64,000 nucleotides of DNA from an uncultured Verrucomicrobiota bacterium. GTDB lineage: Bacteria; Verrucomicrobiota; Verrucomicrobiia; Opitutales; Opitutaceae. How positions within the stretch are numbered: the stretch's first letter is position 1; each line of letters opens with the position of its first letter. Below are positions 1 to 64,000 of this stretch, piece by piece. The stretch covers positions 1 through 64,000 of the forward strand of contig CAIUGM010000006.1 of the NCBI GenBank assembly GCA_903898675.1. Reading direction: 5' to 3'. The notes below the pieces were generated by a model. It was not told the origin of the DNA. It saw only the letters and a list, made by a program, of their open reading frames with translations, and made no database searches. Position numbers and translations under genes: made by a program.

Positions 1-1
1 C

Positions 2-59
2 TCCATCCCTGGCTCCGGTCAGGCCCGCCAAGCCGGGCCTTCCCTACGCCAGGGATGGA
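2..59. repeat. Nested inverted repeat (REP/MITE-like hairpin)
   Basis: tccatccctggc (2-13) is the perfect reverse complement of gccagggatgga (48-59); inner arms aggcccg (21-27)/cgggcct (34-40). Confidence 0.75.
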
Positions 60-141
60 CAACCAGCGTCAGTCATAGCAACATCAACCAACCATCCAGA
101 CCGACTCTAAGGGTGGCTCGAAAAGACGGAGCCGATCACAC

Positions 142-693
142 TTGGGAATCCCGCGGGCCGACTTTTTCGGCGAGAGCTACGGGGCCAGCACCGCGCTTAC
201 GATTGCCATCGATCACCCCGAACTGGTCGGTCGCGTGGCGATCTGTGGGGCAACCTTCGGTCCGCCGGCTGAAGCGTTCAATACGGCGATGCTTCGCTTT
301 GACCAGCCACCGACGCCCGACTCCCGGGGCATCCGGTATCAGAAAGAAATGTACCAGAAAGTGGCTCCTGATCCGGCTTACTGGTCCAAGATCTGGGAGA
401 AGGTGGCGGCAATTAAATGGAATGGATTCTCGAGCGAACAGCTGGCGTCGATCCAAGCCCCCGTGCTTGTGGTGGCCGGGGACCATGATTTTGTCTGCGT
501 GGAGCACGCCGCCGCAGCCGCCCGGCGGATTCCGAACGGCGAACTCTGCGTGATCCCGGACGCCAGCCACTTCGTCCTGTTTTCCGAGCCGGAGCGGGTG
601 ATCCCGGCGGTCAAACATTTCCTGGCAAAGCCAGCGAAGCGCCTCCCGCTAGCGACCGCCGAAATGGGCTATCACCCCGGCGAAACGAGATAA
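142..693 (+). pseudogene. Alpha/beta hydrolase, N-terminally truncated
   Basis: Begins just before the nucleophile elbow (FFGESYGAS); late D (GDHDF) and H (DASHF) present; the upstream N-terminal half of the fold is missing. Confidence 0.6.
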
Positions 694-916
694 AGCCGGC
701 CCGGCACCAATCACAGGATATTCGGCCGATCACTTCTGCCGACGTCCACCGGACGCCACATCAATAACAAGGAAGAAGGCCGGCGCCGCGCGCGGCGCGG
801 CATCCGGCCCAATGCAAAAGTTCTTTGTGTGGTGAGCCTATCACACCCCTGACGATCGCTAGGTGAATCCAGCATCTCTAAACTAATCACGTTGTTTTAG
901 GGTTTTCTTCCCGGGG

Positions 917-946
917 TTCCGTGTGTTCCGTGTGTTCCGTGGGCAA
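917..946. repeat. 'ttccgtgtgttccgtgtgttccgtgggcaa' repeat arm
   Basis: Same family as arms at about 17210-17242 and 30820-30844. Confidence 0.7.
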
Positions 947-1853
947 TCCTTCATACGATCTTGTCATTCTGGCGGCGGGCATGGGCAGCCGGTTTGGCGG
1001 ACTCAAGCAGGTGCAGCCGGTGGGGCCGGCGGGGGAGCTCATTATCGAGTACTCCATTTACGATGCGCGGCGGGCGGGATTTGACCGGCTCGTGCTCGTC
1101 ATCCGCAAGGACATCGAGGCGGAGTTTCGCGCAACCATCGGGCGGCGGCTGGAGTCGCGGATGGCGGTGGAGTATGTGTTTCAGGAGATGGAGGGGGAGT
1201 CGCGAGCGAGCTCGCTCCCACATCAGAGTTTATCGCGGACCAAGCCGTGGGGGACGGGGCATGCAGTGCTGGCGGCGAAGGCGGCGGTGCAGCGGCCGTT
1301 CGCAGTGATCAATGCGGATGATTTTTATGGAGCGTCGGCTTACCAGGTCCTGGCGGGGCATTTTGCGGCGTCACAGGATTTCGCCATGGTGGGTTATCCG
1401 CTCAAGCAGACGCTGTCCGAGTTCGGCACCGTCAGCCGCGGGTTGTGCGCGACGGACCCGGCGGGCCGGCTGCAGCACATCACCGAGATCACCAAGATCC
1501 AGCGCACCCCGGCGGGCGGCGGCGCGTATCAGGATGCGGCCGGCGTGACCAAGGTCCTGCAGGGCGACGAGATCGTCTCGATGAATTTCTGGGGCTTCAC
1601 CCCGGCCGTGTTTCCCCAGCTCGAGCAGTTGTTCGCGGATTTCCTGGCCAGGCACGGCAACGACCCGAAGGCGGAGTTCTACCTTCCAACCGCCATCAGC
1701 ACGCTGAACGAACGCGGCGCGGCGAGCGTCGCATTGCTCAAGAGCAGCGATGCGTGGTTCGGACTCACCTACCGCGAGGACATCGAGGTCACCCGCCGCG
1801 CCCTGCGCGGGCTGGTTGAGTCGGGGAAGTACCCTTCGCCGCTGTGGGGGTGA
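921..1853 (+). CDS. Nucleotidyltransferase family protein (sugar-phosphate NTP transferase)
   Basis: LVILAAGMGSRFGGLKQ nucleotide-binding signature, TKPWGTGHAVLAAK, INADDFYG; GTG start. Confidence 0.85.
   Translation: MCSVCSVGNPSYDLVILAAGMGSRFGGLKQVQPVGPAGELIIEYSIYDARRAGFDRLVLVIRKDIEAEFRATIGRRLESRMAVEYVFQEMEGESRASSLPHQSLSRTKPWGTGHAVLAAKAAVQRPFAVINADDFYGASAYQVLAGHFAASQDFAMVGYPLKQTLSEFGTVSRGLCATDPAGRLQHITEITKIQRTPAGGGAYQDAAGVTKVLQGDEIVSMNFWGFTPAVFPQLEQLFADFLARHGNDPKAEFYLPTAISTLNERGAASVALLKSSDAWFGLTYREDIEVTRRALRGLVESGKYPSPLWG
1199..1222. repeat. REP half-site inside CDS
   Basis: gtcgcgagcgagctcgctcccaca matches 23/24 nt of the right arm of the intergenic hairpin at 31528-31584. Confidence 0.8.
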
Positions 1854-1876
1854 GGCCGGGAGTCACCGGCTGGCAC

Positions 1877-3229
1877 TCACTCCGCGAGGCGGGGCAGCGT
1901 GAGGGTGAACGTGGTTCCAGCCGGGCCGGTTGAAACGAGCGCCAACTCGGCGCCGATCTGGCGGGCGAGCAGGTGACTGATGGCGAGGCCCAGGCCCGAG
2001 CCACCGGGCCGGCTGCTGTAACCGGGTTGGAAGAGATGGGCGCGCACGGGCGCCGGGATGCCGCCGCCCGTGTCCTGCACGGTCAGCGTGATGACCCCGG
2101 CGTTCTCCCGCAGCGCAACCACGACGCGCTGGCCGGGGTCGACGGCCATGATCGCATTCTGCACGAGGTTGTTTGCGATGAGGCAGAGGAGGCTGCCGCG
2201 GTGGCTGTCGACGACGGCGGCGAAACCCTCGTTCACTTCCAGCCCGACGCTTTTCTCCGCGGCGGCGGGCTGGTTGCGGTCGCGGATGGTGGCCGCGAGT
2301 TCCCGGCCGGTGAGTTCGTAATGCGCGCCGGCGCGGGCATCGCCGAGCAGGGCGACGGTTTCCTGGATCATCGTCTGGAGCCGCGCGGTGTAACCGGCGG
2401 CACTCTCCCAGGCTGGGCTGCCCGTCTCGCGGCGGGCCACCACGGCCCGCAGCCCTTCCACCGAGCCCTGCAGGCCGTGGATGAGGTGCGAGGTGATCTG
2501 CCCGACGGCGGAGGCCTTGGCGGAGAGCGTGAGCTCGAAATTCGCGCGCCGCAGCCGCTCGTTGCGCTCGGCCACGATTCGCTGCGCACGTTGCACGCTG
2601 AAGGCCGCGCCGGTCAGGACCAGCGTGATCAGGACCGCACCGACGCCGAGCGTGACGGCGGTCTGACGGTTGATGCGCCCGTCGATGCGGGCAAGCTCGA
2701 GGGACAGCGGTCGCGCGTCGATGTAGTACCGCACGTAGCCCCGGGCGCTTGTGGCCTCAACCCCGGGCAGTGGGAGCAGCACCTCGAGCACCGGCTGCTG
2801 TTCCCGGGACGCGCCCGCGAAATGCTGGTCGAGGGGAAACGCCGGGTGGTAGCGGGTCAGCGGGCCACCACCCTGCAGCCGCAGGAAGTCATCGGTCGGC
2901 AGCTCGACAAAGAGCTGGCTGGCGGGCACGGCCTCGACCGTGTTGCCGTCGCGATCAAACACGGCGACAGCGAGCATGCCCTTCTGCCGCGCACTGCTGA
3001 GGAGCGTGGTCAGCGGGGCGGGCTGGTTCGCGCCGCCGGCCGCGTCGGCCTCGGCCAGCTGCTGCAGGGCCATCGGGTAAAGCACGGCGGCGTCGCGCTC
3101 GATTATTTTCAGGTGGATTTCGCGCTGCAGGTCGGTGCGGAGCCAGCCGACCATGGCCGAGAAGATAGCGATCAGCAGCACACCCGTGCCCACGGCGGCG
3201 GCGACTTGGCTGAGGCGGGGGCGGGGCAT
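1877..3229 (-). CDS. Sensor histidine kinase
   Basis: N-terminal TM, periplasmic region, second TM; H-box-like SHLIHGLQG; HATPase motifs NNLVQNA, DTGGGIP, GGSGLGLAIS. Confidence 0.88.
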   Translation of the reverse strand: MPRPRLSQVAAAVGTGVLLIAIFSAMVGWLRTDLQREIHLKIIERDAAVLYPMALQQLAEADAAGGANQPAPLTTLLSSARQKGMLAVAVFDRDGNTVEAVPASQLFVELPTDDFLRLQGGGPLTRYHPAFPLDQHFAGASREQQPVLEVLLPLPGVEATSARGYVRYYIDARPLSLELARIDGRINRQTAVTLGVGAVLITLVLTGAAFSVQRAQRIVAERNERLRRANFELTLSAKASAVGQITSHLIHGLQGSVEGLRAVVARRETGSPAWESAAGYTARLQTMIQETVALLGDARAGAHYELTGRELAATIRDRNQPAAAEKSVGLEVNEGFAAVVDSHRGSLLCLIANNLVQNAIMAVDPGQRVVVALRENAGVITLTVQDTGGGIPAPVRAHLFQPGYSSRPGGSGLGLAISHLLARQIGAELALVSTGPAGTTFTLTLPRLAE

Positions 3230-3253
3230 GGGGTCGGTCGGGAAACTCCGGGC

Positions 3254-4897
3254 TCACGGCGCTGCCACGCCCGCCGGCAGGGGCAGGGCGAGTTGCTCGA
3301 TCGCGGCGGAGAAGAGCAGGCGGCGCTGCTCCGGCGACAACCCGGGTAGCAGGAGCGCGACCTGGTAGTCGCGGTACTTGTCCCAGATCTCCTGCTGCTG
3401 CCGGGCGTTCTCGAAATCCTTCAGCAGGTCGTTGATCGACTTCAGGTCCGCCGGCCGGTTGGTCGAGCGCACGTAGTCGGCGAGATCCTCGCGGATGCCG
3501 GCCAGTTCGCGATTGAGCCGGTCAAGCAGGGCGCTTTGCCGGCTGATGAACTCCTCGGTGGAAACCTGGAGGTTGTGCGGACGCACGACGGTCTGGGCCG
3601 AGCTGTCATTTACCCACGAGGTCGTCGCACCGCCTGCATCCGCCGGCGCGGATACCGGTGTCGTCGCCGGGGCGGCAAGCATCGCGCGCAGCGTCTGCAA
3701 CGCCTCGAGCTTGTGGGCGCGGTAGGCGGCGATGCGCGCCATCAGGCCCGGGGGCAGGGCCGGGGCCGGGGGCAGCCCGGGCGGGTTCGGCTGGGCGGCC
3801 AGGCCGCGGCGGATGTCCTCCGCCTGTTCCTCGAGGAGGGCCAGGCGGCCCGCCTGCGCGGCAGCCAGCTGGCGGCACGCGACCCGGCGCCGGCCGGTGC
3901 CGGCCTCGGTATCGCGCAGCAGGGTGCGCAGCTCGAGTTTGAGCTGTGCCTTGTTCGCCAGGTAGGTGCTGATTTTTTCCTCCAACGGCGCGGGCAGGTT
4001 CATCCCGAGGCGGAGGCGGGCGGGTTCGGGGGAGAAGTGCAGCAGCCAGCCGGCCGCGATGCTCCCGGCGGGGGGCACACCCGAATCCGTCCCGGTGCCG
4101 ACTTCCGCGGCGGTTTCGCAGAGGAGGCCGCGCTGCCCGTCCGAGAGTTCATCCTCGAAGAAGGCGGCCGCGCGGAGCGCCGCGGCCTCGCGTCGCAGGC
4201 TCGGCGGCCGGGGCAGTTCCGCCTGGCTGTCCGCCCAGGCTTCATCCTCCGCGGGCGAACCGAACAGCGTGTTGGGCCGCAGCTCGGACTTGATTTTGGC
4301 CGCCGCGGCCTCGAGCGCGCTGAGCGCGGGGCCTTGTTGGGCGGCGAAGGCGGCGAGCTGCGGTGCCCGCTCGGCCGGGTCGCCCGCCGGCAGGCTGGCG
4401 AGCTTCGCGCGCAGTTCGTCCTGCAACCGGGTCCGCTCGGCCACATAGGCGTCGAGCCGGGCCCGCACCGACTTGGGCAGGTCGTTCGCGGCCAGCCGGG
4501 CGGCGAGTTGCGGATAAAACCAGTCGCTGACGAAGGGCGCGAGCCCCGGCGGCGCCGCTGCGCCGGGACCCGTGGGCCCGAGCAGGGAGATGTCCGCGTC
4601 CAGCGGCGGCGGCATGGGCGGGAAGAAAAAAATATGCGGCTCCACCAGCCGCAGCGCGGTGTTGTAGTAATGGTTCGACGACTCGTTGTTGAAACGGATC
4701 TGGTCGAAGCGTTCGCGACTGGCCAGCGGATCGCCGTCCGACCGGCCCTGCACCGGCGCCGCGGGCGTGGTGGCCGCCGGGGTGGCGGGTTGCGCCGTGG
4801 CGGGAGCCGGGAACAAGCTGGTGGCCAGGATCAGCGTGCCAGCCAGGAGAAGCGGCCAGCCGCGGCGGGAATATCCAGTGGGTCGGTCAGCGCGCAT
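3254..4897 (-). CDS. Uncharacterised secreted protein
   Basis: Long ORF between kinase and regulator; signal peptide-like N-terminus ending ATAQPA; Ala/Pro/Glu-rich helical body. Confidence 0.7.
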   Translation of the reverse strand: MRADRPTGYSRRGWPLLLAGTLILATSLFPAPATAQPATPAATTPAAPVQGRSDGDPLASRERFDQIRFNNESSNHYYNTALRLVEPHIFFFPPMPPPLDADISLLGPTGPGAAAPPGLAPFVSDWFYPQLAARLAANDLPKSVRARLDAYVAERTRLQDELRAKLASLPAGDPAERAPQLAAFAAQQGPALSALEAAAAKIKSELRPNTLFGSPAEDEAWADSQAELPRPPSLRREAAALRAAAFFEDELSDGQRGLLCETAAEVGTGTDSGVPPAGSIAAGWLLHFSPEPARLRLGMNLPAPLEEKISTYLANKAQLKLELRTLLRDTEAGTGRRRVACRQLAAAQAGRLALLEEQAEDIRRGLAAQPNPPGLPPAPALPPGLMARIAAYRAHKLEALQTLRAMLAAPATTPVSAPADAGGATTSWVNDSSAQTVVRPHNLQVSTEEFISRQSALLDRLNRELAGIREDLADYVRSTNRPADLKSINDLLKDFENARQQQEIWDKYRDYQVALLLPGLSPEQRRLLFSAAIEQLALPLPAGVAAP

Positions 4898-4909
4898 CGG
4901 AGGGCCGGA

Positions 4910-6309
<1,400 letters not shown>

Positions 6310-6427
6310 CACCGCAATGCGAGCGATGCGCGACCGGGCTTCAACATAATTCTCCCGCGCTAGTCCGCGGGCCCCCGCGGCCGGCTGGTGGCCTGCCCCC
6401 AGCCGGATATTTCCCGCGCCATGGAAA

Positions 6428-6443
6428 TGGTTGCGTGCAACCA
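6428..6443. promoter_or_regulatory. Candidate enhancer (UAS) palindrome
   Basis: TGGTTGC-gt-GCAACCA, 7-bp perfect arms, about 87 bp upstream of the sigma-54 promoter candidate. Confidence 0.4.
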
Positions 6444-6529
6444 ACGCGCCGGCGGGCGGCGCCGCGCAAAAATTGTCGCGACGGTTGCTAGCTGCATCAG
6501 CTGAACGCTTTGGGTCCGGACGGAAACAC

Positions 6530-6545
6530 TGGCACGCCGCGTGCA
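6530..6545 (+). promoter_or_regulatory. Candidate sigma-54 (-24/-12) promoter
   Basis: TGGCACGCCGCGTGCA: GG and GC separated by 10 nt, close to consensus TGGCACG-N4-TTGCW; between an NtrC-type regulator and the TonB2-like operon. Confidence 0.6.
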
Positions 6546-6884
6546 GGATGTTACGTCCGCGCGGCCCGGCCCGGCGCAAAAAAATCCCCACCCCGAATGT
6601 TTTCCACCCGCGAACGGTTGCAGCGCCCGGTGTCCGTGCGGCGCTGCGTCTCCTGGTTTGGTTCCGCGCGGAGCGGCGCCGTGTCATATCGCCGGCGGGC
6701 ACCGGCGGGAAAGCACGACCTGCCGGTGGTCGCGGGCCGGCCGTTTTTGTTCGCCAATATTTCATGTTTTCCGTCTGCTGGAGCTGGACTGTTTACCCCT
6801 CATGCCCGCTCACCCCGCTTCCTGCCCTGTACCGGCTGTCCCCGCGGCCGGTACGCCAAAGAAGACCCGCTGACTTTGCCCACC

Positions 6885-7679
6885 ATGAACGTTTCCCTGC
6901 TTCGGAATAATCATCACCTGCTCCTGCTGGCGCTGTTGGGCGCCTGTTCACTTCGCGGGGCCGAGTCGGACCCGGTCGAGGCCGTCGAGCAGGCGGCCAC
7001 GCAGTGGGTGAAGACCCGCGCGGAGACCTCGCGCCTCGCGACGGAATGGACGCAGCAGCAGCAGCTGTTGGAATCCATGGTGAACGGGCTGACCGAGCGC
7101 GCCAAGAATCTCGAAGATAAACGCGACTACCTGGAGGCCAAGACCGCGAAGGATCGCGACGAGGTCGCCAAGCTGGTCGCGGCGAACCAGGCCTCGACCG
7201 CGACGATGGAAACCATCGAGGCGCACCTACAGGCGCTCGACGCCAAGCTGCTGCAGTTGCGTCCGTCGCTGCCGCCGCGGTTGTCGGCCGCGCTCGATCT
7301 GCCGTACCGGAGCCTCGCGGCGAAGGAGCTGACGGTGAGCGAACGGATGCAGCTTTCGATGACGGTCCTGAACCGTTGCATCCAGTTCAACCGCGGCGTC
7401 ACGTGCGAGGAGGAGGTCCTGAACCCGGCCGGCACGGGGAATGCGCAGCTACTGGATGTCATCTACTGGGGCCTGAGCCACGCCTACGCGCTCGACCGCT
7501 CGTCGGGCAACACCTGGTTCGGCTCGCCCGGGCCGGCGGGCTGGCAATGGGAACCGCTGCCGGACGGGGCCAAGCACGTCGGCCAGCTTATCGCCATCTA
7601 TCGCGGCAAGGGCGAACCCGACTTCGTTGCCATCCCGGCCCGGCTGAAGAGCGCGGCGCTTGAACCGGCGGGGAAATAA
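6885..7679 (+). CDS. DUF3450-like periplasmic coiled-coil protein of a TonB2-type system
   Basis: Signal peptide (LLLLALLGACSLRGAES), coiled coil, and genetic order DUF3450-TtpC-ExbB-ExbD-TonB-TPR. Confidence 0.75.
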   Translation: MNVSLLRNNHHLLLLALLGACSLRGAESDPVEAVEQAATQWVKTRAETSRLATEWTQQQQLLESMVNGLTERAKNLEDKRDYLEAKTAKDRDEVAKLVAANQASTATMETIEAHLQALDAKLLQLRPSLPPRLSAALDLPYRSLAAKELTVSERMQLSMTVLNRCIQFNRGVTCEEEVLNPAGTGNAQLLDVIYWGLSHAYALDRSSGNTWFGSPGPAGWQWEPLPDGAKHVGQLIAIYRGKGEPDFVAIPARLKSAALEPAGK

Positions 7680-7685
7680 GCACCG

Positions 7686-9112
7686 ATGAAAAACTCCCTT
7701 TTCTCCACTGTCGCGGTGCTGCTCCTTGGCGCGCTCGCCCTGCGCGGCGCCGAATCCGTCGACGATGCGCTGAAGCGCGCGGCCCTCGACTATGGCCAGC
7801 GGCTCACATCGGCCAACGCCGAGCTCACGCAGACCCGCGACAAGATCGCCCGCGAGAAGGCCCCGCTGCTCAAGGCGCTGCGCGCCGCCGAGGACCGGAT
7901 CATCGCCGCCGAGTCGGCCAACCTGCAGCTCGAGACCGCCGCGGAGAAGTCGGCGGAAACCCACCGCCAGCTCGGCAAGGATGCCGATGCGCTGCGGAAG
8001 AATGAGAATTACCTGAACACCCTCGCGCGCGACAGCTTCAGTGCTTTCGACGAAGGTGTGCTGCCCGGCGAGCGGACGTTTCTCCCGGTGAAATATGCCG
8101 GACTGCGCGACGGCTTCGCGAGTCCCGCGAAGTCCGGCGCCACCCAGGGCACCACGGAAACCGCCGACCTGCTCCTGGAACGCGTGCAGCTGGCGCTCGG
8201 GGGTTTCAAGGTGGCGGGCAGCTCGCTCGTCGAGGGCGGCAGCCAGCTCGTGCCCGGCACCTTCGCCTTCGTGGGGCCCGAGACATTTTTCCGCGCCGAC
8301 CAGGGCGGGGCGGCCGGCACCGTGCGGACGCGCGAAGGTTCCGGCCAGGCCGTCACCTACGTGCTGCCCGAATGGAAACCGACGGCGGCCGAGGCGTTTT
8401 TTCAAGGGAAGATGGGCGAGATCCCCGCGGATGCGTCCGCCGGGAAAGCCCTGCGCCTGAAGGAAACGAAGGGCACGCTCCTGCAGCACATCAACAAGGG
8501 CGGCGTGGTTTCCTATGCCATCATCTGCGTCGGGCTCGTCTCGCTTTTGCTCATCCTGCAGAAGCTGCGCGACGCCGCCCAGCTCGCCGTCGACGCGCCT
8601 GCGACCATGCAGCGCTGCCTGGAGACGATCGCCAGCGGCACCACCGCCGAGGCGGCGAAGGCGGTCGCCGCCCTCAAGCTCCCGGCGCGCGAGGTGTACA
8701 CGACCGGCCTGCGCTACCTGGATGAATCGCGGGAAATCCTCGAGGAGCGGCTCACGGCCGTGCTGTTGCGCCAGCGCCTGCATTACGAGCGCTGGCTGCC
8801 GCTGCTGGCGGTCATCGCCACCGCGGCGCCGCTGATGGGCCTGCTCGGCACCGTCACGGGCATGGTGCGCACGTTCAGCCTGATCACGGTTTTCGGCACC
8901 GGCAACGCCGGCAAGCTCGCGAGCGGCATCTCCGAGGTGCTGGTGGCGACGGAGCTCGGTCTGCTCGTCGCGATCCCGACGCTCGTGGCCCACGGCTTCC
9001 TGTCGCAGCGCATCCAGAAAAGTTTGTCGCTGCTCGAGCGGTACGCGCTGGAATTCGTGACCGCCGCCCAGTCGGGCAAACCGGGCGAAGCCGCCAAGGA
9101 GCCGATCGTCGC

Positions 9113-9116
<4 letters not shown>
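7686..9116 (+). CDS. MotA/TolQ/ExbB-family proton channel with periplasmic coiled-coil N-terminus (TtpC-like)
   Basis: Signal peptide, coiled coil, then C-terminal TolQ/ExbB segment (ATAAPLMGLLGTVTGMVRTF...SGISEVLVATELGLLVAIPTLVAH). Confidence 0.85.
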
Positions 9117-9594
<478 letters not shown>

Positions 9595-9598
<4 letters not shown>

Positions 9599-10008
9599 TC
9601 GGTCGCAGCCACGGGCCCAGCCGCTTTGAGACCACGCACGTCGACATGGTGCCAATGGTGGACTGCATCATGGTGCTCCTGATCTTTCTCATGATCAGCA
9701 GCGCCTTCGTGAACGATCCCGGCATCGAGGTGCAGAAGCCCGACGTCGGCGGCACCGCGATCAACGAGCAGAACTCCCTGCTGATCGCCATTGCGGCGGA
9801 CAACCGCATCTTTTTCGACGGCCAGCAGATCAGCACCGACCAGGTGGCCGCGCTCGTGAAGCAGGCCGCCATCGGCCGGTCGCCGGCCCTGATCATCCGG
9901 GCCGACCGCGCCAGCAACCACGGGGTGTTCGCCGAGGTGTACGCCGAGGCCAAGCGCGCCGGCATCCAGCACGTGCAGTTTGCCACCACCCACGCGGAGG
10001 CCCCCTGA
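9595..10008 (+). CDS. exbD: ExbD/TolR-family biopolymer transport protein
   Basis: VDMVPMVDCIMVLLIFLMISSAF signature TM; overlap with exbB. Confidence 0.88.
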
Positions 10009-10009
10009 C

Positions 10010-10756
10010 ATGAACGCCCGTCCCGCCACCGCGCCGCTCTGGACCCTGTCGTCGGAAATCGACGAGGGCGGCCGGGGCCGCACGGCATTGAGCCTGCTGC
10101 TGGGCGCGGGTTTCACCCTCGGTCTTTTCCTGGGCATCGCGCATTATGAGAAGGCCGCGCCGGCGGGTCCGCCGCGCGATCTCGACGACCTGCGGGTCGC
10201 CATCATGCCGGTAACGCCACCGCCCGTGCCGGTCACGCCGACCGAGACGATCCCCGACGTGGTGCCGATGCTGGGCTTTGAGTATTCGCCGGCCGACAGC
10301 CCGGTGAGCCTCGCTGTCAGCCCGCCGGACCTGTCGCAGCTGCTGCCGGAGGACCTCTCGAAGGCCCCGCCGGTCGGCGCGCAATTCAACCTGCGGCTCG
10401 CGGACTTCAAGCCGCAGATGAGCTTTGTGCAGGATTCCCAGTATGTCTACCAGCGCAGCGAGGTTGACCAGGCCCCGGCCGTGCTGGAGCGGCCCGGCCC
10501 GTCGGTGTCCAGCCGCGTGCGCGACAACGCCTCGGTGCTCCAGGTGCGGCTGCTGCTCGTCATCGACCCCGCCGGTGCCGCCGGCAACATCCGCCTGACC
10601 AAGTCCTCCGGCAACGCGGAGTTCGACCAGCTGATGGTCGCGTACATCAAGGAATGGGTTTTCTCCCCCGCCATGAAGGGCGGCAAGAAGGTCCGCTGCC
10701 TGATCGAGCAGGGCATCACGATCCAGTGGCACGCCGGCTCCCCCTTTGAATCATGA
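10010..10756 (+). CDS. TonB-like energy transducer
   Basis: Single N-terminal TM, Pro-rich stretch (PVTPPPVPVTPTETIPDVVP), C-terminal TonB-type fold (LLLVIDPAGAAGNIRLTKSSGNAEFDQLMVAYIKEWVFSPAMKGGKKV). Confidence 0.82.
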   Translation: MNARPATAPLWTLSSEIDEGGRGRTALSLLLGAGFTLGLFLGIAHYEKAAPAGPPRDLDDLRVAIMPVTPPPVPVTPTETIPDVVPMLGFEYSPADSPVSLAVSPPDLSQLLPEDLSKAPPVGAQFNLRLADFKPQMSFVQDSQYVYQRSEVDQAPAVLERPGPSVSSRVRDNASVLQVRLLLVIDPAGAAGNIRLTKSSGNAEFDQLMVAYIKEWVFSPAMKGGKKVRCLIEQGITIQWHAGSPFES

Positions 10757-12177
10757 AATCACCCCGTCTTTTTCTTTTGCTTGGACTCACGCTCGCCCCC
10801 GCGCTCCTGCTCCGGGCCAACACGCTGGATCCGCTTGAACAGCTGCGTGCGGAATCCGCCCAGCGCGAAAGCATCGCCGCGGCCCGCGCGGAAAGCCTGG
10901 GCCTGGGCAAGCCCGGCCAGCTCGACCCGAAGCGGATCATCAACCAGTCGAACAGCTTCATGAAGGAGCGCGAACCGGAGATGTCCGCCGAGGAATACGC
11001 CCTGTACGAAAAGGTCGTCACAAGCTTGTCGGCCAACCCGGAGTTTGCGCTGAAGCTGCTCGAGGCGATGATGACGGAGAAGGAACAGCCGAGCCCGGCG
11101 TTCGAGTTCATCCTCGGCAACGTCTACTATTCGGCCGGCCAGCCGGACAAGGCGGAGGCCCGTTACCGCAGCGCGGTGAAGCGTTACCCGGCGTTCATCC
11201 GCGCGTGGACCAACCTCGGCGTGCTTTATTACACGTCGGACAAGTACACCGACGCGATCCCCTGTTTCTCGCAGGCCGTGACGCTCGGCGACCACGATCC
11301 CGCCACGTTTGGCCTGCTCGGCTACTGCCTCGAGCGCTCCGGCAACGCGGTCGGCGCGGAGATGTCCTACATGCAGGCACTCGCCGGCAACCCGGAGAAC
11401 ACCGACTGGATGGAGGGACTGCTGCGGGTTTATGTGCAGAGCAAGCAGTACGGCCGCGCCGAGTCGCTGGTCCGCACGCTGATCAAGCTGCGCCCGGCCA
11501 AGGCCGAGTTCTGGCTCGCGCACGCCAACATCCTGCTCGCGCAGAACCGCAAGCTGGAGGCCATCGTGCTGCTCGAGGCGTCGGCGGGCGCGGGCATCGC
11601 CGGCCCGACCGAGCTGAACCTGCTGGGGGATCTCTACGCTGAGCAGGGGTTCAACCCGGAGGCCGCGGCCATCTACCAGCAGATCATGGCGGCCACGCCG
11701 GACCTCGGGGAGCGCAAGCTGCTGCATTTCGCGCAGGTGCTCATCGCCGCCGGCAAATTGCCTCAGGCCGAGGACGTGCTGGGCCGGTTGCCGGCCGCGC
11801 TGACGCCGGCGGGCCGCCTGAGTTATCTGCAGACCAGGTCCGATCTCCTGGCCGCGCGCAAGCAGTGGCCGGAAGCGCGCAAGCTGCTCCAGGAATTGCT
11901 CCAGGCGCAGCCGCTCAACGGCCGGGCGCTGCTCAGCCTCGGCCACGCCTACGCGGCCGAGGACGATCTCATCCATGCCGCCTTCGCGTTCGACGCCGCC
12001 TACCAGGTGGCCGATTCCACCTACCGGGCCAGCCTCGAGCTCGCCAACCTCGAGCTGAAGAGCCGCCATTACGAGAAGTGCGTGGAGTACCTGCAGAAAG
12101 CCCTGAGCCTCGAAAAATCCGACGCCGTCGAGGATTACCTCACCCGCGTCAAAACCCTGGTCGCCAAGAGCGGCTGA
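10753..12177 (+). CDS. TPR-repeat protein of TonB2-like operon
   Basis: Multiple tetratricopeptide repeats, signal peptide, ATGA overlap with tonB-like gene. Confidence 0.82.
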   Translation: MKSPRLFLLLGLTLAPALLLRANTLDPLEQLRAESAQRESIAAARAESLGLGKPGQLDPKRIINQSNSFMKEREPEMSAEEYALYEKVVTSLSANPEFALKLLEAMMTEKEQPSPAFEFILGNVYYSAGQPDKAEARYRSAVKRYPAFIRAWTNLGVLYYTSDKYTDAIPCFSQAVTLGDHDPATFGLLGYCLERSGNAVGAEMSYMQALAGNPENTDWMEGLLRVYVQSKQYGRAESLVRTLIKLRPAKAEFWLAHANILLAQNRKLEAIVLLEASAGAGIAGPTELNLLGDLYAEQGFNPEAAAIYQQIMAATPDLGERKLLHFAQVLIAAGKLPQAEDVLGRLPAALTPAGRLSYLQTRSDLLAARKQWPEARKLLQELLQAQPLNGRALLSLGHAYAAEDDLIHAAFAFDAAYQVADSTYRASLELANLELKSRHYEKCVEYLQKALSLEKSDAVEDYLTRVKTLVAKSG

Positions 12178-12185
12178 ATCCTGCC

Positions 12186-13436
12186 ATGAAATTCTTTACC
12201 CCTTCCGGTCGGCCCACCGCCTTTTTGTTCGCCCGGCTCCTGCTGCCGGTCTGCCTTGCCGCCGCGCTGGCGCCCGCCCGCGCCGATGAGACCGAGGCCA
12301 CCGCGCCCGAGCCCAAGACGCACACGCTGTTCATGGGCGCGAATTTTTCCGTGGAGCAGAACAAGGAGCTCTACCCGGTCCAGAATGTCGTGGGCAGCGC
12401 GTTCGTGATCAAAGTCAAGGGCAAGGAGGTCAAGGTGCCGATGAACTTCGGCGTCTCCAAGTTCAAGATCGACCCCGCGCTCAAGCTCACGGAAACCTCC
12501 GCCACCGTCACCAATTTAAAGGGCGAGCGCGCCTACACGCTCGGCAACGATCCCACGGTCAGGTTCCAGCGCGGCCTCGCGGACTCGCAGCTGCAATATT
12601 CCGACAGCGTCGCCCAGCAGCACCAGGCCAATGCCGGGCTTCATTTCGGCGACGCGGCGACGGCCGTGAGCAACGCGGCGGCGAAGGCGGATTCCCACGC
12701 CCCGACGACCACGTCGCTCGCCACCGCCGTCAACCAGCAGAACGCGCAGGCCAATCTCCAGAGCATCAGCAACGGGGCCGGGTCGCGTTTTCAGGAGAAG
12801 GGCTCACCGCTGGACGGCGAGGGGATGTTCGATGCGATCGATGTCTCGTTTGAGGTGGCGTCGAAAAAACCGCTGAACCAGCCGTACCTCGTGATCATGG
12901 CGCGTTACCACGCCCCCGAGGACAAGCCCGGCCAGGTCAGCAACTGGGTCTACGCGCGGGAACTGCCCGCCATCGGCCGCGAGCCCGTGAAGGTCCAGTT
13001 CCTGCAGGGCGGGTTTCCGCAGGGCTACACCATGCAGGATTTCCAGGTCCACCTCTACAACCAGGGCGAGGAGATCGCGACGACGGTCGCGCCGCAGCGC
13101 GTGGCGCTGACGCGCAACGAGGCCTACCTGTACATGGTGAGCGACTACGTTGGCTCGCACAAGGGCGCCACGCTGCCCGCGGCGCCGATGATGGGCGCGC
13201 TGCCGGCCGACCTGCAGGCGCGGCTCGCGCAGGGTGAGTTCAAGCAGACCTTCTACGTCCGGGTCGGCAAGGACGGCAAGGCCGGCGCGGCATTTCTCGA
13301 TGCAGCCGGCGCGCAGGCCGTCGACGACGCCTACCTGCAGGCTGTGCTCCGCAATATCCGTTTCAAGCCGGCGCTCGACAAGGGCAAGCCGGTCGAGGGC
13401 GTCGCCGCCTTCAAGCTCAGTGAGCTGCTGATGTAG
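12186..13436 (+). CDS. Uncharacterised secreted protein, family A copy 1, TonB-CTD-like C-terminus
   Basis: Signal peptide (…APARADE); paralogous along its length to the next CDS; C-terminus VRVGKDGKAGAAFLDAAGAQAVDDAYLQAVLRNIRFKPALDKGKPVEGVAAFKLSEL. Confidence 0.75.
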   Translation: MKFFTPSGRPTAFLFARLLLPVCLAAALAPARADETEATAPEPKTHTLFMGANFSVEQNKELYPVQNVVGSAFVIKVKGKEVKVPMNFGVSKFKIDPALKLTETSATVTNLKGERAYTLGNDPTVRFQRGLADSQLQYSDSVAQQHQANAGLHFGDAATAVSNAAAKADSHAPTTTSLATAVNQQNAQANLQSISNGAGSRFQEKGSPLDGEGMFDAIDVSFEVASKKPLNQPYLVIMARYHAPEDKPGQVSNWVYARELPAIGREPVKVQFLQGGFPQGYTMQDFQVHLYNQGEEIATTVAPQRVALTRNEAYLYMVSDYVGSHKGATLPAAPMMGALPADLQARLAQGEFKQTFYVRVGKDGKAGAAFLDAAGAQAVDDAYLQAVLRNIRFKPALDKGKPVEGVAAFKLSELLM

Positions 13437-13501
13437 TGCGCGGCGGTTCGCCGCCTTGGTTTCCGTGTGTCAGGAAAGTTTCGCCCCAGCCGGTCATCCC
13501 C

Positions 13502-14746
13502 ATGAAAACATACCCCCAGGTTTCATTCCGCCCGAAGGTGTCGCGCGTGTTTGTTCTGCTTCCGGTCCTCCTCCTTGCCGTCACCGCGTTGCGGGCGGTG
13601 CCCGATACCCCGCCGGCCGCCCCGGTCCAGCCGTTCACGCTGTTCCTCGGGGCGGATTTCGCCATCGAACAGGATAACGTCCTGTACCGTGTGCAGGATG
13701 TCGTGGGCGGTTCCTTTGTCATCAAGGTCAAGGGCCAGGACGTCCTCGTGCCGATGGACCGCGGGCTGCAGAAGTTCAAGGTCACGCCGGTGCTCAAGCT
13801 GACGGAGTCATCCGCCGTCGTGGCCAAGTTTACCGGCGAGCGGGCCTACACCCTCGCCAACGATCCCGCGGTGCAGGCGCAGCGGGCGATGGCGCAGTCG
13901 CAGATGCAGTACTCCGACAGCCTGGCCCAGCAGCACCAGGTCACCGCGGCGTTCCAGTCCCTCACGGCCCAGGGCGCGATCATCGCGGCCACGCCCAAGG
14001 ATACGCACAGCACGGACCAGACGCGGGCGCTGGTCACGTCGATCAACCAGTCGAACGCGCAACTGGCCTTGCAGGGCATCGCGAACGGCCCGGGCTCGAA
14101 TTACAATACGAGCAGCTCCGATTCTACCGAGGGAGCCTTCGACGCGATGAACGTGGCGTTTGAGCTGACCGCGGACAAGGCGCTGAACGAACCGTTTGTG
14201 GTGATCATCGCCCAGTACCGTCCGCCGGGCGGCAAGCCGGACCAGGTGGGCAACTGGATCTACGCGCGCGCGCTGGAGCCGATCGGCCACAAGGCGCGGA
14301 AGGTCAGTGTCGAGCAGGGCGGGTTTCCCCCGGGCTTCGAACTCGTCGACCTGCAGGTGCACCTCTACAACCGCGGCGTGGAGGTCGCGACGAACATCGC
14401 GCCAAAGCGCGTGGCCCTGACCCGCGAGGAGGCGCAGCAGCATGTCGTGGACGAGTATGTCGCCAGCCACCCCGGCGTCACGCTGCCGGCGGCGCCCGCC
14501 ATGGGCAAGCTGCCCGCCGATGTCCGGACGCGGCTGGCCAGCGGCCAGTTGCAACAGACATATTTCATCAAGGTCGGGCGTGACGGCAAGGTGGCCGCGG
14601 CCTTCGCCGACGAGGCCTGCACGCAAAAGGTCGACGATCCGTATCTCCAGTCGCTGGTGCAGAACATCCGGTTCAAGCCCGCCCTCGACAACGGCAATCC
14701 CGTCGAGGCCGTCGCCCCGCTGAAAATCAGCCAGCTGTTGATCTGA
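13502..14746 (+). CDS. Uncharacterised secreted protein, family A copy 2
   Basis: Shared blocks with copy 1: IKVKG.(E/D)V.VPM, QYSDS(V/L)AQQHQ, GGFP.G(Y/F)...VHLYN.G.E.AT..AP.RVALTR.EA. Confidence 0.75.
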   Translation: MKTYPQVSFRPKVSRVFVLLPVLLLAVTALRAVPDTPPAAPVQPFTLFLGADFAIEQDNVLYRVQDVVGGSFVIKVKGQDVLVPMDRGLQKFKVTPVLKLTESSAVVAKFTGERAYTLANDPAVQAQRAMAQSQMQYSDSLAQQHQVTAAFQSLTAQGAIIAATPKDTHSTDQTRALVTSINQSNAQLALQGIANGPGSNYNTSSSDSTEGAFDAMNVAFELTADKALNEPFVVIIAQYRPPGGKPDQVGNWIYARALEPIGHKARKVSVEQGGFPPGFELVDLQVHLYNRGVEVATNIAPKRVALTREEAQQHVVDEYVASHPGVTLPAAPAMGKLPADVRTRLASGQLQQTYFIKVGRDGKVAAAFADEACTQKVDDPYLQSLVQNIRFKPALDNGNPVEAVAPLKISQLLI

Positions 14747-14881
14747 CGGAGGCACGCCGCCTCCCCGGAACCTCGGTTCCTTTACCCCGCATCACCCCTT
14801 ATCCCATCGAGCCGTGGCCGGAGCGCAGCCGCTCCGTTCCTCTCCGCGGCTCGCCGCCGGCGATCGTCCGGCTCTCCGCCC

Positions 14882-15901
14882 ATGACAACCACCTTTAACT
14901 CACTGCGGGACCCCCGGTCCCGTTCCCGGCGCCTGCCTGCGCTCGCTGCCGTTGCGCTGCTGCTGGTGTTTCAACCCTGCGCCCGCGCCGACGCCACCAA
15001 TGAAATTGTCGCGGTCAGCTCGCGGGTCAGCGAGGACTACGCACGCACCAAGCTCCCGGACGGGAAGTTCGCGCCCGAGACGTTTGCGTTCGGCGAGGGC
15101 GGCAAGTGGGACGGCGGCATGCACGACCTCACGATCGACAAGCTCAAGTTTCTCGACGTCGCGAAGGTGGTCGCCGGGCCGCTGGCGACGCAGGGCTACC
15201 TGCCCACCAAGGTGCCGAACGCGGCCAAGCTGCTGATCATGGTCTACTGGGGTACGACGGCCGGCACGAGCGATACCGGCGACTTGAACACGACGCAGGG
15301 CCTGGGCGTGGGCAACCAGCACCTGAACCAGGCCCGGCAGCACATGGCCAACACGAAGACCACGGCGGATGCCGCGATGCGGACCGCGGGCCGCGGGGCC
15401 GCGCCGGCAGTTGACATAAACGACAAGCTGATGGCGCTGGTGGAGGAGCAGAACGCCCTCGCGGAGGTCGATGCCTCCATGACCGTGACGCAGGCCGAGA
15501 ACGAGCAGCGCGACAAGCTCGACCTGCTTAATGCGCGCATGCTGGGCTACAATTCCACCGGCATGATCGGGACGGACTTCGGCCGGAACAACGACTTCAG
15601 CGCGCTCGGGCAGCGGCGCCGCGACCTGATCGAGGAGGTGCAGGACAACCGCTACTTCGTGGTGCTGATGGCGTACGACTTCCAATTGCTCTGGAAAGAG
15701 CGGAAGCACAAGCTGCTCTGGGAATCCCGTTTCAGCGTGCGGGAGCACGGCAACGACTTTGCCGAGATCCTGCCCGGGATGACGAAGTATGCCTCGCAGT
15801 TCTTCGGCCAGGACAGCCACGGGTTGCTGCGCAAGCCGCTGCCCGAGGGGCACGTCACGCTGGAGGAGCTGCAGATCCTCGAAGTGGTGCCCGACAAGTG
15901 A
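14882..15901 (+). CDS. Uncharacterised secreted protein, family B copy 1
   Basis: Signal peptide (…CARADA); paralogous to next CDS (FGEGG.W/HF..GMHDLTIDKLKFLDVAKVV.GPL). Confidence 0.75.
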   Translation: MTTTFNSLRDPRSRSRRLPALAAVALLLVFQPCARADATNEIVAVSSRVSEDYARTKLPDGKFAPETFAFGEGGKWDGGMHDLTIDKLKFLDVAKVVAGPLATQGYLPTKVPNAAKLLIMVYWGTTAGTSDTGDLNTTQGLGVGNQHLNQARQHMANTKTTADAAMRTAGRGAAPAVDINDKLMALVEEQNALAEVDASMTVTQAENEQRDKLDLLNARMLGYNSTGMIGTDFGRNNDFSALGQRRRDLIEEVQDNRYFVVLMAYDFQLLWKERKHKLLWESRFSVREHGNDFAEILPGMTKYASQFFGQDSHGLLRKPLPEGHVTLEELQILEVVPDK

Positions 15902-15941
15902 GGCGGAGTGCGCCGCGCAAATTCTGAAAACCAAACCGACG

Positions 15942-17051
15942 ATGAACGCAAAAATACCAACGCAAGTCATGTTGTCCGCGCGGATCCGCGCGTTGCCCGC
16001 CGCCCTCTGCTGGCTGGCGGGATTGGGGTGGTGGGCCGGCGCTCCCGTGGCCGTACGGGCAGACGAGCCGGGCGAGGTGGTGGCCGTGTCGGCGAAGACC
16101 ACTCCCACGTACAAGCGGGCCAAGCTGCCCGACGGCTCCTTCCGGCCGGAGGCCTACACGTTTGGCGAGGGCGGCCATTTCAGCGGGCCCATGCGCGACC
16201 TCACGATCGACAAGCTCCAGTTCCTCGATGTCGCGAAGGTCATGGTCGGGCCGCTGGCCGAGCGCCAGTACCTGCCGTCCAAGGACCAGAAGGAGATCAA
16301 GCTGCTGGTCATGGTGTACTGGGGCACGACGGCCGGGGCCGGGGGCGCCGCGGGTACGATTGCAGCGCAGAATCTCGACGCCACGAGCCACGCCCACGAG
16401 GTGGCCCGGCAGGATTATGCGCAAATGGTGGCGGCGCGGGCCGCCCTGCCGATCATCGCGCCGAACGGACAGAAAGGGTCGTCCAGTGGGGTGGCCAGTG
16501 GCCGGCAGGCGTTGAATCCGACCAATAGCGCGAACTGGGGCATGGTGGATGCCCCGCTGGAACTCCTGGCCAAGGATCCCGAATTGCTGGGGGCCAAGTT
16601 GGAGGTGATCCGGGCGCAGGCCGCGCTGGATTCAGCCCTGACGGTATCGACGGCGGAGAACCGCGAGCGGGACCGCGAAACCCTGGAGAAGGCCCGGCTG
16701 CTCGGGTACGACGCGGCGTTGAGCCAGACCGACAACCTGGAATTCACCGCGCGGGGTATCCGCCGCCGCGACCTGCTCGATGAGCTCGAGGACGGCCGCT
16801 ACTATGTGGTGCTGATGGCCTACGATTTTCAGACCCTCATGAAGGAGAAAAAGCACCAGCTGCTCTGGGAGACGCGCTTTAGCGTCCGCGAACGCGGCGT
16901 CGATTTCAGCAAGGAGCTGGCGGCGATGACGGAGAAGGCCTCGCGGTACTTCGGCGAAGACAGTCACGGCCTGGTCCGGAAAAAGCTGCCGGAAGGGAAT
17001 GTCGTCCTCGGTCCGCTGGAGATTGGCGCGGTGGTGCCGGAAAAGAAATAG
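15942..17051 (+). CDS. Uncharacterised secreted protein, family B copy 2
   Basis: Shares YFGEDSHGL, YYVVLMAYDFQ and LLWE(S/T)RFSVRE blocks with copy 1. Confidence 0.75.
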   Translation: MNAKIPTQVMLSARIRALPAALCWLAGLGWWAGAPVAVRADEPGEVVAVSAKTTPTYKRAKLPDGSFRPEAYTFGEGGHFSGPMRDLTIDKLQFLDVAKVMVGPLAERQYLPSKDQKEIKLLVMVYWGTTAGAGGAAGTIAAQNLDATSHAHEVARQDYAQMVAARAALPIIAPNGQKGSSSGVASGRQALNPTNSANWGMVDAPLELLAKDPELLGAKLEVIRAQAALDSALTVSTAENRERDRETLEKARLLGYDAALSQTDNLEFTARGIRRRDLLDELEDGRYYVVLMAYDFQTLMKEKKHQLLWETRFSVRERGVDFSKELAAMTEKASRYFGEDSHGLVRKKLPEGNVVLGPLEIGAVVPEKK

Positions 17052-17123
17052 GGCCGCGTCCCGACTGCAATCACGACGGAACGGAATTTTTACCGCAGAG
17101 ATCGGAATCAGATCGGACTTTTA

Positions 17124-17242
17124 GCCCACGGAACACACGGAATACACAGAAGGACGGACAGCTGATTCTTGATCTGTTATTGGGACGAAATCCCTCAGCT
17201 TGGTTGGGTTCGTTCCGTGTTTTCTGTGTATTCCGTGGGCAA
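17124..17242. repeat. Imperfect inverted repeat 'gcccacggaacacacggaatacacagaa ... ttctgtgtattccgtgggc'
   Basis: Arms read directly; same family as 917-946 and 30776-30844. Confidence 0.8.
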
Positions 17243-17264
17243 CCCTCTCCGGAGGATCCGGCGG

Positions 17265-17579
17265 TCAGGGCGGCAGATCTGCGAGGAGGCTGCGGAGCTC
17301 CTGGGCCGGGTCGTCGTGGTCCTGGTCGACGGCCAGTTGGAGCGCCTGCTCGAGCCACGGGCGGGCTTCGGGGATCCGCTTGAGTCCGACGAGGCTTTTG
17401 CCGAGGAGGATGCGCGGAATCATCCAGTCGGTTTTTTTCCGGGCGCAGAACTCGAGGTGCTCGAGCGCGTCGGCCGGCCGCAGCTCCGCCAGCAGGGCCT
17501 GCGCGAGGCTGAAGCGGAACAGCTCGTTGTCCGGCTGGCGCGCGACAAGGGTGGCGAAGTGCTCGGAGCGGGATGGCAT
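17265..17579 (-). CDS. Small TPR-like protein
   Basis: ATG at 17579 (MPSRSEHFATLVARQPDNELFRFSLAQALL...); TPR-like A/L spacing. Confidence 0.65.
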   Translation of the reverse strand: MPSRSEHFATLVARQPDNELFRFSLAQALLAELRPADALEHLEFCARKKTDWMIPRILLGKSLVGLKRIPEARPWLEQALQLAVDQDHDDPAQELRSLLADLPP

Positions 17580-17588
17580 GGGGGAGGG

Positions 17589-17691
17589 AAGTTGAGAGTT
17601 GAGGGCTGGGAGTTGAGAGCACAGCCGGAAGAAATCCCCCGAAGCTGATCCGAGCATTGGGGCCTTTCTCTCAACCCTCAGCTCTCAACTT
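17589..17691. repeat. Inverted repeat 'aagttgagag...ctctcaactt'
   Basis: Left aagttgagagttgagggctgggagttgagag, right ctctcaaccctcagctctcaactt. Confidence 0.7.
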
Positions 17692-17705
17692 AGCTTCTTC
17701 GACCG

Positions 17706-18419
17706 TCAGTCGAAGAACAGCACCACCGCCGTGGAATTATCCAGGCCACCGCGTTCGTTGGCGCGGTTGATCAGCGTGCGGGCGGCGTCCTCGGGCGCGG
17801 CGGCCTGCTGCATGATTTCCTCGATCTCGGCCATGGCGACGTACCGTGTGATGCCGTCGCTGGCCAGCAGGTAGCGGTCGTGGGGCAGGACGGTGTGCTT
17901 GGCGCAGTGTCCGAGGATCGGCGGCGGTTGGCCGATGCAGCGGGTGAGCGCGTTGCGGTTCTCCATCAGCAGGCTGATCGACTCACCGCGCGCCTCGCGC
18001 TCCCGGAGCTCGGTCTCGATCGTGTGGTCGGTGGTGAGCTGCTCCAGCAGGTTGGCGCGCAGGCGCAGGGCGGCGGAATCTCCGACGTGGCCGATGTTCA
18101 GCTTGACCCCGGTCAGGTGCGCGAAGGTCAGGGTCGAGCCGATGCCGAACTGCGGGCTCAGCACGCGGCCGAGCAAAAAGACCTTGTCGTTGATCTGCTC
18201 GATGACCCGCTGCAGGTCGGCCGGTTCGCCGGCCGGGTGCTGCGCAAAAAACGCCTCCAGCACCGCGATTGCCATCTGGCTGGCCTGGCCGCCCGCGGGC
18301 AGGCCGCCGATCCCGTCCGCCACCGCGTAGAGGTGTAGCTCGTCGCTGCACAGAAAACTGTCTTCGTTTTCAGGGCGCACACGGCCGACATCGGATTGGG
18401 CGTTGGTCCGCAGGTTCAT
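17706..18419 (-). CDS. PP2C-family Ser/Thr phosphatase
   Basis: SDVGRVRPENEDSF, YAVADGIGGLPAG, GHVGDSAALRLR, LLASDGITRYV, RGGLDNSTAVVL. Confidence 0.9.
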   Translation of the reverse strand: MNLRTNAQSDVGRVRPENEDSFLCSDELHLYAVADGIGGLPAGGQASQMAIAVLEAFFAQHPAGEPADLQRVIEQINDKVFLLGRVLSPQFGIGSTLTFAHLTGVKLNIGHVGDSAALRLRANLLEQLTTDHTIETELREREARGESISLLMENRNALTRCIGQPPPILGHCAKHTVLPHDRYLLASDGITRYVAMAEIEEIMQQAAAPEDAARTLINRANERGGLDNSTAVVLFFD

Positions 18420-18450
18420 CAGGGGCTTGAATCTTACAAAGACCTTCCGC

Positions 18451-20535
18451 CTAAGGGAAAGGTCTAAAAGCGCGCTCCCGGTTTTCGCGGTCCAGCCGCT
18501 CGTAGGACTCGGTCGGCAGCGACCCGAGGAATTCGCGGCCGTAGGTCTTGGCGAGCACCCGGGAATCGAGGATCGTGACGACTCCCTGGTCGGTTTTGCT
18601 GCGGATCAGGCGCCCGATGCCCTGCCGAAACTTGATCAGCGCGTCGGGCAGGGTCAGCTCGTTGAAGGGATTCCCGCCCTGGTCGCGGATGTGCTCGCAC
18701 TGGGCCTCGGTGATCGGGTGGGTGGGCGGATCAAAGGGCAGCCGGGTGATGATGACCTGCGAGAGCGCGGCGCCGGGCACGTCGACGCCCGTCCAGAAGC
18801 TGTCGGTCCCGAACAGCACCGCGTTGCCCAGCGTCCGCATCTGGTGCGCGAGCTCGGTGCGCGAGAGGTCGGCGCCCTGCATGAGGAACGGCCGCTGCGC
18901 CTGCCGCCAGCCGGGTTCCAGCTCGAGGGCCACCGCGCGCATGTCGGTGTAGCTGGTGAAGAGCACGAGGGTGCCGCCGCGCACCTTTTCGGTGCAGAAG
19001 CGGATGTAGTCCGTGAGGGCATCCAGGGCGAGGCGTGCCTCCTTGGGCGAGGGCAGGGGTACGTCGGAGGCAACGTAGACGCGCATGTTGCGCTCGAAAT
19101 CGAACGGGGACTCCACCGCTACCGCCTCGGCGCCGTCCGCGCCAATGCGGGCCGCGAGCGGCTCGATGCTGCCGCCCATCGCCAGCGTGGCGCTGGTGCA
19201 GATGACGCTCGTGCGGCAGCCGAAAAGGTGCCGGCGCAACTCCGGCGCGACGTCGATGGGCGCGCTGCGCAGCGAGACGATCGTCTGCTTCCGCCCGCTC
19301 CGCTCGGCCCAGTAGACGTGGCCCTTGTCGCCGAGCGTCAGCCACTCGGTCAGCCCGGCCTGGAGGCCCTTGATGCGCTGCTGCTGCTCCAGGATCTCGT
19401 CGTGCTCGCGCCCGTCCTCCAGCTTGTCCGCCAGCCGGCCCATCAGCCGGTGCAGGGCGCCCAGCGGCCCGTCGAGCATCGGCTCGGCGACGCCGGGGTC
19501 GCGGATCCGCACGATGGCGCGCGGCGTCAGGATTTTGTTGGCGATGAAATCGAAGAACAACTTCGAGGCGTCGAGGGCGTCGAGCACCAGCTGCTGCGCC
19601 TGTGGCCCGCCGTGCTTGCGGAAGAGGCCGCGCTTGGTGCGCGGGTTGAACAGGTATTTCAGCGCCCGGTCGAGGCTGTAGCTGCTGAGCGAGAGGCCGA
19701 AGTTGTTCGTGGCCACCTCCGGCACCGTGTGCGCCTCGTCGAGCACGAGGAAGTCGTCGGGGAACAGCACGCCGCGCGTCTCGCTCCCGTCCGGGTGCGC
19801 GGGGGCCCCGCCGGAATTGATCAGGGCGAACAGCAGGGCGTGGTTGACGATGACAACCTGCGACGTGCGCAGGCGGACGCGGGCGCGCTGGTAGTGGCAC
19901 TTGTCGCTGTCGCAATGCTTGCGCGAGCACGACGAGGAGTCGGCGTTGACGGCGTCCCAGACCTCCGGGCGGGGCGGCGGCTTCAGGTCGTGCCGCAGGC
20001 TGCTGGGGGTGGTCTCGGCCCATTTGGCGATGCGCTGCAGCTCCTCGTAGTCGGCGTCGGCAAAGAGCGTCGTGCGGTCCGCGAGGGCGTGGCCGAGCCG
20101 GGTCGGGCAGAGGTAGTTGGACTTGCCGACCAACACGGTGGAGCGGAAGTCGGCGTAACGCGCGAGCCCGGGCGACGCCTTGAACACGCGCCGGCAGATC
20201 GGCAGGTCCTTTTGCTCGATCTGTTCCTGCAGGGAAATGGTATGGGTGGAGACGATGAGCTGCCGGCCCTGGTCCACGGCGTGGATGATGCCCGGGATCA
20301 GGTAGGCGAGGCTCTTGCCGACGCCCGTGCCCGCCTCGAAGAGCAGCGGGGTATCGTCCTTCATGGCCGTGGCGACCGCCGCCGCCATCTGGGCCTGTTC
20401 CGGCCGGTGCTCTAGGTTCAGCGCGGAACACAGCTGGCCGGTCTCGGCGAAGATCTCGCGCGCCAGCTCCCGCACGCGGGTGGGCTTGGGGCCGGTTTCC
20501 GCCGGCGGGCTGGCATCTTCGTTCAGGCCAATCAT
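18451..20535 (-). CDS. DinG-like ATP-dependent DNA helicase
   Basis: Walker A FEAGTGVGKSLAYLIP, DEAH box VLDEAHTVPEVA, Cys-rich region, C-terminal helicase motifs; ATG at 20535. Confidence 0.87.
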   Translation of the reverse strand: MIGLNEDASPPAETGPKPTRVRELAREIFAETGQLCSALNLEHRPEQAQMAAAVATAMKDDTPLLFEAGTGVGKSLAYLIPGIIHAVDQGRQLIVSTHTISLQEQIEQKDLPICRRVFKASPGLARYADFRSTVLVGKSNYLCPTRLGHALADRTTLFADADYEELQRIAKWAETTPSSLRHDLKPPPRPEVWDAVNADSSSCSRKHCDSDKCHYQRARVRLRTSQVVIVNHALLFALINSGGAPAHPDGSETRGVLFPDDFLVLDEAHTVPEVATNNFGLSLSSYSLDRALKYLFNPRTKRGLFRKHGGPQAQQLVLDALDASKLFFDFIANKILTPRAIVRIRDPGVAEPMLDGPLGALHRLMGRLADKLEDGREHDEILEQQQRIKGLQAGLTEWLTLGDKGHVYWAERSGRKQTIVSLRSAPIDVAPELRRHLFGCRTSVICTSATLAMGGSIEPLAARIGADGAEAVAVESPFDFERNMRVYVASDVPLPSPKEARLALDALTDYIRFCTEKVRGGTLVLFTSYTDMRAVALELEPGWRQAQRPFLMQGADLSRTELAHQMRTLGNAVLFGTDSFWTGVDVPGAALSQVIITRLPFDPPTHPITEAQCEHIRDQGGNPFNELTLPDALIKFRQGIGRLIRSKTDQGVVTILDSRVLAKTYGREFLGSLPTESYERLDRENRERAFRPFP

Positions 20536-20631
20536 GACCGCCCAATGAGCGGAGTTAACCCATGCGGCGCAAGGCAAGACCGGCGCGGACTTCCGGCGTA
20601 GCGGCGGCCTCCGTGCCCGCCGGTTACTCGG

Positions 20632-20700
20632 AGGGGCGCAGACTTGCTGCGCCCTCGCACGCGGTGTCGTCCACGCAGGGCGCAGCAAGTCTGCGCCCCT
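20632..20700. repeat. Perfect 24-bp inverted repeat
   Basis: aggggcgcagacttgctgcgccct (20632-20655) vs exact reverse complement at 20677-20700; 21-nt spacer. Confidence 0.9.
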
Positions 20701-20793
20701 GCGGCTAATCGGCAGGAGGAGGCCGGCCGCTACCAGCGGAGATTCCCGCAAATCCATTTGCACCCATATCCCGATGCGCGCACGTTGGCGGCA

Positions 20794-23031
20794 ATGAACG
20801 CAGCTGATGGGGCCGGGAACGACTGGGTGAAGCAACTGGTGGAATTTTTGCGCGACCAGCCCGACGTGCGGGCGGTGCGGATCGACCCCTCCACGCACAA
20901 GGTGGCGATCGCGACCATCAACCCGGTGGACCTGGCGTCACTCGAGGCGAAACTCGCCGCCACCATCGCCGGCGTCGAGGCCCAGCTGGCGGCCAAGACC
21001 ACCGTGCCGGTCCCGGGCGGCTACTCGCTCAAGCGCGAGGGGCAGGCCGTGGTGCTGGGCCGGGACGGTTGTGCGACGGCCGAGAGTCTCTGGCTGTGGC
21101 GGGAGATGGAGTGGCCCGAGATCAAGGCCGAGCCGACCCCCGAGGACCAGGAGTGGCGCCTGCTCGCCGTGCTCGCGGCCATTTGTGGCGGCGCGGGCAT
21201 CGCGGGTTTTCTCGCCCAGCATTTTGCGCCGGACCTGCCGTGGCTGGCCAAGGGCCTTTTTTTGGCGGGTATTGTCACCGGGGGTTACGACGCCGCGGTC
21301 GACACGTGGGGGAACCTGAAGAAGCGCGAGATCGACATCCATTTCCTGATGCTCTCGGTGGCGATCGGCGCGATGTTCATCGGCGCGTGGGGTGAGGCCG
21401 TGCTGCTGCTGTTTCTCTTCTCGGCCTCGGGCGCGATGGAGGAGTACGCCCTCGACCGCACCCAGCGCGAAGTCAGCGCCTTGCTTAAATCGTCACCGAA
21501 GCAGGCGACGGTCATTCTGCCGGACGGCTCGGAACACATTGTTAAAGTCGAGGAACTGCAGCTGCACCAACGCGTGCTGGTGCGCCCGGGCGAGGCCTTT
21601 GCCGCCGACGGGCTTATCCTCAAGGGCCGCAGCGCGAGCGACGAGTCGGCCCTTACCGGCGAAGCCAATCCGGTCGAGAAAAACACGGGCGACCAGGTTT
21701 TCAGCGGGACCCTCAATCTCTGGGGCGCCGTCGAGTACGATGTCGTCCGTCTCCCGGCCGAGAGCACGCTGCAGCGCATCATCCGGCTGATCCAGACGGC
21801 GCAGAAACTCAAGGCGCCGAGCGAGCGGTTCACCGACAAGTTTGGCACCGGCTACACTTACGCCGTCATCGGCGGTTCGGCCGTGATGTTCCTCGTCTGG
21901 TGGCTCGGCTTCCACCTGCCGGCCTTCACCAACACGCCGGAACTCCGCTCGGCCTTCTATCGCGCGATGACCCTGATGGTTGTCGCGAGCCCGTGCGCGC
22001 TCGTGCTGTCGATTCCGTCCGCCATCCTCGCCGCGATCGCCTGGGGCGCGCGGCACGGCGTCCTGTTCCGGGGCGGCGCGGCCATCGAGAAGCTGGCCGA
22101 CATCGACGTCGTGGCGCTCGACAAGACCGGCACGCTGACGACCGGGGAACTCGCGGTCGTGGGCTACGAAAGCTTTCCGCCCGGCCGGGAGACCGAGGTG
22201 ATGGAGCTGGCCTACGCGCTGGAGGCGAAGTCCGAGCATCCGCTCGCCCGCGCCATCGTGCGCGATGCGAAGGCCCGCGGCGTGCGGGCGCTCGAGCTGC
22301 ATGATTTTTCCAACATCGTGGGCCAGGGTGTGCGCGGGAAATTCGGCGACACCCAGGCCTTGCTCGGCCGGCGCGAACTGCTCGAGGCGGGCCCGCTGGC
22401 CGGGTGGGCGGCCAAGCTGCCGCCGGCTTCCGCCGAACTGTCGGAGGTCTGGGTGGTGGGCAAGGACATGCTGGGCCGCGTGCTGCTGCGCGACCAGATC
22501 CGCATGGAATCCAAGGCCGTGCTCGCCGAGTTGAAGGCGATGGGCATTCACACGGTCATGCTCACCGGCGACCGCCGGCAGGCCGCGGAATCCGTCGCGC
22601 ATGAGCTCGGCGTGGCCGAGGTGCGCGCGAGCCTGAAGCCCGAGGACAAGGTCGCCGCCGTCGAGAGCTTCCGCCAGCAGGGCAAAAAGGTCGCGATGGT
22701 CGGCGACGGCGTCAACGACGCCCCGAGCCTGGCCGCCGCGTTTGTGTCCGTGGCGATGGGCGCGCGCGGCAGCGATGCGGCGCTGGAGCAGGCCGAGGTC
22801 ATCCTCATGCATGACCGCATCGAGAACTTCCTCGCGGCGCACCGGCTGAGCCGTCGCGCCAAGGCCATCATCCGGCAGAACCTGACCATCTCGCTCGGGG
22901 TCGTCATCATCATGGTGATCGCGACCGCCTGGGGCGCCGTGCCGCTTGCGATCGGCGTCGCCGCGCACGAGGGCAGCACGCTGGTGGTGTGCATCAATTC
23001 GCTGCGCCTGCTGTTTGGGAAGAACCAGTGA
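20794..23031 (+). CDS. Heavy-metal P1B-type ATPase, P1B-4-like
   Basis: SPCALVLSIPSAILAA, DKTGTLTTGE, MVGDGVNDAPSLAAA, C-terminal TM motif AAHEGSTLVVCINSLRLL; N-terminal region lacks CxxC. Confidence 0.87.
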   Translation: MNAADGAGNDWVKQLVEFLRDQPDVRAVRIDPSTHKVAIATINPVDLASLEAKLAATIAGVEAQLAAKTTVPVPGGYSLKREGQAVVLGRDGCATAESLWLWREMEWPEIKAEPTPEDQEWRLLAVLAAICGGAGIAGFLAQHFAPDLPWLAKGLFLAGIVTGGYDAAVDTWGNLKKREIDIHFLMLSVAIGAMFIGAWGEAVLLLFLFSASGAMEEYALDRTQREVSALLKSSPKQATVILPDGSEHIVKVEELQLHQRVLVRPGEAFAADGLILKGRSASDESALTGEANPVEKNTGDQVFSGTLNLWGAVEYDVVRLPAESTLQRIIRLIQTAQKLKAPSERFTDKFGTGYTYAVIGGSAVMFLVWWLGFHLPAFTNTPELRSAFYRAMTLMVVASPCALVLSIPSAILAAIAWGARHGVLFRGGAAIEKLADIDVVALDKTGTLTTGELAVVGYESFPPGRETEVMELAYALEAKSEHPLARAIVRDAKARGVRALELHDFSNIVGQGVRGKFGDTQALLGRRELLEAGPLAGWAAKLPPASAELSEVWVVGKDMLGRVLLRDQIRMESKAVLAELKAMGIHTVMLTGDRRQAAESVAHELGVAEVRASLKPEDKVAAVESFRQQGKKVAMVGDGVNDAPSLAAAFVSVAMGARGSDAALEQAEVILMHDRIENFLAAHRLSRRAKAIIRQNLTISLGVVIIMVIATAWGAVPLAIGVAAHEGSTLVVCINSLRLLFGKNQ

Positions 23032-23044
23032 GGCAAACCCGGAC

Positions 23045-23326
23045 TTTTGAACCACAGAGGCACAGATCCCCGGAGCACGCTCCGGGGCATTTGATCAAGA
23101 CAGCAGGCGGGGTCATGCATTTCTTTGGAGCAGCCGTCGTCAGACGGCTGGCGCCAGCGGTCTGACGACCGCTGCGACACCCAGGCCGGAGCCGTTCGCC
23201 GCAGCTCACGGTCTGCCCAAGCTGCGGGGTATTGACCCACTGGGAATAAAAACATGTCCCGATAAGAGGGAAATCGGGTATCCTCCAAGCTGAAACTCCG
23301 TGCCTCGGTGTCTCTTTGGTTTAAAT
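23045..23326. repeat. Composite inverted repeat: outer 'accacagaggcacaga' arms with nested hairpins
   Basis: Outer arms about 23045-23066/23297-23326; nested ccccggagc-ac-gctccgggg (23068-23087); 46-nt near-palindrome 23130-23175. Confidence 0.75.
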
Positions 23327-23347
23327 CGGTATGGTCCGGGTTGGAGG

Positions 23348-25693
23348 CTAGTACGCCTCTAGCTCCGCGCAGGTCGCGAAGGTCTGGGCCGGGTTGTTGC
23401 CGCTGGCGGGGATGCCGGTCACGCGGACGGCGATCACACTCATCGGTGCGGGCAGAACGCATTCAAAGCGGGCGGCGTTTTTCAGCGATCCGGCCTCGGT
23501 GGCCGTGGTCGCGGGATAGTCGGACAGGTATCCGACCGTTTCCCAGTTGCCGCCGGGTGCGGTCATCACCTGCACCCGCGGCTGGCCGGTCGTGGTGACA
23601 AACCACCCGCCGTCCGGGTCGCTGCGGCCATGGACGAACACCACGCGCTTGATCGCCACCGGCTCCATCAGCGTGACGCCGAACCAGGCGTCCCTGGCCA
23701 CCTTGTTCTTTTCCAGCGTGTCTGCGATCGTGGCCGGGTTGCCGTCGTTGAATGAACCGTCGTACCGCGACGGCTCCCACGGGCCCGAGCGGCTGGTGCG
23801 GCCCTCGCGGAGCACGTTGTCTCGCGGCGTGCCGGCGAGCGGCAGCCACACGCGGTAGACCGACCCGTTGCAACCGGCCTCGGCGAACGGCACCAGTTTG
23901 ATGTCCGTCGGCGTGTCGGCCATGAGGCCGTTGTCCGACTTGCGGATGACGGCGTGCAGGCGGAAGACTTGGTCGCCGGGCCAGAAGCGCACGCCCGGTG
24001 GAGCCGGCTCCGGGGTGATTTGCAGCGCGGCGGGATCGGCCGAGGCGAGGGCGACCGAGCCGATGGTCTGGCCGAAGGCCGCGAGGTACGCGGTGTCGGC
24101 GGTCAGGACCAGCGGCCCGTACATCACCGCGACGCGGCCCTCGTTGCCCGGGCCGCCTTTGACGAGGTGCGGCTCCAAGGGCAGGTTGAGGTCGAGCTGG
24201 TCGCCTGGTTTCCAGGTGCGCTCGACCACGACGTAGCCGTCCGGTGAAAGCTGCGGCGCGACCTTTTCGCCGGCGACCTGCAGGGTGAAATGCCGGCACC
24301 AGGCGGGCACGCGCAGCTTGACCGCGAAGGCGCGCGGCGTCTCCGGCGTGAGCGTTAACTGGATGTGGCCGTCGGACGGATAGAGCGTCGCGGTGGCGAC
24401 GGAGACTTCACCGCCGTCGCGCAGCGTGAGCCGGGCTGTGCCCGCATCGTAGAGGTTGACCACGATGCCGGCCGCGTCGGTGCTGACCGCAAAGGTGGGG
24501 ATCAGCGCCACGCCGCGCGGACCGCTTGAGAGGCAGCAATGGCCGTCGAGGGTGTCGCTATAGGGCTTCGTGCCCTCCATCTGGACGTAGTAGCCCCACG
24601 CCGCGCCATCGGGCCGCTGGGCGCCGAAGAGCTGGTTGGTGATGACGCGCTCGAGTTGCTCGGCATAGCGGGCCTGGCCGGTGAGGCGGAGCAGCTGGGC
24701 GTTGAGTTGCAACCAGGTGACGGTGACGCAGGTTTCGCCGACGTCATGCACGTTCGGCATGTAGTCGGCCTCATGGAAGCGTTCCCCGGCGGTGGCGGCG
24801 CCAGTGGGGTAGAGGCGGTGGTCGACGATGTCCTGCCAGGCGTTGGTCGCGGCCTCGAGGAGCTTGCGGTCGCCGGTGGTGCGGTAGAGTTCCAGGGCGC
24901 CGTTCAGACACGAGAGCATTTCGTAGCCCTTGCCGTTGCCGACCTGGTTGACGCCATCGCGGGCCAGCAGGTGCGACACGAGATGCGGGCCGTTGGGCTG
25001 TTCCCAGGCGCGGACGATGTAGTTGCAGAAATCCAGGTAGCGCGGCTCGCCAGTGAAGCGGTAGAGCAGGACCATGGGCTCCAGCACACTGGTCGAGGCC
25101 ATGCCGAAGTGCTGGCTGCCGGCGGTGAGGACATCGCGCTGGCCGGGCTGGTCGCCGAGTTCGCGGCAGAGCAGGTCGGCCATTTTCCGGCAGGTGTCGA
25201 GCGGCGCGAGGTTGCCGGTGTAGCGGACGTAGGTCAGCAGGCCGATCAGGTTGTATTTGTGGGACCACACGTCCCATTCGGTCCAGCGGTCCTTCGGTGC
25301 GTAGGTGCCGAGGTAGCCGTCCTCGAGCTGGCACTGCATCAGTTGCGCGACTGCGGTATCGAGTTTGCGGCGCAGGGTGGTGTCGCCGGTGTAGACCCAG
25401 GCAAGAGTCGCCGCGTGGAGCCATTTGCCGATGTGCTCGCCGTCCCAAGCCTGCCGGCCGGGGCGTTTGCGGTAACCCTCGAGCAGACGGTCGGTATCGA
25501 TCCTGGCGAGACGGTTGGCTTCGCTCGCCGAGATGCGACTGCCCATCCAGCCGGTCAGTTGCACCGCGTCGGGAATCTGGCTGGCCTGCACATCAGGGAC
25601 AACTGGCGTGACCTTGTCGGGCAGCGGGGTAATGGCGCTGAAGGCGCTGGCGGTCATGCAGCCGGCCAGCAGGAAAGTGCGGAGTGGATTCAT
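23348..25693 (-). CDS. GH127/DUF1680-like glycoside hydrolase (beta-L-arabinofuranosidase family)
   Basis: DGEHIGKWLHAATLAWVYTGD, AQLMQCQLEDGYLGTY, GETCVTVTWLQLNAQLLRLTG; signal peptide. Confidence 0.8.
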   Translation of the reverse strand: MNPLRTFLLAGCMTASAFSAITPLPDKVTPVVPDVQASQIPDAVQLTGWMGSRISASEANRLARIDTDRLLEGYRKRPGRQAWDGEHIGKWLHAATLAWVYTGDTTLRRKLDTAVAQLMQCQLEDGYLGTYAPKDRWTEWDVWSHKYNLIGLLTYVRYTGNLAPLDTCRKMADLLCRELGDQPGQRDVLTAGSQHFGMASTSVLEPMVLLYRFTGEPRYLDFCNYIVRAWEQPNGPHLVSHLLARDGVNQVGNGKGYEMLSCLNGALELYRTTGDRKLLEAATNAWQDIVDHRLYPTGAATAGERFHEADYMPNVHDVGETCVTVTWLQLNAQLLRLTGQARYAEQLERVITNQLFGAQRPDGAAWGYYVQMEGTKPYSDTLDGHCCLSSGPRGVALIPTFAVSTDAAGIVVNLYDAGTARLTLRDGGEVSVATATLYPSDGHIQLTLTPETPRAFAVKLRVPAWCRHFTLQVAGEKVAPQLSPDGYVVVERTWKPGDQLDLNLPLEPHLVKGGPGNEGRVAVMYGPLVLTADTAYLAAFGQTIGSVALASADPAALQITPEPAPPGVRFWPGDQVFRLHAVIRKSDNGLMADTPTDIKLVPFAEAGCNGSVYRVWLPLAGTPRDNVLREGRTSRSGPWEPSRYDGSFNDGNPATIADTLEKNKVARDAWFGVTLMEPVAIKRVVFVHGRSDPDGGWFVTTTGQPRVQVMTAPGGNWETVGYLSDYPATTATEAGSLKNAARFECVLPAPMSVIAVRVTGIPASGNNPAQTFATCAELEAY

Positions 25694-25728
25694 GGGGTAG
25701 AAAGACGGGATATCAGATTCAGGCTATT

Positions 25729-25808
25729 TTGAACCACAGAGGCACAGAGGCACAGAGTTCAAGTCCAGGAATCTCGCTTGTCAGGATCTCTGTGCCTCTG
25801 TGGTTCAA
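25729..25808. repeat. Perfect 21-bp inverted repeat of the 'accacagaggcacagag' family
   Basis: ttgaaccacagaggcacagag (25729-25749) and ctctgtgcctctgtggttcaa (25788-25808). Confidence 0.9.
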
Positions 25809-25898
25809 ATGGGTTTCGAGTTGGCTGGTAGGGCTGTTGCCCTCGATGGACCGGGCTCAAGGCGCTTGGGGGCAAGCGTCCCTACCGCGGGATTAATT

Positions 25899-26444
25899 TT
25901 AATCCTCGATCCACACGTGGTCGCCGGTGCGGACCTCGTCGAAGAGTGCGATGATCTCGAGGTTGTTCATCTCGATGCAGCCGGCGCTGTAGGGCGTGCC
26001 GAGCCGCTCCTCGTGGTTGGTGCCGTGGATGTAGATGTAGCGGTCGTGGGTGTCGACTTCGCCGCCGGCATTCACCCCGGGCTCGAGGCCGCCGAGCCAG
26101 AGGATGCGCGTGGTGATCAGGTTGCGCTGGTTCGCCTCGTCGCCCATTTCGTTGAAATGCTTGCCGAGGTTGGCGCGGCCCTTGAAGACCGTGCCGGGCA
26201 GGGCGCCGGCGCCGATCCGCTCGGCGATCTGGTGCAGGCCCCGGGGCGTGCCCAGGGAGTTCTTGATATTGGAGGGCGGACGGAGGGAAGTGGAGATGAC
26301 GTGACTCCGGCGCAAAGCACAGTCCTCGAAAAACATCAGCAGCTGCTGCGCGATGGAAACGGCTATGACACGCGGTGTGGGCTTGATTCCCAGCGCGTCG
26401 CACCTTTCTTTCATCCGTTTCAACGTTTCATTCACTGTGAGCAA
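25899..26444 (-). CDS. L,D-transpeptidase (YkuD) domain protein
   Basis: YIYIHGTNHEERLGTPYSAGCIEMNNLEIIALFDEVRTGDHVWI: HG...GC(I)xM catalytic motif. Confidence 0.82.
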   Translation of the reverse strand: MLTVNETLKRMKERCDALGIKPTPRVIAVSIAQQLLMFFEDCALRRSHVISTSLRPPSNIKNSLGTPRGLHQIAERIGAGALPGTVFKGRANLGKHFNEMGDEANQRNLITTRILWLGGLEPGVNAGGEVDTHDRYIYIHGTNHEERLGTPYSAGCIEMNNLEIIALFDEVRTGDHVWIED

Positions 26445-27465
26445 TAAATCCTATCGGGTCGGTATCGTCGGTGCCACCGGAGCAGTCGGTCAAGAGCTGA
26501 TTGCCCTGTTGCAGGCGCACGCATTTCCCATCGCCGAGCTGCGGCCGCTGGCGTCCGCGCGCTCGGTCGGGCGCAGCCTCGATTTTGGCGGGAAGAAGTA
26601 CCCGGTCCAGGAAGCGACCCCCGAGGCGTTCGCCGGGCTCGACCTGGCGTTCTTTGCCGCCGGCACCGCGGTGACGAAGGCCCTCGCCCCCGAGGCGGTC
26701 AAACGCGGTTGTCTGGTCATCGACAAGAGTTCAGGCTTCCGCATGGACCCGAAGGTCCCGCTGGTGATCCCCGAGATCAACGCCGACGCGCTCCGCACGC
26801 ATCAGGGCATCATCGCCAGTCCCAATTGCTCGACCGCCGTCGCGTTGATGGCGCTTTTCCCGCTGCACCGGGCGTTTGGCCTGAAACGGGTGGTGTTCGC
26901 CACCTACCAGTCGGTTTCCGGCACCGGCGCGGACGCCGTGACCGAGCTCGAGGCGCAGGTCCAGGCCTACGTCGCCCGGCAACCGTTGCCGGTCGCGGTC
27001 TACCCGCACCAGATTTTCCAGAACCTGATCCCGCACATCGATTCGTTCGGGGCCGACGGCTACACCGGCGAGGAATCGAAGATGCGCGCCGAGAGCCGCA
27101 AGATTCTCGGCCTGCCGGAGCTGCGCGTCTCCGCGACCTGCATCCGCGTGCCGGTGGTGCGCGCGCACTCGGTTGCCATCAACGCCGAGTTCGAGCGCCC
27201 GGTCTCGGTCGAGGCTGCCCGCCAGGCCATCGCGGCCTTCCCGGGCGCCGAGCTGATCGACGACCCGGCGAGGAACGCCTACCCGACGCCCCTGGCCTAC
27301 AGCCGCAAGGAGAAGTGCGGCGTCGGCCGCATCCGGCTGGACACCGCCTTCGACAACGGCCTGGCCCTGTGGGTCAGCGGCGACAACCTGTGGAAGGGCG
27401 CCGCGCTCAACGCCATCCAGACCGTCGAGAAGATGATCGAGCTCGGCCTGCCGCTGAAGGCCTGA
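26437..27465 (+). CDS. asd: Aspartate-semialdehyde dehydrogenase
   Basis: GTG start, VGIVGATGAVGQELI, SPNCSTAVALMAL, TYQSVSGTGADAV, CIRVPVVRAHS. Confidence 0.92.
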   Translation: MSNKSYRVGIVGATGAVGQELIALLQAHAFPIAELRPLASARSVGRSLDFGGKKYPVQEATPEAFAGLDLAFFAAGTAVTKALAPEAVKRGCLVIDKSSGFRMDPKVPLVIPEINADALRTHQGIIASPNCSTAVALMALFPLHRAFGLKRVVFATYQSVSGTGADAVTELEAQVQAYVARQPLPVAVYPHQIFQNLIPHIDSFGADGYTGEESKMRAESRKILGLPELRVSATCIRVPVVRAHSVAINAEFERPVSVEAARQAIAAFPGAELIDDPARNAYPTPLAYSRKEKCGVGRIRLDTAFDNGLALWVSGDNLWKGAALNAIQTVEKMIELGLPLKA

Positions 27466-27582
27466 GCCGCGACGGGCCGGCGCTTCAGCCGTCGCCAAGC
27501 CCATTGCTGACATGCGTCGCCGCGCCGCGACCCATCATGCCGGCGAGCGGCAGACCTGCAGGCAAAGTTGCCGACCCAACCC

Positions 27583-27644
27583 GTTAGTAGTCTATTAAAC
27601 TACAAACGGCCCGGGTCGCACTTGTAGTTTAATAGCCTACTAAC
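27583..27644. repeat. 23-bp inverted repeat 'gttagtagtctattaaactacaa'
   Basis: Arms 27583-27605 and 27622-27644 are reverse complements with one mismatch; core reappears inside fmt. Confidence 0.9.
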
Positions 27645-27748
27645 AGCTCGGGGCCTTCAAGGGTGGATCAGCGGTGGCGGGGAGGGTGGGATTCATCCCG
27701 GCCTTTCTCCTTGCACGGCCGAAAACCTTGGCGTTTCGTGACCGTTCT

Positions 27749-27825
27749 GGACGCTTAGCTCAGTTGGTTAGAGCACCTCGCTTACACCGAGGGTGTCGGG
27801 GGTTCGAGTCCCTCAGCGTCTACCA
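27749..27825 (+). tRNA. tRNA-Val (anticodon UAC), CCA encoded
   Basis: ggacgct/agcgtct acceptor, D-arm tagctcagttggttagagc, anticodon stem cctcg-cttacac-cgagg, T-loop ggttcgagtcc, tacca end. Confidence 0.93.
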
Positions 27826-27942
27826 GCCTTCGCTCTCCGAGCTACGGCTCGGCAAGCCAGCCATCTTGCGTTAACTTAAGGAAAGACTTGAGTGTCGCTT
27901 GGCGAAGGCTGCCGCGCCGAAGCTCGGAGAGCGCAGGCGGGC
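27825..27942. repeat. Inverted repeat abutting tRNA 3' end
   Basis: agccttcgctctccgagct vs agctcggagagcgcaggcgggct (13-bp perfect core cgctctccgagct). Confidence 0.7.
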
Positions 27943-27964
27943 TCAGAATCACCGAATACCCTCC

Positions 27965-28819
27965 ATGAAATTCATCCTCGCCACCCGCAAAAGCCCGCTC
28001 GCCCTCGTGCAGACGGAAACCGTGGCGGCGTGGTTGCGCGGGAAGATCGCCGGGGCGGAATGCGAGTTGCTGAAACTCACCACCACCGGCGACAAGCAGG
28101 CCGAGTGGTCGCTGAGCAAGCAGGGCGGCAAGGGCCTTTTCACCGTCGAACTCGAGCAGGCGCTGCTCCGCGGCGAGGCCCATGCGGCCGTGCACAGTTG
28201 CAAGGATCTGCCGGGGGAGAACACCCCGGGTCTGGCGGTGGCCGGGTTCCTGCCGCGCGAGGATGTGCGTGATGTCCTGGTGCTGCGGGAAGGTGTCACG
28301 GTCCCGGTCACGATTGCGACCGGCAGCCCGCGCCGCCAGCTGCAGATCAAACACCTCTTTCCCGACGCCACCTTCAGCGAGATCCGCGGCAACGTGGACA
28401 CCCGGCTCAAGAAAATCGCGAGCGGCCTGGCCGATGCCAGCATCCTCGCGGCCGCGGGCTTGAACCGGCTCGGGATTCACCACTGGCCCGGCGTCGTCTT
28501 CCGGCCGCTGACGCTCGCGGAAAGCGTGCCGGCGGTGGGGCAGGGTGCGGTGGCGATTCAATGCCGCGCGGCCGACGCCGCGCAGTTTGCCGCGGTGCTC
28601 GACGCGGACACGGCGCGCGCCGTGAACATCGAGCGGGCGATCCAGGCCGCGGTGGGCGGCGGTTGCCAGCTGGCCTTTGCGGCCCACGTGGCGGGCAACA
28701 CGCTCCATTTTTTCCACGGCACCACCGGCATCCGCACCTTGCCGCTGATCCCGGCGGATTTCACCGACCCTGCGGCCGCCGCTTCGCGCCTGCTCCGGGA
28801 ATTGAATTTCCATGCCTGA
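27965..28819 (+). CDS. hemC: Hydroxymethylbilane synthase
   Basis: ILATRKSPLALVQTE, GGKGLFTVELEQALL, AVHSCKDLP, REDVRDVLV, GSPRRQLQIK, RGNVDTRLKKI. Confidence 0.93.
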   Translation: MKFILATRKSPLALVQTETVAAWLRGKIAGAECELLKLTTTGDKQAEWSLSKQGGKGLFTVELEQALLRGEAHAAVHSCKDLPGENTPGLAVAGFLPREDVRDVLVLREGVTVPVTIATGSPRRQLQIKHLFPDATFSEIRGNVDTRLKKIASGLADASILAAAGLNRLGIHHWPGVVFRPLTLAESVPAVGQGAVAIQCRAADAAQFAAVLDADTARAVNIERAIQAAVGGGCQLAFAAHVAGNTLHFFHGTTGIRTLPLIPADFTDPAAAASRLLRELNFHA

Positions 28820-29606
28820 TCCCAAGACCAAGCCCCTGTCCGGCCGCCGCATTGTCGTCACCCGCCCGCGGGAACAGACCGCGGAATGGCGCCAGAAACT
28901 GGAGTTCCTCGGCGCCAGCGTCGTCGAGCTCCCGCTGATCCAGGTCAGCAAGCACATCAACCCGGAGACGCTCGCCGAGGTGCTGACCGAGTTCGGCTCC
29001 TACGAGTGGATCATCTTCACGAGCGTCAACGGCGTGCGTTATTTCTTCGAGGAATTCATCCGCGTGCACGAGGACATCCGGGCGCTCGGCCTGATCCGCA
29101 TCGCGGTGGTCGGCGAGGCCACGGCCGCCGCCGTCCGCGAACTGCACCTGCGCGTCGACCTCCAGCCCAAGAAGGCCAGTGCCGAGGAACTCGCGAAGGA
29201 GCTGGTCGGCCGCGAGTCGATGGACAGCGCCAAGGTGCTGGTCGTCACCGGCAACCTCAACCGCGACGTGCTCGTGGATGCGCTCCACGAGGCGCGCACG
29301 ATCGTCGACCGGCTCGTCGTTTACCAGACGGGCGAAACCGACCTGAGCAGCGATCCGCTGGCGGGCGATTTCCGCAGCAACGGCGCCGACGCGATCCTGT
29401 TCGCGAGCCCGTCCGCCGTGCAGTCCTTCTTCGACCAGGCCGTGGCCCTCAAGCTGGGCCCCAAGGCCCGGCGGCCGCTCGCCGGCAGCATCGGCGCCAG
29501 CACAACCGCCGCGATGAAGCAGCTCGGCCTGCCGGTGGACTTCGAGGCCGCGGCCGCGAGCCTGGATTCCCTGGTTGAAGCCCTGACCAAGAAGTTGAAC
29601 CACTGA
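28812..29606 (+). CDS. hemD: Uroporphyrinogen-III synthase
   Basis: GRRIVVTRPREQT, IIFTSVNGVRYFFE, FASPSAVQSFF, SIGASTTAAMKQLG; overlaps hemC. Confidence 0.88.
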   Translation: MPDPKTKPLSGRRIVVTRPREQTAEWRQKLEFLGASVVELPLIQVSKHINPETLAEVLTEFGSYEWIIFTSVNGVRYFFEEFIRVHEDIRALGLIRIAVVGEATAAAVRELHLRVDLQPKKASAEELAKELVGRESMDSAKVLVVTGNLNRDVLVDALHEARTIVDRLVVYQTGETDLSSDPLAGDFRSNGADAILFASPSAVQSFFDQAVALKLGPKARRPLAGSIGASTTAAMKQLGLPVDFEAAAASLDSLVEALTKKLNH

Positions 29607-29607
29607 T

Positions 29608-29678
29608 GGTCACTAAAATTCCACTAAGTTTGAGCCGGGATTGAATTAGCGGCCAATTAGTGTGGATTAGTGGCTACC
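29608..29678. repeat. Imperfect inverted repeat 'ggtcactaaaattccactaa ... ttagtgtggattagtggctacc'
   Basis: Arms read directly between hemD and the next CDS. Confidence 0.7.
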
Positions 29679-29684
29679 ACCCCC

Positions 29685-30779
29685 ATGAAAGTCCCCTTTC
29701 TCGACCTCAAGCCGCAGCACCAGGCACTGCGCACCGAAATTCTGGCGGCCCTCGCGGCGACCTACGACGCCACGCGCTTCTGTCTCGGCAAGGACGTCGA
29801 TGATTTCGAGAAATCCTTTAGCACCCTGCTCGGCTATCCTCGTACGCTGGGCATGAACAGCGGCACGTCGCCGCTGCACGCGGCGTCGGTGTGCGGCGGC
29901 TTCGGGCCGGGCGATGAGATCATCACGACGCCGTTCACCTTCGCCTCCAGTTGCTGGGGCATCAGCTATGTCGGCGCCACCCCGGTATTCGTCGACATCG
30001 AGCCCGACACCTGGTGCATCAGCCCCGCGGCCATCGCGCGGGCTATCACGCCGAGGACCAAGGGCATCGTGGTGGTGCACATTTTCGGCCAGCCGGCGCG
30101 GATGGATGAAATCATGGCCCTCGCGCGGCAGCACAAGCTGTTCGTCGTCGAGGACTGCGCGCAGGCGGTGGGGGCGCAGTACCGGGGCCAGCCGGTCGGG
30201 CTCATCGGCGACTGCGGCACCTTCAGTTTTTACCCGACCAAGAACCTCGGCGCCTGCGGCGAGGGCGGGGCGTTTGTCTCGCGGCATGCGGCGGTCATGG
30301 ACCATGCCCAGCTGCTGCGCGTGCACGGCTCGCCCAAGCGCTACACGCACACGGAGGTGGGCTTCAACTTTCGCATGGATGGTTTCCAGGGCGCGGTGCT
30401 GAACGCGAAGCTGCCGCACCTCGCCGCGTGGACGGCCCGGCGGCGCACGATCGCGGGGAAATACCTGGCTGGTATCAGGCGCCCCGATGTGCAGCTGCCG
30501 GTCATCTCCGCCGACGGCGAGTCGGTCTGGCATCAGTTCACGCTGCTGCATCCGTCGCGGGACGCACTCCGGGTTCACCTGGACAAGGCCGGCGTGGGCA
30601 CGGAGATCATCTACCCGGGCCCGATGCACCGGCAGCCCTGCTACGCGTCGCTCGGCTACCAGCCCGGCAGCCTGCCGGTCGCCGAAAGCGCCAGCGCCCG
30701 CTGCGTCAGCCTCCCGCTGTTCCCCGAGCTGACGGACGCGCAGGTCGACCACGTGATCCAATCCATCAATTCATTTTAG
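29685..30779 (+). CDS. DegT/DnrJ/EryC1/StrS-family aminotransferase
   Basis: MNSGTSPLHAA, TTPFTFASS, VVEDCAQAVGAQY, TFSFYPTKNLGACGEGG. Confidence 0.9.
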   Translation: MKVPFLDLKPQHQALRTEILAALAATYDATRFCLGKDVDDFEKSFSTLLGYPRTLGMNSGTSPLHAASVCGGFGPGDEIITTPFTFASSCWGISYVGATPVFVDIEPDTWCISPAAIARAITPRTKGIVVVHIFGQPARMDEIMALARQHKLFVVEDCAQAVGAQYRGQPVGLIGDCGTFSFYPTKNLGACGEGGAFVSRHAAVMDHAQLLRVHGSPKRYTHTEVGFNFRMDGFQGAVLNAKLPHLAAWTARRRTIAGKYLAGIRRPDVQLPVISADGESVWHQFTLLHPSRDALRVHLDKAGVGTEIIYPGPMHRQPCYASLGYQPGSLPVAESASARCVSLPLFPELTDAQVDHVIQSINSF

Positions 30780-30844
30780 CCCACGGAACCCACCGAATAC
30801 CCGAAAGAAGACGGATTGAGTTCGGTGTATTCCGTGGGCAACCC
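30776..30844. repeat. Imperfect inverted repeat 'ttagcccacggaacccaccgaatac ... ttcggtgtattccgtgggcaa'
   Basis: Fills the gap between the stop codon at 30777 and the trpF start at 30848. Confidence 0.8.
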
Positions 30845-30847
30845 AAC

Positions 30848-31519
30848 ATGATCAACGGCATCAGGCTCAAGGTTTGCGGCATCACCTCGCTGGTCGATGC
30901 GGATGCGGCGGATGCCGTGGGGGCGGATTTCCTCGGCTTCATCTTTTATCCGAAGTCCCCGCGCTGGGTTTCCAACCCGCAGTACCGGGCGATGAAGGAC
31001 CGGCTGCCCCCGCGCAAGACCGTGGCCGTCTCGGTCGGGCCGACCGCGGCGGATCTCGCGAAACAGGCCGAGCTGGGTTTCGATTTTTTCCAGATTCATT
31101 TCAACCCGCAGACCCCGCGGGAGGTCATCGGCTCCTGGGCGGCGACCGTGGGCGTCTCCCGTCTCTGGCTCGCCCCCCGGCTCCCCCCGAGCGTCGAGAT
31201 CTATCCCGAGCTGCTGGATTACGCCGAGACGATCCTGATCGACACTTTTCACCCCGACAAGATGGGCGGCACGGGCGAGACCGGCGACTGGGCGAAGTTC
31301 AAGCGCTACCGGGAATCCTATCCCGCGAAGCACTGGATCCTCTCCGGTGGACTCGACCCGCACAACGTGGCCGAGGCTGTGACCGCCACCGGCGCGAAGA
31401 TCGTCGACGTGAACAGCGGCGTCGAGCAGGCCCCCGGCATCAAAAGCCCGGCGAAACTCAAGGCCTTCGTCCTCGCGCTGCACAACGCCACGAAGGCGGG
31501 GAATCCGTCGTACGGTTAA
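30848..31519 (+). CDS. trpF: Phosphoribosylanthranilate isomerase-like protein
   Basis: KVCGIT, DFLGFIFYPKSPR, FFQIHF, ILSGGLDPHNVAEAV, VDVNSGVE. Confidence 0.85.
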   Translation: MINGIRLKVCGITSLVDADAADAVGADFLGFIFYPKSPRWVSNPQYRAMKDRLPPRKTVAVSVGPTAADLAKQAELGFDFFQIHFNPQTPREVIGSWAATVGVSRLWLAPRLPPSVEIYPELLDYAETILIDTFHPDKMGGTGETGDWAKFKRYRESYPAKHWILSGGLDPHNVAEAVTATGAKIVDVNSGVEQAPGIKSPAKLKAFVLALHNATKAGNPSYG

Positions 31520-31527
31520 GCGTAGCC

Positions 31528-31584
31528 TGTGGGAGCGAGCTTGCTCGCGACTCGGGCGTTGTCGCGAGCAAGCTCGCTCCCACA
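31528..31584. repeat. REP hairpin tgtgggagcgagcttgctcgcgac
   Basis: Perfect 24-bp arms (31528-31551/31561-31584), 9-nt loop. Confidence 0.95.
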
Positions 31585-31694
31585 TTGACAAGTCGAATAG
31601 TGAAGCCGGTTTCGATAAGCACGTGAGGTATTGAAGAGGGGATCGGTCTCTCAACCCCCAACTTTCGCCTCTCAACTCTGAGCGGCCTAGCCGC

Positions 31695-33035
31695 TCAGAA
31701 CGGCATCCCGCCGCGGCCCTTCATCTGCTCCATCTGGCGCATCAGCTTCTTCTGGTTGCCGCCCTTCATCATCTTCATGAGCTTCTGCATCTGCTCGAAC
31801 TGCTTGATGAGCTGGTTGACCTCGAGGACCTTGACGCCCGCGCCCTTCGCGATGCGGATGCGGCGGTTGCCATTGAGGATGCCGGGCTTGCGCCGCTCCT
31901 GCAGGGTCATCGACTGGATGATGGCCTCCGTGCGCTTCATCTGCTTGTCCGCGTCGCCGGGCAACTCCACGCCGCTCATGCCGGGCATCATGCCCATGAT
32001 GGACTGCATCGAGCCCATCTTCTTCACCTGCTGCATCTGCGCGAGAAAGTCCTCCAGGTTGAAGTCGGCCTTGCGCATCTTCTCCGCCATGCGCTCGGCT
32101 TCCTTCTCGTCGATGTTCTCCTGCGCCCGCTCGACCAGCGACACGACGTCGCCCATGCCGAGGATGCGCGAGGCGAGCCGCTCCGGATAAAAGATCTCAA
32201 AGTCCGCGGTCTTCTCGCCGGTGCCGATGAACTTGATGGGGACGCCCGTGACCGACTTGATCGACAGCGCCGCGCCACCGCGCGCATCGCCGTCGAGCTT
32301 GGTCAGGATGAGGCCCGTCAGCCCGAGGGCGTCGTGGAAGGCCTTGGCGACATTGACCGCCTCCTGGCCGAGCGCGCCGTCGGCGACGAGCAGGATCTCA
32401 TCCGGCTGCACCTTGGCGCTGAGCCGTTTGACTTCCTCGATCAACTCCTGGTCGATCTGGAGGCGGCCGGCCGTGTCGAAGAGAATGACGTCGGCGCTTT
32501 GCTGGTGCGCCAGTTCCAGGCCCTTGGCGCCGATGGCAACGACGTCCTTGGATTCCCGGTCGCCGTAGAAGCCGAGTTCCTCCTGTTTCGCCAGGATTTC
32601 CAGCTGGTCGATGGCGGCGGGACGGTAGACGTCGCACGCGATGAGAAACGGCCGCGCGCCTTTTTTCTTGAGCAGCTTGCCGAGCTTGGCGGTGGAGGTG
32701 GTCTTGCCGGAGCCGTGGAGACCGACCAGCAAAATCTTGAGCGGCCGTTTCTGGGCGAGCTCGGTGGTGCCCTCGCCGAGGAGTTTCACCAGTTCGTCGT
32801 TGATGATCTTGACGACCTGCTGGCCGGGCGTGACGGACCGGAGCACTTCCTGGCCGTTGCATTGCTGCTGGACGCGCTCGATGAACTCGCGGGCGACCTT
32901 GAAATGGACGTCGGCGGCGAGCAGGGCGGCGCGCACTTCCTTGAGGGCGTCCGCCATGTTGGCCTCGGACAGTTGGCCGACGCCGCGGAGGTTGCGCAGG
33001 GCGCCGGTCAGTTTTTCGGTAAGGCTTTCGAACAT
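31695..33035 (-). CDS. ffh: Signal recognition particle protein Ffh
   Basis: [40 protein letters not shown], Met-rich M domain (MGMMPGM...MKMMKGG). Confidence 0.96.
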
Positions 33036-33107
33036 GGGAACCCGCAAAAGAAACCACTAACGGGCAGTAATAAACACTAATTTTGGGGCATAGGTTTGGT
33101 ATTCCGC

Positions 33108-33183
33108 AGGTGGAACCCGGCCTCCCGGACGGGTTTTGCTCGCGCCGGCGCACTGAAACGCCTCCGGAGGCCGCGTTCCACCT
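33108..33183. repeat. Inverted repeat aggtggaacccggcctcc / ggaggccgcgttccacct
   Basis: 18-bp arms with one mismatch. Confidence 0.85.
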
Positions 33184-33235
33184 TGGCCAACTATCGCTTG
33201 CCACCCGGCCCCGTGGGCGTGAAGGTCTGCGTCAA

Positions 33236-34720
33236 ATGACTCCCGCTCCGCGCACTGTTGCCATCGTCGGCCGCCCCAATGTGGGCAAGAGCCGCCTGTT
33301 TAACCGGCTGGCGCGCAAGCGTATTTCCATTGTCCATGATATGCCGGGCGTGACGCGGGACGTCGTGAACGCGGAGGTCAAGGACGGCAGCTACACGCTC
33401 CTCGACACCGGCGGCCTGGGTCTGACCGGCAGCGATACGCCGGCACGGATCACCAAGGCGTCGGAAGAGCAGGTGGCCTTCGCCATCGAGGCGGCCGCGG
33501 TCATCGTCTTCGTGGTCGACGCGCGCGAGGGCGTCACCGGGCTGGACGAGCGCATCGCCCAGCGCCTGCGCAAGAGCAAGAAGCACGTGATCCTCGCGGC
33601 CAACAAGGCCGACAGCGGCAAGGAGAAGGTCGCGGAGATCTCCGAGTTTTACCGGCTGGGCTTTGGCGAGCCGATTTACCTTTCCGCGGAGCACGGCAAC
33701 GGCGAGGCCGCGTTGCGCGACGCGATCATGGAGAAGCTCGGGCCGGAGCCCGCCGAGACGGACCTCGACCGGGAGCGCCTGAGCATCTGCTTCGTCGGCC
33801 GGCCCAACGTCGGCAAGTCGTCCCTCAGCAACCGGCTCCTCAAGAGCGACCGGCTGATCGTCAGCGACCAGCCCGGCACGACGCGCGACGCCGTGGAACT
33901 CGATTTCACCTATACCAGCCGCGAGGGCAAGCCGTGGGCGTTCCGCCTGATGGACACCGCCGGCATCCGGGCGGCCACCAAGCTGTCGTCATCGGTCGAG
34001 TATTTTTCCCGCCTGCGTTCGCTCGAGGCGATCAAGAGCGCCGACGTGGTGTTCATGGTGCTCGACGCCATGGACGGCGTGACGCACCAGGACCAGGCCA
34101 TCGCCGGCGAGATCATCAAGGCGGCGAAGCCCATCGTGATCGTGGTCAACAAGTGGGACCTGGTGCACGATGCATTCAACAAGCACGAGGTCGACAAGTT
34201 CAAGACCGAGCGCGAATACCGCGAAAACTACGAGAAGACGCTCTTCGAGAAACTTTTCTTCACGCCCGGCGCGCCGGTGATGTTCGTCTCGGCGCTGACC
34301 GGCCACGAGATCACGCGCATGCTCAAGTCGGCCCGGGCGCTCGCCCGCCGCCTCGACACGAAGATCCCGACCGCGAAGCTCAACGCCACCATCATCGCGC
34401 TCGCGGACCGCACGCCGCCGCCGTCGACCTACGGCACGCGCTTCCGCGTCTATTACGCCACGCAGACCGGCAGCCGGCCGTTCCGCATGAAGCTGTTTTG
34501 CAACCAGGAGCGCAGCCTGACGGAATCCTACCGCCGCTACCTCGAGGCCGGCCTCGTCAAGGAATTCGACCTCGACGGCTGCCCCATCCACTTCGATTTG
34601 ATCGGCAAGAAAAAGCAGTCGGTCGCCGACCGGCTCGCCGCCAAGGGTACGCGCAAGAACCTCGCCGCCGCCGAGGCGGGGGAGGCCGATGACGTGCACG
34701 ACGGCGTGTTCGATGACTGA
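33236..34720 (+). CDS. der: Ribosome biogenesis GTPase Der (EngA)
   Basis: Two GTPase domains (VGRPNVGKSRLFNRL and VGRPNVGKSSLSNRLL), NKAD and NKWD, C-terminal KH-like domain. Confidence 0.96.
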   Translation: MTPAPRTVAIVGRPNVGKSRLFNRLARKRISIVHDMPGVTRDVVNAEVKDGSYTLLDTGGLGLTGSDTPARITKASEEQVAFAIEAAAVIVFVVDAREGVTGLDERIAQRLRKSKKHVILAANKADSGKEKVAEISEFYRLGFGEPIYLSAEHGNGEAALRDAIMEKLGPEPAETDLDRERLSICFVGRPNVGKSSLSNRLLKSDRLIVSDQPGTTRDAVELDFTYTSREGKPWAFRLMDTAGIRAATKLSSSVEYFSRLRSLEAIKSADVVFMVLDAMDGVTHQDQAIAGEIIKAAKPIVIVVNKWDLVHDAFNKHEVDKFKTEREYRENYEKTLFEKLFFTPGAPVMFVSALTGHEITRMLKSARALARRLDTKIPTAKLNATIIALADRTPPPSTYGTRFRVYYATQTGSRPFRMKLFCNQERSLTESYRRYLEAGLVKEFDLDGCPIHFDLIGKKKQSVADRLAAKGTRKNLAAAEAGEADDVHDGVFDD

Positions 34721-34749
34721 GGGAGCCACCCGGATATGATGCCAATGCC

Positions 34750-34821
34750 TGTCATGCTGAGCGAAGCGAAGCATCCAGGTGCATGCGCGGATCTGGATTC
34801 TTCGCTACGCTCAGAATGACA
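34750..34821. repeat. Inverted repeat 'tgtcatgctgagcgaagcgaagcatcc ... ggattcttcgctacgctcagaatgaca'
   Basis: Arms read directly between der and fmt. Confidence 0.85.
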
Positions 34822-34840
34822 ACGCAGAGGTCTAACGCCC

Positions 34841-35839
34841 ATGCTTAAGCTCGTCTTCATGGGCTCCGACCCGATCGCCCTGCCGGCGCTGAACTGGCTG
34901 GCCGGGGAGGGGAGCGGTGTCGCCCAGGTCGTCGGGGTCTTCACCCAGCCGGACCGGGCGGCCGGCCGCGGCCAGAAAATTCAGGCCACCGAGATCAAGC
35001 TCTGGGCGGAGGCCCGCGGGCTCCCCGTCCTGCAACCGCAGAAAGTCGGCCCGGCGGAACGCCAGCAACTGCTAGACCTGCAGCCCGACCTGACCCTGGT
35101 CATGGCCTACGGGCATATTTTGCGGCAGGAATTCATCGATGCCCCGCGGCTCGGCACGTTCAACCTGCACACCTCGGTGCTGCCGCACTACCGTGGCGCC
35201 TCGCCGATCCAGACGGCGATCTGCAACGGCGAGCGCGAGACGGGCGTGACGCTCATGCGGCTCGTGTTCAAGCTCGACGCCGGCCCGGTGGCGGAGGTGG
35301 AACGCGTGGCCATCGACCCGCTCGACACGGCCCGGGAAATCGAGGCCAAGCTAGCCGCAGCCTGCGTGCCCCTGCTCGCCCGGAGTCTCGGCAGGATTGC
35401 CGCGGGCGCCCAGACGTTCACGCCACAGGACGAATCCCAGGCGACGTTCTGCCGGCGGCTGGAGAAGGCCGACGGTGCACTCGATTTCCACGCTCCGGCT
35501 GCGGCGCTGGCCGCCCGGATCAACGGGCTCATGCCCTGGCCGGGCTGCACCGTGGCGATCAACGGCCAGGTCGTGAAACTGGGCCTGGCGGACGTTAGTA
35601 GTTTAATAGACTACAAACCGGCCGGGGTCGGGGTCGTGGTTGGCACCGACGAGCACGGCCTGCTCGTCGCCACCGGGCAGGGGACGCTGCGCCTGCGCCT
35701 GCTCCAGCGCCCGGGCGGCCGGATGTTGCCGGCCGGGGAGTTTGTCCGCGGGTTTCCCGTGCCGGCCGGCACCGTGCTGCCGTCGCAACCGATGACCCCG
35801 CTCGTGGCACCGGCGCCGTTTCCGCGGGTCAAGGTCTAA
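34841..35839 (+). CDS. fmt: Methionyl-tRNA formyltransferase
   Basis: LVFMGSDPIALPAL, FTQPDRAAGRG, NLHTSVLPHYRGASPIQTAI, G(T/V)TLM, C-terminal OB-like domain RPGGRMLPAGEF. Confidence 0.94.
   Translation: MLKLVFMGSDPIALPALNWLAGEGSGVAQVVGVFTQPDRAAGRGQKIQATEIKLWAEARGLPVLQPQKVGPAERQQLLDLQPDLTLVMAYGHILRQEFIDAPRLGTFNLHTSVLPHYRGASPIQTAICNGERETGVTLMRLVFKLDAGPVAEVERVAIDPLDTAREIEAKLAAACVPLLARSLGRIAAGAQTFTPQDESQATFCRRLEKADGALDFHAPAAALAARINGLMPWPGCTVAINGQVVKLGLADVSSLIDYKPAGVGVVVGTDEHGLLVATGQGTLRLRLLQRPGGRMLPAGEFVRGFPVPAGTVLPSQPMTPLVAPAPFPRVKV
35594..35618. repeat. Copy of the gttagtag...ctacaaac element inside fmt
   Basis: gttagtagtttaatagactacaaac; core gtagtttaatagactac is the exact reverse complement of the core gtagtctattaaactac at 27583-27605. 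Confidence 0.85.
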
Positions 35840-35878
35840 GGCTTGTTTTTGCCCCGCAAATTCCCAACCATCGCCCCC

Positions 35879-36463
35879 ATGAAAAGTCCGCTCTTTCGCT
35901 ATGTCGGTTTGCTCGTCGTCCTGACCTCGCCGGCCTGGGCGCAACAGAATTACTCCACGGACAACACCCGGGTGGAGCTGGCCAGTCTCCGGCAGGATGT
36001 GCTGCTCCTGACCCAGCGCGTCGGCGAGCTGACCATGACCGTCGAGCAGCTCAACCGCGACAACAACACGCTTCAGGGCAAGCTCGGCCAGAGCTTGGTC
36101 ACAGTGGAGCAGTTGAACGCGGCCGTGGCGGACATGAACCGCACCATTCAGGGTGCGCTCGCCGACCAGAAGCGCGAGACCCTCGCGCAGGTGGGCGGCC
36201 AGATGGAGCGCCTCGCGCGGCAGACCCAGGCGGCGATCGATGCCGTGGCGAAGAACCAGGCCACGCGGCCGGTGGTGCAGACCGCGTTTACCGAGGAATT
36301 CCCGAAGGAGGGCATCAATTACACCGTGCAGCCCGGCGACACCCTCGCCGTCATCGCGCGCAAGAACAACGCGAAGCTCAAGGACATCATCAACGCGAAC
36401 AAGATCGCCGACCAAAGCAAGATCATGGTCGGCCAGACGCTGTTCATCCCGCAGGGCAAATAA
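35879..36463 (+). CDS. LysM-domain secreted coiled-coil protein
   Basis: Signal peptide; C-terminal INYTVQPGDTLAVIARKNNAKLKDIINANKIADQSKIMVGQTLFIP. Confidence 0.88.
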   Translation: MKSPLFRYVGLLVVLTSPAWAQQNYSTDNTRVELASLRQDVLLLTQRVGELTMTVEQLNRDNNTLQGKLGQSLVTVEQLNAAVADMNRTIQGALADQKRETLAQVGGQMERLARQTQAAIDAVAKNQATRPVVQTAFTEEFPKEGINYTVQPGDTLAVIARKNNAKLKDIINANKIADQSKIMVGQTLFIPQGK

Positions 36464-36467
36464 TTTC

Positions 36468-37376
36468 ATGGCTACCCCAAAATCACGGCTGGGTCGCGGA
36501 CTCGGCTCACTGATCAGCAGCGGCACCACCCCGCCGAAAACCACGGCGCCAGTGGCGCTCGCGCCGGCACCCGTCGCGGTCGCCGACGGTCTGCCGGGTT
36601 ACCGGGAAGTCGCGGTCCATCTGGTCGAGCCGAACCCCTATCAACCGCGCAAGGAGTTTTCCCCCGAGGCGCTCACCGAGCTGGTGGAGAGCATCCGCGC
36701 CGAGGGCCTGTTGCAACCGATCGTGGTCCGGCCGGTGGGCGACCGCTTCCAGCTCATCGCGGGCGAGCGCCGCTGGCGCGCCTTTCAGCAACTGAAGCTC
36801 AAGGCGATTCCCGCGCGGATCATGACGTCCAGCGACGCGTCGTCCGCGTCCCTGGCCCTGATCGAGAATTTACAGCGCGCCGACCTGAACCCCCTCGAGG
36901 AGGCGCACGGCTACGCCAGCCTCATCCGCGATTTCGACCTGACGCAGGAAGCCGCGGCCCAGCGCGTCGGCAAGGGCCGCGCCACGGTCGCTAATTCCCT
37001 GCGGTTGCTCGGCCTCGAGGCGGAGCTGCAAGGCTACATCGGAAAGGGGATGCTCAGCGTCGGCCATGCGAAGGTGCTGCTTGGCGTCGAGAACTCGGCG
37101 GAGCGCCTCGTCCTGGCCCGGCGAACCATGGAGCAGGGCTTGAGTGTGCGGGCGCTGGAGGAACTCCTGCAGCACCACGCCGGCGGCGCCGGCAAGAAGC
37201 GCAAGATGCCCGCCGCCACGGCGACGGCCCTGTCCGATATTGAGAAAAAGCTGACCTCCCACCTGGGCGCGCGGAGCACCCTGAAGCATTCCCCCAAGCG
37301 CGGCCGTATCATCATCGAATACCAAGGCAACGAGGACCTGTCGCGCGTGCTGGAGAAGATGGGCCTGAGGCTTTGA
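36468..37376 (+). CDS. parB: ParB-family chromosome partitioning protein
   Basis: KSRLGRGLGSLIS, NPYQPRKEFSPEALTELVESIRAEGLLQPIVVRP, IAGERRWRA, ENLQRADLNPLEEAHGY, QRVGKGRATVANSLRLL. Confidence 0.94.
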   Translation: MATPKSRLGRGLGSLISSGTTPPKTTAPVALAPAPVAVADGLPGYREVAVHLVEPNPYQPRKEFSPEALTELVESIRAEGLLQPIVVRPVGDRFQLIAGERRWRAFQQLKLKAIPARIMTSSDASSASLALIENLQRADLNPLEEAHGYASLIRDFDLTQEAAAQRVGKGRATVANSLRLLGLEAELQGYIGKGMLSVGHAKVLLGVENSAERLVLARRTMEQGLSVRALEELLQHHAGGAGKKRKMPAATATALSDIEKKLTSHLGARSTLKHSPKRGRIIIEYQGNEDLSRVLEKMGLRL

Positions 37377-37394
37377 GAGAGAGTGACCGGAGTC

Positions 37395-37580
37395 TTTGAA
37401 CCACAGAGACACGGAGGCACAGAGGACCGACCGACTGCGGATTTTTGCTCCAAGTCAGCCAAGGCAACCGAGTTGAGGCGTCACCGGGCTCCAACTTCAT
37501 CGGATATCGCAAGGTTCACACCAATCCACCCTGTTTCTTTAGTTTCCCTCTTTCTGTGTCTCTGTGCTTCTGTGGTGAAA
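37395..37580. repeat. Imperfect inverted repeat of the 'accacagagacacggaggcacagagg' family
   Basis: Left 37395-37425, right ctttctgtgtctctgtgcttctgtggtgaaa 37550-37580. Confidence 0.8.
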
Positions 37581-37646
37581 TCAGCTCAGACCGGGTCAGA
37601 ACTAGGTTTGACAAAGCTGGTCTGACTACGTTGCTTTCCACTCTTT

Positions 37647-38015
37647 ATGACCCTGATCATCTACCTTTTGACGGCCATCCTGTTGTTCACTTCCGTGTTC
37701 CTGATCTTCGTCGTGCTCATGCAGCGCGCCAAGACTGACGGCGGCATCGGTGCGGCCATGGGCGGCGGCAGCATGGAATCCACCTTCGGCGCCGAGACCG
37801 GCAACGTGCTCAGCAAGGCGACCATTAACGCCGCGGTCATCTTCTTCGTGGTGAGCTTCCTCCTGTACCTCTCCCACATCTACCAGTCCAAGCACCATGA
37901 GACGGGCGACAACCGCCTGCCGACCGTGGTGGCTCCGGCCGCGACGAGTGCGCCAGCCGCCACGACCCCGGCTCCGCTGACCACGCAGCCCGCCCCGGGT
38001 GAGCCCAAGAAGTAA
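37647..38015 (+). CDS. secG: Preprotein translocase subunit SecG
   Basis: Two TMs; FLIFVVLMQRAKTDGGIGAAMGGGSMESTFGAETGNVLSKAT. Confidence 0.9.
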   Translation: MTLIIYLLTAILLFTSVFLIFVVLMQRAKTDGGIGAAMGGGSMESTFGAETGNVLSKATINAAVIFFVVSFLLYLSHIYQSKHHETGDNRLPTVVAPAATSAPAATTPAPLTTQPAPGEPKK

Positions 38016-38022
38016 ACTTTCC

Positions 38023-38048
38023 AGCCCGGTGTTTTACCGGGCTTTTTT
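38023..38048 (+). terminator. Intrinsic terminator after secG, overlapping the start of the next CDS
   Basis: agcccggt-gtttt-accgggct followed by tttttt. Confidence 0.85.
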
Positions 38049-38895
38049 CTGCCTGCTGGCGGTGGCCCTGCGGCTGGACCTGACGGCTCAGGCCACGGGT
38101 TACCGGCCGGCCGCCAACTACGCGGCCGGCGGCAAGGCCGACCAGGCCAAGGGCGCGCAGATCCTCGAGACCTTCCGCCGCGCCGGCATCGCCGGCAGCT
38201 ACTGGCTCTCCGTCGAACTCCGGATCATGCCGCACCAGGGCGCCGAACGCACCGTGAGCGGCGAGTTGTTTGGCACCCGGAACGAGCAGGGGCCGCTTTC
38301 GCGCCTGATCCTCGCCGGGCCGGCCGGAGCGCGGTCGTGGCTCATCCAAGGCGGACCGCAACCGGCACTCTGGCTGACGGATGGCACCGCCGCTGACCCG
38401 GTGACCCGGCCGGTTGCAGACGACAAGCTGCTGGCTCCAATCGACGGCAGCCAGGGCACGGACCTGACGCCGTTCGACCTGCAGATGCCTTTTCTCTACT
38501 GGACGGACTTTGTGTATGAGGGCCTCGCGCGCGTGCGCGGGCGCCCGGCGGACAGCTTTGTGCTTTATCCACCGGCGGACCTGGCCGCCCGGCAGCCCAG
38601 CCTGACGGGCGTGCGGGTTTTTATCGACACGCAGTTCCAGGCCCTCGTGCAGGCCGAGTTGCTCGGGGCCAAGGGTGTAGCGGAAAAAACCATCTCCATC
38701 CTCGACCTGAAGAAAGTGGGGGACCAGTGGATCGTGCAGTCGATCGACCTCCGCAACAACCTCACGCGTGACAAGACCCGCTTCACGGTGAAGGCCGCCG
38801 CTTTGAACCTAGACCTGCCGGCCGCGGTGTTCGACCCGGCGCAACTTGCCACGGCCCCGGCGCCGGTGCCGGCGGAGAAGATCCAGCATTTCTGA
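38029..38895 (+). CDS. Outer-membrane lipoprotein-sorting-like secreted protein
   Basis: GTG start inside terminator stem; signal peptide VFYRAFFCLLAVALRLDLTAQA; LolA-like beta pattern; exact start uncertain. Confidence 0.65.
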   Translation: MFYRAFFCLLAVALRLDLTAQATGYRPAANYAAGGKADQAKGAQILETFRRAGIAGSYWLSVELRIMPHQGAERTVSGELFGTRNEQGPLSRLILAGPAGARSWLIQGGPQPALWLTDGTAADPVTRPVADDKLLAPIDGSQGTDLTPFDLQMPFLYWTDFVYEGLARVRGRPADSFVLYPPADLAARQPSLTGVRVFIDTQFQALVQAELLGAKGVAEKTISILDLKKVGDQWIVQSIDLRNNLTRDKTRFTVKAAALNLDLPAAVFDPAQLATAPAPVPAEKIQHF

Positions 38896-38920
38896 TTGCC
38901 GGAGCCAATCCAGGGCGAGT

Positions 38921-39071
38921 GACCACGGATTACACGGATGATCACTGATGGATGCACTCCGCAGGAAGCTCTAAACCGGGCGCGACCCGGAATCCGCAGA
39001 TTCGACCCGCGATCCGTTGCGGTTTGTTTCTCTTCCGGAATATTCGTGTCCATTCGTGTAATTCGTGGTTA
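38921..39071. repeat. Imperfect inverted repeat 'gaccacggattacacggat ... attcgtgtaattcgtggtta'
   Basis: Arms read directly. Confidence 0.7.
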
Positions 39072-39084
39072 AGAAAACTGACTT

Positions 39085-39459
39085 ATGCCCGATAAGATCG
39101 CCCGCCCGTTTCCGCTCACGCTGGAGCTCGAGTTTCTCGACCGCCTGAGCGAACCCGTGCGCGAGGGGCGGGCCAAGTCGGTGAGCGACATCATCCGCAC
39201 CGCGCTTGAGAATTACGACCTCGCCAACGTCGTGGTCATGCACCCGCTGCAGGTGCAGATCTCGGTCCGCCTGCCGGCCGAGATCCGGAAAAACCTGCGC
39301 AAGGTTTCCCGCAGCAAGCACACCAGCATCGGCCAGCTGGTCCGGGCGGCCGTGGAGGCCTACCTGCCGCGACTGGAGACCGCTCCCGCCGCGGCCAAGA
39401 CCGCGGTGGTCGGCCAGAAACGGAAGCCGCTCAAGCGGAAGCGCGCCCGGAAGCGATAG
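39085..39459 (+). CDS. Putative double ribbon-helix-helix DNA-binding protein with basic tail
   Basis: Two RHH-like units ([36 protein letters not shown] and [38 protein letters not shown]), C-terminal [13 protein letters not shown]. Confidence 0.6.
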
Positions 39460-39644
39460 GGGCCGTGCCCGCACCGTCCCGGCGCAGGCGAAGGCGTTTG
39501 AGGGCAATCGCCCCCACCAGGATCGTGTCCTTCGCGGTTACTGACTTCTGCGCCAACTGTACCGGTCATTATGACAAACGCCTCCCGGCGACCCCAAGCC
39601 GCAAGCTTGCCTTCGGAAACCGCCGCCCCTTATTTCTGCCCGGA

Positions 39645-40835
39645 ATGAGCACACCGCATCCGCTGTCTGTCTGGGCCCGAAACGTCTCGCCGTCGCCAAC
39701 CCTGGCCATTGATGCCAAGGCCAAGGCCATGCTGGCCGCCGGCGAGGACGTCTGCAGCTTCGCCGCGGGCGAGCCGGACTTCGACACGCCGCAGTTCATC
39801 AAGGACGCCGCCATCGCCGCGCTGCAGTCCGGCAAGACGAAGTACGCGCCGACCCCCGGCATCGAGCCGCTCCGCGTCGCCGTTGTGGAGCGTTATGCGG
39901 CGGAATACGGCTACAAGCTGACCCCGGCCCAGGTGGTCGTGTCCCCCGGCGGGAAGTTTTCGTGCTACCTTGGCATCCTCGCCGTCTGCAATCCCGGCGA
40001 CGAGGTCATCATCCCCGCGCCCTACTGGGTCAGCTATCCCGAGATGGTGAAGCTGGCCGGGGCCGTGCCGAAGTTTGTCCTCTGCGACGACCGGGCCGGC
40101 TTCAAGCTCACGCCGGCCCAGCTCGAGGCCGCCATCACGCCGAAGACCAAGCTGCTGGTCCTCTGCAGCCCGTCGAATCCCAGCGGCGCCGTCTACACCC
40201 GCGCCGAGCTCGCCGCGATCGCGGAGCTCTGCGTGCGCCACAATCTCTACGTCCTCTCCGACGAGATGTACGAGCACCTGATCTATGACGGCAACCAACC
40301 GGTGAATTTCGCCATGCTGGGCGCCGAGGTGGAGCAACGCACGATCACCGTCGCGGGATTTTCCAAGACCTACTCCATGACCGGCTGGCGGCTCGGCACG
40401 CTGGTCGCGCCCGCGCCCATCGCCAAGGCCTGCGCGGAGCTGCAGAGCCAGATGTCATCCAACGCCACGACCTTTGCCCAGTACGGCGCGCTCGCGGCTC
40501 TCAAGGAAAAAGCCAAGGCGGTTGCGGCGCTCGCGGAAATGAAGACGGCCTTTGACCGCCGCCGGAAGTTCCTGCACGCCGAGCTGAACAAGATCCCCGG
40601 GGTCAGCTGCCTGCTCGCCGGCGGGGCATTCTACCTCTTTCCGAATATCTCCAGCTTCGGGCTCAAGGACGTTGAGTTCTGCGCCAAGCTGCTCGAGCAG
40701 GAGAAGGTCGCCGCGGTCCCCGGCTCGGCCTTCGGCGCCGAGGGTTACCTCCGGCTGAGCTACGCCACGAGCGACGAGATCATCGCGAAGGGCGTCGCCC
40801 GCCTGGCGCACTTCTGCGCCGGGTTGAAAAAGTAG
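39645..40835 (+). CDS. Class I/II pyridoxal-phosphate aminotransferase (aspartate aminotransferase-like)
   Basis: [45 protein letters not shown]. Confidence 0.92.
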
Positions 40836-40853
40836 CGTGCAGTACGGATTGGT

Positions 40854-40880
40854 TTACCACAGAGACACGGAGACACGGAA
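40854..40880. repeat. Single arm of the 'accacagagacacggagacacgga' family
   Basis: Matches arms at 37395 and 25729; no clear partner arm. Confidence 0.65.
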
Positions 40881-40949
40881 TTGAATCCGGATTCCGGGAC
40901 CTTACGAATCTGTGCGAAACCAACCCCGGGCTGGCGCGTCTAGCAGGGG

Positions 40950-41723
40950 ATGAAGCGGCTGCTCCATGTTTTGTTCCTGCTGGCCCTGGCCGGTACCGCG
41001 CCGGCCGAGCTGGTCCGGCGGGAGTGGGTGGTTGATGGCGTCAAGCGGGAGGCACTGGTCAGCATCCCCGCCAACACCGGGTCGGAGCTGCCGGTGGTCT
41101 TCGCCTTTCACGGCCATGGCGGCACGATGCGACAGGCCTCGCGCAGCTTTCCGATCCACGAACTCTGGCCACAGGCGATTGTCGTCTACCCGCAGGGTTT
41201 GCCCACCGTCAGCCAACTGGTCGACAAGGCCGGGGAAAAAGCCGGCTGGCAGGGCACCGCCGGCGCGCAGGGCGACCGGGACTTGAAGTTCTTCGACGCC
41301 ATGCTCGCAACGCTGCGCGCGGAATACCACGTCGATGCGAGACGCATCTATGCCACCGGGCATTCCAACGGCGGACTGTTCACCTACCTGCTGTGGGCGG
41401 AGCGCGGCGATACTTTTGCCGCGTTCGCCCCGTCGGCCGCATTGCTCGCGCGGGGTTACCAGAAATTCACCCCGAAGCCGGTGCTGCACCTCGGCAGCCC
41501 GGACGACCCGCTCGTCAAGTTTGCGTGGCAGGCGCGGATGATCGACTACGTCCTCAAGCTCAACGGCTGCGGCCCGCGCCAGCCCAACGCCACCGGGTAC
41601 ACCTCGTATCCGTCAAGCAAAGGCGCCGAGGTCGCCACCTTCCTGCACCCCGGCGGCCACCGCTATCCGCCCGAGGGCGCCGGGTTGGTCGTTAAGTTTT
41701 TCCAGGCGCACGCGCAGCCGTGA
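40950..41723 (+). CDS. Secreted PHB depolymerase/feruloyl esterase (LpqC-like) alpha/beta hydrolase
   Basis: Signal peptide; FAFHGHGG, IYATGHSNGGLFTYLL, HPGGHRYP. Confidence 0.82.
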   Translation: MKRLLHVLFLLALAGTAPAELVRREWVVDGVKREALVSIPANTGSELPVVFAFHGHGGTMRQASRSFPIHELWPQAIVVYPQGLPTVSQLVDKAGEKAGWQGTAGAQGDRDLKFFDAMLATLRAEYHVDARRIYATGHSNGGLFTYLLWAERGDTFAAFAPSAALLARGYQKFTPKPVLHLGSPDDPLVKFAWQARMIDYVLKLNGCGPRQPNATGYTSYPSSKGAEVATFLHPGGHRYPPEGAGLVVKFFQAHAQP

Positions 41724-41739
41724 GCGGAGTAGCCGGGGT

Positions 41740-41764
41740 AGGGGCGCAGCGAGTCAGCGCCCCT
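41740..41764. repeat. Short hairpin aggggcgc/gcgcccct
   Basis: 8-bp perfect arms; shares aggggcgcag with 20632-20700. Confidence 0.6.
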
Positions 41765-41880
41765 CCTAAGGGGTTCGGAGCTGCGGGTTAACTTTCAGTT
41801 CAACCCGTTCTCCTGACTGGACAGTGCTTGGATGGAGGTAGAGGTTTCAGGCGCATTCTCTACCCTTACCCCTGATCAGA

Positions 41881-43362
41881 ATGAAAAAGCTCCTTGTCAT
41901 CCTTGTCCTCGGCCTGCTTGCCGGCTCCGTCAATGCCGCAGATTTTTCCGGCACGTGGCGGATTGAACTGCCGCGCCGCGGTGGCGTCATGCTGCGCACC
42001 TACTTCGTGCTCCAGCAGAACGGCGCAACCCTCGACGGGAAGGTGGTGATCAACGACGGCGTGGACCTGCCGCTGCGCCGCGTCGAGCTGAAGGACAACG
42101 AGGCCGCGTTCAGCGTGGACTGGGGCACGCATTACCGCCTCCGCTTCGCGGGCGACCAGCTGGACGTCACCATCAGTTACGACGAGAAGAACCACGAGGA
42201 GGCCGTTGCGCGGCGCGCGCCGGAAGCCGACAGCCGGCCGCCGGCGGTCATCGCGTTGCCCGCCCTGGCTACCGTGCCGGCCAACGGCCTGGCCCTGACT
42301 CCGCCCATGGGCTGGAACAGCTGGAATCATTTCGGCGACAAGATCGACGACCAGATCGTGCGCGATGCGGCGGATGCCATGGTCAGCAGCGGCATGGCGG
42401 CGGCCGGCTACCAGTACGTCAACATGGACGATTGCTGGGAGGGCAGCCGCGACGCCCAGGGCAACATCGTGCCGAACACCAAGTTTCCCGACATGAAGGC
42501 GCTCGCGGATTACGTGCACGCGCGCGGCCTCAAGCTCGGCATCTATTCCTCGCCCGGTCCCCGGACCTGCGGCGGCTACCTCGGCAGCTACGGCCATGAG
42601 GAGCAGGATGCGAAAACTTACGCGGCGTGGGGCATCGATTATCTCAAGTACGACTGGTGCAGCGCGGGCCGCGTCTATCCCGATGCGCAGTTGCAGGCGG
42701 GTTACCAGAAGATGGGCGTCGCCCTGCAGCGCAGCGGCCGGCCGATCGTGTACAGCCTCTGCGAGTACGGCATGGGTGACGTCTGGAAATGGGGCCCGCA
42801 GGTCGGCGGCAATCTCTGGCGCACCACGGGTGACATCCAGGACAACTGGAAATCCATGGCCGAAATCGGCTTCAACCAGGGCCGCCTCGCCGCCTATGCC
42901 GCGCCCGGCCATTGGAACGATCCGGATATGCTGGAGATCGGCAACGGTGGGATGACCGCGACGGAATACCGGACGCATTTCAGCCTCTGGTGCCTGCTGG
43001 CCGCGCCGCTCATGGCCGGCAACGACCTGCGCCAGATGTCGCCGGAGACCCTCGCGATCCTGACCAACCGCGAGGTCATCGCGCTCGACCAGGATGTCCT
43101 CGGCAAACAGGCGGAGCGCATCCTGGGCCGCGCCGGCCTTGAGGTTTGGGTCAAACCGCTGCAGGACGGCGGCCGCGCCATCGGGGTATTCAATCGCACG
43201 GAAGCCGAGCAAGCGGCGAATTTTACCTGGGCCGAGTTCGGCCTGTCCGGTCAACCGAAGGCCGTGCGCGATCTTTGGACGCACTTGGACTTGGAACCGG
43301 CGGCGCTGGGATTTTCCGGCCAGGTGCCCGCGCATGGCGTCCTGCTGCTGCGGATCAAGTAG
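41881..43362 (+). CDS. GH27-like alpha-galactosidase with extra N-terminal domain
   Basis: PPMGWNSWNHFG, YVNMDDCWEG, LKLGIYSSPGPRTCGGYLGSYGHEEQDA, DYLKYDWCSAG; about 110-aa N-terminal beta-rich domain. Confidence 0.92.
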   Translation: MKKLLVILVLGLLAGSVNAADFSGTWRIELPRRGGVMLRTYFVLQQNGATLDGKVVINDGVDLPLRRVELKDNEAAFSVDWGTHYRLRFAGDQLDVTISYDEKNHEEAVARRAPEADSRPPAVIALPALATVPANGLALTPPMGWNSWNHFGDKIDDQIVRDAADAMVSSGMAAAGYQYVNMDDCWEGSRDAQGNIVPNTKFPDMKALADYVHARGLKLGIYSSPGPRTCGGYLGSYGHEEQDAKTYAAWGIDYLKYDWCSAGRVYPDAQLQAGYQKMGVALQRSGRPIVYSLCEYGMGDVWKWGPQVGGNLWRTTGDIQDNWKSMAEIGFNQGRLAAYAAPGHWNDPDMLEIGNGGMTATEYRTHFSLWCLLAAPLMAGNDLRQMSPETLAILTNREVIALDQDVLGKQAERILGRAGLEVWVKPLQDGGRAIGVFNRTEAEQAANFTWAEFGLSGQPKAVRDLWTHLDLEPAALGFSGQVPAHGVLLLRIK

Positions 43363-43629
43363 CGGCTGAGCTGAGGGAACAACAATCCCACGGGCCTGGA
43401 GGCCTGGGGTTGCGGATCAAATCCTTCGCCCTGGGGCCGGCATTGAGCGGGCAGGGCAACACCCCATGGCGGATGCGGGTCGCCCGCGCTAGGATCGCGG
43501 CTTGAAACTCAGGCTAGGCACCCCAACCCGGGCACCGGCCTGCTGGCGTTACCCACCTTGATTCTCCGTGCCGGAACATTTCCGCGTTCGGGCGTACTCG
43601 AATAAGTGCACCAGAATTATTCCTACACC

Positions 43630-44628
43630 ATGAAACACACCCTGCGGTCCGTCTGCCTCTTCCTCCTGCTTGGCACCAGCCTCGCCCTCCATGCGCAGGA
43701 GCTATCCTTTCTGGGCGGCGTGCTGCCCAATACGCCGAACGAACGTTCCAGCTACACCTGGCAGGTCGACTATCGCCAGGATTTATACCGGAATTTCGCG
43801 GCCTCCATCTCGTACATCAACGAGGGGCATCTGCGGGCGCATCACCGTGACGGCACGGCGTTTCAGGTTTGGGCGCGGCTGCCGTTGTTCAAGGATCGCG
43901 TTGCGCTGTCAGCCGGCGTGGGCGGCTATTACTATTTCGATACACAGCCGCTGGCCAACGGCGACACGTTGAATGTCCACGGCACGGCGCCGATCTACAG
44001 TGCCTCCGCCACGGCCTATCTCTCGAACCGCTGGTTCGGGCGGATCCTGTACAACCGCATCAGCCCTTCGGGCCAGATCAAGGTCAGCACCGTGACCGCC
44101 GGCCTCGGCTTCTGGTTCGGGCAGGACAAAAAGCCGACCGCGGGAAAACTGGGCGATGCGCCGGAGGAATACTCCTACGTGACCGAGAACGAACTCACGG
44201 TCTTCGGCGGCCAGAGCGTCGTGAATACCTTCCTCAGCCAGAAGGCCCTCGCGTATGCGGGCGAGTACCGCCGCGGCCTGTTGCCCCACCTGGACTGGAC
44301 CGCGTCCGCGATCTACGAGGGCGATCCCACGATCATCCGGCGCAGTGGCGTCGCCACCCAGCTCTGGGCGGTCAACACCTTCTTCAACGAACGCATCTCG
44401 GTGGGCGCCGGCATCGGGCCGTACATCTATCTCGACCACAAGCATCCGCCGGACGCCAACCACCACTATCCCGCGTCGGTCGCCCCGCTCGCGTCGCTCA
44501 CGTTCTCGGTCAAGCTGACGGACCACTGGATCATGCGCCTGCTCTTCGATCGCGTGACCAGCAACTACAACCGCGATTCCGATATCTTTCTCGCCGGGCT
44601 GGGCTATCGCTGGCCGAACCGGGGCTAA
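43630..44628 (+). CDS. Predicted outer-membrane beta-barrel protein with internal duplication
   Basis: Signal peptide (…LALHAQE); alternating aromatic/polar strands, C-terminal GYRWPNRG. Confidence 0.6.
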   Translation: MKHTLRSVCLFLLLGTSLALHAQELSFLGGVLPNTPNERSSYTWQVDYRQDLYRNFAASISYINEGHLRAHHRDGTAFQVWARLPLFKDRVALSAGVGGYYYFDTQPLANGDTLNVHGTAPIYSASATAYLSNRWFGRILYNRISPSGQIKVSTVTAGLGFWFGQDKKPTAGKLGDAPEEYSYVTENELTVFGGQSVVNTFLSQKALAYAGEYRRGLLPHLDWTASAIYEGDPTIIRRSGVATQLWAVNTFFNERISVGAGIGPYIYLDHKHPPDANHHYPASVAPLASLTFSVKLTDHWIMRLLFDRVTSNYNRDSDIFLAGLGYRWPNRG

Positions 44629-44660
44629 ACGCTGCCTGCCACGCGGGCCAACAATACTGT

Positions 44661-44718
44661 AGCCGGGGTCGCTGACCCGGGCTGCGATACACCAGCACCG
44701 GGGTCAGCGACCCCGGCT
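44661..44718. repeat. Perfect 18-bp inverted repeat agccggggtcgctgaccc
   Basis: 44661-44678 vs 44701-44718. Confidence 0.9.
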
Positions 44719-44768
44719 GCAATCTGCGCTTACGCCGTGCGGGTGGACCCACCCGAATGTGCGCTAAC

Positions 44769-45080
44769 TTAGGCGGCCGCCGAATCAGGCAGACCGCTGC
44801 GACCCGGCTGCGTACGGGCCCGGATATAATCCGCCAGGCTGGCGATACTGGCGAGCGCCTGGTGCGACTCCTCCCGGGTCCCGATGACGATGCCAAATTC
44901 CTCCTCGACGCTCATGGCGAGCTCGAGTGCGTCCAAGGAATCGAGGCCGAGACCGCCGCCGATGAGCGGCGCGTCATCGGAAATTGTATCCGGTTCGAGG
45001 ATGTCGAGTCGGAACTGATCGGCGACGAGCTGCTTCAGCTGGGAAGGCAGCGAGTCGTGGTCAATGCGGTGGTTTTGCAC
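44769..45080 (-). CDS. Acyl carrier protein
   Basis: GLGLDSLDALELAMSVEEEFGI phosphopantetheine site; likely GTG start at 45080. Confidence 0.85.
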   Translation of the reverse strand: MQNHRIDHDSLPSQLKQLVADQFRLDILEPDTISDDAPLIGGGLGLDSLDALELAMSVEEEFGIVIGTREESHQALASIASLADYIRARTQPGRSGLPDSAAA

Positions 45081-45127
45081 TCCCCGAGCATAGCGGCAAA
45101 AAAGCGCCGGCGATATGGGGCGAATGC

Positions 45128-45421
45128 CTAACTGGCCGGCCACGGGGGCTGCCGCGCCAGAATCTGCCGGCAAAGGCTTTCGCCCCGCGTGAAGTCACGG
45201 CAGGTCTGCGGCCGCTCGTCGTAGATGGTGCAAAGGAAGGTGACGGGATCGAGGGCGACACAGGCGCCGTCGCTGCGCTGGTCCATGCAGCGGGCGCCGG
45301 CGTGCTCAACCACGAACTCCCCGGGCACCGCGTCACCCGGCCGCAGTTCGACCACCAGGTGGCAGCACCGGCCGCAGCCGGCACAGGGCGGGAGGTCGGG
45401 GTGGGCAGTAATGGGCCGCAA
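45128..45421 (-). CDS. YkgJ-type cysteine-cluster protein
   Basis: CAGCGRCCHL...CVALDPVTFLCTIYDERPQTCRDF. Confidence 0.85.
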   Translation of the reverse strand: MRPITAHPDLPPCAGCGRCCHLVVELRPGDAVPGEFVVEHAGARCMDQRSDGACVALDPVTFLCTIYDERPQTCRDFTRGESLCRQILARQPPWPAS

Positions 45422-45424
45422 GGG

Positions 45425-45628
45425 TCAGCTGCGCCGGTTCTGGGCGACCGCGAGCTCGGAGCGCAGCGTGCTCTCGTCGTTGCGGGAGTTCCGCTTCAGT
45501 TTCTTGTTGCGCGTCTCGGCGTCGGACAGCTGTTTCGTGAGCTCGGCGTTCGCGAGGGTCAGGCGGGTCACGGACTCACCCGCCGCGAGGAGTTGCTGTT
45601 CCAATTCAAGAATTCGATCTGCTGGCAT
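45425..45628 (-). CDS. Small coiled-coil protein
   Basis: 67 aa, heptad-like pattern; tightly linked to the YkgJ-type gene. Confidence 0.5.
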   Translation of the reverse strand: MPADRILELEQQLLAAGESVTRLTLANAELTKQLSDAETRNKKLKRNSRNDESTLRSELAVAQNRRS

Positions 45629-45874
45629 GGGCTGAGGCTTATTTGGGGAACGGGCGAATAGCTACAAGCTTCGCGCAGTCCGGCCCCGATATCGTGAATC
45701 CGCAGGAAACAGGCAGATTGACCGCAATCCGGCAGGTTGGCGTACGCGTACCGGTCGGTCGCGGTTTTCTCGGGCCCACCGAAGATTTCTGCAGGCATTC
45801 CCGGTTGGCAGCCATGGCGTTACAGCGTTCACTGGGAAGGCTAGGAGAACAGTCATTCCTTACCCCTGACCCCC

Positions 45875-47257
45875 ATGATCTCCCCCGCCTTCCTTCGCCG
45901 CAGCCTCGCCGCCGCCTGCTTCGTCGCCGCCTTGACCTGGAGCGCACAGGCCGCTGAGGCGCCAGGCCCGGTCGCCCGCCCGACGCCGGCGTGGATCCGC
46001 GACGCGGTGGTTTACGAGGTTTTCCCGCGTCATTTCTCGCCGGACGGCGACTTCAAGGGCGTGACCGCCCGGCTGGACGAACTGAAACAGCTGGGCGTGA
46101 CCGTGCTCTGGCTCATGCCGGTGCATCCGGTCGGCCGGCTGAAGGCGAAGGGCACGATCGGCAGCCCGTACGCGGTGAAGGATTATTACGCGGTCAACCC
46201 CGACTACGGCACGAAGGAGGACCTCCGCCAGTTGGTGCAGGCCGCCCACCAGCGCGGCTTGAAGGTGATCATCGACATCGTGGCCAACCACACCGCGTGG
46301 GACAGCGTGATGCTGGGCCATCCGGCCTACTACAAGCGCGATGCCGCGGGGCAGGTGATCCCGCCCAACCCCGACTGGACCGACGTCGCGGGACTCGATT
46401 ACACGAACCCCGACACGCGCCGCTACATGCTGACGATGCTCGAATACTGGCTGCGCGAGTTCCAGCTGGACGGATTCCGGTGCGACGTGGCGTCGGAGGT
46501 CCCGACAAGCTTCTGGGAGGAGGCGCGGGTTGAGCTCGAGAAAATCAGGCCGGGCTTCTTTTTCCTCGCGGAAGCGAACAAGCCGGAGTTGCTCTACCGG
46601 GCTTTTGACGCCGACTATGCCTGGCCGATGCTCGGCGCCTTGAACCGGGTGCTGATGGAAGGCGCGCCGGCGACCGAAATCCCGCGCATCTGGCGCGAGG
46701 AGGAACAGGCCAAATTTCCCGCGGGTGCGCTGCACTTGCGCATGAGCGACGACCACGATGAACCGCGGGCGGTCAGCCGTTTCGGCTGGAAGGCGGCGCA
46801 GGCGGCCAGCGCGATGATGTTCACGCTCGATGGCGTGCCGCTGCTCTACAACGGCATGGAGGTCGGCGATACCACGGAGTCCGGTGATCCGGCGCTGTTC
46901 GAGAAACTGACGGTCTTCTGGCAGCCGAAGCAACGCGACGGGTTCCGGAAGGTTTACCAGCAGCTGGCCGAACTGCGTGAGGCACACCCGGCCTTTCGCA
47001 CAGCCGACGTGACGTGGCTGGAAAATACCTCGCCGCAGAATCTCGTCACGTATCTCCGCCGCGATACCCGCGAGGAATTTGTCGTCGTGGTGAATTTTTC
47101 CAACCGGCCGCAGACGGGCGCGGTCAAGGTCGCGCCGGGGGCTTCGTTCAACTTGGTGCTGCCGAATCAGACCGCGGTCGAAAAACCAGCGGATCTCGCA
47201 CAACTTTCGCTCGGGGCCTTCGAGTGGCGGATCTATCGCCGCGCGTTGGGTCAATAA
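45875..47257 (+). CDS. GH13 alpha-amylase family glycosidase
   Basis: VVYEVFPRHFSPDGDFKGV, IDIVANHT, DGFRCDVASEVP, FLAEAN, MSDDHDEPR. Confidence 0.93.
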   Translation: MISPAFLRRSLAAACFVAALTWSAQAAEAPGPVARPTPAWIRDAVVYEVFPRHFSPDGDFKGVTARLDELKQLGVTVLWLMPVHPVGRLKAKGTIGSPYAVKDYYAVNPDYGTKEDLRQLVQAAHQRGLKVIIDIVANHTAWDSVMLGHPAYYKRDAAGQVIPPNPDWTDVAGLDYTNPDTRRYMLTMLEYWLREFQLDGFRCDVASEVPTSFWEEARVELEKIRPGFFFLAEANKPELLYRAFDADYAWPMLGALNRVLMEGAPATEIPRIWREEEQAKFPAGALHLRMSDDHDEPRAVSRFGWKAAQAASAMMFTLDGVPLLYNGMEVGDTTESGDPALFEKLTVFWQPKQRDGFRKVYQQLAELREAHPAFRTADVTWLENTSPQNLVTYLRRDTREEFVVVVNFSNRPQTGAVKVAPGASFNLVLPNQTAVEKPADLAQLSLGAFEWRIYRRALGQ

Positions 47258-47380
47258 AACTCATTCGTCGAGCCAGTGGCCGGTATAACACGGGCTCCGG
47301 GCGCGTTGCTCCGGCGCGACTGGGTGCCACCCGCGCGCAACTGAATCCTGCGCTGCGCTCAGGGCGGCAATCCCGGCATC

Positions 47381-48115
47381 TTACTTGCGCACCGGTGGCT
47401 TCCTCAGGAGCGCGAGATCCGCCTCCGCCTTGGTCAGTTTTCCCTGCAGGTCGGCGACTTGCGCGCGGGCCTCGGTCAGCTGGCTCTGGAGCAGAGAGTT
47501 GTCTTCCTTGGCCTTGCTCAACTGGGTTTGCATGACGGCGGCCGAGGTGAGCGCGACCTCCGCCTCGCCCTGGTGCTTGATCGAGGCCACCTTGGCTTCC
47601 TCCATCTGACTCTGGAAATTTGTGGAAATGATCCGCGCCTTGTCCAACTGGATCTGGATCTCGGCGGTGACGGCCTTGGCCTTGTCCAGGTCGGCCTTGG
47701 ACTGGGTCGCGTCGGCGGTGGTCTCATCCAGTTGTTTCTGGATCCGGCCGGCGGTCGCCTTGGCTTCATCGACCTGGGCCTGCAGCTGACTGGCTCCGGC
47801 CTGCACCTGGTCCGCGCGATTCTGGATCTGGCTGATGGATTTGGTGCGGAGCCCGAGTTGGATCCACAGTACGCCAACCACCACCAGCAGCGCCACGGAA
47901 AGAACGCCAAGGATGAGGATGGTGGGCGAAACTGCGGCGGGACTGCTCGCCGCGTCCTCGTTGTCCTGGTCTCCGGTCTCAGGCGCGGCCGGCTTGACGG
48001 CGGTCGGAGCCGGCGTCGTTTTCTGGGCAGGCGCCGGCATCGGCGCCGCGGGCTTCACCGCGCTGGCGGTGGGAGCGGCGGGATTGACAGGACTGGGGAC
48101 GGGAGTGTCAGGCAT
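47381..48115 (-). CDS. Pro/Ala-rich single-TM coiled-coil protein
   Basis: ATG at 48115 (MPDTPVPSPVNPAAPTAS...), TM TILILGVLSVALLVVVGVLWIQLGL, long coiled coil. Confidence 0.65.
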   Translation of the reverse strand: MPDTPVPSPVNPAAPTASAVKPAAPMPAPAQKTTPAPTAVKPAAPETGDQDNEDAASSPAAVSPTILILGVLSVALLVVVGVLWIQLGLRTKSISQIQNRADQVQAGASQLQAQVDEAKATAGRIQKQLDETTADATQSKADLDKAKAVTAEIQIQLDKARIISTNFQSQMEEAKVASIKHQGEAEVALTSAAVMQTQLSKAKEDNSLLQSQLTEARAQVADLQGKLTKAEADLALLRKPPVRK

Positions 48116-48213
48116 GATGCAGCGCAACCTACACCGGCCGCCGCCGGAGAGATATGGGGTGTTATCCCACGAAAGGGTGCTCTGCCTCGGAATAGAGTGC
48201 TTCGGGTTTGGAA

Positions 48214-48255
48214 GGCCTGTCTCCCGACGGGCTTCGGCCGGTCGGGAGACAGGCC
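48214..48255. repeat. Perfect 15-bp inverted repeat ggcctgtctcccgac
   Basis: 48214-48228 vs gtcgggagacaggcc 48241-48255. Confidence 0.85.
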
Positions 48256-48315
48256 CTCCACAAAGGTTTGGCAATAGCCGGCCGGCGTTGGCGTTCCTCC
48301 TGCTGTTCCACCGGT

Positions 48316-49182
48316 ATGCGCACCTATGCCAGCTGCCGGACACCGGAGGAGTTCAACGCCGGCTACGCCAATGCCATCACCCCGGGAGTGGTGGCGAAGT
48401 GGGAGACACATTTTCGGGATCGCAGCCTGCATGTCCTGGCTTCGCCGGTGCGACGCGTGGAACTCACCTACGGCCCCCATCAGCGCCAGCGCATCGACCT
48501 GTTTCCGTCCCCGTCCGCCGGACCGGATGCGCCCACGCTGATCGCGATCCACGGCGGGCTTTGGTTTCTCTTTGACCGGTGGATGATGCATTTTCTTGTG
48601 CCCGCCTTCACGGCCGCCGGCGTGCACGTGGCGTGCCCCGGCTACCGGCTGGCGCCGAAGCACACCCTAGGCGAGATCGTGGCCGATTGCCGGGGTGCGG
48701 TCGCCTGCCTGCAGGCCGAAGCGTCGGCGCACGGGTTGAATCCCGGCAGGTTTTCCGTGCTGGGCCACTCGGCGGCGGGACAGCTGGCCGCCGTCCTCGC
48801 CGCCACGGACTGGACGGGATTGAAACCCAACCGGTACGCGCCGCCGCTGCACAGCTGGACCGGCGTGAGCGGCTTCTATGAGATCGAGCCGTTCGCGTTG
48901 ACCGGGTTCCAACCCCTGGTGGGGTTCACCCCGGAAGAATACCGGCAGTGGAACCCGATGAATCTGGTCAGGTCGGGCATGCCGCCGGGCTTGCTGATCA
49001 CCGGGGCGCGCGAATCCGCGTGGCTCCATGAGATGTCCCGGGAGTATGCGTCGGCCTTGCACGCCACCACGAACGCGGCCCGCTCCATCGACGCGGCCGA
49101 CGAGTGTCATTTCTCCGTGCTGAACCGGATCGGCGACCGTGACTCAGACTTGCACCAGGCGGTGTTGGCGCAACTCTTCTAA
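48316..49182 (+). CDS. Alpha/beta hydrolase (kynurenine formamidase/BD-FAE-like)
   Basis: IAIHGGLWFLFD (HGG oxyanion), FSVLGHSAAGQLAAVL. Confidence 0.8.
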   Translation: MRTYASCRTPEEFNAGYANAITPGVVAKWETHFRDRSLHVLASPVRRVELTYGPHQRQRIDLFPSPSAGPDAPTLIAIHGGLWFLFDRWMMHFLVPAFTAAGVHVACPGYRLAPKHTLGEIVADCRGAVACLQAEASAHGLNPGRFSVLGHSAAGQLAAVLAATDWTGLKPNRYAPPLHSWTGVSGFYEIEPFALTGFQPLVGFTPEEYRQWNPMNLVRSGMPPGLLITGARESAWLHEMSREYASALHATTNAARSIDAADECHFSVLNRIGDRDSDLHQAVLAQLF

Positions 49183-49238
49183 GGTCCGTCCGGTCCCTCC
49201 CGAACGCATACGCACCCGAACTCCCGGCGCATCCTCTC

Positions 49239-49898
49239 ATGAACGTAATTATCTTCGGCGCATCCGGCATGGTCGGGCAGGGGGTCCTGCGCGAATGTCT
49301 GCTCGACCCGGCGGTGACCAAGGTCCTCGTCATTGGCCGCAGCCCGCTCGGGGTGAGTCAGGCGAAGTTGCAGGAAATCCTGCGGCCCGACGTGGGCGAC
49401 CTCGCGGACGCGGAGGCCGCATTGTCCGGTTACGATGCCTGCCTTTACTGCCTGGGGGTTTCGTCGTCGGGCCTGACCGAGGCTGACTACCGCCGGCTGA
49501 TCCACGATCTCACGCTCCAGATCGCGCAGACACTGGTGCGGCTGAATCCGGCCATGACCTTTGTTTTCGTCTCGGGGGCGGGCACGGACAGCACCGAACG
49601 CGGGCGCAGCATGTGGGCCCGGGTGAAGGGTGAGACGGAAAATGAGCTGCGCCGCCTGCCGTTCAAGGCGGCGTACATGTTCCGGCCGGGCATCATCCGG
49701 CCACTGCATGGCATCAAGTCGAAGACGAAGTCCTACCGGATTCTCTATGCCCTCATGGGCCCGATTCTCCCGCTTTTGAAGTTTTTGCTGCCCGGCCTGG
49801 TGACCACCACCGAACAGCTCGGCCGCGCGATGATCAAGGTGGCCCGGCAGGGTGCCCCGAAAATCGTGCTCGAGAGTCGCGACATCAACGCCATTTGA
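49239..49898 (+). CDS. NAD(P)-binding epimerase-like protein
   Basis: MNVIIFGASGMVGQGVLRECL Rossmann motif, YLGVSSSG, PGIIRPL. Confidence 0.8.
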   Translation: MNVIIFGASGMVGQGVLRECLLDPAVTKVLVIGRSPLGVSQAKLQEILRPDVGDLADAEAALSGYDACLYCLGVSSSGLTEADYRRLIHDLTLQIAQTLVRLNPAMTFVFVSGAGTDSTERGRSMWARVKGETENELRRLPFKAAYMFRPGIIRPLHGIKSKTKSYRILYALMGPILPLLKFLLPGLVTTTEQLGRAMIKVARQGAPKIVLESRDINAI

Positions 49899-49934
49899 TT
49901 GCCCTTTCGCCGGGGAACCGCTCGGCTGAGGCGC

Positions 49935-50897
49935 ATGAGTCATTCCGTGGGCCTGCTTGCCCTCTACGCCGTAATCACGACTGTCACGCTCAACCCGGCC
50001 CCGCCGTTTCCAGACTGGGCCTATCCGGTGAATCCCCCCGGCGGCCAGCCGGCGACGGATGATGGCACGCTCATTCATGTGCCGGACAGCGGCGTGGCCC
50101 TGACGCGCACGCAGATTTCCACGAGCAGCGGACCGGTGGCGGACTGGCACCCGGAAGATCATCCGCCGCTGCCAACAATTCTGGCCCGGGCCACCGAACC
50201 GCAGGGCTACGCCTGCGCATATTGCCACCTGCCAAGCGGCGCGGGCCGGCCGGAAAACGCCGGCCTCGCGGGTCTGCCGGCCGCGTACATCAAGCAGCAG
50301 GTGCTGGCGTTCCGGGAGGGAAGCCGGCCGGGCTCCGCGCCGAGGCGCGGGCCGCAAGGCGCGATGATCAGCGTGGCGAAGGCGGTGTCCGACGCCGACC
50401 TCGACGTGGCGGCGGCTTATTATGCCGCGCTGAAGCCGGCCTCGTTCATCCAGGTGATCGAGATCGAGACCGTGCCGAAAACCACGGTCGCCGGCTGGAC
50501 GCTGGTCAAGGCGCCGGGCGGCGGCACCGAGCCGATCGGCAACCGCGTCATCGAGATGGCGGTGGATTTCGAACGGTTTGAGCACCGGGATGCGCGCGCC
50601 CCCTTTGTCGCCTACGTGCCGGTCGGCAGCATCGCGCGCGGGGCCGAACTGGTGGCGACGGGCGCGGGCGACCCGTCGTTGCGGTGCGAGACCTGTCACG
50701 GCCCCGGCCTGCGCGGCCTGGCCAATGTGCCGCGGCTGCCGGGTCGTTCCCCGAGCTACCTGATGCGCCAGTTGTACGACATCCGAAACGGCGCCCGCAC
50801 GGGCGGCGCCGCGGTGCTGATGAAACCGATCGTCGCCCGCTTGAGCGACGAGGACATGGTGGCCATCGTAGCGTACCTTGCGAGTTGTCCGCCGTAG
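49935..50897 (+). CDS. Di-heme cytochrome c (c4-like)
   Basis: Two CxxCH motifs, ACAYCHLPSG and RCETCHGPGLRG, each followed by a class I cytochrome C-terminal pattern. Confidence 0.88.
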   Translation: MSHSVGLLALYAVITTVTLNPAPPFPDWAYPVNPPGGQPATDDGTLIHVPDSGVALTRTQISTSSGPVADWHPEDHPPLPTILARATEPQGYACAYCHLPSGAGRPENAGLAGLPAAYIKQQVLAFREGSRPGSAPRRGPQGAMISVAKAVSDADLDVAAAYYAALKPASFIQVIEIETVPKTTVAGWTLVKAPGGGTEPIGNRVIEMAVDFERFEHRDARAPFVAYVPVGSIARGAELVATGAGDPSLRCETCHGPGLRGLANVPRLPGRSPSYLMRQLYDIRNGARTGGAAVLMKPIVARLSDEDMVAIVAYLASCPP

Positions 50898-51081
50898 GCA
50901 CAGGCCGTTTGCGCCTGGCGCCAACAGGAACACTGTCGCGCTGCCTCGGCTTTGAGCCGCGCCGCCACGCTGCCCGGAGGCAGGATTAATCAATTGTGTC
51001 TTTAAATCTTCATAATGGTCGCATCCGCCCGGTTTAATTTGTGGACCGGCGGCTTCTGCCTATCGGTTCGGTTGTTCAATC

Positions 51082-52479
51082 ATGTCCACCGTCCTCGACT
51101 CCCTTCGCACCGACCTGGGCGCCCTGCTCGGTGAGGCCAACCTGATCACGGGCGGTGATGCGCTTACGACGCTTTCCCTCGACTACTACTGGTATTCGCC
51201 GGCCCTGAAGCCCCAGCTGGACCACAAGCGGGCCGATCTGGTCGCCCGGCCGGCAACCGTCGCTGAGGTTCGCGCCGTCCTTGCCGCCTGCTTCAAGGCC
51301 GGTGTCGCTGTCACGCCGCGAGGAGCCGGTACCGGCAACTACGGCCAGTGCGTGCCGCTCCACGGCGGCGTGGTGCTCGATCTGTCGCGGCTCGACCGCA
51401 TTCACTCCGTCGAGGGTGGTTTTGTCCGGGCCGAGCCGGGGGCCCGCCTGGCGGTCATTGAAACGGCCGCTCGCGCCGCCGGCTGGGAACTGCGCTGCTA
51501 TCCCTCGACTTGGATGAAGGCCACGCTGGGCGGTTTTTTTGGCGGTGGCGCCGGCGGCATCGGCGGCCTGCGCTGGGGCGGCATCGCCACGGGGGACACC
51601 GTCAAGGCCATCACGGTGCTGACCTGCGAGGCCGAGCCGCGCACCCTCCGCTACGAGGGGCCCGCGGCGATGGTGGCGCTGCGTACGTTCGGCACCACGG
51701 GTGTGATGGTGGAAATCGAGATGCGGCTCGCGCCCAAGCTGGACTACGACCAGCTGGCCTTCAGTTCCCCGGATTGGGGCCGGTTGCTGGAGTGGACCGA
51801 TGCCGCCGCGCGGCGCGGCACCTGGTACAAGCGTCAGGCCGCGCAGTTCCAGTGGCCGATCCCGTCGTATTTCAAGCCGCTCAAGAAATCCATCCGGGAG
51901 AACGAGCACGTGAGTTTCCTGCTGCCCATCCAGGCGCAGACCGCGGAGGTGCTCGCGTCCGCCGCGGAAGCCGGCCTGACCTGCATCTACCACCGCCCGC
52001 TGGCCGATCCCCCGCGGCCGCCGTTTCTTTCCGACTTCACCTTCAATCACACCACGCTCTGGGCGATGAAGGCGGATCCGGCCTTCACCTACGTTCAGGC
52101 CGGGTTCACCTCGGATTTTCGCCGGCAGTTCGATCAGCTCATGGCGCGCTTTCCCGCTGAACTCTTCCTGCATCTGGAGTGGGGGGCGAATGATCCCACG
52201 CGCGCGGTCGGGCCCGGGGCCTCGCCTGAGGCCATCGGCGTCGGTGGCATCCCCTTGATCCGCTACAGCACCGAGGAACGTTTTCAAGAAATCCTGGGTT
52301 ATGCGGCGGAGATTGGCGTGACCATTGGCCGGACGCACACGGTGCAGCTGGGCGAGGTCGGCCCTGAGCAAACCGCCGCCCGGCATGCGCTGAAGTACGA
52401 CGTCGACCCGGGCGGCCTGCTGAATCCCGGCAAGATGAAATCATTTCCGCTCAATCCGTTCGAGACCGCGAAGGCCTGA
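51082..52479 (+). CDS. FAD-binding oxidase (GlcD-like)
   Basis: VTPRGAGTGNYGQCVPLHGGVVLDLSRL, GATLGGFFGGGAGGIGGLRWGG-type PCMH fold, PGGLLNPGKM. Confidence 0.9.
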   Translation: MSTVLDSLRTDLGALLGEANLITGGDALTTLSLDYYWYSPALKPQLDHKRADLVARPATVAEVRAVLAACFKAGVAVTPRGAGTGNYGQCVPLHGGVVLDLSRLDRIHSVEGGFVRAEPGARLAVIETAARAAGWELRCYPSTWMKATLGGFFGGGAGGIGGLRWGGIATGDTVKAITVLTCEAEPRTLRYEGPAAMVALRTFGTTGVMVEIEMRLAPKLDYDQLAFSSPDWGRLLEWTDAAARRGTWYKRQAAQFQWPIPSYFKPLKKSIRENEHVSFLLPIQAQTAEVLASAAEAGLTCIYHRPLADPPRPPFLSDFTFNHTTLWAMKADPAFTYVQAGFTSDFRRQFDQLMARFPAELFLHLEWGANDPTRAVGPGASPEAIGVGGIPLIRYSTEERFQEILGYAAEIGVTIGRTHTVQLGEVGPEQTAARHALKYDVDPGGLLNPGKMKSFPLNPFETAKA

Positions 52480-52531
52480 GCCGTTCCCGGCCGACTTGGT
52501 CCCGGCGCGGTCGTTTGCTTCCAGCTGTCTG

Positions 52532-52864
52532 TTAGTCGGTCACTTTCTTCACAAAGCAGGCCTTGAGCGCCATCGGGCTGCCCTCGATCTTGCAGGCGAT
52601 CTCATGGTCGCCGTCTTGCAGCCGGATATTCTTGGCCTTCGTGCCGGCCTTGAGGACCTGGGCGCCGCTGCCGAGCTTCAGGTCCTTGACGAGGGCGACG
52701 GTGTCACCATCGGCCAGCGGCGTGCCGTTGGCGTCCTTGACCACCCGCGCCGCCTCCGGGGCGTCCTCCTTGGGCCACTCGTGCCCGCAGGTGGCGCACT
52801 CCCAGTGATCGGGAAGGCTGAGGACGTCTTCGAGGGTACAGGCAGGGCAGGCGGGATTGGGCAT
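52532..52864 (-). CDS. PhnA/YjdM-family zinc-ribbon protein
   Basis: CPACTLEDVLS...WECATCGHEW...VKDANGTPLADGDTVALVKDLKLGSG. Confidence 0.93.
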   Translation of the reverse strand: MPNPACPACTLEDVLSLPDHWECATCGHEWPKEDAPEAARVVKDANGTPLADGDTVALVKDLKLGSGAQVLKAGTKAKNIRLQDGDHEIACKIEGSPMALKACFVKKVTD

Positions 52865-52962
52865 GGTTGCGGTAAGCGATAGGTGCGGAGTGAAAAGCTT
52901 AAAGCCTAAAGCGCGAAGCGGCCCGTCTTCCCCTTCGCCACGTGGCATGCGTTCTGCATAAA

Positions 52963-53616
52963 ATGCCCGATATGCGTCGTCGCGGTTTTATTCCCTGCCT
53001 GACTTTCCTCCGCTGGTTGCTCGCGTTGCTGCCCGCGACCGCGCTCTTCGCCCAGGTGGCGCCGTTCCCCGACGATCCCGCCTGCACGGCGGAGGACCGG
53101 CGCTTCATGGCGCGGGCGTATGAACTGGCGCGGAGTTCCGTGGCGCACGGCAATCACCCGTTCAGCGCGCTGCTGGTGAAGGACGGCCGGGTCATCTTTG
53201 AATATGAGAACACGATCTACTCGACCCGTGATCTCACGCAACACGCCGAGACCGGGCTGATCGGCAAGGCGACGCAGAATTTCGATCCCGAGACCCTCGC
53301 GGCCTGCACCCTCTACGCCAGCACCGAGCCCTGCATCATGTGCTGCGGCGCGATCCGGTGGGCCGGCATCCGCCGGGTGGTTTACGGCACGACGTCCTCG
53401 CAGCTTACCCGCGTGGTCGAGCTCACGCTGCCGCCCAAGTCACCGGCGGTGCATCCGCCCGCGATTTTGGAATGCCGGGAAATCTTCGCCCGGACCGAGC
53501 CGGCGGTTAAAGTCTTCGGTCCGCTCATGGAGGCGGAAGGCCTCGCCATCCACCTCGGCTACTGGCCGCACGATCCCGTGTTGGTGGCGATCCTGGCCAG
53601 GACGAAGAAGGAGTAG
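52963..53616 (+). CDS. Predicted exported cytidine/guanine deaminase-like protein
   Basis: TQHAETGLIG (HAE) and STEPCIMCCGAI (PCxxC) zinc-deaminase motifs preceded by signal peptide MRRRGFIPCLTFLRWLLALLPATALFAQ. Confidence 0.82.
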   Translation: MPDMRRRGFIPCLTFLRWLLALLPATALFAQVAPFPDDPACTAEDRRFMARAYELARSSVAHGNHPFSALLVKDGRVIFEYENTIYSTRDLTQHAETGLIGKATQNFDPETLAACTLYASTEPCIMCCGAIRWAGIRRVVYGTTSSQLTRVVELTLPPKSPAVHPPAILECREIFARTEPAVKVFGPLMEAEGLAIHLGYWPHDPVLVAILARTKKE

Positions 53617-53710
53617 CGACGGTCTTCAAGCCCTGTCTGACATCCTCGGCTGCGCAAAGGATCCAGCGTTCGCCTGCGGGTAGACACCGTCGTCCGTCAA
53701 ACCGGACAAA

Positions 53711-53727
53711 GTAACGTCATACGTTAC
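53711..53727. promoter_or_regulatory. Candidate operator palindrome
   Basis: GTAACGT-CAT-ACGTTAC, perfect 7-bp arms, intergenic. Confidence 0.35.
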
Positions 53728-53898
53728 AGCAGGCCCGCCAATTTGTGAGTTGAAAATACCAAGCACCGCGGAGCGACTGCGCGGCCAGCCGACTAAGGTG
53801 GAGGGCCAGGTCGTGCGGGCTGCGCCTCCTTCGCCAATCGGTCGGCGACTGTTTTCAGGCTCGGCACCGCGCGCGGCCTCGCGTCACTCTGAACCTCA

Positions 53899-56526
53899 GT
53901 GCCCGCCCCATTCTCAACCCGCCGCCTTTTCCCCTCAGCCCCGGGTCTCTGTGTCTTGATTTTGCTTGGGCTCACGGCGGGCGGGCTGACGGCCGCCGAA
54001 CCGGCGGCGAAACCGCCGTCCGTCCGTCCAAAGCGCGCGTATGTGACCACGCGGCTGACGGGTCCGGCGCCGGTGATCGACGGCCGGCTCGACGACGCCT
54101 GCTGGGCCACGCTCGGGGAGTGGAGCGGCGATTACACGCAGCTGACCCCGCACTACGGGGCGACGGCCTCCCGGGCGACGGAGATCAAGATCCTCTACGA
54201 CGACCGCAACATCTACGTCGCGATGCGCGCCCACGACGATCCCATCGCACAGCGTTCGCGGCAGGCAGGCGACCGCGACTCGTTCACCGGTGACATCATG
54301 GGCGTCAATTTCGACAGCTACCACGACCAGCGCACGGGCTTTGAATTCGACCTGACGGCGAGCGGGCAGAAGATCGACCTGAAGCTGCTCAACGATTCCT
54401 GGGACACCTCTTGGAACGCCGTGTGGGAGGGCAAGGTGACCCACGACGCCGAGGGCTGGAGCGCGGAGTTTCTCATCCCGCTCAGCCAGCTGCGCTATGA
54501 TGCGCGCAACCCCGTCTGGGGCCTCCATTCGTGGCGCTGGATCGACCGGCTGAAGGAGGAGTCCGACTGGAACCTGCTCGCGAACGACGGTTCCGGCAAC
54601 GTGAAGTCCTTTGGCGAGCTCCACGGCCTGACCGGCCTCCGCCCCGCGCGCCGGTTCGAGCTGGTGCCGTTCACGTCCGTGCGCGTGGAGACCGTGGCCG
54701 GCGGTCCGGCCAAGACGAAACTGCAGGCCGGGCTCGACGCCAAGGTCGGGCTCACGAGCGACATCACCCTCGACGCCTCGTTGCTGCCGGACTTCGGCCA
54801 GGTCGAGGCCGATCCCTCGGTGATGAACCTCACGGCCTTTGAGACCTTCCTGACCGAGAAGCGCGCGCTCTTTCTCGAGGGCAAGGACATCTTCGATTTC
54901 GCATTCAAGGACGACGCCCTGTTCTACTCGCGGCGTATCGGCCAGCCGCCGTCCTACTCTCCGGCCGGGGCGAGCGAGGCTCTCCCGGAAAGCACGACGC
55001 TCCTCGGCGCCTTGAAGGTGTCCGGCAAAACCCGGACCGGGCTCTCATTTGGCGTGCTCGGGGTGGTCACGGATCAGGAGGACGTGGCGGTCGCCGGCCA
55101 ATTCGGTAACCGGCGCGTCGCGGTGGCGCCGCGGGCCGCGCAGATCGTGGTTCGCGGCCAGCAGGATTTCCGGCACGGCGACACGCTGGTGGGCGGCATC
55201 ATCACGCAGGTGCGGCGTTCGATCCCCTCGGACGAACTCGCGGCGCAGACCGTGTCACAGGCGACGGTGGCGGGCGTGGATGTCGCCCATTACTGGGCGG
55301 ACCGGGAATATTTCTTCTCCGCCGTGGCGGTGGGCAGCGAGGTGCGCGGCGATCCCCGCGCCATCAGCCGGCTGCAATTGAGCTCCGCGCGTTACTACCA
55401 GCGGCCGATCGACGGGCACAGCGCCTACGACCCGACGCGCGACGAGCTGACGGGCAGCGGCCTCTGGGTGAAGGCCGGCAAGGCGAGCAAGGGGCATTGG
55501 CGCTGGAACGAGGAATTGACCGTGAAAAGCCCCGGCTTGGAATTCAACGACCTCGGCTACCTGGCGCAGGCCGACCAGATCCAGCAGGGCACCGCGGTCT
55601 CGTATGTAGAGAAGGATCCCGCGGCCTGGTACCGGAGTTATGAGGTGAAGGTGAGCCAGAACAACCTCTGGACCACCCGCGATGAATTCCTCGGCTCCAA
55701 CGTGGAGGTCGATTCCTCCGCCGAACTTTGGAACAAGTGGACGGCGTACGGTTCGCTGACGGTCCAGGGCGACGGCCGCGATCCGGTGGCGCTGCGCGGC
55801 GGTCCCATGCTGCGCGTGCCGGCCAACCTGAACTGGTCGGGCTACGTCAACACCGACGGCGCGCGCCGGATGTGGTTGGAGGCCTACGCGAAGGGCACCG
55901 CGGCGCGCTACGATGCGTATGGCTACGCCGGTTATGGCGCGAAGGTTTCCGTCCGGGCGCTGCCGAGCCTGTTGCTTTCCCTGTCGGCCGACTCGACCAG
56001 CGAAACCGACCGGCAGCGCTACGTGGCGCTGACCCCGCTCGACGGGACGCCCGGCTGGTTCGTCTCGCGGCTGCGCGGCGACTCGCGCTCACTCGCCTTC
56101 CGCGCAGAGTGGAACATCCGGCCCGAGCTCAGCGTGCAGTATTACGGCAACCCCTTCGGCCTGACCGTGCGGTACCGCGATTTCCGCCGCGTGCTGGCGC
56201 CGGAGGCGGCGGGCTACGCGCAGCGTTTTGGCGGGGCGCTGCCGGCGACGCTGACCAGCGGACTCTACCGTTTCGATGAAAACGGCGACGGCCGGCCCGA
56301 CTACGAACTTGGCGATCCGGCTGGCAACGGGGCGAGCTTTCACTCCAACCTCGTCGTCAAATGGGAGTACCGGCGTGGCTCGATGTTTTACCTGGTCTGG
56401 TCGCAGCAGCGCAACGGCGCCGGCACGGCGACGGACGAGGACGCCTGGTCCGCCCTCGATGGCTTGCGCCACCGCCGGCCGGACAACCAGTTCCTCGTGA
56501 AGATGACGTATTGGTTCTCCTCGTGA
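53899..56526 (+). CDS. CBM9-like N-terminus / DUF5916-type outer-membrane protein
   Basis: APVIDGRLDDACWATL...TEIKILYDDRNIYVAMRAHD; C-terminal beta-rich region ending in aromatic-rich MTYWFSS. Confidence 0.78.
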   Translation: MPAPFSTRRLFPSAPGLCVLILLGLTAGGLTAAEPAAKPPSVRPKRAYVTTRLTGPAPVIDGRLDDACWATLGEWSGDYTQLTPHYGATASRATEIKILYDDRNIYVAMRAHDDPIAQRSRQAGDRDSFTGDIMGVNFDSYHDQRTGFEFDLTASGQKIDLKLLNDSWDTSWNAVWEGKVTHDAEGWSAEFLIPLSQLRYDARNPVWGLHSWRWIDRLKEESDWNLLANDGSGNVKSFGELHGLTGLRPARRFELVPFTSVRVETVAGGPAKTKLQAGLDAKVGLTSDITLDASLLPDFGQVEADPSVMNLTAFETFLTEKRALFLEGKDIFDFAFKDDALFYSRRIGQPPSYSPAGASEALPESTTLLGALKVSGKTRTGLSFGVLGVVTDQEDVAVAGQFGNRRVAVAPRAAQIVVRGQQDFRHGDTLVGGIITQVRRSIPSDELAAQTVSQATVAGVDVAHYWADREYFFSAVAVGSEVRGDPRAISRLQLSSARYYQRPIDGHSAYDPTRDELTGSGLWVKAGKASKGHWRWNEELTVKSPGLEFNDLGYLAQADQIQQGTAVSYVEKDPAAWYRSYEVKVSQNNLWTTRDEFLGSNVEVDSSAELWNKWTAYGSLTVQGDGRDPVALRGGPMLRVPANLNWSGYVNTDGARRMWLEAYAKGTAARYDAYGYAGYGAKVSVRALPSLLLSLSADSTSETDRQRYVALTPLDGTPGWFVSRLRGDSRSLAFRAEWNIRPELSVQYYGNPFGLTVRYRDFRRVLAPEAAGYAQRFGGALPATLTSGLYRFDENGDGRPDYELGDPAGNGASFHSNLVVKWEYRRGSMFYLVWSQQRNGAGTATDEDAWSALDGLRHRRPDNQFLVKMTYWFSS

Positions 56527-56556
56527 GGCGGGGAAGCAGACACGTCCCTTGCCGGC

Positions 56557-59118
56557 TCAGTACTTGATTACCACGCTCTGCGGCCCGCCACTCCGCAGCG
56601 TGAAGTCCACGTAGGGCGTCGACCCGGCCGCGGGCATGCGGTGTTCGGTGGGCATGCCGTCAACCAGCAAAGTCAAGGCCGCCGCCGGCCCGGCCGGCAG
56701 GGCGAGATGGCAATCGATCGCATTCCCACTGCCAGTGATCGTGAGGGAGATTTCGCGCGTGGACGGGTTGTGCGCATAGGTGTAGGCGACGTAACCCTGC
56801 GAGGCGGCATAGCGCACCACGGTCTTCAAGTGCTCGGTCTCAGTGAGACTCCAGCGGGGCGAAACCAGGGGATGCGCATAGGCTTCACTGTTTGGGCCGT
56901 CCTTCACGCCGGCGAGTCCCTCGATCAGGGCCGCCATCGCGGTCGCCGCGGCCCAGTCATCGGGGCCGCCGAAAGAAATCGGGTTGGGCGGGAGGTAGTG
57001 CGGCCGGTCCGCCACGGTGAGTCCCGCCAAGGCGTAGATGCCGTCATCCTCCGGGCTCTGGAAGGCGAGGGCGCGGATGGGTTTTTCCGGGTGTGGATTG
57101 TCCAGGACGCACCACGACAGGCCGACATCGTCCGCGACCGGGCTCGGGCCGTGCCAGGCGATGCCCGAGGTGTCGGTCTTGAGTTCGGAAAACCACCAGT
57201 AGGTCAGTTGTTTTCCCATCAGCAGGTATTGGACGGCGCGCGTGCCGTCCTCGTACAGAAACGCCACGCTGCCGCAGACGTTCTCGGAGGTCGGTTTGCT
57301 TGAGGTGTGTAGCAGGTAAATGCTGCCCGCCTGGCGGTGCAGGGGAATTTCAACCGTGGCGGCCAGGCCCGGCCGGCGCGAAACGGCCACCACCGCCTTG
57401 CGCTGGTTCGTGGCGGGATCGGTGACCGTAAACGGAATGCCGGCAAACACCTGCGCGCCCGTCGGGAGTCCGCGGATGTCATCGCCGGGCTTGCCCTGCT
57501 GCATCCAGGGCGCGGCGCCGGGGCCGCCTTGGTCGGTGAGATCCATGTTCGCGAATCCGGCCAGGCTGACCGGCGTGTACTGCGCCGGCGGCGGCGCGGG
57601 CGGGATTGAGCCGGTGTAGCTGAACCAGATCTTGTCGCCGTGCTTGTGCCCGAGTGCCGTGAGCCGCTCCAGGATGTCGACGCCATAAGCCTCATAGCCG
57701 TTCTCGAACGCGCCGCGCGCGAGCTCGCCGGCCACATGGCCGCCCACGCCGCCGTTCATGTATTGCCAGGTTTGATCGTGGAGCCCGAAGCCCTTGCCGA
57801 ACGGCGGATAGATCGCGTACCACTCGCCGGGCGAACCGACGGGCAGGTGCGCCTTCAGGTCGAGGTAGGTTTGGATGATCGCCCGCGCGTGATCCGGCCC
57901 GATGCCGCGGTTGAGCGAGTACGCATTGCCCTGCGCGATCTGCGTTTTCTCGTCGACGCCGAGGTCCCGCTTCACGCTGGAATCCTCGTCGATGAAGTGC
58001 GTGAAAAAGCGCCCATTCCATGACAGCGCGTCGAGCCGCGTCCGGATGCCCTGGGCCCGCTCCCGGTACTGCGCGGCGTGCGCCGCGTCCCCGGTGTGCG
58101 CGAGCATTTCGGCGAGTTCCTCGCAGGCGGCGGCGTAGTGCGTGTTGTCGCCGAAGAAGACGCCGAACTTGGACTTCACCGGATCGATCAGCATCGTGTC
58201 GGTGAGGCCGAGCTTCGGCGTGTACGCGTCATCGACCTGGAAATCCCACGAGTCGATCGTGTAAACGCGCTTCAGCAGCTGGAACCGGTTGCTCCAGCGG
58301 GCGGGGTCCTGCATGGTGTACGCCAGCGCGCGTTGGGCCGAGTCGAGGTACTGCTTCAGCCACACGTCGTCCCCGGTCGCCTTCCAGCAGCTGTAGAGGG
58401 TGCTGACATAGATGTATTCCGGGTGGTTCTCCGTCGGCTGCCGGACAAAGTAACGGTCGCCGTACTGGCGTACATAGCCGAAGGGACCATAGCAGGTCTT
58501 GTAGTAGGCGGCGTTGTTGTCGTCGAGAATCCGGCTCCAGATCATGCCGTCCTCGCGCTGGGCCGCCTTCATCATGGCCGGAAATTCCGCGCCGACCGGG
58601 CTGAAATATTTCATGCCCTTCATCGTGTGAAAGTGGTCCAGCACCCACGAGGCGAAGAAGTGCCAGTCCTGGTTGTTCCACTCGATGTGCCCGACGCCCG
58701 TCGGCATGTCGCTGTTCATGCCCCGGCGGAAAAGGGCGAACATGTCGTGGAACCTGCCGCCGTCGTCGATCGCCGTCTCGGCCTCCAGGACAAAGCCCGA
58801 GCGGCCCGTTTCCCGCCCGGCCGCGTCACGTACCAGCACCTGTTGTTCGCCCAACGCGCCGCCGGCCTGGAACGCCACCTGGCCGGTGGAGCTGCCGCGA
58901 AAATAAACCGTCTTCGCGCCGTCCCGCACCTCCACGACCGAGCCCGCCGGCGCCAGGACCGTCAGCCGGTCCAGCGGCGCCGCCCGGGTGATGGATTCCG
59001 GCCGGCCCGCGGAGTCAGAGCGCAGCACCAGCGGCGCCGATGATTGCGCGAAGCCGGTGACGTTGAACAAAAGAAAGGCGAGGCCTAGGCCGATGAGACG
59101 GGGCAGCAGGGTAGTCAT
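56557..59118 (-). CDS. Six-hairpin glycosidase-like secreted protein
   Basis: Signal peptide; (alpha/alpha)6-like WSRILDDNNAAYYKTCYGPFGYVRQYG...YIYVSTLYSCWKATGDDVWLKQYL...NGGVGGHVAGELARGAFENGY. Confidence 0.7.
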   Translation of the reverse strand: MTTLLPRLIGLGLAFLLFNVTGFAQSSAPLVLRSDSAGRPESITRAAPLDRLTVLAPAGSVVEVRDGAKTVYFRGSSTGQVAFQAGGALGEQQVLVRDAAGRETGRSGFVLEAETAIDDGGRFHDMFALFRRGMNSDMPTGVGHIEWNNQDWHFFASWVLDHFHTMKGMKYFSPVGAEFPAMMKAAQREDGMIWSRILDDNNAAYYKTCYGPFGYVRQYGDRYFVRQPTENHPEYIYVSTLYSCWKATGDDVWLKQYLDSAQRALAYTMQDPARWSNRFQLLKRVYTIDSWDFQVDDAYTPKLGLTDTMLIDPVKSKFGVFFGDNTHYAAACEELAEMLAHTGDAAHAAQYRERAQGIRTRLDALSWNGRFFTHFIDEDSSVKRDLGVDEKTQIAQGNAYSLNRGIGPDHARAIIQTYLDLKAHLPVGSPGEWYAIYPPFGKGFGLHDQTWQYMNGGVGGHVAGELARGAFENGYEAYGVDILERLTALGHKHGDKIWFSYTGSIPPAPPPAQYTPVSLAGFANMDLTDQGGPGAAPWMQQGKPGDDIRGLPTGAQVFAGIPFTVTDPATNQRKAVVAVSRRPGLAATVEIPLHRQAGSIYLLHTSSKPTSENVCGSVAFLYEDGTRAVQYLLMGKQLTYWWFSELKTDTSGIAWHGPSPVADDVGLSWCVLDNPHPEKPIRALAFQSPEDDGIYALAGLTVADRPHYLPPNPISFGGPDDWAAATAMAALIEGLAGVKDGPNSEAYAHPLVSPRWSLTETEHLKTVVRYAASQGYVAYTYAHNPSTREISLTITGSGNAIDCHLALPAGPAAALTLLVDGMPTEHRMPAAGSTPYVDFTLRSGGPQSVVIKY

Positions 59119-59355
59119 AGGGGTAGTGAACAGACTGACGTTAACCCAGATCTGACCGCCGTCGGGTAATGCGTCAAAACTCAAGAATGGCTCATCCAGT
59201 TCCCGGTAGGGGCGCAGACTCTTGTCGGGCCATAGGCTTGGCGACGGCCGATGCTGCGCCCCGACCAAAGGCATCAACCATTCCTCCTGACATAGGGTTG
59301 TCAGCAGCCGGTGGTACACTGGGCGCGTTCGCTAAACCTCAACCAACCCATTAAA

Positions 59356-59715
59356 ATGAAAACATCCGAAATTGCCCAGCGTCTGGTCACTCATTGCCGC
59401 GCCGCCCAGTGGGAGGCCGCCCAAACCGAGTTGTTCGCGCCCGACGCCATCAGCACCGAGGCCCAGGCGATGCCGGGCATGAACCGCGAAACCAAGGGTC
59501 TCGCCGCCATCATCGAGAAGGGCCGCCAGTTCGGCGCCAAGATCGAGACGGTCCATGCCCTGACGGTTTCCGATCCGCTGGTCGCGGAGAGCGCCTTCGC
59601 CGTCACCATGGGCCTGGACGTGACCATGAAGGGGCAACCCCGGATGCAGATTGCCGAGCTTTGCGTCTACCTGGTGAAGGACGGCAAGATCGTTTCCGAG
59701 GAATTTCATCCCTGA
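59356..59715 (+). CDS. SnoaL/NTF2-like protein
   Basis: Small alpha+beta; ELFAPDAISTEA...AELCVYLVKDGKIVSEEFHP. Confidence 0.75.
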   Translation: MKTSEIAQRLVTHCRAAQWEAAQTELFAPDAISTEAQAMPGMNRETKGLAAIIEKGRQFGAKIETVHALTVSDPLVAESAFAVTMGLDVTMKGQPRMQIAELCVYLVKDGKIVSEEFHP

Positions 59716-59732
59716 TACCGGCCGCGCCAGCG

Positions 59733-61322
59733 TCAGGGCGCCTTCTCCCGGAGCTCGATCCGGCGCGTCTTGCCGCTGGCCGTTTTTGGCAGGCTGGTGA
59801 CGAACTCCACCTCGCGGGGGTACTTGAAGGGCGCGATCGTCTGCTTGCAGTGCTGCTGCAGGGACCGCCGGAGGTTGTCGCTGGCCGCATGACCGGGTCG
59901 CAGCATGATGAAGGCCTTCACGATCTGCCCGCGCTTGGCGTCGGATTTTCCGATCACCGCGACATCGAGGACCGCCGGGTGCTCGAGCAGCGCGCTCTCC
60001 ACCTCGAACGGCCCGATGCGAAAGCCCGAGCTCTTGATCACGTCATCGTGGCGGCCGACAAACCAGTAGTAACCGTCGGCGTCGCGCCGGGCCCGGTCGC
60101 CGGTGAAGTACCAGTCGCCGGTGAATTTGTCGGCCGTCTCCTCCGGGTTGCACCAGTATTCCTGGAACAAGCCGAGCGGCCGCTGCGGCTTCACCCGGAT
60201 GGCGATCTCGCCCTCGACACCCGCCGGGGCCTCCTGCCCGTCGTCGCCGAGGAGCGTGACGTTCATGCCGGGGGTGGGCCGGCCCATTGAGCCGGGACGC
60301 ACGGGAAAGCCGAGCGACGGGAAATTGCCGATCAGCACGACGGTCTCCGTCTGCCCATAGGCTTCGTGCAGCGTGAGCCCGGTGGCGTCCCGCCAGATTT
60401 TCAGCAGCTCCGGATTCAATGGCTCGCCGGCGGTCACGCAGTGCCGCAGGTGCGGGAACCGCCGCCGGCTGAGATCCTCCCGCACGATGATCCGCAGCGC
60501 CGTGGGTGGGGCGCACCAGGTGGTGACGGGGTAATGCTCCAGCGTATCGAGCGCGAGGACGGGGTTGAAGTTGCCCGCGACATGCAGCGCGAAGACGCCG
60601 GCGCCCATCTGCCAGGGACCGTAGAAACTCGACCACGCGGCCTTGCCCCATCCGAGGTCGGAAATATTCCAGTGCAAATCGTCCGGGCGCAGATCGAGCC
60701 AGAGTCCGCCGGTGAGCCGGTGGGCCAGGGCATAGCTGGCCTGGGTGTGCAGCACCATCTTGGGTTCGCCCGTCGTGGCGCTGGTGAAGTACAGGATGCC
60801 GGGATCGCCGCTCCGGGTCCGCTCGCCGGCAAACTCCGTCGGCGCGGCGCTCACCCCGGCGTCAAAGTCGGTCCAGCCCGCGGCCGTCCCGGCAACGAGC
60901 AGGCGCTGGCCGGCGAACTCGCCGATCTTGGCGATCCCGTCGGGGGTCGTGATGATCGCGGCCACCTGCGCCGTCTCGATGCGATACCGCACTTCCCGCG
61001 GCGAGAGCAGGAGGGTCGCCGGTACCGGCACGGCCCCGAGCCGGATCAGCCCGAGCATGGCGATCCACCATTCGGGCAGGCGCGGCAACATCACGAGTAC
61101 GCGGTCGCCGCGCCGGACACCCGACGCCTGGAGGAAGTTGGCCGCCTGCGAACTGAGGGCGGTCATCTCGGCAAACGAAAATTTCCGCTCCACCCGCGTT
61201 CCCGCGTCCACCCACCAGAGCGCGAGCGCGTCCGGCTGCTTGCGCGTCCAGCCGTCCAGCGTGTCGGTGGCGAAGTTGTAGAACTCCGGCGCCTGCAACC
61301 CGCTGGTGAAATCGTCTTTCAT
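59733..61322 (-). CDS. AMP-dependent acyl-CoA synthetase
   Basis: YFTSATTGEPKMVLHTQ, AYGQTETVVLIGNF, WYFTGDRARRDADGYYWFVGRHDDVIKSSGFRIGPFEVES, PKTASGKTRRIELR. Confidence 0.9.
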   Translation of the reverse strand: MKDDFTSGLQAPEFYNFATDTLDGWTRKQPDALALWWVDAGTRVERKFSFAEMTALSSQAANFLQASGVRRGDRVLVMLPRLPEWWIAMLGLIRLGAVPVPATLLLSPREVRYRIETAQVAAIITTPDGIAKIGEFAGQRLLVAGTAAGWTDFDAGVSAAPTEFAGERTRSGDPGILYFTSATTGEPKMVLHTQASYALAHRLTGGLWLDLRPDDLHWNISDLGWGKAAWSSFYGPWQMGAGVFALHVAGNFNPVLALDTLEHYPVTTWCAPPTALRIIVREDLSRRRFPHLRHCVTAGEPLNPELLKIWRDATGLTLHEAYGQTETVVLIGNFPSLGFPVRPGSMGRPTPGMNVTLLGDDGQEAPAGVEGEIAIRVKPQRPLGLFQEYWCNPEETADKFTGDWYFTGDRARRDADGYYWFVGRHDDVIKSSGFRIGPFEVESALLEHPAVLDVAVIGKSDAKRGQIVKAFIMLRPGHAASDNLRRSLQQHCKQTIAPFKYPREVEFVTSLPKTASGKTRRIELREKAP

Positions 61323-61426
61323 CTCGCCGCCATTCTCGGCCCCCCGGCCGGGAAGGGAAGGGTGAAGCGCCCGGTGACTCGCTGCGCCCGGGACTATTAC
61401 GCCGCCGCGGACCGCCGGCCTGTTTG

Positions 61427-62668
61427 CTAATAGGCCGCGAAGTGACGCGAACCGAGCCAACGGGCCAGCCCAAGGAGCACCAGGGCGATGGGAAAAAAGA
61501 GACTGGGCGCGCCGCCCCCACCGCCCAAGGCCGGGGCCGGCGTAGGAGCCGGGGACGGAGGGGTGGGCGCCGGCGTGTTCACCGTGAGCGTGGCGGCATC
61601 GCTGATGGCACTGCCGGCGGTATTGGTCGCGACGGCCTCATAGTTGGCCGCGTCGGGGTTGGCCACGCTGGCGAGAGTGAAGGCGCTCGCGGTCGCGCCG
61701 GCGATATCCGTGCCGTTTTTGCGCCAGCGAAAAACCGGGGGCGGATTGCCGCTCGCGGCGACTTGGAATGTGACCGCCTGGCCGGTGTTCACGGTCTGGC
61801 TCCGGGGCTGCGTGGTGAAGGCGGGCCCGATCGGGGCAGACGCACTGGCGTAGACCCGCACCCAGTCGACCGCCAGCGTCTGGGGGAAAGTCGTGGTGCC
61901 ATCCGGGCTGCCCGGCCAGTCCCCGCCCACGGCCAGATTGAGAATGATAAAGAAATTGTCCTGAAAAGCCGTCATGGTCGGCCACTGCTTGGGGTCGATG
62001 CTGGAGCGCGCGTACTCCGTGCCGTCGAGCTTCCACGCGATCGCGGTGGCATCCCACTCGATCTCGAAGACGTGGTAATCGTCGTTGAAGATCTGCGGGT
62101 CCGGCAGCTCCTGCCGGCTGCTGCCCGTGGAGGCCGGGCCGTTGGCGTCCCAGTGGAGCGTGCCGTAGATCGAGTCGTCCCGGTTCTCGCCGCCGCCGAT
62201 CATCTCCATGATGTCGATCTCGCCGCACTTCGGCCAGCCGACGGTGTTGATGTTGTCGCCGAGCATCCAGCAGGCGGGCCACAGGCCCTGGCCCTTGGGC
62301 AGACGCATGCGCGCGGCGATCTTCCCGAAGGTCCACGCGTGCTTGCCCTGGGTCGTCAGCCGCGCCGAGGTGTAGCTGCCGTCGGAATTCTTGGTGGCGG
62401 TAATGACCAGTTCGCCGTTTTGCACGACCGCGGCGGTCGAGGTGTAGGTCTCAAGCTCGTGGTTGCCCCAGCCGCCGCCGCCGAGCTCGAACGTCCAGTT
62501 GGCCGGGTCCACGGCCGGGCCGCTGAATTCATCCGACCACACGAGCGTCCAGCCCGGGCCGGGGCTCCAAGTGTCGGGCGTCGCGGCGCGGGCGCCGAGT
62601 GGCAGGAGGATCAGCGCCAGGCCGGCGATCCAGCGGAAACCAAAACGCGACGGGGATTTCGCTTTCAT
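61427..62668 (-). CDS. GH16-like beta-glucanase with Ig-like domain and C-terminal sorting-like tail
   Basis: LVWSDEFSG...WGNHELETYT, GEIDIMEMIGG; Ig-like QPRSQTVNTGQAVTFQVAASGNPPPVFRWRKNG; tail GGGGGAPSLFFPIALVLLGLARWLGSR. Confidence 0.92.
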   Translation of the reverse strand: MKAKSPSRFGFRWIAGLALILLPLGARAATPDTWSPGPGWTLVWSDEFSGPAVDPANWTFELGGGGWGNHELETYTSTAAVVQNGELVITATKNSDGSYTSARLTTQGKHAWTFGKIAARMRLPKGQGLWPACWMLGDNINTVGWPKCGEIDIMEMIGGGENRDDSIYGTLHWDANGPASTGSSRQELPDPQIFNDDYHVFEIEWDATAIAWKLDGTEYARSSIDPKQWPTMTAFQDNFFIILNLAVGGDWPGSPDGTTTFPQTLAVDWVRVYASASAPIGPAFTTQPRSQTVNTGQAVTFQVAASGNPPPVFRWRKNGTDIAGATASAFTLASVANPDAANYEAVATNTAGSAISDAATLTVNTPAPTPPSPAPTPAPALGGGGGAPSLFFPIALVLLGLARWLGSRHFAAY

Positions 62669-62809
62669 GCGGCGGACGGGGGTAGTGGGACGCTGGCGGC
62701 CAACCTCCACGCGCGTGCCGCATTTTCAAGGGCGATCTATGCACCAAACGAATCTAGTTGTGCACAATCGCCGCCGCGTCCGGCGCGCCGCGGCTGGTCA
62801 TTTCTTGGC

Positions 62810-63997
62810 CTACACGTTCGCCGGATCGGGGTGAATCCACGGCGCGCGGTAAGCGCGGGCCAGCCGGCGGGTCGCCTCGGCGTCGCCGGGAATCGTCCGC
62901 GTTGCGGGGTCATAGCGCAGCGGGCGGCCGAGTTCCTGCGCGACGATGGCCAGTTCGCAGCACGCGCTGGAGATGTGGCCCTCCTCGATGTCGGCGACCG
63001 GCCGGGTGCGGGTTTCGCGGGCCTGCATGAAGTTCAGCACGTGGAGCCGTTCGGTCTCGTCGTAGGCGGCCCCCGCCTGGCTGAAATCAACGTGCGCGAG
63101 GTCGCCGGTCCGCGAGAGCATGTGCACGCCTTCGCGCGCTCCGCCGTCGGCGGGCGTGAACGCATACTCGAGCATCGTCAGGTTGAGCGTGCCGTGCTCG
63201 CCGATGAGCCGGGCGCCCCACTGGTCGGTCCAGTGCCGCTCCGGGATGGGCGAGCCGCCCCACAGGCGGTGTTCCCAGCTGATGTCGAGGTCGGGGTAAT
63301 GGAACACGCTGTGCTGGGTGTCGGGCAGGTTGGAGAAGGACGCCTTCGCGACGTAGATGCCACCCGTGGACTCGATCGATTCCGGCCAGCCCAGCCCGAG
63401 CAGCCAGCGAACCTTGTCGAGCATGTGCACGCCCAGGTTGCCGATGGGGCCGTTGCCGTACTCCATGAAGGCGCGCCAGCCGCGCTCCTCCTTCATGGCC
63501 TTGAAGGGCAGCCGCGGCGCCGGGCCCGTCCAGAGGTCGTAATTCAAATGCGGCGGCACGGGCGCATCCGGCACCGGTCCGGCGCTCCAGCCCTCCGAGC
63601 CGAGGTAGCTGTACAGCTCGATCAACCCGATTTTGCCCAGCCGGCCGCTGGTGATGTATTTGTCGCGGGCTTCGCGATAAAGCGGATTGCTGCGCCGCTG
63701 GGTGTTCACCTGTACGACCCGGCCGTACTTGCGCGCCGCCGCGACGAGCGCCTCGCCCTCGAGGACGTCGACGCCGACGGGTTTTTCCAGATAGAGGTCG
63801 GCCCCGGCTTTCATCGCCGCAAGGGCGGGCAGTGCGTGCCAGTGGTCGGGGGTGCCGACGATGACAATGTCGAGCGGCTCCGCGGCCAGCATGTCGCGGT
63901 AATCGGCGAAGGTCCGCGGCACGGCCGTCTGGTGCCGGGCGACGAGCGCGAGGGTTTTCTGGAGCAGATGCTGGTTGACGTCGCAGAGTGCAACCAC
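62810..63997 (-). CDS. Gfo/Idh/MocA-family oxidoreductase, truncated by window end
   Basis: DIVIVGTPDHWHALPALAAMKAGADLYLEKPVGVDVLEGEALVAAARKYGRVVQVNTQRRSNPLYR; N-terminus beyond 64000. Confidence 0.9.
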   Translation of the reverse strand: MVALCDVNQHLLQKTLALVARHQTAVPRTFADYRDMLAAEPLDIVIVGTPDHWHALPALAAMKAGADLYLEKPVGVDVLEGEALVAAARKYGRVVQVNTQRRSNPLYREARDKYITSGRLGKIGLIELYSYLGSEGWSAGPVPDAPVPPHLNYDLWTGPAPRLPFKAMKEERGWRAFMEYGNGPIGNLGVHMLDKVRWLLGLGWPESIESTGGIYVAKASFSNLPDTQHSVFHYPDLDISWEHRLWGGSPIPERHWTDQWGARLIGEHGTLNLTMLEYAFTPADGGAREGVHMLSRTGDLAHVDFSQAGAAYDETERLHVLNFMQARETRTRPVADIEEGHISSACCELAIVAQELGRPLRYDPATRTIPGDAEATRRLARAYRAPWIHPDPANV

Positions 63998-64000
63998 GTG

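Follow-up and report, generated by a model that had tools for sequence, protein, structure and literature searches.

A TonB2-like operon, encoding a DUF3450 protein, two ExbB-type proteins, ExbD, TonB and a TPR protein, is very probably transcribed from a sigma-54 promoter under the control of an NtrC-type regulator encoded divergently beside it, which would act from two upstream enhancers (UAS1 and UAS2; Table 1). We base this on the DNA sequence and on its comparison with related genomes. The window (the whole 64-kb stretch of DNA analysed) is the start of an 89-kb contig (C6) of a 3.52-Mb genome in 40 contigs. A single, intact rpoN is present there, its frame open over 489 codons and its product carrying the RpoN box ARRTVAKYRE, and the plug domain of TonB-dependent receptors occurs 16 times. 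TonB/ExbBD energisers are usually regarded as iron-regulated, through Fur. What emerges here with good support is an ordinary mechanism with an unexpected target, together with an undescribed sensor module and an apparent regulon of secreted proteins.

Table 1. Genes and predicted regulatory sites of the locus (window coordinates)
Feature	Coordinates	Strand	Remarks
Membrane histidine kinase (HATPase_c)	1877..3229	-	Presumed partner of the regulator
Secreted all-helical protein, no known family	3254..4897	-	Always between the regulator and kinase genes
Response regulator, C-terminal part	4910..5509	-	In the shifted frame; remainder of AAA+, the lid and a Fis-type HTH
Response regulator, N-terminal part	5503..6309	-	Receiver domain and first half of AAA+ to GAFTDA; frame lost near 5602
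Distal enhancer UAS1, predicted	6386..6401	.	TGGTGGCCTGCCCCCA, degenerate in the window; 42 bp upstream of UAS2
Proximal enhancer UAS2, predicted	6428..6443	.	Palindrome TGGTTGCgtGCAACCA, TGGTTGC-gt-GCAACCA; centre 94 bp upstream of the -24 T
TTA box position	6509..6511	+	Window sequence TTT; 19-21 bp before the -24 T
Sigma-54 (-24/-12) promoter, predicted	6530..6545	+	TGGCACGCCGCGTGCA; start predicted at about 6555-6557
DUF3450 protein (TtpB-like)	6885..7679	+	First gene of the operon
TtpC-like long ExbB	7686..9116	+	Periplasmic N-terminal part plus MotA/TolQ/ExbB domain
ExbB	9113..9598	+	
ExbD	9595..10008	+	
TonB-family protein	9980..10756	+	
TPR protein (TtpD-like)	10753..12177	+	
Two paralogous secreted proteins, no Pfam family	12180..14746	+	ORF 12180-13436; second about 13496-14746
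Two further paralogous secreted proteins, no Pfam family	14882..17051	+	14882-15901 and about 15942-17051; co-directional with the operon, shared transcript hypothetical

The sequence-only reading had picked out a near-consensus sigma-54 site from its GG and GC dinucleotides, and reading the sequence at these coordinates bears this out: GG is at 6531-6532 and GC at 6543-6544, 10 nt apart, within TGGCACGCCGCGTGCA, the sole site in the window with no more than one mismatch to TGGCACNNNNNTTGCW (up to three mismatches, there are 196 further matches, not above chance). Its score of 15.4, obtained with a matrix that is our own approximation of the published consensus, is the highest in the window; the runner-up (15.2, at 52943) was dropped, being at an ORF start and outside the set of good two-enhancer promoters described below. 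The -12 half is GTGC, not TTGC, and the window copy forms a near-perfect inverted repeat (dyad GCACGC-c-GCGTGC). Might it be a dyad for some other regulator, and not a sigma-54 promoter? This is barely credible: the dyad is lost in relatives (TGGCACAAAGCCTGCA, TGGCACGGACTTTGCA, TGGCACATTCCATGCG), while TGG...GC at the sigma-54 spacing is invariant, and one relative (G056) has the full TTGC consensus. Transcription from the predicted sigma-54 promoter would give an operon leader of about 330 nt, in which an Rfam search found no element. A terminator-like hairpin with a T run lies within this leader (6722-6741, + strand) and may be an attenuator or a chance occurrence, three such hairpins having been found against 1.0 expected.

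The palindrome that had been recognised at enhancer distance upstream of this site is exact (UAS2), and its 14-mer core is found once in the whole genome; looser forms carry no meaning, since with up to three mismatches there are seven matches in the window against 3.3 expected. In every operon promoter the centre of UAS2 lies 93-96 bp upstream of the T of the -24 element, whereas its distance from the regulator start varies by about 40 bp among loci, which indicates that the palindrome is part of the operon promoter. A second, weaker enhancer (TGGTTGCCTACnnCCA-like in relatives) is present 42-43 bp upstream of UAS2, or about four helical turns, in most operon promoters. These sites are dyads at a constrained upstream distance that are conserved with the regulator, as expected of bEBP enhancers. 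As the palindrome lies between two divergent genes, it could be supposed to serve only for autoregulation or repression of the regulator, with an unrelated promoter driving the operon, and one genome lacking a DUF3450 orthologue (G148; L237, at G148:C26) has indeed kept the palindrome and not the -24/-12 site, so that a second role retains some plausibility. Autoregulation as the palindrome's only role is nevertheless highly improbable, given the fixed spacing just described, the recurrence of the enhancer-promoter pair before other genes far from the regulator gene (see below), and the finding of no sigma-70-like sites in 6300-6900 in a simple scan with an E. coli-type consensus.

How general is the association of promoter and regulator? 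We looked for DUF3450 orthologues in 150 genomes from the same bacterial family and re-oriented the loci before scanning. Conservation of the GG/GC pair in relatives that keep the locus had been proposed as a check on the sequence-only reading, and the outcome favours it. TGGCAC-N6-TGCA occurs on the correct strand in all seven DUF3450 loci with an adjoining regulator, and is missing from all 14 orthologous operons that lack one. The addition of G206 (from the same genus; its contig stops before the operon), G217 and G218 brought the regulator-adjacent loci to ten, and the pattern TGGCA[CT]-N6-TGCA with the correctly spaced palindrome was found in 10/10 loci whose divergent neighbour is an orthologue of the regulator, whereas the promoter pattern, and with it the pair of sites, was found in 0/14 of the DUF3450/Exb/TonB operons lacking it (exact P = 5e-7, with loci treated as independent). 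The ten loci are not ten independent events, since nine of the ten regulators fall in one clade (joined by that of G148). The regulator of G056 is elsewhere in the tree, and its locus has the same architecture. When the ten intergenic regions were dinucleotide-shuffled, a mean of 0.0175 regions contained the promoter pattern (maximum 1). Intergenic DNA outside these sites aligns poorly and dS exceeds 1 between the window regulator and its same-genus counterpart, so conservation of the sites is best explained by selection. The promoter/enhancer arrangement was not found beside about 20 paralogues of the regulator at other loci, and a scan of named genomes gave only regulators of 49% identity or less (the nearest from a Verrucomicrobia MAG, at 49%), none of them beside a DUF3450 operon. 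Sister regulators (about 60-75% identical) are encoded at other loci (L226-L250, e.g. G060:C40, G142:C310 and G074:C16), with a divergent region that does not have this promoter, and some of them are beside genes of the 14882 type.

The same pair of sites is re-used in relatives. A loose spaced-pair pattern run over 252 genomes gave mostly chance matches, of which we retained only those that also had a distal enhancer and, independently, the left half of the palindrome. A scan of all the DNA compared, with 107 sigma-54-like sites, separated into about 20 good two-enhancer promoters and a chance background. The distal enhancer is present at most regulon sites although it lay outside the search patterns, and so provides independent support. 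In the window's own genome, a strict search found only the 6428/6530 pair. In relatives, the pair is found upstream of the module's genes for the secreted protein and the kinase (strong in G086, G016, G125 and G206; weaker in G072, G131 and G218), from which these genes are predicted to be autoregulated. It also precedes a paralogue of the 12180/13436 type in G016 and G217, genes for secreted NHL/YVTN beta-propeller proteins with Ig domains (twice in G072, once in G218), and a gene for a TPR membrane protein in G131. Homologues of the 12180/13436 pair with their own copy of the promoter were seen elsewhere in relatives (L078, L135). For the 12180 protein itself, the predicted fold (pLDDT 77) had a best Foldseek E value of 1.8e-3, with a TM score of 0.14 over the query.

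One conserved promoter element is additional to the classical sigma-54 architecture. The second T of the TTA box is kept in 20 of 21 promoters, representing several genera, some 44 bp before the predicted start, and the A at -41 is kept in 17 of the 21; the box is absent only in G056. IHF was considered as its ligand and rejected, as the box does not match WATCAANNNNTTR when correctly spaced (judged by eye). The window genome has one gene of the HU/IHF family.

The divergent gene had been read as an AAA+ activator of the sigma-54 type, and this stands as regards its domains, which are NtrC-type with both halves present, but not as regards an intact reading frame. In the window assembly the gene is not a single continuous ORF: compared with the intact regulator from the same genus, it has a one-base deletion directly after GAFTDA (5595-5610, - strand). 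The regulators of relatives are intact, and one of them (L085) comprises a receiver, an AAA+ domain (Walker A GETGTGK) and a Fis-type HTH. The sigma-54 contact loop is GAFTDA, not GAFTGA, in the window and most relatives, and GAFTSA in one; GAFTDA is listed as an activity-preserving variant of GAFTGA (PMC4641369). With dN/dS of about 0.11 and about 0.13, the two halves of the gene are under equally strong constraint, and the frameshift is thus either an error of sequencing or a loss that happened very recently. If the latter, the window locus would be a relic of an architecture that is genuine in the lineage, its regulator a recent pseudogene and its switch dead or decaying. The degenerate UAS1 and TTA box of the window, as well as the deletion itself, fit such a history, and so does the interval of just 13 bp from the regulator stop to the start of the secreted-protein gene, because of which the autoregulatory promoter seen in relatives is missing here. 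We regard decay as unlikely, though by no means negligible, in view of the constraint on both halves, the perfect UAS2 palindrome and the intact -24/-12 site; moreover, isolated one-base gaps often arise as assembly errors where the DNA is GC-rich. Since the ORF is frameshifted in the assembly, the switch would be functional in the window genome only if the missing base reflects a sequencing error or the break is bypassed in some other way. Thus, of the direct control of the operon that had been predicted, the sites, their spacing and their presence with the regulator, their re-use in relatives and the intact RpoN all speak in favour, and against it stand the broken regulator frame, GAFTDA in place of GAFTGA, the GTGC -12 half, the degenerate UAS1 and TTA box of the window, the leader of about 330 nt with its hairpin, and the single clade that holds nine of the ten regulators.

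How might such a switch work? We infer a phosphorelay, set off by some signal, in which the co-encoded membrane histidine kinase would phosphorylate the regulator, the secreted helical protein probably modulating the kinase. The phosphorylated regulator would bind the UAS enhancers and, by way of a DNA loop, contact sigma-54 RNA polymerase, which it would remodel with ATP, so switching on the DUF3450-ExbB-ExbB-ExbD-TonB-TPR operon from the predicted start. Across the loci compared, the regulator, secreted protein and kinase genes are present or absent together as a whole unit, and the secreted protein is a candidate third sensor component. It has no match in Pfam or NCBIfam, and its predicted fold (all-helical, pLDDT 63) matched no PDB entry at E<=0.001.

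In their general design these elements resemble classical NtrC-family systems, with a -24/-12 promoter, paired palindromic enhancers (with centres here at 94 and 136 bp upstream of the -24 element) and an adjoining kinase and REC-AAA+-Fis regulator. They differ in having a TonB2-like energiser operon as target, in the enhancer sequence TGGTTGC-N2-GCAACCA, in the rigidity of the spacing, in the additional TTA box, and in GAFTDA replacing GAFTGA. By analogy, the trio of kinase, exported protein and regulator would work most like the QseE-QseG-QseF (GlrK/GlrR) system of E. coli, in which an exported partner controls the kinase (PMC6075780): in both, kinase, exported partner and sigma-54 regulator are co-encoded, multiple enhancers lie beside the module, and targets are envelope-related. 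Yet it falls outside that family, because the gene order is different (regulator-secreted protein-kinase), because the exported partner has no Cys in its N-terminal signal region and hence no lipobox (that of QseEGF being an outer-membrane lipoprotein), because the enhancer differs from the QseEGF consensus (TGT-N12-ACA; PMC6075780), and because the regulator scored 257.9 bits with the curated GlrR/QseF model, far below its cut-off of 763. Moreover, qseEGF is not autoregulated and has glmY and rpoE as targets (PMC6075780), whereas autoregulation is predicted in relatives of the present organism and the target is an Exb/TonB operon. PrsK/PrsR of the PEP-CTERM/exosortase system, as far as described in the available part of the source (PMC1569441), similarly combines a sigma-54-type regulator with an envelope-related TPR protein, but the genes are different, and TIGR02915, TIGR02916 and TIGR02917 match weakly, all far below their curated cut-offs.

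The target operon, in turn, has the order of the Vibrio TonB2 operon, ttpB2-ttpC2-exbB2-exbD2-tonB2-ttpD2 (PMC6957404), the order of DUF3450, TtpC-like long ExbB, ExbB, ExbD, TonB and TPR genes being identical. The Vibrio operon has a predicted Fur box and a -35/-10 promoter and responds to iron (PMC6957404), whereas we predict sigma-54 transcription under a two-component module dedicated to the operon, and the simple consensus scan of 6300-6900 showed no promoter of the sigma-70 type. The sequence-only reading knew of no such control for TonB2 systems. For the DUF3450/TtpC-type operon this holds, in that we found no description of its control by sigma-54 in the literature searched (in which few subscription papers were covered). 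It does not extend to TonB genes at large, as these (COG0810) were predicted with a matrix to be enriched for sigma-54 control in Flavobacteriia, a prediction that its authors call unconfirmed and that concerns another phylum; the available part of that report names no activator, enhancer or operon of this kind (PMC12316311).

Comparative sequence here equips a TonB energiser with its own sensor module, with a sigma-54 switch that depends on an activator and with an apparent regulon of uncharacterised secreted proteins, which points to some role other than iron uptake, and the enhancer/promoter pair offers a handle for finding further members of the system. As the regulon seems to comprise the proton-driven TonB2-like energiser, proteins of the 12180/13436 type, beta-propeller/Ig surface proteins and a TPR membrane protein, the Ton system may conceivably serve in the export or assembly of surface proteins. 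This reading, in which an envelope-sensing three-component sigma-54 switch commits the Ton system to surface-protein export or assembly and not to iron uptake, and an architectural factor at the TTA box fixes the promoter geometry, is a speculation that we consider rather unlikely to be right.

Finally, two sites that came up in the search for regulon members (G072:C48:74550 and G131:C116:38871; loci L082 and L084) were set aside as belonging to a different sigma-54 system, the palindrome being absent and the kinase/regulator pair a different one. At these loci, a conserved sigma-54-like site (CCTTTCCCGCAACCGG...TGGCACACC) precedes an efflux-type operon that is adjoined by this other NtrC-type pair.

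Follow-up and report, generated by a model that had tools for sequence, protein, structure and literature searches.

Repeats of the REP kind usually depend on a tyrosine transposase. In MatP-matS and Noc-NBS, one small DNA-binding protein is paired with tens of dispersed palindromes. To our knowledge, in-gene palindromes like the Rickettsia palindromic elements (RPE) have no known partner. RPEs are reported to be about 150 bp long (PMC10969869). Another account describes shorter CGTC-tagged RPEs without a dedicated transposase, and GTAG-tagged REPs inside genes of Opitutus terrae, both uvrA genes included (PMC3733652).

We analysed a window of 64 kb (the whole stretch of 64,000 nucleotides) from an uncultured Opitutaceae bacterium, in which fmt carries a short palindromic element. 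Related palindromes recur around an open reading frame (ORF) of about 120 residues. The system resembles REP/RAYT in that short palindromes occur in inverted pairs, are dispersed as well as in-gene, bracket the gene of a dedicated protein and form several families per genome. It differs in that the bracketed protein is a predicted Cro-like helix-turn-helix (HTH) protein without HUH/Tyr. In addition, the outer bases pair and form no GTAG tag (GTAG occurs only in the AGTC and AGTT types, where it is paired with CTAC), the copy number is low (0-52), and sites at orthologous places differ in type as the protein does. The RPEs are the closest in-gene analogue, being in-frame palindromes in housekeeping genes that add a short peptide at a tolerated position; the present unit, however, is 17-25 bp long, has a linked protein, and shows neither a CGTC tag nor a unit of ~100-150 bp. 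Cro/C1 (XRE) repressors and controller proteins share the predicted fold and a palindrome just upstream of the gene, whereas the sites described here also lie downstream, genome-wide and inside coding sequence. Unlike MatP-matS and Noc-NBS, the system is patchy and multi-paralogue, and its gene is bracketed by sites. As to MITEs, the bracketed protein matched no transposase, the spacers of the pairs are unrelated, and alignments of fmt, LMF1 and rlmN gave no clean empty site from which a target-site duplication could be read. Our literature search found no description of this protein-palindrome pair.

The palindrome in fmt and its copies

Table 1. Palindromes and host gene in the window, followed by Fmt-loop palindromes named by genome (part of the 12 found; others exist)
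Feature	Location	Strand	Basis
Palindromic element GTTAGTAGTTTAATAGACTACAAAC, AGTT/AGTC type, in-frame in fmt, peptide VSSLIDYK	35594..35618	+	sequence match; copies and Fmt alignment
fmt, methionyl-tRNA formyltransferase, host gene; element in variable loop of C-terminal domain	34841..35839	+	
Left palindrome of intergenic inverted pair, same family as fmt element	27583..27607	.	
Right palindrome of intergenic pair, 37 bp from left one	27620..27644	.	
GTAACGTCATACGTTAC, likely relic of AACG-type palindrome, same superfamily, one mismatch	53711..53727	+	weak
Fmt-loop palindrome GTAGTTTAATAGACTAC	own genome and G147		
Fmt-loop palindrome GTAGTCCATTAGACTAC	G116		
Fmt-loop palindrome GTAACCTATTAGGTTAC	G040		
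Fmt-loop palindrome GTCACCTATTAGGTGAC	G074		
Fmt-loop palindrome GTCATCTATTAAATGAC	G043		
Fmt-loop palindrome GTAACGTATTAATTGAC	G093		
Fmt-loop palindrome GTAACTTAATAAGTGAC	G041		

The fmt product matched both Formyl_trans_N and Formyl_trans_C. The initial annotation placed the start of the element on a codon boundary, and by sequence arithmetic the first base of the element is indeed base 1 of codon 252, from which the peptide is read. On solved Fmt structures, this stretch aligns with a variable segment of the C-terminal domain. At up to three mismatches, the 25-mer matched the 64-kb window only at fmt and at 27583, shuffled sequences being expected to give no match. The inverted repeat at 27583-27644, which had been taken for the same element, belongs to the same family; its 31-nt arms are 87% complementary and lie 16 nt apart. 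The fmt copy reads TTAGTAG-TTTAATAGA-CTACAAA, whereas the other copies of this genome read TTAGTAG-TCTATTAAA-CTACAAA. The remark that the core is inverted relative to the flanks is thus literally true. The palindrome itself is 17-23 bp long with an A/T centre, and none of the other copies repeats the 25-mer exactly. Perfectly symmetric palindromes occur in some relatives.

Pattern searches, by which copies were counted here and in the other genomes, found 12 core copies at seven places in this genome. These are five inverted pairs 37-39 bp apart, intergenic where examined, with nearly identical arms and spacers of no common sequence, and two single copies. One single copy lies in fmt; the other supplies the stop codon, at the 3' end, of an integron-integrase-like ORF that has decayed (G000:C12 ~67579-68370; L022:7580-8371). 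The gene of the HTH protein (G000:C12:67220-67582) is located beyond the window and is bracketed by the genome's own palindromes. The same layout, an integron-integrase-like ORF with its stop in a palindrome, was seen at L076. Integron attC/attI sites, suspected from the intI remnant beside the single copy, were rejected: GTTAGTA/TACTAAC do not fit GTTRRRY/RYYYAAC, and the adjacency to an intI remnant is confined to two loci. The window also contains an inverted repeat, TGTCATGCTGAGCGAAGCGAAGCATCC ... GGATTCTTCGCTACGCTCAGAATGACA, directly upstream of fmt (~34750-34823). A GC-rich REP of GTAG type, GTAGCCGGGGTCGCTGACCCGGG, forms an inverted pair at 44659-44720; it is a separate family and is also found near C12:67100 of the same genome.

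A palindrome occupies the same Fmt loop in 12 of 31 aligned Opitutaceae species (in two alignment placements) with differing half-sites; the other Fmt proteins of the alignment have unrelated, mostly shorter loops. A test of whether VSSLIDYK is absent elsewhere had been proposed; the peptide is not conserved outside palindrome-bearing genes, and the refuting case named with that proposal, the same residues in Fmt of distant taxa lacking the repeat, was not found. The fmt core was compared with dispersed sites of the same genome in six palindrome-bearing genomes with listed sites. It matched other copies exactly in three of them (G074, G043 and G093) and was one mismatch off in G116. In G068 the core resembles a hybrid between two types of that genome, and in G040 it differs. 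A disagreement between the Fmt site type and the other sites of the genome was also seen in G047 and G096. Overall, the earlier reading of the element is partly supported. A dispersed palindromic repeat lying in-frame in a variable Fmt loop is supported; the view that a palindrome drives movement is not. No clean empty site with a target duplication was found, and the word "inserted" therefore rests on the variation in loop length.

A small HTH protein bracketed by palindromes

The gene of the ~120-aa HTH protein was found in 102 of 200 Opitutaceae genomes, with up to eight per genome. Of 291 genomes sampled from the phylum, 15 encode it, all within Opitutaceae save one weak match. The protein received no Pfam, NCBIfam or PHROG assignment and weakly resembles YdaS/HTH_3. 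Its AlphaFold model (mean pLDDT 81) consists of an N-terminal helix followed by a four-helix HTH, and Foldseek gave weak but uniform matches of Cro/C1 type (434 Cro, P22 c2 and SinR; best E 0.44 in PDB). These predictions are a weak but consistent indication of a Cro/C1-like HTH fold. The protein showed no match to Y1_Tnp or any other transposase, no invariant His or Tyr, and no transposase-like residues. No partner gene recurs beside it, only an antisense reading of its own ORF, and the loci showed no plasmid or phage match and, in PADLOC, no defence context beyond one match. That match is of one member of the protein alignment (A1) to DpdF (E 2e-6). A distant relative (37%) is encoded by two IMG/VR viral contigs (L205 and L206).

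Among 110 HTH-gene loci, 82 have a palindrome within 260 bp upstream and 76 have one downstream, and the density of sites around the gene is 1.21 per kb (0.0025 per kb in shuffles). Several loci that failed the strict pattern have other palindromes on both sides, for example GTTTCACGTAATACGTGAAAC and TTTGCCGTATTACGGCAAA; in G003, which has no sites of the counted types, the gene is bracketed by CTAGTTTCACGTAATACGTGAAACTAG and not by a GTAG-tagged hairpin. The half-sites upstream and downstream agree in 68 of 68 loci, against a mean of 12.9 and a maximum of 26 in 1000 permutations. The outer three bases agree in 63 of 68 (permuted mean 25.2).

In the predicted recognition helix, certain residues also track the half-site. 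CAAC goes with RQ(T/A/Q) in place of RQR (9/9 cases) and AGTC with VC or HC; AACG and AATA go mostly with DC, CACG mostly with EF/EY, and CATC mostly with LL/LF, a covariation that is phylogenetically clustered. The protein tree requires a minimum of 34 changes of site type, and the tree-aware contrasts between residue and half-site are all concordant (2/0, 2/0 and ~3.6/0), in numbers too few for significance. Consistently asymmetric palindromes in G093, TTTGTAGTCTATTAGATGACAAA and the repeated TTTGTAACGTATTAATTGACAAA, suggest recognition of unlike half-sites.

For two site types counted in the 200 genomes, 765 sites were found in the 102 genomes with the HTH gene and 39 in the 98 without it (means 7.5 and 0.4 per genome), an association that is inflated by the shared descent of the genomes. 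At least seven sites were present in 32 gene-bearing genomes and in none of the gene-less ones, and 12 of the 98 have sites with no detected HTH gene. Presence is patchy even between close species, with many genomes lacking sites or gene, and one genome may contain several HTH paralogues with different sites. The spacing of adjacent pairs (81 unique pairs) peaks at about 37, 45-47, 56, 66, 77 and 90 bp. The period is ~10.5-11 bp, with an R of 0.55 (maximum 0.39 in 500 null simulations) that is inflated because related loci were partly counted more than once.

Sites inside genes and their change of type

In-frame palindromes were also found in LMF1 (lipase maturation factor), in RlmN (named from sequence; Radical_SAM in Pfam), and in a glycosyltransferase, a MurC-MurB fusion, a TonB receptor and an MGDG-synthase-like protein. 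In a SAM methyltransferase their position is shared by at least four species, and in UvrA and a DinG-like helicase by two species each. The host genes form no common class. Some entries in the list of in-gene sites are spurious antisense frames. In nearly all sites no more than one frame per strand is fully open, which explains the codon register of the fmt element.

In LMF1 and rlmN, sites at orthologous positions have the half-site type that flanks the HTH gene of the same genome. The LMF1 pair of one genus, which has a homologous 28-nt spacer, is GTCACG in G067, G091, G112 and G174 and GTCACT in G160. In G146 and G026 the pair is AGTGTCACG, an AGT-flanked GTCACG. The LMF1 types equal those flanking the HTH gene in the genomes read (G067, G091, G174, G160, G146 and G026). 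The rlmN gene of G160 is mixed, with one GTCACT and one GTCACG site, as if in transition, and that of G174 has lost one of two copies in frame. Such a change in place could come about through selection for binding or through copying from active sites.

Possible explanations

The protein-palindrome system is real and lineage-specific, and its architecture and covariation are well supported. In our judgement, with a probability of roughly 0.6, the palindromes are REP-like, dispersed sites to which a dedicated HTH protein binds, and they are tolerated in genes via one open frame. Judging from the covariation in sequence, binding of the palindromes by this protein is likely. The palindromes, of the form GT-N4-TA-W-TA-N4'-AC, would be the DNA-binding sites of the predicted Cro/C1-fold protein, which most likely contacts each half-site with one subunit of a dimer and most likely represses its own gene via the upstream site. 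The sites would spread as short non-coding units, often paired on a preferred helical phase, and would survive in genes when they fall in the single open frame of a tolerant loop. Sites in place would keep matching the current specificity of the protein, and the encoded peptide would change along with them.

There are other possible interpretations of these observations. Each site could be kept by selection in a functional host network, the protein being a regulator or a nucleoid-organising factor like those of MatP-matS and Noc. The tracking of the protein by orthologous site types (two half-sites at two sites), the helical phasing of the pairs and the persistence of sites across genera, at one place each in fmt, uvrA and a methyltransferase, would fit such a network. 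We nevertheless consider it unlikely, in view of the patchy presence, the range of 0 to 52 copies, the coexistence in one genome of several paralogues whose sites differ, the many genomes without any part of the system, and the lack of a common target-gene class. It is much less probable that these are ordinary REPs moved by a RAYT (Y1 HUH transposase) encoded elsewhere, with the HTH gene as a frequent neighbour. Such an origin would agree with the size, the inverted pairs and the in-gene copies, and with the GTAG REPs reported in O. terrae genes (PMC3733652). There is, however, no unpaired GTAG tag among half-sites that include GTAG, GTAA, GTCA and others, the bracketed protein lacks an invariant His or Tyr, and the agreement around the HTH gene is complete. 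Identity with a published GTAG family of O. terrae is unlikely.

Mutation alone can hardly be the explanation. Template switching at quasi-palindromes keeps hairpins symmetric, with no protein in site maintenance; the strong two-sided symmetry would follow, and template switching is known to produce centre flips of the kind seen in fmt. This mechanism, however, leaves unexplained the agreement between unlinked sites and the HTH gene, and consistently asymmetric families such as the one repeated in G093 stand against it.

It is conceivable, if somewhat doubtful, that the lone protein and its sites are a new class of selfish or semi-selfish DNA, which spreads and co-evolves as a unit without a transposase and rewrites essential genes (fmt, uvrA and rlmN) in place as the DNA-binding specificity changes. 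A linked protein with a readable specificity would provide a testable partner for in-gene palindromes. The coding sequence of essential genes appears to follow a DNA-binding specificity. Whether dispersed palindromes are selected binding sites or copied elements is a question for which the orthologous sites, changing type along with the protein, offer a natural experiment. A tandem duplication of a palindrome together with its spacer (77 bp, 96% identical) was observed adjoining an HTH gene in G067:C3 (L297/L303).
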